Virus record (IMG/VR): IMGVR_UViG_3300046458_000085 | Coordinates: 1 to 29,928 of that record | DNA length: 29,928 bases | Direction: 5' to 3' (one strand) | DNA from: a virus | Shown here: in pieces, positions 1-29,928 of the stretch | Layout: every line of letters starts with the position of its first letter | Numbering within the stretch: the stretch's first letter is position 1 | Made by a program: the position numbers and the translations under genes | Notes under the pieces: generated by a model | Seen by the model: only the letters and a program-made list of their open reading frames with translations | The model's database searches: none | Told to the model about the DNA's origin: nothing

Positions 1-28
1 GGCCGGTGTGGCGATCCATTCCGATCAT
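1..28 (-). CDS. Start of gp25/P2 gpW-like baseplate protein (partial)
   Basis: Only the first nine codons are inside the window (reading MIGMDRHTG), and the gene runs off the left edge. The start follows a GGAG Shine-Dalgarno lying in the last codons of the upstream gene. P2 gpW and T4 gp25-like baseplate proteins begin with a very similar G-M-[DN]-R-x-T-G stretch, and in P2 this gene follows the spike gene V, as here with two small genes between. The protein would be a wedge component of a contractile-tail baseplate. The call rests on a short peptide plus gene order, so it is moderate. It matters because it shows that the tail operon continues leftwards. Confidence 0.55.
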
Positions 29-33
29 CTACG

Positions 34-282
34 TCACTCCTTGAACGGCTCGTATTCTTCGCTGGCTTTCAGGAACTTGATCGCCTCGAAGTCAGAGACC
101 GGCACAACGACCGTCGCCTTATCGACCGGATAGGAACGGTCAGTACCGGGCACGATCAATTGTCGCGACGTGTAGAGCTTGTCGCGGAATTTCAAGAATT
201 CCGGCGATGGGTACATTGAGGATGCAATTGCCGGTTCCGAGGACGCTTGCACCTCAGTGACGGTCGTATCGATCTTGGCCAT
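34..282 (-). CDS. Small phage protein in the tail operon, unknown function
   Basis: An 82-residue protein beginning MAKIDTT. The start is chosen because a TGGAG Shine-Dalgarno lies seven bases upstream and a terminator-like hairpin occupies the region just before it; the longer reading frame would translate through that hairpin. I see no signal peptide, membrane segment or known motif. The N-terminal third is rich in Thr, Ser and Ala, and the rest is a mixed hydrophobic and charged sequence ending EEYEPFKE. It sits between the spike-side genes and the gp25-like gene, so a structural or assembly role in the tail is plausible but inferred. Its own strong initiation site and hairpin suggest that it is made in higher amounts than its neighbours. 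Confidence 0.7.
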   Translation of the reverse strand: MAKIDTTVTEVQASSEPAIASSMYPSPEFLKFRDKLYTSRQLIVPGTDRSYPVDKATVVVPVSDFEAIKFLKASEEYEPFKE

Positions 283-299
283 GTATTTCTCCAGGCATG

Positions 300-322
300 A
301 AAAAGCCCGCACGCGGCGGGCT
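300..322 (-). terminator. Hairpin plus T-run directly before a Shine-Dalgarno
   Basis: On the minus strand AGCCCGC pairs with GCGGGCT around a short loop, and five Ts follow. The Shine-Dalgarno of the 82-residue gene follows within about ten bases. It has the form of an intrinsic terminator, but its place inside an operon suggests attenuation, or 5'-end protection of the next message. Near-identical modules precede the capsid and endolysin genes. Confidence 0.6.
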
Positions 323-339
323 ACAGATTTAGGTGACAC

Positions 340-660
340 TCAGACCGATAACGGCTGAGTCTGCAATGCTTTAACAACAGCTGACGATATCTGCTCGGGG
401 CTGGCATCACCGCTCGCGCTGATCGTGAGATTAACGGTCATGCCCATCGCAGCCCGAGGCTTGGGAACGTACCGCCCACCGCTCAAGGCTAAACACAGCC
501 CTTGGGCGATTTCTTCAGGATCGTTTTCACCCGCAAACAAGCGCTGCCAAAACTGCAACATGCGAGCGTTGTCAGCGAATTGGGTGACCTGATAGCCCAC
601 CATTTTTGAGATCAGAAAACGGTCTGCACCATTAATTGGGTCAATCGCTGGTTTTGCCAT
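340..660 (-). CDS. Phage protein between spike and baseplate genes, unknown function
   Basis: A protein of 106 residues from ATG (MAKPAIDP); a GTG two codons further upstream at 666 is an alternative start. The N-terminal two thirds look helical, with aromatic residues (QFWQRLF) and an acidic patch. The C-terminal third (MTVNLTISASGDASPEQISSA) looks like a beta strand followed by a helix. No known domain was recognised. It starts six bases after the spike gene stop, so it is part of the tail operon, probably translated by coupling because its own Shine-Dalgarno is weak. A chaperone or small baseplate part is possible, but this is inference from position alone. Confidence 0.6.
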   Translation of the reverse strand: MAKPAIDPINGADRFLISKMVGYQVTQFADNARMLQFWQRLFAGENDPEEIAQGLCLALSGGRYVPKPRAAMGMTVNLTISASGDASPEQISSAVVKALQTQPLSV

Positions 661-666
661 AGGCAC

Positions 667-1236
667 TCAATGCGTGTGGTGGTTGCTGTTGCCACCGGCG
701 TCGATGATTGCGCCGGCGCTGGTGATGCCTTTGGTAACGTGTAGCGGCCCGTCGATCATCACCGCCGCTTTCAGATTGATGTTGCCGGTGGTGACGTTCA
801 CGGCGCTGTCAGTAATAACCGCTTCCGTGCTGGCCACTTTGATGGTGACCGTACCGCTCGGCAGCGTGATGCTGTAGCTCTTGGCCTGCCAGTCGTAGAT
901 CAACGAGCCTCCATCATCGAAACGCCAGACCTCGACGTGGTCGCGATTGTCCGGTGGCGGGCCGGCATTGCCATACAGACCCGGGACAAACGTGCCTTGT
1001 GACACGTCACCGCTGGGACTGATCAAACTGCCCTGCTCGCCCATGGACGGCGCCCGCCAATGTCTGGCTTTACCGGCGGCGATGCTGTGCCAGCGCACCC
1101 AGGCGCTGACCCAATCACTGCCATCTGACACTCGGCACACCGGCGGCGAGGCGGACAGATCCACCGCGACCACATAGCAAGCCTTGACCACCCCGGCGAG
1201 CATCCGGTCGTGCTGGGCGCTCGCGTAACCACTCAC
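667..1236 (-). CDS. Baseplate spike protein, P2 gpV-like
   Basis: A 189-residue spike protein of the contractile tail that would sit at the tip of the tube and pierce the outer membrane. The first 100 or so residues match the OB-fold part of P2 gpV (short strands around GVVKACYVV, PSMGEQGSLISPSGD, GTFVPGLY). The C-terminal part has alternating short strands (ITLPSGTVTIKV, VTTGNINLKAAVMI) typical of the trimeric beta-helix. The protein ends HHTH, the HxH pattern that binds an iron ion at the gpV apex. P2 gpV is 211 residues, so this one is slightly short. Its ATG overlaps the stop of the upstream gene by four bases, which indicates coupled translation. Confidence 0.88.
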   Translation of the reverse strand: MSGYASAQHDRMLAGVVKACYVVAVDLSASPPVCRVSDGSDWVSAWVRWHSIAAGKARHWRAPSMGEQGSLISPSGDVSQGTFVPGLYGNAGPPPDNRDHVEVWRFDDGGSLIYDWQAKSYSITLPSGTVTIKVASTEAVITDSAVNVTTGNINLKAAVMIDGPLHVTKGITSAGAIIDAGGNSNHHTH

Positions 1237-1748
1237 ATATCCTCCGCAGGGACAAAGTCCTCTTTGGCGTCGTTGTTGAATCCAATGAGCAACATGCCCG
1301 GCGGCTCGTCAGGCCAAAGCCATTCCTGCGGGCCGAGATAGACTTGCTGAGTCCACTCCACCAGCCAGACCGTGTAGCCGTCCAGGTGCGGCTGCGTCCA
1401 GTCCTGCAGCGACTGCACAAACTCGGCGGGTTCAACTGCCAACCCCCACGTCTGCGCACGCAGCAGCACCGCCAACTGGGTCGCCAATTGCACGGCCTGT
1501 TGGTGATGATGCGGCTTGATCGGGTCAACAATGATCCGAGCCTCGAACTTGCAGACCAGCGAGGTTTCGCCGGTGCCGATATCGGCACCCGGCTCAATCT
1601 CGGCCACCTCCAGAAACACCGCCGGCAGCAACACGCGATCCTTAATGTCTGGCCAGGCTGTGACGTCCTGCACGCCGGGCAAGTGGGTACGCAGATGCTG
1701 TTCTACCGCCCGATAAAGCTGATCCAGGCTGAACGGTTCCTCAGACAT
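1233..1748 (-). CDS. Putative tail terminator/completion protein (Mu gp37-like)
   Basis: A 171-residue protein beginning MSEEPFSLDQL. The start overlaps the upstream minor tail gene by eight bases and the stop overlaps the spike gene start as ATGA. An N-terminal helix, a strand carrying LLPAVFLEVAEIEPG, a strand pair (LVCKFEARIIVD), a long helix (QQAVQLATQLAVLLRAQ) and a late strand (VWLVEWTQQVYLG) recall tail terminator and Mu gp37 (DUF1834) proteins. These sit at the head-proximal end of the tail or complete it. The position after gpZ and before the spike fits lambda U or Mu gp37. Assignment is by fold impression and synteny, without a signature motif. Confidence 0.55.
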   Translation of the reverse strand: MSEEPFSLDQLYRAVEQHLRTHLPGVQDVTAWPDIKDRVLLPAVFLEVAEIEPGADIGTGETSLVCKFEARIIVDPIKPHHHQQAVQLATQLAVLLRAQTWGLAVEPAEFVQSLQDWTQPHLDGYTVWLVEWTQQVYLGPQEWLWPDEPPGMLLIGFNNDAKEDFVPAEDM

Positions 1749-2406
1749 TGCCGATCCTCTTGAGGTATTTCTGCAGCTCAAAGTTGAGTTCTTGTTTGAG
1801 AATCGTCAACAGGATCTCATCTGCCTTTTTGACCCAGCTGTCGAAATGCGGCCGGGCCTGTTCCAGCGACACCTTGGCCTTGGCCAGCGGGAAACGACTG
1901 CCGTTTTCGGCAACCCAGCCCGAACTCGCCCCGCGACCGGGGGAGACCGTGCTGTCGGGGTAGTCGTCCCCGTTGAAATGCTTGCTGGCTGTGCGGATCC
2001 AGATGTCGGGTTTGTTGCCGTAGACCTTCTTGAGAAAGGCGCCTTGGTAACGCCGCCCCGCCACTGATACGCCGCTGCCGGTTTGCCGCGCCCGGCCGAT
2101 CCGGCTGGACTCGATGGCGTTCAAACCGAACCACAGTTTGCCGCTCGCAGCCGCGCCGGAAACTGGATAGCTGCGCAACCGCTGACGTACCGCTGCTACG
2201 GCAATGCGCTCTGATCGGCCGACTGCTCGGGCGATGTGCGTGCGCAACCGTCCCAACGTTTTGTTGATCGCGCGCCGATGCGCCGCAGCAGCCGCTTTCG
2301 GCACCAACTTGGCAAAGTCCTGAAACGCCTGAAAATCTGGGGCCGAGGACTGGATAGAGATCATCCCGCCCCCGGCCGAGGGTTTGAAATAGCTGCCTAC
2401 GCTCAT
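1741..2406 (-). CDS. Minor tail protein Z-like
   Basis: A 221-residue basic protein resembling lambda gpZ (192 residues), needed to position DNA at the head-tail joint. Visible signs are the N-terminal region with many Ala and basic residues (LVPKAAAAAHRRAINKTLGRL), typical of this family's start after a short lead, and a central Gly/Arg-rich part. The C-terminal helix is rich in Lys and Glu (KKADEILLTILKQELNFELQ). The gene order decoration, capsid, FII, Z reproduces lambda. The start codon overlaps the stop of the FII-like gene (ATGA). I see no membrane segment. The family call is good; the exact role here is inferred from lambda. Confidence 0.72.
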   Translation of the reverse strand: MSVGSYFKPSAGGGMISIQSSAPDFQAFQDFAKLVPKAAAAAHRRAINKTLGRLRTHIARAVGRSERIAVAAVRQRLRSYPVSGAAASGKLWFGLNAIESSRIGRARQTGSGVSVAGRRYQGAFLKKVYGNKPDIWIRTASKHFNGDDYPDSTVSPGRGASSGWVAENGSRFPLAKAKVSLEQARPHFDSWVKKADEILLTILKQELNFELQKYLKRIGNV

Positions 2407-2723
2407 GGCCGTAACCTCAGAATCAAGGCGACCAAGCCGTCACCGCTTGGCTCAAGTTGCAGCAGATCGTAGTCACCGCCGCCATCCAAGGCAGGCAAGT
2501 CAACGCTGACCAGCAGGCCCTGCCGCAGACCTTGCGAATCGCTGACGCGGATCTCGAAGCGCGGCTCGCGCAACCCGGTGTTGAGCTTGCCGAGCTTGGG
2601 TTGCAGCCAAGGCGCAGCGAACATGCCGAACACTGGCTCTTCGCGACCCTCAATCCGCGCCGTATCGCCCAGCGTTTCGAACACCACCGCGTCGACGTCG
2701 GCGACCAGATCGCGAAAGCCCAC
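2403..2723 (-). CDS. Head-tail joining protein, lambda FII-like
   Basis: I start this protein at a GTG three bases after the capsid stop, giving 106 residues (GFRDLVADVDAVV). An ATG inside the capsid gene (2765) would give 120 residues. The size and the pattern of a short N-terminal helix, a strand with GMFAAPW, and alternating beta segments ending in VALILRLRP fit the lambda FII/Gifsy-2 joining family, which binds under the portal and presents the surface for the tail. The place right after the capsid gene and before the Z-like gene is the lambda order. The start is uncertain, since the Shine-Dalgarno is weak either way and translation is likely coupled to the capsid gene. Confidence 0.6.
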   Translation of the reverse strand: MGFRDLVADVDAVVFETLGDTARIEGREEPVFGMFAAPWLQPKLGKLNTGLREPRFEIRVSDSQGLRQGLLVSVDLPALDGGGDYDLLQLEPSGDGLVALILRLRP

Positions 2724-2725
2724 GG

Positions 2726-3721
2726 TCAGAGTTCCAGCAGGATCTGGGCGCGCGGTCGAGTGCACAAGTGCAGTGGGTTGGACTGGGCTTCACCGGCCAT
2801 GCCTTTGTTGAAGGGCAGCGGCTCGATCATGCTGTAGTAAGGGATGCCCTGCGTGTTGACCGTTTCCATGTAATCAGCCGGTGCAAACACCGAGATGTAC
2901 AGATCAGGCACGCCTTCGGGAACCAGCAGCGCCTTGTCGTCATGGACGAAGGAAACGCCGGCGACCTTGCCACGGTAACGCTCCCAGATGATGCCGCCGA
3001 ACTCGAAGCTTTCGCGAGCGTCACCACGCAGCGCTGCCGCTTGCTGACTGTTGAGGTAGGTCTCTTTGACCGACTTGTGAACAATCAGCTTGTTCCAGAA
3101 GTTCTTGCCGCAGAAAGCGCGCGAGCCGGTACTGGTCACGCTGCCCAGCGCATCCTCCTGCATGTCCAGCGCCTCACCGCACATGACCCGCAGCTCGGTA
3201 TCGGCCTTAGTCAGCCCCATGGACATCTTCTGACGCTGCACACCGAAGGACGCATAGATGTCCAACAGCGGGGTTTGGCCATCGGCATCAAGGATCAGGC
3301 CGTTGAGTGCGCCCATACGCTGGAATTCGTGCGTGGCGTCCAACTGGCGCCGCGCCTTAGCCAGGCGCGCATTGACCACGTCCTGCACCGCCTGCAGCTC
3401 AGTGCGGGTACCGAAGGCGCGAATGCCTTGGATCTCATCCGCCTTGATGGTGAAGCGCTCAGGCAGGTGCACGGTGTTAAACGGGATCAGTTTGCGCTTG
3501 CTCGCCGCAACCACCAGGCCAGAACCACCGCGCTCACCGGCCGGCACCAGTGCCAGGGTGTCACCGTCCTTTTCAATCTGCACGGTCAGGGTGGTGATGC
3601 CTTCCTCGCGGAACAGGCCCAAAGCGCTGATACGGCCCGGCAGGTAGGGCTGATCATTAAGTGCAGCGGTCAGCGCGGTGACAGTAAATGCTTCGTCGTC
3701 AAAAATGGCGATATCGGCCAT
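2726..3721 (-). CDS. Major capsid protein, lambda gpE family
   Basis: A 331-residue coat protein starting MADIAIFDDEAF, close to the 341 of lambda gpE. The start is fixed by a TGGAG Shine-Dalgarno seven bases upstream and by the hairpin before it. Family signs include ALNDQPYLPGRISALGLF near the N-terminus, LPERFTIKADEIQGIRAFG, ARRQLDATHEFQRMGALNG in the E-loop and spine helix region, and the C-terminal part with GIIWERYRG and a PADYMETVNTQGIPYYS stretch common to this family. It would form the icosahedral shell and be stabilised by the decoration protein encoded just upstream. The hairpin module before it suggests separate control of this highly expressed gene. Confidence 0.93.
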   Translation of the reverse strand: MADIAIFDDEAFTVTALTAALNDQPYLPGRISALGLFREEGITTLTVQIEKDGDTLALVPAGERGGSGLVVAASKRKLIPFNTVHLPERFTIKADEIQGIRAFGTRTELQAVQDVVNARLAKARRQLDATHEFQRMGALNGLILDADGQTPLLDIYASFGVQRQKMSMGLTKADTELRVMCGEALDMQEDALGSVTSTGSRAFCGKNFWNKLIVHKSVKETYLNSQQAAALRGDARESFEFGGIIWERYRGKVAGVSFVHDDKALLVPEGVPDLYISVFAPADYMETVNTQGIPYYSMIEPLPFNKGMAGEAQSNPLHLCTRPRAQILLEL

Positions 3722-3739
3722 GGGTACTCTCCAGAAACG

Positions 3740-3762
3740 AAAAATCCCGCACACGGCGGGAT
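3740..3762 (-). terminator. Hairpin plus T-run between decoration and capsid genes
   Basis: On the minus strand ATCCCGC pairs with GCGGGAT around a short loop, followed by five Ts and then the capsid Shine-Dalgarno. It looks like an intrinsic terminator, yet the capsid gene lies downstream in the same operon. It may lower read-through, or stabilise or be processed to make a capsid message. It is the same design as at 300-322 and 29605-29626. Confidence 0.65.
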
Positions 3763-3784
3763 GCATATGAAAAAAGGAACCGTC

Positions 3785-4129
3785 TTAGCGGACGATCACC
3801 GAATGAGCGGCCAAGGCTTTCTCGGCAGCCAGATCGAGGCCGGTCAAATGCGCTTCACTGACCTCGGCCAACCGCACCACGGCGCGACCGCGACGCACCA
3901 CATCGGATTCACCGAGCGGGCCGTAGAGAATGGCGACAGCGTTTTCGGTGCCGTCCTCCGCAGTCGGTTCGTAGGGTGCGAATTCGCCGGAGGCGGTCAC
4001 CAGCCCGAGGATTTGTCCGGGCCACAACGCTGGGCCGGCCGCGACGTTGATCGCTTCACGCGAAATGGTGCCGGCACCTTCGGACAGCAGGAATTCACCT
4101 GCGTGCATCGGTTCCTGTTTGATGGTCAT
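3785..4129 (-). CDS. Head decoration protein, lambda gpD family
   Basis: A 114-residue protein (lambda gpD has 110) that would bind as trimers on the expanded capsid and hold it together against DNA pressure. The N-terminal MTIKQEPMHAGEFLLSEG is followed by a strand-rich centre and the family's typical Y-E-P-T-A-x-D-G-T-x-N-A-V-A-I-L stretch. It ends in a hydrophobic helix with LAAEKALAAHSVIVR. The start codon overlaps the protease-scaffold stop as ATGA, so the two are coupled. The order protease-scaffold, decoration, capsid is that of lambda C/Nu3-D-E. Confidence 0.9.
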   Translation of the reverse strand: MTIKQEPMHAGEFLLSEGAGTISREAINVAAGPALWPGQILGLVTASGEFAPYEPTAEDGTENAVAILYGPLGESDVVRRGRAVVRLAEVSEAHLTGLDLAAEKALAAHSVIVR

Positions 4130-5283
4130 GCTCGTGCTCCTTTCGCGCTTTGCGCGGTTCCAGTTTGGGCCGCTTGACGAGCAGCCCAAATCGAGTTGGG
4201 GTCAGGTTGTTTGGCCAGCACCTTCGGCGCCGGGTCATCATCGAGTGGCAGGCTGCTGTCGATTTCAAAGCCTTTGCCGCTGGTGACAATCTTGTCGAAC
4301 AGACGCGCCCGCACTGCCGGAGCGTCCAGACCCGCCGCGACATACTCGGCGCTGAATTCCGGCAGACGCGCGGCCACGCAGAGGTCGTTCACCGCCTTCG
4401 CGCGTGCCAGGCCGACGGTAACGATCTCTTCGCTTTCAAGCTGAGTAGACTTGAGCAGCGGCTCGATCAGGTTGCTGATACCCGCCGCCGTACAGCGCTG
4501 AGTGATCAACAGTGCCAACTTGGCCGATTCGACCACCGGCGGCACTTGTGGAGGATCGACCGGCTCAATATCGGCCGGATCGACCTCCGCTGGATCGTCG
4601 AGCTGGGCCAGCAATTCAGCCGGTGCGTTCTGGAAGCGTTGCAGCACCGCGCCTTGACCGAGGCAGGCTTTGACCTTCACGCCGTCACCGACTTCATCGG
4701 CAAGCCCCAGTGCCACCGCTTCGTTGGCGGTCAGCCAGGTTTCAGCCGCTACCAAGCGCCGCAGCTCAACCTCGTCAATGTCCGGTGCCTTGGCCTTGTA
4801 CGCCGCGATGATCGCTTCCATGGTTTTATCGAGAACATCGGCAATCTTGCGGAAGCCTTCAGCATCACCGGCGGCGTAAGTCCATGGGTTATGGATCATC
4901 AACATCGCGTTGGAAGCGATCACCACGCGGTGGGCACCGCACACAGCCACACTGGCCGCACTCGCTGCCAGTGCATCGATCCGGCCGGTGCAACGTTCGC
5001 CCAAGCGCGACAGTGCATTGTGCATAGCCAGACCGTCGAACAGGTCGCCACCGATGCTATTGAACGCAGCCACCACCGGTGAAACACCGTCATCCATGGC
5101 GCGCAGATCCTGCACGAACTGATTGGCAGTGATGCCCCACGCGCCGATCTCGCCATAGACGAAAACTTCGATTACTCGCTCGGTGGCCTCGCCGCTGGCA
5201 TGAACGGCGTACCAGGTCTTGTCCTGTACCTCGACGCGTTTGCCGGCGCGGTTGTAAATACGCGGTTTCGCGGTTTTGCTCAT
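4126..5283 (-). CDS. Prohead protease with fused scaffold, ClpP-like
   Basis: A 385-residue protein. The N-terminal 200 residues are a ClpP-like serine protease domain: strands with VFVYGEIG, the FNSIGGDLFDGLAM stretch, the catalytic Ser near residue 108 in ALAASAAS, and the catalytic His near residue 131 in MLMIHNPW. The C-terminal 185 residues are rich in Asp, Pro, Ala and Glu, then helical, as expected for an internal scaffold that is digested during maturation, as in the lambda C/Nu3 arrangement. It would cut scaffold and portal tails inside the prohead before packaging. Both ends overlap neighbours by ATGA. No separate Nu3-like in-frame start was identified with certainty. Confidence 0.88.
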   Translation of the reverse strand: MSKTAKPRIYNRAGKRVEVQDKTWYAVHASGEATERVIEVFVYGEIGAWGITANQFVQDLRAMDDGVSPVVAAFNSIGGDLFDGLAMHNALSRLGERCTGRIDALAASAASVAVCGAHRVVIASNAMLMIHNPWTYAAGDAEGFRKIADVLDKTMEAIIAAYKAKAPDIDEVELRRLVAAETWLTANEAVALGLADEVGDGVKVKACLGQGAVLQRFQNAPAELLAQLDDPAEVDPADIEPVDPPQVPPVVESAKLALLITQRCTAAGISNLIEPLLKSTQLESEEIVTVGLARAKAVNDLCVAARLPEFSAEYVAAGLDAPAVRARLFDKIVTSGKGFEIDSSLPLDDDPAPKVLAKQPDPNSIWAARQAAQTGTAQSAKGARA

Positions 5284-6761
5284 GGTTGCTCCTTGTCGTC
5301 GTTGTCTTCGACGGCATCCAGGGTGTTGTAGTTGAGGCCCAATGCGGTGGCGCGCGCCAAATCGGCAGCGTTTTCCAGATCGACCGTTTCGGCGTCCGCG
5401 CCAGTGCGCAAAACCATCTCGCTGCGCGACGCAAAACCGGCTCTAACCTCCATCGCTCGCGCCTGCACGTCCTGCACCGGCTGGATGTAGGCCCAGCCTT
5501 GTGGCACCCAGCGGGTGCGCAGGTATTGGCGACGCTTCTGTGCGTAATCGTCCAGCACCAAGACACCCGACAGCACCGCCATGTCCATCCACGCTGCCCG
5601 TACCGGGCGACAGAGTTGATGCACGTACACGCTGAACTGCAGTTGTTCCAGACGACGCCGAAACTCGTTGAGTACCACCCGCAGCGCTCGATCGTTGATG
5701 CCGCGCATGTCGCCGGTGAGAATCTCGTAAGGCGTGCCCGATCCCGCTGCTGCAGCCATCAATTGCTGCCGCATGAAGTCTGGGTAGTTGTTGCCCGCGT
5801 CCGGCGGTTTGGAAAACTCAACCTCCTCACCCGGCCCGAGTTCCTGCATGGTGCCGGGTTCGAGCGCGACCATCGGGGTGAACCCGTCGCGATCAAGATC
5901 CAGCAGAGCGCCGGTGAGCGGATCCCGTGGTATTTGCCCGGAGTCCGGCGCCGGACGGCTGATAAAGCCAGCAAACAGGTTGGCTACTTCCTGACGGAAC
6001 AGCACCGCGTCGTCGTAATTGTCGAGACTGCGCAGGCGTTTGAGCACCGGCGACAATCGAGGCACACCGCGCAGTTGTCCTGGCTCCACCGGTTCGAAAA
6101 TGTGCAGCACCTGCGCGGCGGGCACGCGCACTAGCTGGTTGTAGCCGGCGTTCAACGAGGCCGAGTCACGCGGATGCGACAGGTACATCCAATACGCTGC
6201 CCGCTTGCCGCCGGGGGTGAACTCGATGCCGGCGCGGATGATGTTGCCGCTCTTGGTGCTCTCGAATTTGTCGTGCGGCACGAACTCCGGCGCCAGAATC
6301 TGCAACTGCAGCGGAACCGCCAAGCCTTCGTCCCGACTGCGAGGACGCAAACGAACAAAGCATTCACCCGATGTTTCCACCGTGCGCGCCACCAGCGCCT
6401 GCTGGCCATAAAAGTCGGTGCGATCATCCGCATCAGACTCATCGACCCAATCGCCCCACAGCTCCTGCAGCAGTTTGCGCAAGGCATCATCGTCGATGGT
6501 TGGACGTGGGGTGATGCCCGTGCCAATCAAATTGCTGACGCGCTTGTCGATCACGTTGAAGGCATACGGATCATTGCGAACCGCTGCCCGGGAGCGCGAC
6601 CGCAAATTGCGCAGTGCCGGTGTGTTGATGCTGTTAATCCCGTTGTCGGGAGCGTCCCAGCCAGCGGATCGGCGCCCCTCACCAGCGCCTTCGTAACTGG
6701 CCTTGATGTTGGACGGCAACACAAATCCGTTACGGGTCAGCGTCGGAAATTGGCGGGCCAT
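5280..6761 (-). CDS. Portal protein, lambda gpB family
   Basis: A 493-residue portal (lambda gpB has 533). It would form the dodecameric ring at one capsid vertex through which DNA is pumped. Recognisable portions are the N-terminal NSINTPALRNLRSRSRAAVRND, followed by YAFNVIDKRVSNLIGTGITPRP, then TSGECFVRLRPR, and the wing/stem region with VLHIFEPVEPGQLRGVPRLSPVL. The C-terminal part carries GTPYEILTGDMRGINDRALRV. The start ATG overlaps the stop of the gpW-like gene by one base, after a strong GGGGG-type Shine-Dalgarno. The protein's tail is acidic (ENAADLARAT, EDNDDKEQP). A confident call by sequence pattern and position. Confidence 0.93.
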   Translation of the reverse strand: MARQFPTLTRNGFVLPSNIKASYEGAGEGRRSAGWDAPDNGINSINTPALRNLRSRSRAAVRNDPYAFNVIDKRVSNLIGTGITPRPTIDDDALRKLLQELWGDWVDESDADDRTDFYGQQALVARTVETSGECFVRLRPRSRDEGLAVPLQLQILAPEFVPHDKFESTKSGNIIRAGIEFTPGGKRAAYWMYLSHPRDSASLNAGYNQLVRVPAAQVLHIFEPVEPGQLRGVPRLSPVLKRLRSLDNYDDAVLFRQEVANLFAGFISRPAPDSGQIPRDPLTGALLDLDRDGFTPMVALEPGTMQELGPGEEVEFSKPPDAGNNYPDFMRQQLMAAAAGSGTPYEILTGDMRGINDRALRVVLNEFRRRLEQLQFSVYVHQLCRPVRAAWMDMAVLSGVLVLDDYAQKRRQYLRTRWVPQGWAYIQPVQDVQARAMEVRAGFASRSEMVLRTGADAETVDLENAADLARATALGLNYNTLDAVEDNDDKEQP

Positions 6762-6967
6762 CAGACCCCCTTCCCTGAGTGGTACAGCCGAACCACGCGC
6801 GAACGTGGCCCGGCGGCGCTGGCCATCGACGAGCGTATTTCCTCGCGCGCCTTGAGCAGCTCATCGACCGTGCGGTATTCCACGGTACGGTCGGTGTAGC
6901 GCACAGTTTTTTCACCGCGAGCAATGGCCGCCTCAACCGCATCGAGGTGCTTTTTCGTAAATGACAT
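6761..6967 (-). CDS. Head-tail joining protein, lambda gpW family
   Basis: A protein of 68 residues, the same length as lambda gpW. It is basic and helical, with MSFTKKHLDAVEAAIARGEKTVRYTDRTVEYRT showing the family's helix, two short strands (KTVRYTDRTVEY) and a second helix (DELLKAREEIRSSM). gpW plugs the filled head and prepares it for tail joining. It lies between large terminase and portal, exactly as in lambda. It should not be confused with P2 gpW, which is a baseplate protein. Confidence 0.92.
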   Translation of the reverse strand: MSFTKKHLDAVEAAIARGEKTVRYTDRTVEYRTVDELLKAREEIRSSMASAAGPRSRVVRLYHSGKGV

Positions 6968-6968
6968 A

Positions 6969-8963
6969 TCAGCGTCTCTTCAGGTAGCCACTGGTGGAAC
7001 TGCGGCGTTGTGGGGGAGCGGTTGGCGGACGTGATTTCACGACTGGTTGCGGCGCCTGTGGTGCTGCCGGTGTTACGACTGGCTGACTGAGCCGTTCGCT
7101 CTGAACGGGCTGGCCACTGTCGCCCGAAACCGACTGGTAGACCGCCTGCCGAATCCGCGACCAATCGTGATCTTGGTAGCGATTGATGCCGAGGTAATGG
7201 GCCATGGCCAGGTTGTACACCAACAGATCAAGCGCTTCGTTGCGCTCGGCTTTGCCCTTTGTCCATTCGATGCGCTTGTGGCCACGCACATAACGGGTGA
7301 CTTTGCGCTCAGCCACGCACTGAGCGAAAAAGTCATCCGGCAGGTCGTTGGCAAGGTGCAGCGCCCCCGGGCCGGTGTCGAACACATAGCGGTTGTAGAT
7401 CCAGTCCTTCGCCGTGTCGGTACCAACAATCCAAAGCTCGGCGCCATGCCGTTCAGTCAGGCCTTTCCACGTCACGTCGACCATCGAAGGTCGCTGCGCG
7501 ATCACCGGCCGGCCCCGCTTGCTCGCGCCCTTGATGGCGAACACGCTGCGCCAGCGGCGCATACGACAGAACTGATAAACCTCGTCCGTATGGTTACCAC
7601 CGGAGTCGACCGCAGTAGCCATGATGATCAGCTCAGCACCACAAGGGTGTCGGTAACGGGCCTTGAGTAACTCATCCAGCGCCGCCCAGGTGCGCTCATC
7701 TGCGGGGTCGCCGGTGACCACTTGGAAGTCGACCACCCAGCGTTCCATGCCGACACCCCACCCCATCACCATCAGTTCCAGACGGTTGGCTTGGGTGTCA
7801 ACCGAAGCGGTCAGCATCAACACGCCCTCAGGCATTGAGCCAAGCCCGTAGCTTTCCAGTCGCGCCCGATCCCTCAGCAAATCGGCTGAGGTTTGTTCCT
7901 GAGCGCTATCCCAGACCTTGGCCAGACGGGTGTTATAAAACACCTGCATCGGCTCCAGATCGCCTTTGGCCTGAGCCTTTTTAGCCTTCTCGAATTGCTT
8001 GGCTAATGAGGCCCAACCCGTCCAGCCGGGCGGCGAGTACAACGCATTCAAGTTGAAACCAATGGTTTCGCCATCGCCTTGGGTGTGTGATCGCCACTCC
8101 CCTTTCGCGAGCATCTCGCCCTTATAGCGCTCCTCGATCAGTACGTCGCAGTCGGGGCCGGCACATTGGTAATGCACAACCTGATAATCCGCCGAGTAAT
8201 GCAACCGCTCCCACTCCAGAACCTGCATGTGTTCACAGGTTGGACACGGCACGTAGTAGTAACGCTGATCGCTGACCTCAAACAGATCAGCGATCCGTGA
8301 CGCCCCTCTGATCGTCGGCGAACTGGAAAAATAAAATTTGGCGTTACGGCCGAACGTACTGCCGCGAGTCTCGGCCAGTTCGACCGGGTCGCCCTCTTCA
8401 CCCACGTCCACACTCCAGCGATCAACCTCGTCGCCGTAGATGTAGCGTGCGGAAAGTTCCGCCAGGTTGGCCGCAGAACCGGCTGTGGTGATGTACAGCG
8501 AACCACCCTCGAATTCCTTCGTGTCCATGGTGTTGCGCGCATCTCGCGAGCGGTTAGACGCCACGCGCTCACGCAGAACCGGCGTGGCCTTGATCGTTTT
8601 ACCGATCCGCGACGATACCCGCTTGGCCAACCCCAGGCTGGGCAACAACGTGAGGATGTTGGACGGGGCCATATGGATCAGGCCGCCGATCCAGTTCAAG
8701 GCGATCTGCGTTTTCATCAACTGCGAAGCCACCATGGTCACCACGCGCTTGCACGGGTGAGCTGGTGACAGACAGCGCATCGGCTCACGCGCATAAGGCG
8801 TTCGCGAAGTGTGATATTGACCAGGCTCGGCAGCACCCGTGTCGCGCGGGATGCGCATGTACTCGTCGGCCCACTGATCAATCCAGACATCTGGCTCTGG
8901 TCGCTGCCCACGGAAATACGCTTCGCGGTACACCGTCGCACCGTTCGACATTTCTAAGGACAT
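6969..8963 (-). CDS. Terminase large subunit, lambda gpA family
   Basis: A 664-residue DNA packaging motor and cos-cutting nuclease (lambda gpA has 641). The ATPase half shows SQLMKT near residues 80-85 at the Walker A position, and YIYGDEVDRW near 174-183 as Walker B with the following acidic residue. It also shows the typical ARNTMDTKEFEGGSLYITTAGSAANLAELSARY region (given here only as a landmark around residues 142-173). A zinc-ribbon-like cysteine set (Cys240, 243, 267, 272) follows. The nuclease half has Asp389 in SVDTQ and Asp453 in AVDSGGNHTDEVY. The family cuts at cos sites, which supports the cos candidate upstream of the small subunit. Confidence 0.95.
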   Translation of the reverse strand: MSLEMSNGATVYREAYFRGQRPEPDVWIDQWADEYMRIPRDTGAAEPGQYHTSRTPYAREPMRCLSPAHPCKRVVTMVASQLMKTQIALNWIGGLIHMAPSNILTLLPSLGLAKRVSSRIGKTIKATPVLRERVASNRSRDARNTMDTKEFEGGSLYITTAGSAANLAELSARYIYGDEVDRWSVDVGEEGDPVELAETRGSTFGRNAKFYFSSSPTIRGASRIADLFEVSDQRYYYVPCPTCEHMQVLEWERLHYSADYQVVHYQCAGPDCDVLIEERYKGEMLAKGEWRSHTQGDGETIGFNLNALYSPPGWTGWASLAKQFEKAKKAQAKGDLEPMQVFYNTRLAKVWDSAQEQTSADLLRDRARLESYGLGSMPEGVLMLTASVDTQANRLELMVMGWGVGMERWVVDFQVVTGDPADERTWAALDELLKARYRHPCGAELIIMATAVDSGGNHTDEVYQFCRMRRWRSVFAIKGASKRGRPVIAQRPSMVDVTWKGLTERHGAELWIVGTDTAKDWIYNRYVFDTGPGALHLANDLPDDFFAQCVAERKVTRYVRGHKRIEWTKGKAERNEALDLLVYNLAMAHYLGINRYQDHDWSRIRQAVYQSVSGDSGQPVQSERLSQPVVTPAAPQAPQPVVKSRPPTAPPQRRSSTSGYLKRR

Positions 8964-8967
8964 AGGT

Positions 8968-9537
8968 TTAGCTCAGGGTAATGGCTTGTTGTAGATCTGC
9001 TGCAGACAGCCGCTCAGCATCTTCCAGTGTTTGTCGCAAAGCCGAGGTCAGACGCTTTTCGATTTGCCATGGATCAGACAGCGAGGCCAGTTCAGGCGAC
9101 AGCTGTGGTGCCATTCCAAGCAAAAGATCACGCAGTAAGCGACCGGCGTTATAGGCCGCGTCTTCGACCGCTTTGCGCTCGACCAAGGTGCCTTGGGCTT
9201 TAAGGAAGTTGTTTTTTTCCTGAAGCGACAGGTAGTGCTCACGAAGCGCGCGTGACCGTTGAAAGTCGGGTACCTGCCCAGAGGGGTCATCTACAAAGTC
9301 TGCGATGACTATTTCCAGCGGTGGCTGATCCCCCCGCTTCGGGCGATTGCGCTCATGTCGAGCGGCGACGGCGGCCTTGCTCGGGTCGCTCGTCATGGCC
9401 AGAAGCTGCTCGCTGGCATCCACATCAATCTGCCCGGCGGCATTCAGAACCAGTCGTTGACTCTTGACCAGCTTGCCAACGTATTGCCTCGACCACCCCT
9501 TCAGCTCGCAGTACTCCTTGCGAGTTACAAAAGCCAT
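8968..9537 (-). CDS. Terminase small subunit, Nu1-like
   Basis: A 189-residue DNA-binding subunit of the packaging enzyme (Nu1 has 181). The start at MAFVTRKEY is preferred over an ATG four codons upstream because GGAGG lies six bases before it. The N-terminal 50 residues form the winged-helix domain (TRKEYCELKGWSRQYVGKLVK then a recognition-like segment). A basic linker (AARHERNRPKRGD) follows, then a helical dimer part with LREHYLSLQEKNNFLKAQG typical of the family. It should bind repeats in the region just upstream, where five TGTCAAC-type elements lie between it and a dyad. Two bases or so separate it from the large subunit. Confidence 0.88.
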   Translation of the reverse strand: MAFVTRKEYCELKGWSRQYVGKLVKSQRLVLNAAGQIDVDASEQLLAMTSDPSKAAVAARHERNRPKRGDQPPLEIVIADFVDDPSGQVPDFQRSRALREHYLSLQEKNNFLKAQGTLVERKAVEDAAYNAGRLLRDLLLGMAPQLSPELASLSDPWQIEKRLTSALRQTLEDAERLSAADLQQAITLS

Positions 9538-9567
9538 GCGGGCCTCCATCGTCGTGGCTTGTTAAGC

Positions 9568-9766
9568 CTGTCAACTAACCCGGCTTAGTTGACAAGCCTT
9601 TTGACCATTGCGCCGGGGCGACTGTTCGAGAATCTGAACAGGTGTAAAAAGTCCTGCAACCCAATAGAACCGGGGGCTTTATTAAAAAATCGCTGTTTGG
9701 ATCACGCGAACGCTGTGGCTGAGAACCAAGAATTTCTTGTCAACCTGTCAACCGCTGTCAACTAAC
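9568..9766. repeat. TGTCAAC repeats, candidate cosB (terminase binding)
   Basis: CTGTCAACTAAC occurs identically at 9568-9579 and 9755-9766. An inverted TTAGTTGACA lies at 9585-9594, forming a 10-bp perfect inverted pair with the first. Two more TGTCAAC cores are at 9738-9744 and 9746-9752. The cluster lies between the small terminase start and a 32-bp dyad at 9819-9850, the same order as cosB between cosN and Nu1 in lambda. The complementary strand reads TTGACA, so -35 promoter boxes are an alternative, but I find no matching -10 boxes. Confidence 0.5.
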
Positions 9767-9818
9767 TTTCCAGCCCTGTGGCTAACGCTTTCCCGCGGGT
9801 TTCCGACCCCGTACCCTT

Positions 9819-9850
9819 CGAAAAACCCCAGGGGCCCCGGGCATTTTTCG
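9819..9850. other. Candidate cosN: 32-bp hyphenated dyad
   Basis: CGAAAAA and TTTTTCG flank a GC core whose central eight bases are GGGGCCCC. The two halves match at 13 of 16 positions around one centre (9834/9835). Twofold hyphenated symmetry is what lambda-type terminases nick to make cohesive ends, and the site lies about 55 bp beyond the candidate binding repeats. A further small hairpin (GCACC/GGTGC) follows at 9851-9865. A bidirectional terminator for the gene ending at 9954 is the main alternative. Confidence 0.45.
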
Positions 9851-9939
9851 GCACCAAAACGGTGCAGCGGCGCTCGCGCGGCCGAGACTGCCGCCGCATT
9901 GAGCGATCTATTGACCTTGCACATGTAACTGCAACCCCT

Positions 9940-9951
9940 GTGACGCGTCAC
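9940..9951. repeat. GTGACGCGTCAC palindrome
   Basis: A perfect 12-bp palindrome within TGTGACGCGTCACA, three bases beyond the stop of the 115-residue gene. It belongs to the dispersed GTKACNNGTMAC family. Confidence 0.7.
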
Positions 9952-9953
9952 AC

Positions 9954-10301
9954 CTAGCGAATAGGGCCGGTGTTTCGCAGATCAGCCAGAAACGCCTCAA
10001 TAGACGAGCGGAATTCCTGAGGATCGCCGCCGATGATGTTTACCGTGCCAATCGAAACAGGTGGCAGCAAATCAACCATACCCAGCTCAGTGGCAGCCGA
10101 AGCGCACAAGCACTGAGCCGGTACAGATTCAGGGGCCGCCGGCCGCTTTACCACCGACGACACATTGAAGAACTGAGCGACAATCTGGTCGCCACGCACA
10201 AAAGTGACTGATCGACCAGTAACGTCGGCGTGGTGGTTGTCAGCCTCAACATCGTGAGTCGAACCACCCAGAAGAACCACATCGAATACAGACCTGCTCA
10301 T
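9954..10301 (-). CDS. Unknown 115-residue protein in holin operon
   Basis: The ATG overlaps the stop of the 41-residue upstream frame (ATGA) and has a GAGGGG Shine-Dalgarno. The N-terminal part reads like a beta-rich fold (VFDVVLLGGSTH, GRSVTFVRGDQIVAQF). The middle is rich in Ala, Pro and Ser, and the end (PVSIGTVNIIGGDPQEFRSSIEAFLADLR) forms a strand and a helix. No motif or membrane segment was recognised. It is the last gene of a chain with the holin, so it may act in lysis or early packaging, but this is only from position. One 12-bp palindrome lies just after its stop and a near copy (GTTATGCGTAAC, 10313-10324) just before its start. Confidence 0.6.
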   Translation of the reverse strand: MSRSVFDVVLLGGSTHDVEADNHHADVTGRSVTFVRGDQIVAQFFNVSSVVKRPAAPESVPAQCLCASAATELGMVDLLPPVSIGTVNIIGGDPQEFRSSIEAFLADLRNTGPIR

Positions 10302-10423
10302 TTGAACCCCTCGTTATGCGTAACGGCCGGCACATCACAAGCGGCCGACTCTCGACAATCGACATGCGCCGAAACGGCGAACGCCACCAGAACAACCAGA
10401 ACCAGCCGCAGCGGCCGCAACAT
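10298..10423 (-). CDS. 41-residue protein with signal-like N-terminus
   Basis: The start ATG overlaps the holin stop (TGATG) and its own stop overlaps the next ATG (ATGA), so the frame is locked into a coupled chain. It begins MLRPLRLVLVVLVAFAVSAH. This is a positively charged start, a 13-residue hydrophobic run and a plausible signal peptidase site after Ala-Val-Ser-Ala, followed by a short tail with two Cys. It could be a small exported or membrane protein linked to lysis, such as a holin partner. There is no lipobox, so it is not a typical Rz1. Evidence is the frame junctions and composition only. Confidence 0.6.
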   Translation of the reverse strand: MLRPLRLVLVVLVAFAVSAHVDCRESAACDVPAVTHNEGFK

Positions 10424-10749
10424 CACAGCGAATCCGCCTTGCGCTCAGCCCAGCGACGGCCGAACTGGCGTACCTGCTCAACACCGAGCATCCCGACCAC
10501 CCCACCGACGCCGTAAGACCACCCGCCGCTCATGCCGGCTTTTTCTGCGCCGATGCCGACCAGGAACACCAAAACTCCACCCAGCGCGGCCTCCAACAAT
10601 TGGCGATCCCAACGCGGTTCTTTGGCTTCGTAGAGAATCCGCAGATAACTCAGGACGAAGGCCAGCAGGCCGACAAATCCGTGATCCTTGAGCGCAGCAG
10701 CAACAATGACCCAGAAAGCCGGGTCTTTTTCTGGGGGCATGTTCGGCAT
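10423..10749 (-). CDS. Holin, lambda S-like
   Basis: A 108-residue membrane protein resembling lambda S. It has MPPEKDPAFWVIVAAALKDHG, a first membrane segment (FVGLLAFVLSYLRILYE), a second (LLEAALGGVLVFLVGIGAEKAGM) and a third (YGVGGVVGMLGVEQV), ending in a basic tail (RRWAERK). It would open the inner membrane at lysis time. The start follows GGGAG by eight bases. Two Met codons lie at positions 1 and 4, which recalls the double start of lambda S, but no charged residue separates them here. A terminator lies just upstream and a candidate promoter beyond it. Endolysin and spanins are not adjacent; they lie near 28-29.6 kb. Confidence 0.8.
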   Translation of the reverse strand: MPNMPPEKDPAFWVIVAAALKDHGFVGLLAFVLSYLRILYEAKEPRWDRQLLEAALGGVLVFLVGIGAEKAGMSGGWSYGVGGVVGMLGVEQVRQFGRRWAERKADSL

Positions 10750-10783
10750 CTCGTTGTCTCCCGAATCACGGGGGAATAGGCAT

Positions 10784-10814
10784 AAAAAAACCCCCGACCT
10801 GTGAGGGCCGGGGG
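10784..10814 (-). terminator. Intrinsic terminator before the holin
   Basis: On the minus strand GGCCGGGGG-type arms (one mismatch) form a strong stem followed by seven Ts. It would stop transcription from the recombinase side, or attenuate the promoter at 10872-10900. Its place before a well-expressed lysis gene parallels the hairpin modules before capsid and endolysin. Confidence 0.75.
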
Positions 10815-10871
10815 CTGAATTGACTGTTTTGCGATGAGTATCGTGGCCGGAACAACACCACAATGACGCAA

Positions 10872-10900
10872 ACGATAGGGGAAACTGCAAAAGGTTGCAA
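10872..10900 (-). promoter_or_regulatory. Candidate holin promoter with nearby operator-like palindrome
   Basis: On the minus strand TTGCAA, a 17-base spacer and TATCGT form a fair sigma-70 promoter. Directly upstream, GTGTAAAAAAACAC (10909-10922) is an inverted pair of GTGT/ACAC halves resembling the repressor half-sites at 15095-15174. Read-through of the terminator at 10784-10814 would be needed to reach the holin. Confidence 0.4.
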
Positions 10901-10971
10901 CTCTTTTCGTGTAAAAAAACACTAGACGTGTAAACCCCCGCCACTGTCAACCCTTTGCCTTTTGGAGCAGG

Positions 10972-11415
10972 TCACAACTCCAAGGCCCGCTTGAGTGGCG
11001 GCAAAGCGCAGGACAACTCCCCCGCCCAAACCCCGCCGCAGCCCCGTGGCAAAGGCTTTTGACAGGCCGTACAGATTTTGTTTTCGACAATTCCGCGCTG
11101 CTGTCGGAGCAATTCGTTGTCACGGCGGATCAGCGTCAGCAGGTATTCGGTTGCGGTATACGGCTCGCCGCCAAAGGCCCGGAATTCAAGGCCCTCAGCC
11201 AATTGCGCCGCCTCGGCCGGGCCGACTCTCAACTTCAATTCCACGACACCGGCGAACGCGTCACGTTCGCGCTGATCCCGCTTGCGCTCCGCCGGTGTCT
11301 TCGCCCTTTCTTCATCGTCGTGACGCGTCACAAGATCAATCAATGGGCCTTCGACGCGATCGGTCGCCACATCCAGACCACCCACCACGAACGGAAACGT
11401 TGGCACTTCGGTCAT
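10972..11415 (-). CDS. Unknown 147-residue phage protein with C-terminal Cys cluster
   Basis: It starts MTEVPTFPFVVGGL. The middle has a strongly charged stretch (DEERAKTPAERKRDQRERDA), then VELKLRVGPAEAAQLAEGLEFRAFGG and a helix TATEYLLTLIRRDNELLRQQRG. This could be a ribbon-helix-helix-like strand-helix-helix unit. The C-terminus has Cys residues in CTACQKPLPRGCGG and a later Cys, possibly a zinc site. It ends about 40 bp before the recombinase stop on the same strand, so it is probably in the same operon downstream of the recombinase. A DNA-binding role is plausible but inferred. A 12-bp GTGACGCGTCAC palindrome lies within its 5' part. Confidence 0.6.
   Translation of the reverse strand: MTEVPTFPFVVGGLDVATDRVEGPLIDLVTRHDDEERAKTPAERKRDQRERDAFAGVVELKLRVGPAEAAQLAEGLEFRAFGGEPYTATEYLLTLIRRDNELLRQQRGIVENKICTACQKPLPRGCGGVWAGELSCALPPLKRALEL
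11320..11331. repeat. GTGACGCGTCAC palindrome
   Basis: A perfect copy of the dispersed family, inside the early part of the 147-residue gene, where it encodes VTRH. Confidence 0.7.
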
Positions 11416-11455
11416 CGTTTAAATCCTCTTATATGTTTAATTTGGGTTGTTCGGC
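11416..11455. other. AT-rich gap downstream of the recombinase
   Basis: About 40 bp that is much richer in A and T than its surroundings, next to the recombinase stop. This is where attP or a resolution site is often found. No clear arm-type repeats or tRNA-like core was recognised, so this is only a place to look. Confidence 0.25.
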
Positions 11456-12721
11456 TCAGGCCAGCGATTCTGCGGGGTCTACGGCATTCGGCATTACGGC
11501 GCGTCTTGCTCCTGTCTTGTCCTGCAACGCGTCAAAACCCTGTGTATCGAGCCATGCGTGCCACCGCTCCAAGGCGTTGCGCTTGACTTGATCGCCCAGC
11601 GCTTGGAAGTAGGTGCGCTCCAGATCGCTCAGCGCGTGGTTCAGCAGCAACTTGGCAATCAACGGATCGACGCCGAGGTTTGCCCATATAGAAGGCGCGA
11701 GTTTGCGCAGGTCGTGGCTTGTCCATTCGCCAGCGCCGTAGCGGGTGAATACGGCAAAGGCCTGACTGCGGGACATTGAGGAACCATCGCGACCGGTCGA
11801 CGGAAACAAATAAGCCCCGCTATACCCCTTCGCCTCTTGGGCCTCACGGTAACGACGCAGAAAGGCCACAACCTGCGGGGTCAGCGGCAATACATGGTCG
11901 CGCTTGGCTTTGGTATCAACGGCAGGAATGAACCATTCACCCGCTTCCAGATGGATGTTTTTCCATTTGGCCAGACGGGTTTCAGTGATGCGCGTGGCAT
12001 GGGTCAGCATCAGAACCATCAGCGCAACGCCGGCCGGATCCGCCGCAAAGAACTCAGCCCACTCAGCCAGCAGATCCACCACGGCGACATGTCGCAGACG
12101 TGCGCCCTTGGGCCGGATCTTGGCTTTGGTGAAGTTGCCAAACGTGATACCCGCCATCGGGTTGACGGTAATCTTCTTGAGGGTCAAGGCACGGCTAAAC
12201 ACCACCTTCAGCACGTCCAAGGTCGATTTGACGTAGCCCAGGCTGTATTCGGCCTGCATGTGCCACACCAGATGGCGATCGAGGGTGTCGGCATTGAGTT
12301 TGCACAGTGCCAAGTCGCCCAACGCGGGCAGCAACTGGCGGGTGATTGCCGACATCGAGGACGCCCGGCGCTCACTGGATAGCGCCCGGTCAGCCTTCAA
12401 CCGTTCGACGTACCAGTCCAGCACCTGGCCGACGCGCTCCCAGCCATCGACGGTGGCCACCGCTGTCGGATCGGCCATCAGGCGGGCCAGCACCTCGGGG
12501 ACGCTGTCGATCATCAGGCGTGCCGGCACGTCGGGCCAGTTCGCCGCCTTGCGCCACTTCGGGCCGTTGTTGTAGCGCACCAGGTGCCAACTGCCTTTGG
12601 TGCGATCGTTACGGTAACGAAAGCGCAGCGGGTGCCGTGGGTCTTTGAGTTCATCAATGTGCGGATCTGCAGCGTGCCGCTTGATCACCGCGTCAGAAAT
12701 AACGACTGTGAGTGTTGCCAT
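11456..12721 (-). CDS. Tyrosine recombinase (integrase or multimer resolvase)
   Basis: A 421-residue recombinase starting MATLTVVISD, with GAGG nine bases upstream. It has an N-terminal arm-binding part (DPRHPLRFRYRNDRTKGSWHLVRY), a core-binding helical domain around residues 95-190, and a full catalytic set: Arg244 (HATRITETRL), Lys271/273 (TKAKRDHVLPL), His336-x-x-Arg339 (SHDLRK), His362 (LLLNHALSD) and Tyr371 (ERTYFQ). It would integrate the phage, or resolve plasmid multimers as Cre does for P1. It lies in the middle of phage genes, not at an edge, which favours the second use or an unused integration ability. An 11-bp palindrome GTTACGGTAAC (12608-12618) lies inside its 5' part. Confidence 0.9.
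   Translation of the reverse strand: MATLTVVISDAVIKRHAADPHIDELKDPRHPLRFRYRNDRTKGSWHLVRYNNGPKWRKAANWPDVPARLMIDSVPEVLARLMADPTAVATVDGWERVGQVLDWYVERLKADRALSSERRASSMSAITRQLLPALGDLALCKLNADTLDRHLVWHMQAEYSLGYVKSTLDVLKVVFSRALTLKKITVNPMAGITFGNFTKAKIRPKGARLRHVAVVDLLAEWAEFFAADPAGVALMVLMLTHATRITETRLAKWKNIHLEAGEWFIPAVDTKAKRDHVLPLTPQVVAFLRRYREAQEAKGYSGAYLFPSTGRDGSSMSRSQAFAVFTRYGAGEWTSHDLRKLAPSIWANLGVDPLIAKLLLNHALSDLERTYFQALGDQVKRNALERWHAWLDTQGFDALQDKTGARRAVMPNAVDPAESLA
12608..12618. repeat. GTTACGGTAAC palindrome (one-base spacer)
   Basis: A variant of the dispersed GTKAC family with one base between the halves, inside the recombinase gene. Confidence 0.5.
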
Positions 12722-12875
12722 GGTGCGTGCCTCAATGGTGCCCACGGCCATGCCGGCGGGCGGCGTTGTCTTTCTTCAGGCAAAGCAAGGCCGCACACGC
12801 AGCAATGCTCAGGAATCGAATGGTTGGAACGGTTACAGCGAAACTGACGCCTTGCGCGACCAGCCTTTTAACGGG
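12722..12875. other. Gap with an ATG-less hydrophobic frame
   Basis: On the minus strand a frame of about 45 codons with a hydrophobic run (FLSIAACAALLCL) has no ATG, GTG or TTG start in the right place, so I do not call a gene. The recombinase Shine-Dalgarno lies at its left end. Confidence 0.3.
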
Positions 12876-13148
12876 TCACGTCGGCAGACCGGCCTGCCAC
12901 AACTTCGCGGCGACAGGGGTCAGCGGTTTGGCGAACATCAGGCAATGCACGCCCGGGGCATTCCAGCCGCCGGCGAACTGGTAGCCGGCCAGGTCACCAC
13001 CCTGATCCATTCGCGCACGCTGTTCGGGGTTGAGCGAAGCCGGCAATTTGCCCAGATCCGTCTCGACATGAATGGCGAACCCAAGGGCATCCCCTACTGC
13101 GTAAGGGCTGGCCCCATGAAAGCCAGAAAACAAAGGGTGAAAATTCAT
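12876..13148 (-). CDS. Unknown 90-residue early protein
   Basis: The start overlaps the stop of the regulator gene at 13145 (ATGA), so it is translated by coupling. The sequence MNFHPLFSGFHGASPYAVGDALGFAIHVETDLGKLP looks like a mixed alpha/beta domain. Later YQFAGGWNAPGVHCLMFAKPLTPVAAKLW is a hydrophobic strand and helix pair. No known family was recognised. It is the last gene of the early operon before the recombinase. Confidence 0.55.
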   Translation of the reverse strand: MNFHPLFSGFHGASPYAVGDALGFAIHVETDLGKLPASLNPEQRARMDQGGDLAGYQFAGGWNAPGVHCLMFAKPLTPVAAKLWQAGLPT

Positions 13149-13570
13149 TGGATCCCCAGCACGGTTTCAATGGTTGCGCGCGCCTCGGCGAGACGACTGC
13201 GATAGGTTCTTAAGCTCACGCCCAAAGCGTCGGCCTTTTCGAACTGACCGATGCCGTCCTGCTCATAACCAGCGATCTTTCGGCGCAAAACAACAGCCCA
13301 CCAGTTCGCGCCGTACTCCAGACGCAGCACGTCAGCGCGCAGCGCATCAACAACAAACATGCTCAACACGGCCGCTTCAATCTTGCTTTCGAGGCCGTCT
13401 ACCGGGCCGCCCGATGGGCCCGAACCGCCGAAAAAGATTTCGCCTTTATTGTCGATGAGCTTGGCGAGCATGGATTTTCCACTGGTGGTGCCGCCGCTTT
13501 CCGGCCAGCTCCAGCGCGCCCATAGTTCCAAGGCGCTATCCAGACGGTTGTTGCCTTTGCGTCTCGCCAT
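13145..13570 (-). CDS. Phage regulator with C-terminal helix-turn-helix (sigma-region-4/Q-like)
   Basis: A 141-residue protein starting MARRKGNNRLDSALELWARWSW. The middle carries LESKIEAAVLSMFVVDALRADVLRLEYG, and the C-terminal 50 residues hold a clear helix-turn-helix: EKADALGVSLRTYRSRLAEARATIE resembles region 4 of sigma factors and the late regulators of several phages (ArpU/RinA/Q-like). It is placed at the end of the early operon, where late gene activators or antiterminators usually sit, so a role in switching on packaging and lysis genes is reasonable. That role is inferred; the fold is visible in the sequence. Confidence 0.65.
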   Translation of the reverse strand: MARRKGNNRLDSALELWARWSWPESGGTTSGKSMLAKLIDNKGEIFFGGSGPSGGPVDGLESKIEAAVLSMFVVDALRADVLRLEYGANWWAVVLRRKIAGYEQDGIGQFEKADALGVSLRTYRSRLAEARATIETVLGIQ

Positions 13571-13580
13571 AAAGCCCCCT

Positions 13581-13793
13581 TTAGCCGCCGGCTTCGGGCG
13601 TCAGCTTGTAGCCGTTGCGATACCCGCTCTTGCAGGCCGGGAACTTGAGGCCGCTGGTACACACTGCCAGCCCGAAAGCGTACTCGGCGCGTACACACGC
13701 CTTGCAGCCGAGCGCGCGCAGCTCCTGGCCCTCGACGATTTTTGCCGGGTCACCGTAGGCATACCCGGGCAGGGCTTGGCTACGCCCGACCAT
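13581..13793 (-). CDS. 70-residue cysteine-containing early protein
   Basis: I choose the ATG at MVGRSQALPGYAYGD because GGAG lies nine bases upstream. The longer frame overlaps the previous gene heavily and only shadows it. The protein carries four Cys (GCKACVRAEYAFGLAVCTSGLKFPACKSGY) spaced so that they could bind one zinc ion. It starts inside the last codons of the kinase-like gene, so it is coupled to it. Small zinc-binding proteins of this kind are frequent in early operons of Pseudomonas phages; I cannot name a function. Confidence 0.6.
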   Translation of the reverse strand: MVGRSQALPGYAYGDPAKIVEGQELRALGCKACVRAEYAFGLAVCTSGLKFPACKSGYRNGYKLTPEAGG

Positions 13794-14241
13794 TGGCCAG
13801 ATCTCCAAGCGCCGCGCGCACGCTGCCACTGCGCGCCAGATACGCCATACAGGCCTCGGAAAGCGCCTCCAATGGTTCGCGTACATGGGAAAACCCGGCA
13901 TTGCCATCAGTGACGATCAGGTCACCGAGGCGAATGCTGACCGAACCCGAAGGTCGGCTATAGAGGTGCCACACAAAGCCACCACGGCGGCGGATTTCGT
14001 CCGCTTCCAGCTCGCTCAGACAGTTGGCAATCACCAACCCGTCCACCGGTGCCGGTTTGCTTTGGTCGACGGTCGGGCCGTCCAGAAACGCGCGTAGAAC
14101 CTCCAGACGACGCCCTACGTTTTTCTCGCTTGGAGTGGCCATGGCAAAAGCGGCCAAACGCGCTTTGCCACATAAAACAAGGCGCTCGGCAATTTCGCTA
14201 CGCTCTCTTGGGTGGCCGCCAGATAGTGCAATCAATAACAA
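13780..14241 (-). CDS. dNMP kinase-like protein with lost P-loop
   Basis: A 153-residue protein. The middle part (VDGLVIANCLSELEADEIRRRGGFVWHLY) matches the region of phage deoxynucleoside monophosphate kinases that normally reads as a TDVRFxxEAxxIRxxGG motif followed by W or V and a strand. The N-terminal strand LLIALSGGHPRERSEIAERLV has the place of a P-loop, but the GxxxxGK[ST] signature is absent: there is no Lys after the second Gly. Nucleotide binding by the usual route is therefore doubtful, and the protein may have a regulatory or other role. The start has no strong Shine-Dalgarno, and translation may be coupled to the gene 22 bp upstream. Confidence 0.45.
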   Translation of the reverse strand: MLLIALSGGHPRERSEIAERLVLCGKARLAAFAMATPSEKNVGRRLEVLRAFLDGPTVDQSKPAPVDGLVIANCLSELEADEIRRRGGFVWHLYSRPSGSVSIRLGDLIVTDGNAGFSHVREPLEALSEACMAYLARSGSVRAALGDLANGRA

Positions 14242-14263
14242 GGAAAACCCCTAAGGCGCGCCA

Positions 14264-14830
14264 TCAGCGGCGAGCCAACTCTAATTTGTCTTTGCGCACA
14301 GTCATCAAATGGGTATGCAGGTTGGCCGGCGTAATGCCCGAACCTTCCTGAGTTGCCAGCTCTATGGCGGCATTAATTTCGTCAATCGTGACGTTTGTTG
14401 CACACCAGCGTCGGAACAAAGACTGGTTGTAGGGGTCTTTCCCTTGATCCGCAGAAAGACCGGCCTCAGCGGTGAACCATTGGCGCCATTCATTGGCGAC
14501 ACGGGGCAACAGCAGAGGCGGCAAGAAGTCAGAAAAGTTTGTTAGCGTTACGCGTAACGGGGCATTTGGTTCGGACGGCTGATCGACAGTTGCAAAGCCG
14601 TCAGTCGCCAAGAAGGTCAGGAAAAGATTCAGCTCAAGCGGGCCGGCCTGCAAAGCTTCACGCCAGTCGCTGGCTGCCAGTTCAATCACACCGACATCCC
14701 GCGTAGGGCTGACGGCGAACTGCTCCAACAGTTTGACCAGACGGGCGCAGCCAGGCAGACCGAAACGCTGCTCGACCTTAAGCACGATCGGCAACGTGGA
14801 AAAGTGGGCCGGCAGACTAAGCGCTGGCAT
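14264..14830 (-). CDS. Replication-module protein, possible replisome organiser
   Basis: A 188-residue protein. The N-terminal 90 residues (HFSTLPIVLKVEQRFGLPGCARLVKLLEQF, then SDWREALQ, then LNLFLTFLATDGFATV) resemble the winged-helix-like N-domain seen in phage replication organisers and DnaT-like proteins. These have a short hydrophobic start, a pair of helices and a strand ending in a residue such as V before a variable linker. The C-terminal half is helical (QSLFRRWCATNVTIDEINAAIELATQEG, NLHTHLMTVRKDKLELARR). It follows the Cro-like gene by a 14-bp overlap, the place of O in lambda. It may load host helicase. No helicase or primase gene is visible, so host enzymes or RepA must supply these. 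A GTTACGCGTAAC palindrome lies inside. Confidence 0.45.
   Translation of the reverse strand: MPALSLPAHFSTLPIVLKVEQRFGLPGCARLVKLLEQFAVSPTRDVGVIELAASDWREALQAGPLELNLFLTFLATDGFATVDQPSEPNAPLRVTLTNFSDFLPPLLLPRVANEWRQWFTAEAGLSADQGKDPYNQSLFRRWCATNVTIDEINAAIELATQEGSGITPANLHTHLMTVRKDKLELARR
14547..14558. repeat. GTTACGCGTAAC palindrome
   Basis: A perfect palindrome, extendable to CGTTACGCGTAACG, within the replication-module gene. A lambda-like origin inside this gene is possible, but no iterons surround it. Confidence 0.7.
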
Positions 14831-15080
14831 TCTTCACCCGGGACTTCATCAGTTCCAAGGCGAACGGCGCATAGATGCCATTCCAATCCACGGCGCCTTC
14901 GGACTTGGAAAGGATGTTTACGCCGGCAGCAAAAGACGGGCGACGCTCCTTGCGATACCAGGAGGAAACCGTGCGCGGCTCTTCGTCCAGCAGAGTAGCA
15001 ACGGCGGCAATCGCGACTAGGCTCGGTCTACCCGCCGCCGTCACCCCGCCGATGCTTTCAATCCACTTATTCAGTTCCAC
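14817..15080 (-). CDS. Cro-like early regulator
   Basis: An 87-residue protein read from GTG (MELNKWIESIGG). The first 50 residues form a helix-turn-helix of the Cro/YdaS type: GRPSLVAIAAVATLLDEEPRTVSSWYRKERRPSF shows helix, turn and recognition helix. It is divergent from the CI-like gene with about 170 bp of operators between, the arrangement of an immunity region. It is the first gene of the minus-strand early operon and would turn down the repressor during lytic growth. The GTG start is supported by AAAGG about eleven bases upstream, a little far. Its stop overlaps the next gene. Confidence 0.75.
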   Translation of the reverse strand: MELNKWIESIGGVTAAGRPSLVAIAAVATLLDEEPRTVSSWYRKERRPSFAAGVNILSKSEGAVDWNGIYAPFALELMKSRVKNASA

Positions 15081-15243
15081 GAATAGATATACCTTTACAC
15101 GAATAGTGTAAGTCTATTTCGACTGGATCCCATTCCTCAAGCTTTTTTTCGCAGTATCTACACTTAAAGTGTATATTTCGTCGTGTTAGGGATAATATCC
15201 ATCTATTGCCAAGGCGTGAGACCTCACGGCGCCTAATGAGAGA
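15081..15243. promoter_or_regulatory. Immunity region: CI/Cro operators and divergent promoters
   Basis: Two inverted repeats with ACAC and GTGT halves around five bases lie here: TTACAC-N5-GTGTAA at 15095-15111 and TACAC-N5-GTGTA at 15159-15173. A third copy lies at 15958-15974. The first overlaps the likely start region of the leftward early promoter (TTGAGG, 18 bases, TAGACT on the minus strand). The second lies near the rightward repressor promoter, whose -10 is probably GATAAT at 15191-15196 with a poor -35, so activation by bound CI is possible. The half-site TTACAC is the likely recognition unit. Confidence 0.7.
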
Positions 15244-15249
15244 TTGCGC

Positions 15250-15915
15250 ATGTCTGAATTAATGGAAATTGTGGCTAAACGGATTAGGCAGTGTCGCCAA
15301 GAGAAGGGCTGGACACTGGAAGAAACAGCCGAGCGCCTTGCGCAGGCTTCCGGTCAGCCCTTTGGCTACTCGCGCTTTTCCAATTGGGAACAAGCTTCAC
15401 GCATGCCGCCGAGCGACATGGTTTTACTACTCGCCAAGGTCTTCGGAAAAACCCCCGCGTGGATCAATGGCTACACCGACACCGACAGCCTCAGCGCAGT
15501 CACCTCAAACTACGTAACAGCCAATCCTCCCACCATCCAGACCAAAGCCGGGCCCATCCCGCTCACCCAGGCCTCCGACAGCACGGCGTTCAGCCTTGGC
15601 TATGTCGAATCGCGGGGGATGAACTGCAACAAGCTGCTGTATATCAAGCAAATTGACGGCAGCATGGCCCCGGAGATTGCCGAAGGCGACGAGCTTTTGA
15701 TTGATGGTGACCAGACCACCGTGCGCGGCGCCGACCTCTTCGGCATTATCGTCGCCGGCAACATCTGGATCCGCTGGATATGCCCGGAAATGGACGGCAC
15801 TTTTATCGTGCGAGCCGGCGACAGCGGGCAATATCCTGATAACAAAATGACCCTCGAAGAATTACAAAAGCTGGATATTGTCGGTCGCGTTGTCCGCATA
15901 TCTCACGACCGGTAA
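15250..15915 (+). CDS. CI-like prophage repressor (HTH plus S24 peptidase fold)
   Basis: A 221-residue repressor beginning MSELMEIVAKRI. An XRE helix-turn-helix occupies residues 5-70 (GWTLEETAERLAQ, SRFSNWEQASRMPP). An Ala-Gly hinge candidate for self-cleavage lies at residues 100-101 (TKAGPIP). The LexA/UmuD-type dimerisation domain follows, with the nucleophile at Ser138 (DGSMAPEI). In LexA and UmuD the catalytic Lys lies 37 residues after the Ser; here that position is Arg175 (NIWIRW). Self-cleavage may therefore be weak or absent, and induction may not follow the usual RecA route. It would keep lysogeny by binding TTACAC operators. The start is chosen from GAGAG seven bases upstream; a terminator follows the gene. 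Confidence 0.88.
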   Translation: MSELMEIVAKRIRQCRQEKGWTLEETAERLAQASGQPFGYSRFSNWEQASRMPPSDMVLLLAKVFGKTPAWINGYTDTDSLSAVTSNYVTANPPTIQTKAGPIPLTQASDSTAFSLGYVESRGMNCNKLLYIKQIDGSMAPEIAEGDELLIDGDQTTVRGADLFGIIVAGNIWIRWICPEMDGTFIVRAGDSGQYPDNKMTLEELQKLDIVGRVVRISHDR

Positions 15916-15922
15916 CAAAAAC

Positions 15923-15946
15923 AGCCCTTTGTGTAAGGGCTTTTTT
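15923..15946 (+). terminator. Terminator of the repressor gene
   Basis: AGCCCTT pairs with AAGGGCT around GTGT and is followed by six Ts, a simple intrinsic terminator just after the CI-like stop. Confidence 0.85.
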
Positions 15947-15947
15947 A

Positions 15948-15977
15948 TTGCTCGGATTTACACTTTGCGTGTAACAT
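15948..15977 (+). promoter_or_regulatory. Promoter with third CI operator
   Basis: TTGCTC, an 18-base spacer and TAACAT give a fair promoter. The spacer is filled by the inverted repeat TTACAC-N5-GTGTAA (15958-15974). Bound repressor would block it, so the two genes downstream are likely silent or low in the lysogen and induced with the phage. Confidence 0.6.
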
Positions 15978-16008
15978 GCCACGCAACTTAGGAAAGGCAG
16001 ATTCCCCC

Positions 16009-16260
16009 ATGCAGCAAGGTAGCGAAATGTCCTCAAAAACCCCCAATTCCGTGGCGCAGATCGGCGGCTCTGTTGCCATTCAGCGGCGTCGTGTGGTCGC
16101 CATTAAAGAAGTTCATTCGCTGGCCACCACCATGCAAACCGCTGCCCTGTATTGCATTGATCAGGGCCACGTCTCCATCAACGCCATGGAACAAATGGCT
16201 GACCTGCTCGGCCTCATGCGCCGGCAACTGGACGCGCTGCAACTCGACCTCTCCAACTAA
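16009..16260 (+). CDS. Small unknown protein under CI operator
   Basis: An 83-residue protein from the ATG at MQQGSEM. An ATG at 16027 (MSSKTPN) has the better-spaced AAGG and could be the true start. An earlier ATG at 15976 overlaps the promoter -10 and is excluded. The C-terminal half is two helices (LATTMQTAALYCIDQGHVSINAMEQMADLLGLMRRQLDAL) with few motifs, a pattern seen in small Pseudomonas proteins of DUF3077-like type. It is the first gene of a plus-strand unit with the LuxR-type regulator and lies downstream of the third repressor operator. Confidence 0.6.
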   Translation: MQQGSEMSSKTPNSVAQIGGSVAIQRRRVVAIKEVHSLATTMQTAALYCIDQGHVSINAMEQMADLLGLMRRQLDALQLDLSN

Positions 16261-16294
16261 CAGCCCTCCCCTATTTCGCAAGGAAGCGTCCCCC

Positions 16295-16711
16295 ATGAAT
16301 GCCCGCATTCAAATCCACGGCGAGGAAGTCATCGGCTACCCGGGTCAGAACCTGTCAGACAGTGAACTGTTTGTTTTGGTGAAGACCGCCGAAGGCTTCG
16401 CGACCCCGCTTATTGCTGACGAGCTGCAACTTGATGAGACCGGCATGCGCATGATCGAGCGCAGCATCCTCAGCAAGCTAGGCGCCAAGAACAAGGCGCA
16501 CATGATCACGCGCGGCTTCACCTTGGGCGTTCTGGCCCCGCAAGCGCTGTGCTTTATGCTGTGCCTTATGGCCGTCATGGAAACCGATAGTGACCTCAAC
16601 CGGCCGCGCTCCCAGCGCCGCAGCCGCACCCTGACCGAACACTCCCGCACCCTGCGCACCTCCCCGTCCACCGCCGGCGGCACGCCTTCCCGGCAAATCC
16701 TCTTCGTCTGA
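16295..16711 (+). CDS. LuxR/GerE-type DNA-binding regulator
   Basis: A 138-residue protein beginning MNARIQIHGEEVIGYPGQNLSDSELFVLVKTAEGFATPLIADELQLDETGMRMIERSILSKLGAKNKAHMI in outline (residues 1-71). The stretch from LSDSE to AKNKAHM is a GerE-type helix-turn-helix: the usual L-T-x-R-E start, x-x-x-A-x-x-L turn and V-x-x-x-L-x-K-L-G-x-x-N/K recognition helix can all be followed. A hydrophobic piece (LGVLAPQALCFMLCLMAVM) comes next, then a Ser/Arg-rich tail. It may control accessory genes or parA, whose promoter begins about 30 bp downstream. The Shine-Dalgarno AAGGAAG is well placed. Confidence 0.7.
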   Translation: MNARIQIHGEEVIGYPGQNLSDSELFVLVKTAEGFATPLIADELQLDETGMRMIERSILSKLGAKNKAHMITRGFTLGVLAPQALCFMLCLMAVMETDSDLNRPRSQRRSRTLTEHSRTLRTSPSTAGGTPSRQILFV

Positions 16712-16714
16712 ACT

Positions 16715-16806
16715 ATTCTTTAATTCTTTAATTCGTTATTTTCTTGATCCTCAACCAGAGGCGGCCTATACTCGCCTCACGTTAACGAATTGACGAATTA
16801 ACGAAC
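16715..16806 (+). promoter_or_regulatory. parA promoter flanked by two arrays of 8-bp repeats
   Basis: TTGATC (16744-16749), 17 bases and TATACT (16767-16772) form a good promoter. Just upstream lie three tandem octamers at 16715-16738 (ATTCTTTA, ATTCTTTA, ATTCGTTA). Just downstream of the start lie three octamers in the opposite orientation at 16783-16806 (TAACGAAT, TGACGAAT, TAACGAAC). This is how operators of ribbon-helix-helix partition proteins are arranged and predicts autoregulation by the parG-like product. Confidence 0.75.
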
Positions 16807-16822
16807 AAAGCGAGGGGTTTAC

Positions 16823-17464
16823 ATGGGCAAGCGTATGGGTGTCTTTTCTCAGAAAGGCGGTGTCGGTAAGACGACCATTTGTGAGGCGCTTGGGGTGACC
16901 TACACCGCAGGCGGCTGGGATGTACTGGTGGCCGACTTGGATATTGACCAATCATCCAGTTACGAATGGCTACTTGATCGGCTGCAAAATGAAAAACTTA
17001 CCCCGATCAATGTCCAAGCTTTTGGCACAGCAGCCAGCGCGCTTAAAGCGTCAGAGAAATATGACCTGACCATTTTCGACGGCCGCCCATTAGCCTCATC
17101 AATGACCGCTGAACTTGCCAAGGTCTGCGACCTGATCATCCTGCCAACCGGCATGGCAAAGACTGACATGCGCCCTACAGTTCGCCTCGCCAATACACTG
17201 GTCGACAAACACGGCGTTGATCCTGCTCGCATTGCGTTAGTGTTGAACCATGTAGGTGGCAGCGACAAAGAGTTAGTCGAGTGCCGCAGCTATTTACTGC
17301 AAACCGACTACACGGTATTACCGTCGCTCTACGAACAGACGTGTTATCGACGCGCCCAAGATGGCGGCCTGTCAATCGTCGAAACGCATTTCGCCGGGCC
17401 ACGCGAACAAGCCGACAACCTCATATCCGCAATTGACAGCATGCTGACCAAGCTGTCTAAATAA
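16823..17464 (+). CDS. parA: ParA-type partition ATPase (ParF-like)
   Basis: A 213-residue protein, the size of the short type Ib ParA/ParF ATPases that lack an N-terminal DNA-binding domain. The deviant Walker A box KGGVGKTT lies at residues 11-18, the Walker A' region VADLDIDQSSS at 36-46, and the Walker B region TIFDGRP around Asp85. A later PTGMAKTDMRP and the C-terminal helices are typical too. It moves plasmid copies apart by forming ATP-dependent gradients or polymers on the nucleoid, together with a centromere-binding partner, here the small gene just downstream. GAGGGG precedes the ATG. Its presence in a phage genome suggests inheritance as a plasmid. Confidence 0.9.
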   Translation: MGKRMGVFSQKGGVGKTTICEALGVTYTAGGWDVLVADLDIDQSSSYEWLLDRLQNEKLTPINVQAFGTAASALKASEKYDLTIFDGRPLASSMTAELAKVCDLIILPTGMAKTDMRPTVRLANTLVDKHGVDPARIALVLNHVGGSDKELVECRSYLLQTDYTVLPSLYEQTCYRRAQDGGLSIVETHFAGPREQADNLISAIDSMLTKLSK

Positions 17465-17465
17465 T

Positions 17466-17489
17466 TAACGAATTGACGAATTAAAGATT
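17466..17489 (+). repeat. Octamer array between parA and parG-like gene
   Basis: Three tandem units: TAACGAAT, TGACGAAT, TAAAGATT (the last degenerate). They start just after the parA stop and end before the Shine-Dalgarno of the next gene, so they may act as operator or centromere. Confidence 0.75.
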
Positions 17490-17501
17490 TGGAGTATTAC
17501 C

Positions 17502-17789
17502 ATGGTTGCCACAGTTAAGAAGCCCGCCAGCACCGGCAAAGGTGCACCACCTGCGCGCAATGAGCCTTCCCCTGTGCTTGGCAATGCCACCGAAAAAAAC
17601 GATCCACACAAGCGGGTACCGCTGAACTTCAAACCAGAGAACCGGTTCAAGGAAGCGTTAGATGACTTTGCCCACCAGCACAAACTGTCTTCCACTCGCG
17701 TAATGATTGCCGCCGTACTCGAGTACATGGAACGGCACGGCACGGACACCGAACACCTCAAAGACTTGATCCAGCCGCGCACCAAATAG
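17502..17789 (+). CDS. ParG-like centromere-binding protein (ribbon-helix-helix)
   Basis: A 95-residue protein. Residues 1-35 are flexible, with Lys, Pro, Gly and Ala, as in ParG, where the tail stimulates the ATPase. Residues 38-80 form a ribbon-helix-helix: strand RVPLNFK, helix PENRFKEALDDFAHQH, turn, helix STRVMIAAVLEYMERHG. It would bind the WTTCGTYA octamer arrays near its own operon and near the replication region, and pair them through ParA. The start follows TTGGAG by eight bases and a strong terminator follows the stop. The call rests on fold, size, parA linkage and the array pattern. Confidence 0.8.
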   Translation: MVATVKKPASTGKGAPPARNEPSPVLGNATEKNDPHKRVPLNFKPENRFKEALDDFAHQHKLSSTRVMIAAVLEYMERHGTDTEHLKDLIQPRTK

Positions 17790-17807
17790 TTACCCGCCAA
17801 AAACTCA

Positions 17808-17834
17808 AAGCCCCGCACTCGGCGGGGCTTTTTT
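17808..17834 (+). terminator. Terminator of the par operon
   Basis: AAGCCCCGC pairs with GCGGGGCTT around a short loop, followed by six Ts. It also separates the par operon from the convergent minus-strand genes. Confidence 0.88.
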
Positions 17835-17858
17835 GTGTCCGGACGGCGGTCAGCGCGG

Positions 17859-18113
17859 TTACTGCTCGACGGCAAACAACCGGACGCCGGCCTTATCGGC
17901 GAACTCTGCCAGAGTGTCCAGCTTTGCCCAGGTACGCACCGGCTCGCGCTGCGAACGGATGGTGTGCCACTCCGAAGTTGGCCCCCCCAAACGAAAATAG
18001 AAGGCCCACTGCTCGCCCTTGCGCGTCATCACCCGCGCGGCCTTACTCTCTCGAACAGCCCCGGCGCGCACCAGATCGAGAAAATTGCCCTCTTCGTAGC
18101 CCTTTCGCTTCAT
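17859..18113 (-). CDS. Small unknown protein, 84 residues
   Basis: A basic, compact protein with MKRKGYEEGNFLDLVRAGAVRESKAARVMTRKGEQWAFYFRLGG in its first half and WHTIRSQREPVRTWAKLDTLAEFADKAGVRLFAVEQ in its second (residue 48 on). The pattern of two strands around a WxF/WhT motif and a helix recalls small conserved proteins of Pseudomonas plasmids and integrative elements, but I cannot name it. It is the last gene of the accessory operon; its ATG overlaps the upstream stop (ATGA). Confidence 0.6.
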   Translation of the reverse strand: MKRKGYEEGNFLDLVRAGAVRESKAARVMTRKGEQWAFYFRLGGPTSEWHTIRSQREPVRTWAKLDTLAEFADKAGVRLFAVEQ

Positions 18114-18370
18114 ACGGGCCCCGATCGATCAACACGAAAGGTCAGCGACGACGCGGCCAGAAAACGCACCGCGCCGGCCATGACCTGCCCGTCCGGCAAC
18201 GTCACACGCACGCTAACTGCGCCTTTCGACTCAGCCAGGTCGTGGGGAAAACTCAGTTCAAACAGCCCGGGCATCGTTTCACCAAGCGTCACATTCACCG
18301 AGGCGGCGCGCTCGATCGCGTCCGCGCCGGCGAACATCAGCGCGGCAGGCCCCACATACGAAAATGCCAC
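18110..18370 (-). CDS. Small unknown beta-rich protein, 86 residues
   Basis: It begins MAFSYVGPAALMFAGADAIE. The rest is rich in strand-forming residues (ASVNVTLGE, PGLFELSFPHDL, VSVRVTLPDGQVMAGAVRF, LTFRVDR), with few helices. No family was recognised. Its stop overlaps the next ATG. An 80-bp gap with a GTTACTGTAAC palindrome (18428-18438) separates it from the gene before it, so it may be internally regulated. Confidence 0.55.
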   Translation of the reverse strand: MAFSYVGPAALMFAGADAIERAASVNVTLGETMPGLFELSFPHDLAESKGAVSVRVTLPDGQVMAGAVRFLAASSLTFRVDRSGPV

Positions 18371-18427
18371 TCTTACCTCTCACCCAATCAATCAGCCAAC
18401 GCCGGCAGCGTACCAGAAGGTCGGCGC

Positions 18428-18438
18428 GTTACTGTAAC
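18428..18438. repeat. GTTACTGTAAC palindrome (one-base spacer)
   Basis: It lies in the gap between the genes ending at 18452 and starting at 18370, within GCGTTACTGTAACGC. Confidence 0.55.
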
Positions 18439-18451
18439 GCCGCCTCAACCA

Positions 18452-18757
18452 TCACCCGCCGGATCCGCCCAACTGCCGAACCTCGGCCTTGAAGCCGTCG
18501 ACCTCATCCGCCGTCAATGCGCCCAATAGGCGCAGATCGCCCAGCCACGCGCGGGTCAACCGCTCGCTGTTCGGCGAGGTCAGGGCCAGCGCACACATCA
18601 GTTCAAACAGGGCATAGGTCAGCACCGACGCACCCGATCCGGTCACCTCAGGCCGCACCGCTTGCGCGATCCGCTCGGCCAGTGCAGCCACCTCGGGCGA
18701 CAGCGTGCGCAGGTCACGCAGATCCTGTTCAAATTCCGGGGTAATCGGCAACGTCAT
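18452..18757 (-). CDS. Unknown helical protein, 101 residues
   Basis: It starts MTLPITPEFEQDLRDLRTLSPEV; the longer open frame runs through the previous gene and is rejected because this ATG overlaps its stop (ATGA). The protein is helical throughout, with Leu-rich stretches (VLTYALFELMCALALTSPNSERL) and an acidic end (TADEVDGFKAEVRQLGG). No membrane segment is convincing. It is the downstream one of three coupled small genes whose functions I do not recognise. Confidence 0.55.
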   Translation of the reverse strand: MTLPITPEFEQDLRDLRTLSPEVAALAERIAQAVRPEVTGSGASVLTYALFELMCALALTSPNSERLTRAWLGDLRLLGALTADEVDGFKAEVRQLGGSGG

Positions 18758-19002
18758 AGCTGTTTCTCCATTAGTACCTTCTCGCGCTCTCGAGCCAGAT
18801 CCGCCGCATGCTGGTAGATCCGACCGGCATTGGCATGATTCAGGCGCTGCAAGCGCTCCAGCGTCATCAATGAACCGTACACCTCGCCCAGCTTGACTGC
18901 GACTGACAACGAGTCCGGGGCGTTGATCAGATCCGCGAGCATCCACCGAACCATATCGACCACGTTGGCCGGCAGGGCGATGCCAATAATCGCGTTACTC
19001 AT
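18754..19002 (-). CDS. Unknown helical protein, 82 residues
   Basis: It starts MSNAIIGIALPANVVDMVRWMLADLIN and is fully helical, with a charged C-terminus (LAREREKVLMEKQL). Both its start and stop overlap neighbours by ATGA, so it belongs to the coupled set 18452-19373. These three may form a complex, but that is only a guess from coupling. Confidence 0.55.
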   Translation of the reverse strand: MSNAIIGIALPANVVDMVRWMLADLINAPDSLSVAVKLGEVYGSLMTLERLQRLNHANAGRIYQHAADLAREREKVLMEKQL

Positions 19003-19373
19003 GCCGCACCGCCTTGCGTGCTCGCCTGCCCCGTCACCAGCTCATCCTCGGTTACCGCAAAAAACTCGGCACCAAACAGCGGCAGCGCCTCCTGCCAGCG
19101 CGGAATCAACCGCCGCCGCGCCGCCCCGGTCGCCGCGACCAGTTGCCCGCGATAGTCGCTCACCACCTCGGCGGGCAGCCCCATGCGGGTCACGCTGGCC
19201 AACAGTTGCTCGACAAAGCACAAATGCATGAACACCTGCGACAGAGTGGTCAGCGTGGTGAATTTCGCCAATTGCTCGGCCAAGCCGCTGACCCAGCGCG
19301 CGTGCGCCTGGGCAACGTCGTCCAGCGTCGACGGCTGATCGTCTCGGGCCGTCATGGCCATGGCGGTGTACAT
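18999..19373 (-). CDS. Unknown protein, 124 residues
   Basis: I use the ATG at MYTAMAMTARDDQPS, although its own Shine-Dalgarno is poor. It lies about ten bases after the previous gene's stop, and a GGGGGGAG stretch lies further up, so reinitiation is likely. The sequence is helical (LDDVAQAHARWVSGLAEQLAKF, LSQVFMHLCFVEQLLASVTRMG) with a basic piece (GAARRRLIPRW). The longer frame to 19427 lacks a better start. No family was recognised. Confidence 0.5.
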   Translation of the reverse strand: MYTAMAMTARDDQPSTLDDVAQAHARWVSGLAEQLAKFTTLTTLSQVFMHLCFVEQLLASVTRMGLPAEVVSDYRGQLVAATGAARRRLIPRWQEALPLFGAEFFAVTEDELVTGQASTQGGAA

Positions 19374-19383
19374 TTGGTTTGGC

Positions 19384-19722
19384 TCATTGCTCCCCCCAGC
19401 TTTGCATATCCACCTCGACCCACACACCGCGAGCGAGCCAGCCCGCCTCGGTTTTGAGGGCCAGCCATTGGCGCAGGGTGCCGCCGAACTCGCCGGGAGC
19501 GTCGATCACCGGGCGATCCAACTGGCCCGCGCTGACCGGCGTCACGACGCCCTCCCCCTCACGTTCTCCGAACTTTTCCACGGCCAGCGCTTGCGCATGC
19601 CCCGGACTCAGGGCGGCGAACATGTGCTGATCACCGACATAAAAGGCAATCAGGTTGCTGACCGGATCAGCCTCGGCGACCCACGCGGGGACGGGCTGGC
19701 TTGGATGAAGGACATGCGACAT
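19384..19722 (-). CDS. Unknown protein, 112 residues
   Basis: It starts MSHVLHPSQPVPAWVAEADP after AAGGGAG. The N-terminal half is a mixed fold (VSNLIAFYVGDQHMFAALSPGHAQALAVEKFG). The C-terminal half has FGGTLRQWLALKTEAGWLARGVWVEVDMQSWGEQ with many Trp. Nothing identifies a function. It sits between two genes with zinc-like or helical products, in the same minus-strand operon. Confidence 0.55.
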   Translation of the reverse strand: MSHVLHPSQPVPAWVAEADPVSNLIAFYVGDQHMFAALSPGHAQALAVEKFGEREGEGVVTPVSAGQLDRPVIDAPGEFGGTLRQWLALKTEAGWLARGVWVEVDMQSWGEQ

Positions 19723-19751
19723 AAGGTGAATCTCCCTTTCTTACAATAGTT

Positions 19752-19763
19752 GTGACGCGTCAC
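19752..19763. repeat. GTGACGCGTCAC palindrome supplying a stop codon
   Basis: It covers the end of the 105-residue gene; the TGA stop (19760-19762) is part of the palindrome. Confidence 0.75.
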
Positions 19764-20077
19764 GCGCCGGCTTTTTCGAACAGCGGCCCGGCCGACGCCA
19801 GGCGCGAACACACGGTGCAACGCACCTCATAGCCCACCGGCCATTCCATGCGGCACGGCAGGCAGTGGTAATAGTCCGGGCGCAGCGCGCCTTTCAACTC
19901 GCGCCAACTGGTCAACATGGCGCTCTTGGCGCCGACGTGTTCGGCGGCCAAGTCCTGCACCAGTTGAATATCACTGTCGTATTCAATGGGGTTTTCCAGA
20001 TCGATGACCCGGGTGTGTTCCGAGGATTGCGGGTAGTGGTCGCGGGTCGCGGCGAAATGAATGTGGTAACGCGGCAT
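19760..20077 (-). CDS. Unknown protein with CxxC pair, 105 residues
   Basis: It starts MPRYHIHFAATRDHYPQSSEH after GAAGGAAGGAG. The last third holds CLPC and CTVC (HCLPCRMEWPVGYEVRCTVC), a four-cysteine set that could hold one zinc. The upper part has a strand and a helix (DSDIQLVQDLAAEHVGAKSAML). The zinc site suggests a nucleic acid or protein contact role, but the family is unknown to me. Its TGA stop lies inside a dispersed palindrome. Confidence 0.6.
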   Translation of the reverse strand: MPRYHIHFAATRDHYPQSSEHTRVIDLENPIEYDSDIQLVQDLAAEHVGAKSAMLTSWRELKGALRPDYYHCLPCRMEWPVGYEVRCTVCSRLASAGPLFEKAGA

Positions 20078-20105
20078 CGCTTGAATCTCCTTCCTTCAGT
20101 AAGTG

Positions 20106-20117
20106 GTGACGCGTCAC
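20106..20117. repeat. GTGACGCGTCAC palindrome supplying a stop codon
   Basis: The TGA stop of the 91-residue gene (20114-20116) is inside it; about 30 bases later the next gene begins. Confidence 0.75.
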
Positions 20118-20389
20118 GCACCGTTATTCGTCCGGCCCTCGATCCGCTCCAGCGCGGCGGTGTCACTCGCGACCAATTTGGCCAGCTCCGGTACCAGCCG
20201 CTTCAATTCTGGCAACAGCCAGGTGCGTGACCACAGGCGATAACGATGGGCCAGCTCGGCCTCCAGCACTTTTTTATGTTCCGGCGACAGATCGGCAGCG
20301 GTGAACGTCAGGCTCATGTCCGGGCCGGTAGCGGCCGTAGACAGAAGCTCGGCCGCGCGTTGTTTTTTGGTTCCGTTGACCTTGGGCAT
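20114..20389 (-). CDS. Unknown helical protein, 91 residues
   Basis: The start MPKVNGTKKQRAAELL follows AAGGA by eight bases, and the 50-codon extension in frame runs through the promoter and terminator region and is rejected. The protein is helical and basic at the start, with LSPEHKKVLEAELAHRYRLWSRTWLLPELKRLVPELAKL in the middle. It is the first gene after the promoter at 20442-20470 and so leads the operon that runs down to 17859. Confidence 0.6.
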   Translation of the reverse strand: MPKVNGTKKQRAAELLSTAATGPDMSLTFTAADLSPEHKKVLEAELAHRYRLWSRTWLLPELKRLVPELAKLVASDTAALERIEGRTNNGA

Positions 20390-20431
20390 GACGTCTGTTC
20401 CTTGTCCGAGTAAGTGGCCGGTAATGCGTAA

Positions 20432-20479
20432 AATCACTTTATGTATAAATGATATATCACTTTCCCACAAAGTGATTCG
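20432..20479 (-). promoter_or_regulatory. Promoter with ATCACTTT repeats
   Basis: On the minus strand TTGTGG, 17 bases and TATACA make a moderate promoter (20442-20470). ATCACTTT occurs twice directly (from 20433 and 20456) and once inverted (AAAGTGATT from 20470). An inner TGATATATCA palindrome spans 20449-20458. The repeats overlap both promoter boxes, so a repressor probably acts here; none of the local regulators can be assigned to it. Confidence 0.5.
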
Positions 20480-20488
20480 CACGGACAC

Positions 20489-20527
20489 AAAAAAAGACCC
20501 CCGCCACTCGCGTAAGTGACGGGGGTC
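20489..20527 (-). terminator. Terminator between accessory operons
   Basis: GACCCCCG...CGGGGGTC arms form a long stem (with AGTGAC/CACT continuation) followed by seven Ts on the minus strand. It would stop the transcript coming from the genes at 20564 and above, just before the next promoter. Confidence 0.85.
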
Positions 20528-20543
20528 ATTTGACATAGCACAC

Positions 20544-20555
20544 GTTATTCGTAAC
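20544..20555. repeat. GTTATTCGTAAC, imperfect palindrome
   Basis: A one-base variant of the dispersed family, just after the 73-residue gene. Confidence 0.4.
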
Positions 20556-20563
20556 GCGGCGGG

Positions 20564-20785
20564 TCACTCGTTCGCGGTCAACGGCACTAGGTCACGCTCT
20601 AGCCCTTGGGCCATTTCTTCAGCTTCGCGCAGAAAACACTCGATGCTGTATTGCGCGGCCTTGGCGAACGTCATGGTGCCGTCTTGCAAATGATCCAGGC
20701 CCAGCGGATCGGTGCCCGTTCGGTCTTGAAATGCCTTGAACCAGGCACGCTGCTTGGCGGTGATGGTCACGGTCGTGGTCGGCAT
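20564..20785 (-). CDS. Unknown protein, 73 residues
   Basis: It starts MPTTTVTITAKQRAWFKAFQDRTG after the AAAGGAAYCCCC initiation region that it shares with the next three genes upstream. The first strand TTTVTITAKQ and two helices (QRAWFKAFQD, MTFAKAAQYSIECFLREAEEMAQGL) suggest a small DNA- or protein-binding domain, perhaps ribbon-helix-helix-like, but no signature is firm. It is the last gene before the terminator. Confidence 0.55.
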   Translation of the reverse strand: MPTTTVTITAKQRAWFKAFQDRTGTDPLGLDHLQDGTMTFAKAAQYSIECFLREAEEMAQGLERDLVPLTANE

Positions 20786-20799
20786 GGCGGGGGTTCCTT

Positions 20800-21072
20800 T
20801 CAGGGGGATTCGTTACGGGTCACGGACGGCTCCGGCGCGCCGCACTTGACGCAATAGCTGCCCGGGGTGAATTCGTTGTAGTCGTGCGGGCACGCGGCGC
20901 GCGCCTGCTGCTCGGTTAGCACCTGCTTGCGCAGCGCGCGCACCTGATCGAGCAAGGCAAAGATCGGCGCGTCCGGATCCGCCTCGCACGCCGCCGAAGC
21001 GTCCAGCCGGGGGATCAGGTCATTCATCTGGCCGAGGGTCAGGGCCAGCGGGTAACGCGGTTCGGTCGGCAT
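20800..21072 (-). CDS. Unknown protein with zinc-like motif, 90 residues
   Basis: It starts MPTEPRYPLALTLGQMNDLIPRLD. A helical middle (DAPIFALLDQVRALRKQVLTEQQAR) is followed by CPHDYNEFTPGSYCVKCG, where Cys, His, Cys and Cys could hold zinc. It ends SVTRNESP, the VTRN being encoded by a dispersed palindrome (20812-20823). The four genes 20564-21638 share start regions, but their proteins do not look alike. Confidence 0.58.
   Translation of the reverse strand: MPTEPRYPLALTLGQMNDLIPRLDASAACEADPDAPIFALLDQVRALRKQVLTEQQARAACPHDYNEFTPGSYCVKCGAPEPSVTRNESP
20812..20823. repeat. GTTACGGGTCAC, mixed-half palindrome
   Basis: It joins the two half-site types of the family (GTTAC and GTCAC), within the 3' end of the 90-residue gene. 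Confidence 0.6.
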
Positions 21073-21087
21073 GGTGGGGATTCCTTT

Positions 21088-21369
21088 CTATTCAGGTTCG
21101 TAAGAGGTCGTGACTTCAACACCGGGATGGCCCGCGCCCAGCTCGCCGGGCTCCCAATGGATCAGCTCGCCCTCTAGGCCGCGCTCACCGATCCAGCCAC
21201 TCAACAAATAATCAGAGTCGAAGCTGTCAGGTTCCGGCTCCGGTGGACACGCCCAGTTCGCCGCCTCCAGCCGGCAGCGCGCTTGCTCCAATGTTTCGCC
21301 CGGACGCGCACCGTCGCGCACCTGATCGTCGGTCAGCGGCGGCAGCTTGCCGGGTTGCAATATCGGCAT
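21088..21369 (-). CDS. Unknown acidic protein, 93 residues
   Basis: It starts MPILQPGKLPPLTDDQVRDGARPGETLEQARCRLEAANWACPP in outline. The C-terminal half is acidic and rich in Glu, Asp and Gly (DSFDSDYLLSGWIGERGLEGELIHWEPGELG). Such small acidic proteins are common among phage inhibitors of host enzymes, but there is no specific evidence here. The initiation region GGAATCCCCGCCATG is the shared type. Confidence 0.55.
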   Translation of the reverse strand: MPILQPGKLPPLTDDQVRDGARPGETLEQARCRLEAANWACPPEPEPDSFDSDYLLSGWIGERGLEGELIHWEPGELGAGHPGVEVTTSYEPE

Positions 21370-21383
21370 GGCGGGGATTCCTT

Positions 21384-21638
21384 TCAGTTCGGTTCGTTAC
21401 GGGTAACGGAAAAATACGCCAGCGGCCGCTCAAACAGTGCGGCCAGTGCCTCGACGTTGACCGCGCTCGGTCGGGCCTTGTCGTCTTCCCACAGCGCCAA
21501 ACGCGCCGAGGTCACGCCGATCCGCTCGGCCACGTCGGCACGCGTCCAGTTCGGCGCGGTGCGGCATGCGCGCAGACGCTCGCCCAGGGACGGCACGGAC
21601 TGGCCGCAGGTCGCGCAGGCGGGGGTTTGTTCGGTCAT
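21384..21638 (-). CDS. XRE-type small regulator with Cys pair
   Basis: The start MTEQTPACATCGQSVP is fixed by GGAATCCCCGCC before the ATG. After a CxxC at the N-terminus comes a helix-turn-helix: GERLRACRTAPNWTRADVAERIGVTSARLALWEDDKARPSAVNVEALAALFERPL is clearly of the Cro/CI type (helices, recognition helix SARLALWEDDK). The gene ends YFSVTRNEPN, the VTRN encoded by a perfect palindrome. It could be the protein that binds the dispersed palindromes or its own operon, a guess that can be tested. The total length of 84 residues is normal for small phage regulators. Confidence 0.75.
   Translation of the reverse strand: MTEQTPACATCGQSVPSLGERLRACRTAPNWTRADVAERIGVTSARLALWEDDKARPSAVNVEALAALFERPLAYFSVTRNEPN
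21396..21407. repeat. GTTACGGGTAAC palindrome
   Basis: At the 3' end of the XRE-type gene, encoding VTRN, just before the shared initiation region of the next gene. Confidence 0.7.
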
Positions 21639-21669
21639 GGCGGGGATTCCTTGGCTTGTATTACGCACA

Positions 21670-22035
21670 TTAAACGGGGTTTCCATGGCTGCGCACACTG
21701 TGCGTCACCACACCCCACACTGAAAATTCGTCGCCTTCCATGATGTAGCGCGGCGGGTACTGCGGGTTTTCCGAGCGCAGCAGCGGCTGCGCCTCGCGAA
21801 AGTCCAGACGCTTGCACATCGGCTCGCCGTTGATCACGGCAATGATGATGTCGCCACGCACCGGCTCCCGCGCCTTGCTCACCACCAGCAGGTCACCGCT
21901 GTGAATGCCCGCGCCCTGCATGCTGTCGCCCTCGACGCGCACCAGATACGTCGCCGCATCGCGAATATTGAGCAGCTCATCGAGCGACAACACCGGGCAA
22001 TCACCCAGCATGGCAAACGGATCAAACGACGGCAT
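21670..22035 (-). CDS. UmuD'-like protein (P1 HumD type)
   Basis: A 121-residue S24-family protein closely resembling UmuD. The Ser nucleophile is at residue 38 (VEGDSMQG) and the Lys at residue 75 (MCKRLDF), spaced 37 as in UmuD (60 and 97). The N-terminal arm of about 22 residues before the normal cleavage site is missing, so the protein starts in the already processed form. An in-frame stop lies seven codons upstream (22057-22059), so there is no longer version. P1 encodes such a protein, HumD, which works without RecA-mediated cleavage. No UmuC lies in the window, so it would act with the host's translesion polymerase V subunit. The Shine-Dalgarno is GAGGG. Confidence 0.82.
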   Translation of the reverse strand: MPSFDPFAMLGDCPVLSLDELLNIRDAATYLVRVEGDSMQGAGIHSGDLLVVSKAREPVRGDIIIAVINGEPMCKRLDFREAQPLLRSENPQYPPRYIMEGDEFSVWGVVTHSVRSHGNPV

Positions 22036-22055
22036 GCCGGCCGCCCTCTTCGCGC

Positions 22056-22067
22056 GTTACGCGTAAC
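22056..22067. repeat. GTTACGCGTAAC palindrome
   Basis: Between hicB and the UmuD'-like gene; the TAA inside it is the in-frame stop that blocks a longer UmuD reading. Confidence 0.7.
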
Positions 22068-22074
22068 GACCGCC

Positions 22075-22497
22075 TCACGCCGCCTCCAACACCAGCGACA
22101 GGCGCCGCCCGAGCAAACCCAGCGCGCGCTCGACCTGCTCGATTTTCGAGGTATGCAGAAAATCCACCAGGCGGTCGACCATCTGCCGCGACACGCCCAT
22201 ACGTCGGGCCAGCTCGGCGCGGCCGACGCCTTCGTCACACATGGCGTTCCACAGCATGATCTTGGCCACGGTCAGCGCCGGCAAATGCAGCACCAACGTC
22301 GGATCGCTGGCCGGCGACGCGGCCGGGATCGGGCGGCGCTGCTCGACGTACAACGACAGCGCCGACTCCAGGCCATCAAGGGCTTCGGCAAACGCCTCGC
22401 TCAGGGTATCGCCGGACGCATTCATTTCCGGGATATCCGGGCACGACAACCACACGCCGGTCGGTTCGGTATGCAGCTCAAGCGGGTACTGGTACAT
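22075..22497 (-). CDS. hicB: HicB antitoxin
   Basis: A 140-residue antitoxin. The N-terminal partial RNase-H-like fold has YPLELHTEPTGVWLSCPDIPEMNASGDTLSEAFAEALDGLESALSLYVEQRRPIP in outline (residues 4-58), the usual HicB pattern with a Trp and the CPDIPE segment. The C-terminal helix-turn-helix has GVGRAELARRMGVSRQMVDRLVDF. It would bind and silence HicA and repress the hicAB promoter at the paired palindromes. The ATG lies 31 bases after the hicA stop. Such pairs stabilise plasmids and also influence phage defence. Confidence 0.9.
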   Translation of the reverse strand: MYQYPLELHTEPTGVWLSCPDIPEMNASGDTLSEAFAEALDGLESALSLYVEQRRPIPAASPASDPTLVLHLPALTVAKIMLWNAMCDEGVGRAELARRMGVSRQMVDRLVDFLHTSKIEQVERALGLLGRRLSLVLEAA

Positions 22498-22528
22498 AGG
22501 GGTCACCTCTTGGTGGTACAGCGTGGCC

Positions 22529-22711
22529 TCAATCCTTGAGGCCCAGCTGTTTGATGATGGTCTTGCGAAGCCCTTCGTGCATTTCCTTGCTGCCGTGATC
22601 CGCAAAGATGGTGGACTTGCCATTCAAGTAGACCTTGAAGTGACTGCCCTTGGCGCTTTTGAACTCAACGCCTTGGGCCACCAACCACCGCCGAAACTCG
22701 CTGCACTTCAT
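22529..22711 (-). CDS. hicA: HicA toxin (mRNA interferase)
   Basis: A 60-residue toxin with the double-stranded RNA-binding-like fold. It has MKCSEFRRWLVAQGVEFKSAKGSHFKVYLNG, where His24 in GSHFKV is the catalytic position in the family, then the basic C-terminal helix (LRKTIIKQLGLKD). It would cleave mRNA when HicB is lost. An AAGGA Shine-Dalgarno lies about ten bases upstream. The pair lies in the accessory region of this phage-plasmid and probably works in post-segregational killing. Confidence 0.92.
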   Translation of the reverse strand: MKCSEFRRWLVAQGVEFKSAKGSHFKVYLNGKSTIFADHGSKEMHEGLRKTIIKQLGLKD

Positions 22712-22743
22712 ATTTGAAAGTCCTTGTTCGTTTCGGTAAAGCC

Positions 22744-22785
22744 ATTATGCAGCACTTGTGCTGCACTTGCAACACTTATGCTGCA
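22744..22785 (-). promoter_or_regulatory. hicAB promoter with tandem operators
   Basis: On the minus strand TTGCAA (22767-22772), 17 bases and CATAAT (22744-22749) form a strong promoter. Two 18-bp palindromes overlap it: TGCAGCACTTGTGCTGCA (22748-22765) and a near copy, TGCAACACTTATGCTGCA (22768-22785). These are the natural sites for HicB dimers. Confidence 0.75.
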
Positions 22786-22789
22786 ACGA

Positions 22790-23866
22790 TTATTCGCCGT
22801 CTTGCGGCCGGTAATCGGTCGAAAGCCCGGCGTTACGCAAACGCTGCTCCCACAACTGGATCGCGCCGTGCGCCTTGTTGCGCTCGCCTTCCAGCACCCT
22901 GCATTCGCGCTGCAGCGCGTACAGCTCAGCACTTAGGCCGGTGTGCTCGCTCTCCATTCGCTGCACCACATCACGCAGGCGCTCAAGCTCGACATTCAGT
23001 CGGGCCAACGTGACCTGCGGCACCACCACGCCCGTTTGATGTTCCTGATCCAGGACGCGCCTCTGCTCACGCCACTGATAGATCAACTGGCGCTCCTCCT
23101 CATCCAGAAGCATCGCCTTGATGCCCTGCTCTTCCTTGAGTTTGCGCTGCCGCTCGCGAAACGCCCGCTGCCGATCGGTGTTACTCATCGGCGCCTTGGC
23201 CTCAGGATCTTTTGGGGCATCACCGAACATGGCCAACTGACCATCGGCGCGCACGCCGGCCAGCGCATCGGCCAGCCATGGCCAGACCTTGCGGGCCTTC
23301 GGCGCGGCGTGTTCGGGCTTGATCGCTCGCGCCTTGCCTTCGCCGGCCAGCGACTCCAGCACCTCGGCGCGCACAGCCTGATCCACAGTGCGCCCAAGAT
23401 GCGCCGGCGGACGCATGTAGTGATGACGAAAGCCGGTTTCGCTGACAAAAGGCTTATCAAAGTCCACCGCCCACAGCTCGGCGCCGCAATGGCTCTCCAG
23501 ACCGTTCAAGCACATCTTGACCACGATGCGCATGCCGTCGACATCCAGCAGGAACTCGCCAGCCTGCCCCCATTCCGGGATCTGCCCCGGCCGCGCGGCC
23601 AACTTGGCTTCCAAGGCGTTCTGGATACCTGCACAACCGAAGTGGGTGCCACCGTTGAGTTTGATCACACAGGCGCGATAGACCAGATCGGCGTCATCCA
23701 GCGCCTGCACGTCACCGGCCAGCAGCGCGTCATGGTAGAGCTGCCGCACACGAAAGGCGCGCACTTCCAGCTCGGCCGGATCATCTGGCAAGGCGGCAAC
23801 CGCCGCGATAAATTCGGGACGCTCTTCAAGGGGGACGTACTGGATCGACTTTGTTTTGCGGGCCAT
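22790..23866 (-). CDS. Unknown large protein with coiled coil, 358 residues
   Basis: It starts MARKTKSIQYVPLEERPEF after AAGGAG. Residues 1-150 look globular (AAVAALPDDPAELEVRAF, KLNGGTHFGCAGIQNALEAKL, GEFLLDVDGMRIVVKMCLNG), with a conserved-looking AVDFDKPFVSETGFRHHY. Residues 230-358 are highly charged and heptad-like (TDRQRAFRERQRKLKEEQG, ERLRDVVQRMESEHTGLSAELYALQRECRVLE), predicting a coiled coil. Similar proteins occur in Pseudomonas plasmids and integrative elements as I remember them, without a known function. The coiled coil recalls KfrA-type plasmid proteins, but a KfrA N-terminal DNA-binding domain is not evident. It ends 30 bp before hicA's start region. Confidence 0.6.
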   Translation of the reverse strand: MARKTKSIQYVPLEERPEFIAAVAALPDDPAELEVRAFRVRQLYHDALLAGDVQALDDADLVYRACVIKLNGGTHFGCAGIQNALEAKLAARPGQIPEWGQAGEFLLDVDGMRIVVKMCLNGLESHCGAELWAVDFDKPFVSETGFRHHYMRPPAHLGRTVDQAVRAEVLESLAGEGKARAIKPEHAAPKARKVWPWLADALAGVRADGQLAMFGDAPKDPEAKAPMSNTDRQRAFRERQRKLKEEQGIKAMLLDEEERQLIYQWREQRRVLDQEHQTGVVVPQVTLARLNVELERLRDVVQRMESEHTGLSAELYALQRECRVLEGERNKAHGAIQLWEQRLRNAGLSTDYRPQDGE

Positions 23867-23913
23867 CGCGGGCACTCCTTAGCAGGCCCCGGCGCTCGCC
23901 GGGGCGGGCTTCC

Positions 23914-24240
23914 TTAAAGGTGGGTATCGAGGCCGGTAAGGCGAGTGAAGGCGCGCTGCAGATCCTCGCAATAAACTCCGTCCTCCCGGGCCTTTTCCTT
24001 GAAGTCGAGGCGCGCCCAGCGGCCGGCGATCACGTCGTAGGTGTCCATGGCATTCAGCTCAACGCGGATCATGTTCACGCCGCCCCGGGCGAAGTGCGCC
24101 GGCAGCTTGAATTGCAGACCTCGGGAGGTAGCCGTCAGCTCACGGGCGCCGGTCATCACCATGAAACGGCGGGCGCCGAGCTGTTCAAGAATGGTCGCGG
24201 CGACTTGCTGGGCATTTGTCAGGGGGCTAGCTTGTGTCAT
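23914..24240 (-). CDS. Conserved plasmid/phage protein, 108 residues
   Basis: It starts MTQASPLTNAQQVAATILEQLGARRFMVMTGARELTA in outline. The strand-loop-strand part RRFMVMTGARELTATSRGLQFKLP and the later GVNMIRVELNAMDTYDVIAGRWA are those of a small protein often seen in phages and plasmids, whose function is unknown. It ends with YCEDLQRAFTRLTGLDTHL. Its Shine-Dalgarno GGAG is the right arm of a leader hairpin (24244-24292), and an octamer array lies just upstream of that. This predicts two layers of control, by the ribbon-helix-helix protein and by RNA folding. Confidence 0.65.
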   Translation of the reverse strand: MTQASPLTNAQQVAATILEQLGARRFMVMTGARELTATSRGLQFKLPAHFARGGVNMIRVELNAMDTYDVIAGRWARLDFKEKAREDGVYCEDLQRAFTRLTGLDTHL

Positions 24241-24243
24241 CGG

Positions 24244-24292
24244 GTCTGCTCCGGTGGGCGGCCTTGGCGTAATACCCGGCCTTGGAGCAGAC
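24244..24292 (-). promoter_or_regulatory. Leader hairpin hiding the ribosome binding site (copy 1)
   Basis: In the mRNA, GTCTGCTCC (24292-24284) can pair perfectly with GGAGCAGAC (24252-24244). The second arm includes the GGAG Shine-Dalgarno of the gene starting at 24240. The 31-base loop contains two AAGGCC elements that could form an inner GGCC stem. A closely related loop with a different but still pairing stem lies at 25123-25174. Confidence 0.65.
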
Positions 24293-24302
24293 TTTAAAAT
24301 CA

Positions 24303-24342
24303 TTTCGTTAATTCGTCAATTCGTTATTTCGTTAATTCGTTA
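24303..24342 (-). repeat. Octamer array of five units
   Basis: TTTCGTTA, ATTCGTCA, ATTCGTTA, TTTCGTTA, ATTCGTTA in perfect tandem (plus-strand reading). It overlaps the stop of the gene at 24324 and encodes its last residues NELTK, and it lies just upstream of the leader of the gene at 24240. Confidence 0.85.
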
Positions 24343-24737
24343 TCAACCTTTGGCGCCTCGGCCAGCCCGGCGTAGATGCTCAGTAGACGCCACACCGCAT
24401 AGGGAGGTTCACCGTCACCGCCAATCCATCGCCGCACCTTTGGCTGCGACACACCGACCAGCATGCCGGCCTGACCCGCCGTCAGCCTCGCGACCCGTAG
24501 TAGCTCGCGAAACTCGTCACTGGTAGGCGGCGACCAACCCGGCGCGTAGGCATCAAACAACCCGGGACGATTCAACGCCAGTTCCTGTCGCACCTGGGCG
24601 GCGGTCATCGAGCGCGGAGGGTCGCCCGGGATTTCCAATTGTTCAGCGTCCAAGCGAAGCGCGGCGCGCATCGCTTCCCACAAATCAGGCGCCTCAAATT
24701 CTTCGCGTGACCCGTCACGCCGCAACAAAGCAAACAT
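24324..24737 (-). CDS. Helix-turn-helix regulator, 137 residues
   Basis: It starts MFALLRRDGSREEFEAPDLWEAMRAALRLDA in outline. The C-terminal third has a helix-turn-helix of XRE type: TSDEFRELLRVARLTAGQAGMLVGVSQPKVRRWIGG, with the Q-A-G-x-L-V-G-V-S-x-x-x-V-x-x-W pattern. TTGGAGG lies seven bases before the ATG. The gene ends NELTK, encoded by the octamer array. It could control copy number or nearby genes; it lies between two genes that share leaders and arrays. Confidence 0.7.
   Translation of the reverse strand: MFALLRRDGSREEFEAPDLWEAMRAALRLDAEQLEIPGDPPRSMTAAQVRQELALNRPGLFDAYAPGWSPPTSDEFRELLRVARLTAGQAGMLVGVSQPKVRRWIGGDGEPPYAVWRLLSIYAGLAEAPKVDNELTK
24707..24718. repeat. GTGACCCGTCAC palindrome
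   Basis: Inside the first codons of the 137-residue regulator gene. Confidence 0.6.
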
Positions 24738-24759
24738 CCCTCAGCCTCCAATGCTAAAC

Positions 24760-24778
24760 CGCCGGCAGTGCCGGCGGT
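24760..24778 (-). terminator. Hairpin before the 137-residue regulator
   Basis: CCGCCGGCA and TGCCGGCGG flank a one-base centre, followed by TTTAGC on the minus strand. With a short T-run it is a weak terminator or attenuator between the array at 24779 and the Shine-Dalgarno. Confidence 0.45.
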
Positions 24779-24810
24779 TGTCGTTATTTCGTTATTTCGT
24801 TAAATCGTTA
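24779..24810 (-). repeat. Octamer array of four units
   Basis: TGTCGTTA, TTTCGTTA, TTTCGTTA, AATCGTTA in tandem (plus-strand reading). It overlaps the stop of the gene at 24792, encoding its last residues NDLTK, and lies upstream of the regulator starting at 24737. Confidence 0.82.
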
Positions 24811-25121
24811 TTTGCTAATCGGTCGGGGCAATAGCGCACCTTGACCGACACACCGTCATGCCAGCACGTCCAACCGGACGGCGAGGCCAGCAGCCCCACG
24901 CGGCCATAATCCTCGCACAGATAATAGCCTTGAGCCTCCAACCAAATGCCAATCCCCACCAACTGCACACGGTCGACCTCGGTTTGCTTGCGAAATTCAG
25001 GCACGGCCAGCATCAGGCAATCGCGTTGCGTTCCTCCGGCAATACGAACATTGAGCTGGATAGCGTAACGCTCAAAAAACGCCGCTTTCAAAGCGGCCAC
25101 ATGCGGTGCTTGTTTGGTCAT
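24792..25121 (-). CDS. Unknown protein, 109 residues
   Basis: It starts MTKQAPHVAALKAAFFERYAIQLNVRI. A compact alpha/beta sequence follows (RDCLMLAVPEFRKQTEVDRVQLVGIGIWLEAQGYYLCEDYG), ending with WTCWHDGVSVKVRYCPDRLANNDLTK in outline. There is no known family. Its start follows a leader hairpin (25123-25174) and an octamer array (25184-25215), the same order as for the gene starting at 24240. Its product may act in replication or partition, since it is the gene nearest to the origin side of repA. Confidence 0.6.
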   Translation of the reverse strand: MTKQAPHVAALKAAFFERYAIQLNVRIAGGTQRDCLMLAVPEFRKQTEVDRVQLVGIGIWLEAQGYYLCEDYGRVGLLASPSGWTCWHDGVSVKVRYCPDRLANNDLTK

Positions 25122-25122
25122 C

Positions 25123-25174
25123 GGTTGAACCCCGGAGTGCGGCCTTGACGTAATGCCCGGCCTTGGGGCGAACC
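25123..25174 (-). promoter_or_regulatory. Leader hairpin hiding the ribosome binding site (copy 2)
   Basis: In the mRNA, GGTTCGCCCC (25174-25165) pairs with GGGGTTCAACC (25133-25123) with a small internal loop. The GGGG of the second arm is the ribosome binding site of the gene starting at 25121. The loop is 31 bases as in copy 1 and identical at about 27 positions, while the stem bases differ and still pair. Confidence 0.62.
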
Positions 25175-25183
25175 TTATTCCCG

Positions 25184-25215
25184 CTTCGTTATTTCGTCAA
25201 TTCGTTATTTCGTTA
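25184..25215 (-). repeat. Octamer array of four units
   Basis: CTTCGTTA, TTTCGTCA, ATTCGTTA, TTTCGTTA in tandem (plus-strand reading). With the leader next to it, this is a second copy of the array-leader unit at 24244-24342. Confidence 0.85.
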
Positions 25216-25867
25216 TCTTTTATTTGGACGCGCGGATCTGCGCAGCACGGGAGGGCGGCCGCAGCGATCGCACGCACGCGACCACTCGCGCAGGGCGGTG
25301 ATGGCATGGATCGTTTGAGCAATCGCCCCAGACAAGCGCTGCCGAGCCAGCAGGCCGACAAAGAACGTAAGCACACCCCCCTCACTGTCGACTGGAGCGC
25401 TTGCGCGACCGACTGGCCGAAGGCGGCGCGTGAAGAAGCGAAGGGCCGCCACGCGGTACGGCGTCGGGCTCGGTCCAGGTGCGGCTCACAGCGACTGGAA
25501 GGCGCCTCGCTGACGGAACGGCGGCATCACTGACGCCGAGCTGTTCCTTGCCCCGCGCCTAGAGGCGCGAAGTGGGCAGGCATATTTATTTCGTCAGACC
25601 GTCATGCACCGTTGGCATGGTTTATGAGCTTTAAAGGCTCTTTCTTTATGCCTTGCGGTACCACTACACAGGAAAACTTGCAGCTTTTAAAAAACAAGGC
25701 TCATTGCTCGGCCGGCGCCGGCAACTTTTTTGCGCTGCGCGGACGGATCAAGGGTCAAGATCGAGAGAAGCGGGGGAGATTTGCAGGCCCTGTGCCGCCG
25801 CTGGGGGCGTTTACAGGTTGCGGACGAACGAAAGCACCGCCTGACGCGGTGCTGGTTGTGGCGGGGG
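25216..25867. other. Gene-free stretch downstream of repA, candidate oriV
   Basis: I see no convincing gene in these 650 bases. A hairpin (AGCACCGC/GCGGTGCT, about 25832-25852) follows the repA stop. An AT-rich part spans roughly 25580-25700. A perfect stem CGCGCCT/AGGCGCG lies near 25554-25569. In IncFII-type plasmids the origin lies downstream of repA after a CIS segment, which fits here. I found no perfect DnaA box (TTATNCACA), so the origin call is by position. Confidence 0.45.
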
Positions 25868-26743
25868 TTATGGGCGGTAACGCTGGTTGAATAGCTTGCT
25901 GCGCTGCGGCATCGTCAGCGCCTGCGTGTCTGGATCGGCGCAGAAGGCCGTCCATGCGGCCGCTCGGGCGCGTGCGGCGTTCTCGGCGGCCTGAGCCTCA
26001 ACCTGTGCCTGCTGACGACGGTGCTTGGCCTGGAAGGTGACGTGCGACTGCTTGCGGGTTTCACGCTCGGCCGCGTTCTTGATCAGCGCGTCTGTGCGCT
26101 GCTTGCCAAAGGTGGCCAACAGTTGGTTGCGCTTGGCTTTCTTTTCCGTGCGCGCTTCGGCGAGCTGGTAGCCCAGCCCCAACTGGATAAAGAAGCGCGG
26201 GCGGACGTTGATCGTTACGCGGGTGATCCAGTAACGGCCGTTATGGCAGATCCGGCGCATCTTGCGATAGACCATCTTGGACGCTTCCAGCGCGCCCATC
26301 ACACGGGAAACCGTCCACTCTTGAAGCGAGGTGTCTTCTGACAGCCCGCGCTGCCGGTTGAGGCGAAATTCTCCGGCCTTGTCGAGGTAGCCCAGCACCA
26401 ACGTGGCAATGTCCAAGCGGGCAAGGATCGGCTCGATCAGCTCGGCCAGCGAGTCCCAGCGCTTCTGGCTGGTACGGTAGCCGCTGGACTGGTAGGTGTC
26501 GAAGTCGCGCAGCCACTTGCACTGGCGGTTTTTGGCTTCTTCACAGACGCGTTCTGCGGCGGTACCGAGGAACGTGCGGCGCTGGGCGTCGGTCAAAGCG
26601 CGCGGCCGGCGCGGCTGGGCCGAGCGATCGACACGCTTGAGGCGTTTGGGCGGGGCTTTGGTCTGGACAACCGACAGGCCGTTGTAGGCCGCCGATGCCG
26701 GGGAGCTTGGCAGGTGGTGGACGGTGGCGGTCACGCGCTTCAT
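25868..26743 (-). CDS. repA: Plasmid replication initiator RepA, IncFII type
   Basis: A 291-residue initiator (R1 RepA has 285). The start MKRVTATVHHLPSS overlaps the stop of a 37-residue leader peptide (ATGA). The middle part (LAELIEPILARLDIATLVLGYLDKAG, SLQEWTVSRVMGALEASKMVYRKMRRICHNGRYWITRVTINVRPRFFIQLGLG in outline) has the winged-helix-like pattern of IncFII RepA proteins. These have a helix pair, then a strand-turn-strand with a Tyr/Trp before a second helix and a run of basic residues (EARTEKKAKRNQLL). The C-terminus is basic and helical. It would open an origin just downstream and depend on leader peptide translation. An antisense RNA with the typical loop lies upstream. The extension to 26857 needs a TTG start and is rejected. 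Confidence 0.82.
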   Translation of the reverse strand: MKRVTATVHHLPSSPASAAYNGLSVVQTKAPPKRLKRVDRSAQPRRPRALTDAQRRTFLGTAAERVCEEAKNRQCKWLRDFDTYQSSGYRTSQKRWDSLAELIEPILARLDIATLVLGYLDKAGEFRLNRQRGLSEDTSLQEWTVSRVMGALEASKMVYRKMRRICHNGRYWITRVTINVRPRFFIQLGLGYQLAEARTEKKAKRNQLLATFGKQRTDALIKNAAERETRKQSHVTFQAKHRRQQAQVEAQAAENAARARAAAWTAFCADPDTQALTMPQRSKLFNQRYRP

Positions 26744-26853
26744 AGCGAACCACCGACAGCCGGCGCCCAGCGCGAAACGCGGGCCAGAGGCTGCAAATCT
26801 ATACGCCCCCGCACAAAGCCGGGGCGGCCTTCTAATGAGGCTTCGCCGATCAT
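26740..26853 (-). CDS. Leader peptide controlling repA translation (Tap/RepY-like)
   Basis: A 37-codon frame starting ATG at 26853 (MIGEASLEGRPGF), with AGGG eight bases upstream. It ends with TGA at 26742-26740, which overlaps the repA ATG. In R1 (tap) and ColIb-P9 (repY) such a peptide must be translated to open the repA/repZ start. repA itself has only a weak Shine-Dalgarno here, so coupling is likely. The peptide sequence has no conserved motif and needs none. The antisense hairpin lies about 100 bases upstream, as in those plasmids. Confidence 0.7.
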   Translation of the reverse strand: MIGEASLEGRPGFVRGRIDLQPLARVSRWAPAVGGSL

Positions 26854-26912
26854 CCAAACATCCCTAATGGCTAGGGCTTGCTTATGCGGTGATCAGCTAA
26901 TAGACTTCTACC

Positions 26913-26987
26913 TGCCCGGTTTGAAGCCAATATGTGCTGATTACCAGAAACCCCTGACCCGCCAAGGTCGGGGGTTTTCTTTTTTAA
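26913..26987 (+). ncRNA. Antisense RNA controlling repA (CopA/Inc-like)
   Basis: On the plus strand a promoter-like TTGCTT (26878-26883), 17 bases and TAGACT (26901-26906) precede a strong hairpin. ACCCCTGACC and GGTCGGGGGT arms (one G-U pair) surround the loop CGCCAA, followed by TTTTCTTTTTT ending near 26987. The repA mRNA, on the other strand, forms the mirror hairpin with the loop UUGGCG, the sequence required for antisense pairing in IncI/IncFII/IncL/M plasmids. A pseudoknot partner CGCCAA next to repA was not found. The 5' end is inferred. Confidence 0.65.
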
Positions 26988-26999
26988 GCCTGCCGAAAA

Positions 27000-27089
27000 T
27001 TCTCTAATTCTTCTTACTGCTGAGCCCCGAAGGGCTGACGGCGCTCAGAATAACGCGCCGATCTTTGGTAGTCCACAATTAGTGTAAAT
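27000..27089 (-). promoter_or_regulatory. repA promoter region with a GTGTAA/TTACAC palindrome
   Basis: GTGTAAATTTACAC (27082-27095) is a perfect 14-bp palindrome of TTACAC-type halves, facing the opposite way from the CI operators. A GCCCC/GGGGC hairpin lies near 27023-27034. The repA message must start in this region, but I cannot fix a clear promoter. Confidence 0.4.
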
Positions 27090-27272
27090 TTACACTTTCT
27101 TAAGCGAAACAACCGCATGCCGCACCGTCTCCAGGTGCAGCCATTCCCCCGGGTGGGCCTCAGGGTCATTGCCCTTCTGAAGACACATCCACGCAAGGTA
27201 CTGAATTATCGCGTCGATAGTAGACGCTTGGTCACTTTTGATCAAAGGGTTTGGAGAGGGGGTGTTCGACAT
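27090..27272 (-). CDS. Unknown 60-residue protein upstream of the replicon
   Basis: It starts MSNTPSPNPLIKSDQASTIDAIIQYLAWMCLQKGNDPEA in outline after GGAAGGAA, a good Shine-Dalgarno. Two helices (TIDAIIQYLAWMCLQKG and LHLETVRHAVVSLKK) make a small helical protein of unknown role. A nearly perfect 24-bp palindrome (27307-27330) lies upstream, so it is probably regulated by a dimeric repressor. Its end overlaps the palindrome at 27082-27095. Confidence 0.6.
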   Translation of the reverse strand: MSNTPSPNPLIKSDQASTIDAIIQYLAWMCLQKGNDPEAHPGEWLHLETVRHAVVSLKKV

Positions 27273-27306
27273 AGGGGGTTCCTTCCTACAGCAGTCGTTT
27301 CAAGTC

Positions 27307-27330
27307 GGGTGATTCTATCTAGAATCGCCC
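27307..27330. promoter_or_regulatory. 24-bp operator-like palindrome
   Basis: GGGTGATTCTA and TAGAATCGCCC, with two bases between and one mismatch (a G-T position), lie about 35 bases upstream of the 60-residue gene. It looks like a dimer binding site; the cognate protein is unknown. The rest of the gap up to 27459 shows nothing else. Confidence 0.5.
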
Positions 27331-27459
27331 AATACTGGTTATATAAACAGTGGTGGCTTTTCGCTATTTTGTGTCGCGCATGCTACCTGACCTTTGCACA
27401 CGCACCGCGATCCCTTTGTCGGATACGCCCACGCAAGCGCTCGCCAAGCCAGCAATCGG

Positions 27460-28254
27460 CTAGAACAACCCTCCCAGCGCTTCGGGCTCCCAATTCATAA
27501 TCACCAATTCGCCGGTCACTTCTGCCTGCCCTTGGCGCTGGTTGGCAGTGGTGTAGCGAATGTCCAAGGTTTCAAAATGGAACCCCTCAAACACACGCCG
27601 GATGTCCGGGTGGTCGTTGATGCTGACCATCACCTTGCCCTTGCAGCGACGCATAAAGTCGGCCATCCGTTCGTAGTTCTCGAAAGGAAAATCCACGCCG
27701 TAGCCAGCCGTCTGCCAGTAAGGCGGATCCATGTAATGGAAAGTGTGCGGCCGGTCGTAGCGCTCGGCGCATTCCAGCCACGGCAGGTTCTCCACGTAGG
27801 TGCCAGACAGGCGCTGCCATGCTGCAGAAAGATTTTCCTCAATGCGCAGCAGGTTGATCGACGGCACTGTCGTGGCCGTGCCAAACGTCTGGCCGGAGAC
27901 CTTGCCGGCGAACGCGTGGTGCTGCAGGTAGAAAAACCGCGCGGCGCGCTGGATGTCGGTCAGGGTTTCGGGGCGGGTCATTTTCTGCCACTCGAAAATC
28001 TGCCGCGAACTGAGTGCCCACTTGAACTGGCGCACGAATTCCTCAAGGTGGTTTTGCACGACGCGGTATAGCGTCACCAGGTCGCCGTTGATGTCGTTAA
28101 GAACCTCGACCCGCGACGGCTGAGGCTTCATGAAATAGAGCGCGGCACCGCCGGCAAAAACCTCAACGTAGCATTCGTGCGGTGGGAAAAGGGGGATAAG
28201 GCGATCGGCCAGACGGCGTTTGCCGCCCATCCAAGGAATGATGGGAGAGGACAT
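27460..28254 (-). CDS. DNA adenine methyltransferase, Dam/D12 class
   Basis: A 264-residue enzyme starting MSSPIIPWMGGKRRLADRL after AAGGAA. The motifs are PWMGGKR (residues 7-13), the S-adenosylmethionine motif VFAGGAAL (32-39), VLNDINGDL (51-59) and the catalytic DPPY (176-179), in the D12 class order. It would methylate adenine N6, most likely in GATC, protecting phage DNA or timing replication and packaging, as Dam does in P1. It lies between the replicon and the lysis genes with no overlap, like an added gene. No restriction enzyme is next to it, so it is an orphan. Longer starts upstream lack a Shine-Dalgarno. Confidence 0.92.
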   Translation of the reverse strand: MSSPIIPWMGGKRRLADRLIPLFPPHECYVEVFAGGAALYFMKPQPSRVEVLNDINGDLVTLYRVVQNHLEEFVRQFKWALSSRQIFEWQKMTRPETLTDIQRAARFFYLQHHAFAGKVSGQTFGTATTVPSINLLRIEENLSAAWQRLSGTYVENLPWLECAERYDRPHTFHYMDPPYWQTAGYGVDFPFENYERMADFMRRCKGKVMVSINDHPDIRRVFEGFHFETLDIRYTTANQRQGQAEVTGELVIMNWEPEALGGLF

Positions 28255-28405
28255 TAAAAGCAAGTTCCTTTGCTGCATGAATAGACAGGTGCTAGGCTCG
28301 CCGCGCTTCGTGCACGGAGTAAGAGCCTTGGCTGGACTTGCAGGGAGATTCTGCGGGGACGGCGGCCGGACTGGATGTTGACGCACCCAGCTCGGTCGCT
28401 CTTTT

Positions 28406-28948
28406 CTACTTCGGTGCTGACACTTCTTTGGCGTAGGCCTGACAGGCCGCCAGCGCGATCAATCCTCGATCGCCGTCACCGGTGATGCCGACAATTCGTT
28501 GAGCATGCGCTGGGTCAAGTTCGGCTCTTGTGGTGCCATGAACCACGCCGCCGGCGGTGGGGGTGGCTGACACCCCGTCTGCACCGGCGCCGGGGATGGC
28601 GGCGAGTAGGACTGACAGCCGGACATCAGCAGTGGCAAGGCGATCAGACAGGCGTTGCTGAGCGTTCTTTGCATCGGATAGATCCTTGTAATGAGTTTCA
28701 TCGTTGCGCTGCAGGCGCCCTTCCAGAGCCACACGCTTGCCCTGCTCGATCACCAGCGCACCCACCGCCGCCTCAGCGGCCGCACGGGCCACATCGGCAG
28801 ACTTTTGCGCCTGCTCGGCCAGCGCGTTACCGTAACGCCAATCCTGCACCACCCAACTGCCGGCAGCGCCGGCGCCGGCGATCGCCAGCAGTACCAGGAC
28901 AACCACCCACGGACGCATCGGCGCCGGAATCAGATCGAGGATGGACAT
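28406..28948 (-). CDS. Inner-membrane spanin, Rz-like
   Basis: A 180-residue protein. Its ATG (MSILDLIP) lies inside the end of the endolysin gene. A membrane segment (WVVVLVLLAIAGAGAAGSWVV, residues 14-34) is followed by a long charged helical region (ALAEQAQKSADVARAAAEAAV, QGKRVALEGRLQRNDETHYKDLSDAKNAQQRLSDRL in outline). This is the i-spanin plan of one N-terminal anchor and a periplasmic coiled coil. It pairs with the lipoprotein encoded in another frame inside it and fuses inner and outer membranes at the last step of lysis. The nested arrangement matches lambda Rz/Rz1. Confidence 0.82.
   Translation of the reverse strand: MSILDLIPAPMRPWVVVLVLLAIAGAGAAGSWVVQDWRYGNALAEQAQKSADVARAAAEAAVGALVIEQGKRVALEGRLQRNDETHYKDLSDAKNAQQRLSDRLATADVRLSVLLAAIPGAGADGVSATPTAGGVVHGTTRAELDPAHAQRIVGITGDGDRGLIALAACQAYAKEVSAPK
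28459..28674 (-). CDS. Outer-membrane spanin lipoprotein, Rz1-like (nested)
   Basis: A 71-residue protein wholly inside the Rz frame, in the +1 register. It starts MQRTLSNACLIALPLLMSGC: a short basic start, a hydrophobic run and a lipobox L-M-S-G-C with the lipid Cys at position 20. A Pro-rich segment follows (PPSPAPVQTGCQPPPPP), the hallmark of Rz1. AAGGA lies upstream of the ATG. The nested start and the lipobox make this a firm call despite the low sequence complexity. Confidence 0.85.
   Translation of the reverse strand: MQRTLSNACLIALPLLMSGCQSYSPPSPAPVQTGCQPPPPPAAWFMAPQEPNLTQRMLNELSASPVTAIED
28826..28836. repeat. GTTACCGTAAC palindrome (one-base spacer)
   Basis: Inside the first third of the Rz gene, within GCGTTACCGTAACGC. 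A one-base-spacer member of the dispersed family. Confidence 0.5.
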
Positions 28949-29589
28949 AGCACCGCCTTGGCCTTGGCCCACAGTTCGCGTCGCTCAGCACGGCCGGTGT
29001 CGGCACCGTTGATAGTGCGACTGATCCCGTCGAACAGGCCGGCATCGGCCAGATCGTTAAGGCCTCGATCCCACCAGTACCAAGCTGCCGACAGCGCGGC
29101 GTATTCCGGCTGCTCGAGCAGCTCCGGCCGATTGAGCAACGGCAAGCCCAACGCCTGACCGCACAAGCGGTAGGTGTCGCGGCCGGTGATTTGAATCAGG
29201 CCGCGCCCCCGGTAGCGGTAGCCATCCCCCGAGGACTCGGGCCCGTTGCCCATGCGATTGGCATAGACGCGATTGGCCATCTTTTCCGTGTTGCGCAGGT
29301 AGCCTTTGGCGTCCTCGATCTCGGCCGGCTCGGCTCGGCTGTTGCGGTTCTTGTCGAACCCCGTTTTGAACAGCGCCACAACCCGCTCGGCGTCCTTGTA
29401 GTAGAGACTTTCCGACAACTTGGTCAGGTGCTGCGACTCGTGCCCGCATTGCGCGATAAACGCCGCCTGCCGCACCGGTGACGTGATGCGGAACCGCGTC
29501 ATGGCCGTTTCCAGCGCAGACACAAAAACGCCCGCTACAGGGCGGGCGTTAGGGAGGATCTGCAGCAACTGCTGCTGAGTAAGTGACAT
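28930..29589 (-). CDS. Endolysin, glycoside hydrolase family 19
   Basis: A 219-residue lysozyme/chitinase-like endolysin starting MSLTQQQLLQILPNA, with TGGAG six bases upstream. The first catalytic Glu lies in QAAFIAQCGHESQHLTKLSESLYY (Glu51) and the second at Glu60, in the typical HES...SE pattern. MANRVYANRMGNG, GYRYRGRGLIQITGRDTY and the C-terminal ISRTINGADTGRAER are further family landmarks. It has no signal peptide and needs the holin to reach peptidoglycan. The spanin gene overlaps its end. It is preceded by the same hairpin module as the capsid gene. Confidence 0.93.
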   Translation of the reverse strand: MSLTQQQLLQILPNARPVAGVFVSALETAMTRFRITSPVRQAAFIAQCGHESQHLTKLSESLYYKDAERVVALFKTGFDKNRNSRAEPAEIEDAKGYLRNTEKMANRVYANRMGNGPESSGDGYRYRGRGLIQITGRDTYRLCGQALGLPLLNRPELLEQPEYAALSAAWYWWDRGLNDLADAGLFDGISRTINGADTGRAERRELWAKAKAVLCPSSI

Positions 29590-29604
29590 ACAAACTCCAG
29601 ACAT

Positions 29605-29626
29605 GAAAAAGCCGCACTCAGGCGGC
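29605..29626 (-). terminator. Hairpin plus T-run before the endolysin
   Basis: On the minus strand GCCGC pairs with GCGGC, followed by TTTTTCATG and the TGGAG ribosome binding site, as at 300-322 and 3740-3762. Confidence 0.6.
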
Positions 29627-29638
29627 GATAGGATGCGT

Positions 29639-29928
29639 TTATTGCTTCTCGATATTCACGACCTTGAGGGGCGGCTTGGCCTCTTTCTCTTTCTTTTTCT
29701 TACCCTTGGATTTACCTGCTTTGCCGGCATTGCATTCGACCGTGGTCGACCAGCCGGACTGGGTGAACACCTGTTCAACGGAGTCCGCCAGATATTCACC
29801 ATCAAGACCTTCCTTGAAGCCTTGGGCAAGAATCGGGCGCTCGGCAAAAATGTCGGTGCGGCCGGGCATCTCAAAGCGAACGTCGGCGGTCGAGCGATTG
29901 AACGCTGACAGACGGGCCTTGGCCGCTG
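29639..29928 (-). CDS. Tail hub/late control protein D, P2 gpD-like (partial)
   Basis: Only the C-terminal 96 or so residues are inside; the frame is open to the right edge. VRFEMPGRTDIFAERPILAQGFKEGLDGEYLADSVEQVF in outline, followed by a strand (STTVECN) and a Lys-rich tail, is the C-terminal pattern of P2 gpD. This is the baseplate hub protein (T4 gp27-like) that connects tube and spike. In P2, gpD ends the tail operon. Here the lysis genes follow it, so the window comes out of the end of the tail operon at this edge. Confidence 0.78.
   Translation of the reverse strand, partial: AAKARLSAFNRSTADVRFEMPGRTDIFAERPILAQGFKEGLDGEYLADSVEQVFTQSGWSTTVECNAGKAGKSKGKKKKEKEAKPPLKVVNIEKQ

Follow-up and report, generated by a model that had tools for sequence, protein, structure and literature searches.

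Leaders with a covarying 5'-terminal hairpin and a probable read-through-silencing stem in a group of Pseudomonas phages

In the fold-back inhibition of the IS10/Tn10 transposase, transcripts that enter the element from outside fold back on the start region, and the mRNA made from the element's own promoter does not. In bacteriophage T4, the genes e (lysozyme), soc and 49 possess initiation hairpins which hide the ribosome binding site on long transcripts from upstream, and on these only (PMC3014915, PMC2988022). The genes of I-TevI, I-TevII and I-TevIII, segB and Aeh1 mobE have a structure that sequesters the ribosome binding site on early or middle read-through RNA, and in homing endonuclease leaders of the I-TevI type the transcripts from the late promoter lack part of this structure (PMC2988022). 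The mRNAs of ompA and papA carry 5'-terminal stem-loops a few nucleotides from the end, which can stabilise the mRNA according to references given in PMC3997798.

The window analysed here, the 29,928 nucleotides of IMG/VR record IMGVR_UViG_3300046458_000085, contains two leaders which we take, with a probability of about two in three, to be read-through silencers of the T4 lysozyme or I-TevI type, the outer stem masking the Shine-Dalgarno (SD) sequence on read-through RNA only. This reading is well supported for the leader at 24240 and weaker for that at 25121. Probably only messages from the gene's own promoter are translated, and the arrangement recurs in about twenty relatives.

The two leaders, their genes and their relatives

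Both leaders reported in a preliminary description of this DNA were found on the minus strand with the arms given there, and their 31-nt loops agree at 27/31 positions (Table 1). The conservation claimed for the loop also holds, with two pattern matches in the window against none expected by shuffling; for a 26-nt loop core, too, there are two occurrences in the window and none after shuffling. The genes follow each other head to tail on one strand in the order gene 2, HTH gene, gene 1.

Table 1. Coordinates of the features at the two leaders
Feature	Position	Strand	Remarks
Leader 1	24297-24240	minus	upstream of gene 1, ATG 24240
Putative operator of leader 1	24308..24343	minus	tandem octad array, AACGAAWT-type, period 8; overlaps leader-1 promoter
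-35 box, leader 1	24314..24319	minus	TTGACG, within an octad
-10 box, leader 1	24291..24296	minus	TAAAGT
Left stem arm, leader 1	24284..24292	minus	GTCTGCTCC; overlaps -10 box and discriminator; expected in read-through RNA only
5'-terminal hairpin, leader 1	24260..24283	minus	GGCC-G-GGT-ATTAC-GCC-AA-GGCC; predicted transcription start 24283
Right stem arm, leader 1	24244..24252	minus	GGAGCAGAC, SD inside
Gene 1	23914..24240	minus	108 aa, phrog_9437; relatives on conjugative and phage-type plasmids
Helix-turn-helix (HTH) gene	24324..24737	minus	137 aa, between both leaders; no terminator before leader 1
Leader 2	25178-25121	minus	upstream of gene 2, ATG 25121
Octad array of leader 2	25185..25216	minus	tandem; overlaps leader-2 promoter
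-35 box, leader 2	25195..25200	minus	TTGACG
-10 box, leader 2	25172..25177	minus	TAAGGT, 17-nt spacer
Left stem arm, leader 2	25165..25174	minus	GGTTCGCCCC; overlaps -10 box and discriminator
5'-terminal hairpin, leader 2	25141..25164	minus	GGCC-G-GGC-ATTAC-GTC-AA-GGCC; predicted transcription start 25164
Right stem arm, leader 2	25123..25133	minus	GGGGTTCAACC, across ribosome binding site
Gene 2	24792..25121	minus	109 aa, no family; confined to this phage group

Distant relatives of gene 1 are spread over 882 plasmid records, the majority being conjugative plasmids of Enterobacteria (E. coli, Salmonella), and one of these plasmid relatives sits near ardA. Gene 2 gave no relatives when the phage and plasmid collections of GenBank were searched. 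The HTH gene has a strong leader hairpin of its own (AACCGCCGGC/GCCGGCGGTT, 24757-24779, z -4.6), which is kept in the octad relatives and at which no promoter box was noticed. A terminator-like sequence, GCCGCTTTGAAAGCGGC-GTTTTTT, lies at 25081-25097 within the early codons of gene 2; its possible function as an intragenic attenuator was discarded, since it is present in the window but not conserved among the relatives.

The loop core and both proteins led to about 25 related IMG/VR phage records to Pseudomonas isolate genomes, where the matches lie on separate 36-40 kb contigs (L053, L054, L055, G058), and to plasmid pHN2. Both types of leader are present in P. fluorescens HKI0874. A covariance search over phages and plasmids with model R1, built from 42 leaders, gave further copies with compensatory changes, namely one to four per genome in 24/25 phage records searched whole, as well as matches in plasmid pHN2; in the exceptional phage record (G008) this position is taken by a different hairpin. 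There was no R1 match in pA506 or in the Delftia plasmid. When the leader DNA itself was compared, no relatives were recovered from the phage records, and the plasmids yielded pHN2 with the leader and pA506 without it. Strong copies occur in only 2/399 Pseudomonas genomes, both on 36-40 kb contigs; five weak matches among the 399 were unconvincing, the one that was read having no promoter and the other four being missed by the pattern used. In pHN2 (NZ_CP085886.1, 82 kb), gene 1 with its leader is found twice, near 34 kb and 75 kb and 41.2 kb apart; the plasmid is probably a dimer of a 41-kb phage-plasmid. Tail and lysis genes lie near these copies of gene 1. No family of Rfam 15 matches at the gathering score, in agreement with the earlier statement that no named RNA family has this shape.

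Promoters, octads and the inner hairpin

The alignment at the start of the loop of 57 leaders, chosen by the RNA model with promoters ignored, revealed the element TTGnnn-16/17 nt-TAnnnT at 6-7 nt before the loop in 56/57 leaders, with C at position -1 in 56/57 and a purine at +1. On the evidence of this alignment each leader is preceded by a promoter of the sigma70 type, which with high confidence overlaps the left stem arm, and the simplest conclusion is that the first A of AAGGCC is the first nucleotide of the gene's own mRNA. The left arm is formed by the end of the -10 box and the discriminator and should therefore be absent from this mRNA. What had been described as a 31-base loop would then be the actual mRNA leader of the gene's own transcript, with a covarying hairpin of its own. 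For the promoter of leader 2, simple scoring favoured an offset hexamer by one point; TAAGGT was chosen as the -10 box from its spacing and from the TAnnnT signature common to all leader classes.

The -35 box lies within a tandem 8-bp array of the AACGAAAT type, the octad at -35 reading TTGACG. Other subfamilies display a different octad (TTAGCTAA type; AACGCAAT in L028) with the same promoter geometry. The octads upstream of genes 1 and 2 vary by subfamily among AACGAAAT, TTAGCTAA, AACGGAAT and AACGCAAT (L022, L023, L036, L063, L028), and these differences could reflect different repressor specificities. The TTAGCTAA octad presumably resembles the core of the KorA operator. A ParA-like gene (16805-17464, plus strand) is surrounded by the same octads, on both strands, at 16716-16805 and 17463-17487, where they stand downstream of a TATACT -10-like box; they are also found near a KorA-like gene (17859-18113, minus strand; NCBIfam KorA, well below cut-off). 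Their distribution suggests one repressor for several promoters of the phage.

The transcribed stretch forms a 7-bp hairpin, GGCC-G-GGC-(loop)-GCC-AA-GGCC. In 42 distinct sequences, pairing held for 99.3% of the cells, and both sides had changed in 4/7 pairs (in the outer helix C-G became U-A, in the inner helix C-G became G-C and G-C became A-U). None of 500 shuffles matched the paired percentage or the covariation score, slid registers gave at most 48% pairing, and RNAalifold, unaided, returned the same seven pairs. A conserved coding peptide in this stretch, whose frames are partly open, was rejected, because its insertions, deletions and compensatory changes agree with RNA pairing rather than with a reading frame.

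Leaders that lack the outer stem have retained the hairpin, and thus it has a role of its own. Two nucleotides separate it from the predicted 5' end, a position matching that of 5'-terminal stabilising stem-loops, and protection of the mRNA 5' end from decay appears the likeliest role, although confidence in any specific role is low. It is possible, if rather unlikely, that the hairpin is the target of a phage-encoded regulator binding RNA or RNA polymerase, which together with the octad repressor would control a regulon of one to four leaders per phage; if true, the leaders would constitute a new family of cis-regulatory RNAs, with a single short sequence being at once promoter, 5'-end hairpin and read-through silencer. 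Neither the sequence nor the length of the hairpin loop is constant, an argument against its being a recognition site; the resemblance of some loops to the MS2 operator was put down to chance, since the loops vary freely.

The outer stem and its explanation

The outer stem covers the SD of the downstream gene in the predicted fold, with covariation in the relatives. The earlier proposal of a selected RNA structure with a covarying stem over the SD is supported; the two copies in the window amount to a single comparison and are no proof of covariation alone, and the relatives carry this claim. The fold of leader 1 is much more stable than those of shuffled sequences (-25.9 kcal/mol against -15.3, z -3.7, 0/200 shuffles). 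The perfect 9-bp stem of leader 1 is found in 16/16 copies from octad phages, with z about -5 against shuffled arms. Its arms are nearly invariant, so that the covariation of leader 1 rests on one double change, GTCTGCTCC/GGAGCAGAC versus GTCAGCTCC/GGAGCTGAC (CTGC/GCAG to CAGC/GCTG).

The stem of leader 2 in the window is interrupted by an internal loop (GGTT/AACC plus CCCC/GGGG) and, taken alone, its fold is not better than that of shuffled sequences (-20.8 kcal/mol, z -1.2, 25/200 shuffles). Among the relatives there are ten different right arms, and pairing with the own arm (-11.2 kcal/mol) was better than with swapped arms (-9.95 kcal/mol; 0/5000 permutations, which leave the relatedness among the phages in place); p was 0.013 when each of the ten distinct right arms was counted once and 0.06 on the discriminator alone. 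In the TTAGCTAA subfamily, own and swapped arms were not clearly different (p 0.09) and pairing was at the shuffled level.

At gene 1, the stem occurs without a terminator in 16/16 copies. The gene 1 copies of the TTAGCTAA subfamily are without the stem; directly before the promoter, 7/8 of them show a clear intrinsic terminator of the GGTCGCC...GCGGCCTTTTTT type, and the remaining copy (L026) was not scored as having one. Over all leaders, an upstream terminator accompanies 0/29 with a strong stem versus 11/28 without; the Fisher p of 1e-4 is optimistic because the lineages are not independent, and the exclusion is largely a contrast of two lineages and not a set of independent events. Neither stem nor terminator is present in L051, L052, L063 and L065.

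The fact that the inner hairpin is found in all classes and the outer stem in octad phages only might mean that the hairpin alone is functional, in mRNA stability or as a site for a phage regulator, the outer stem being a by-product of the constraints on promoter and SD. We consider this unlikely: in the stemless phages these same positions, at the promoter and beside the SD, show free variation, which indicates that these constraints do not dictate GTCTGCTCC or CAGAC, and the z of the leader-1 stem against shuffled arms stands against it as well.

Alternatively, transcription might start further upstream, with the left arm included in the normal transcript and the stem serving as a switch opened by a protein, a small RNA, temperature or translation. 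Such a switch would account for a stem that is selected and covers the SD, but it seems quite unlikely, given that the -10 box falls on the left arm at a fixed spacing to the -35 box in all leader classes, the stemless included, and that no alternative -10 is available close upstream (a TAnnnT hexamer ending 17-44 nt before the loop was found in 0/33 octad leaders). The preliminary description had regarded the stem as the normal state of the leader, awaiting a protein, a small RNA or translation; the coincidence of the left arm with the conserved -10 box and discriminator speaks against this. The observation made in that description is confirmed, and its interpretation partly supported. That the outer inverted repeat is instead a DNA operator, with a dimeric repressor on two half-sites flanking the start region, would suit the perfect inverted repeat at the leader-1 promoter of 16 phages, but is very improbable, as the half-sites of leaders 1 and 2 differ in sequence, the leader-2 arms differ among phages with pairing retained, and the octad arrays already resemble the operator.

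Under the preferred reading, that of a read-through silencer, the sigma70-type promoter with its -35 box in the octad operator array would start the own mRNA at the A of AAGGCC, as deduced from the 57 aligned leaders. This mRNA would be devoid of the left arm and, as the covariation indicates, its 5' end would fold into the small hairpin, the SD being predicted to stay relatively open. RNA derived from upstream would carry the left arm, form the long stem and hide the SD; for leader 1 the predicted source of such RNA is the contiguous gene 2 and HTH gene. If the outer stem acts on read-through RNA only, the gene would be translated mainly when its own promoter fires, presumably under a repressor binding the octads. 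The predicted openness of the SD of leader 1 falls from 0.50 in its own mRNA to 0.25 with 40 nt of upstream sequence added; that of leader 2 hardly shifts on average (0.54 in its own mRNA versus 0.47 in read-through RNA). Confidence that the outer stem silences read-through is moderate for gene 1 and lower for gene 2.

Comparison with described systems

Such an arrangement has been described for T4 e and I-TevI, and the class of mechanism is thus already known. T4 e, soc and 49 rely on late promoters and timing; the present leaders belong to a temperate phage group, have octad operators at promoters of the sigma70 type and contain, unlike the T4 genes, a second conserved hairpin within the loop. 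I-TevI, I-TevII, I-TevIII, segB and Aeh1 mobE involve other genes, hosts and promoters, and we know of no sequence relation between the homing endonuclease leaders and these leaders. IS10/Tn10 differs in being a transposon element end with antisense control and not a leader family of several genes. In comparison with ompA and papA, the hairpin is short, with a 7-bp stem and conserved GGCC/GGCC, and its stabilising effect is a candidate only.

The family represented by R1, which is not described in Rfam, differs from the known class in its phage group, in sigma70-type promoters embedded in operators, in its use at one to four genes of each genome and in the conserved hairpin inside the loop. 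Related phages appear to use a terminator for the same problem, which provides a natural experiment on the insulation of neighbouring genes in compact genomes. These data suggest that the strategy known from T4, by which a message is translatable only if started at its own promoter, is also employed by a group of temperate Pseudomonas phages, in control genes packed without terminators.
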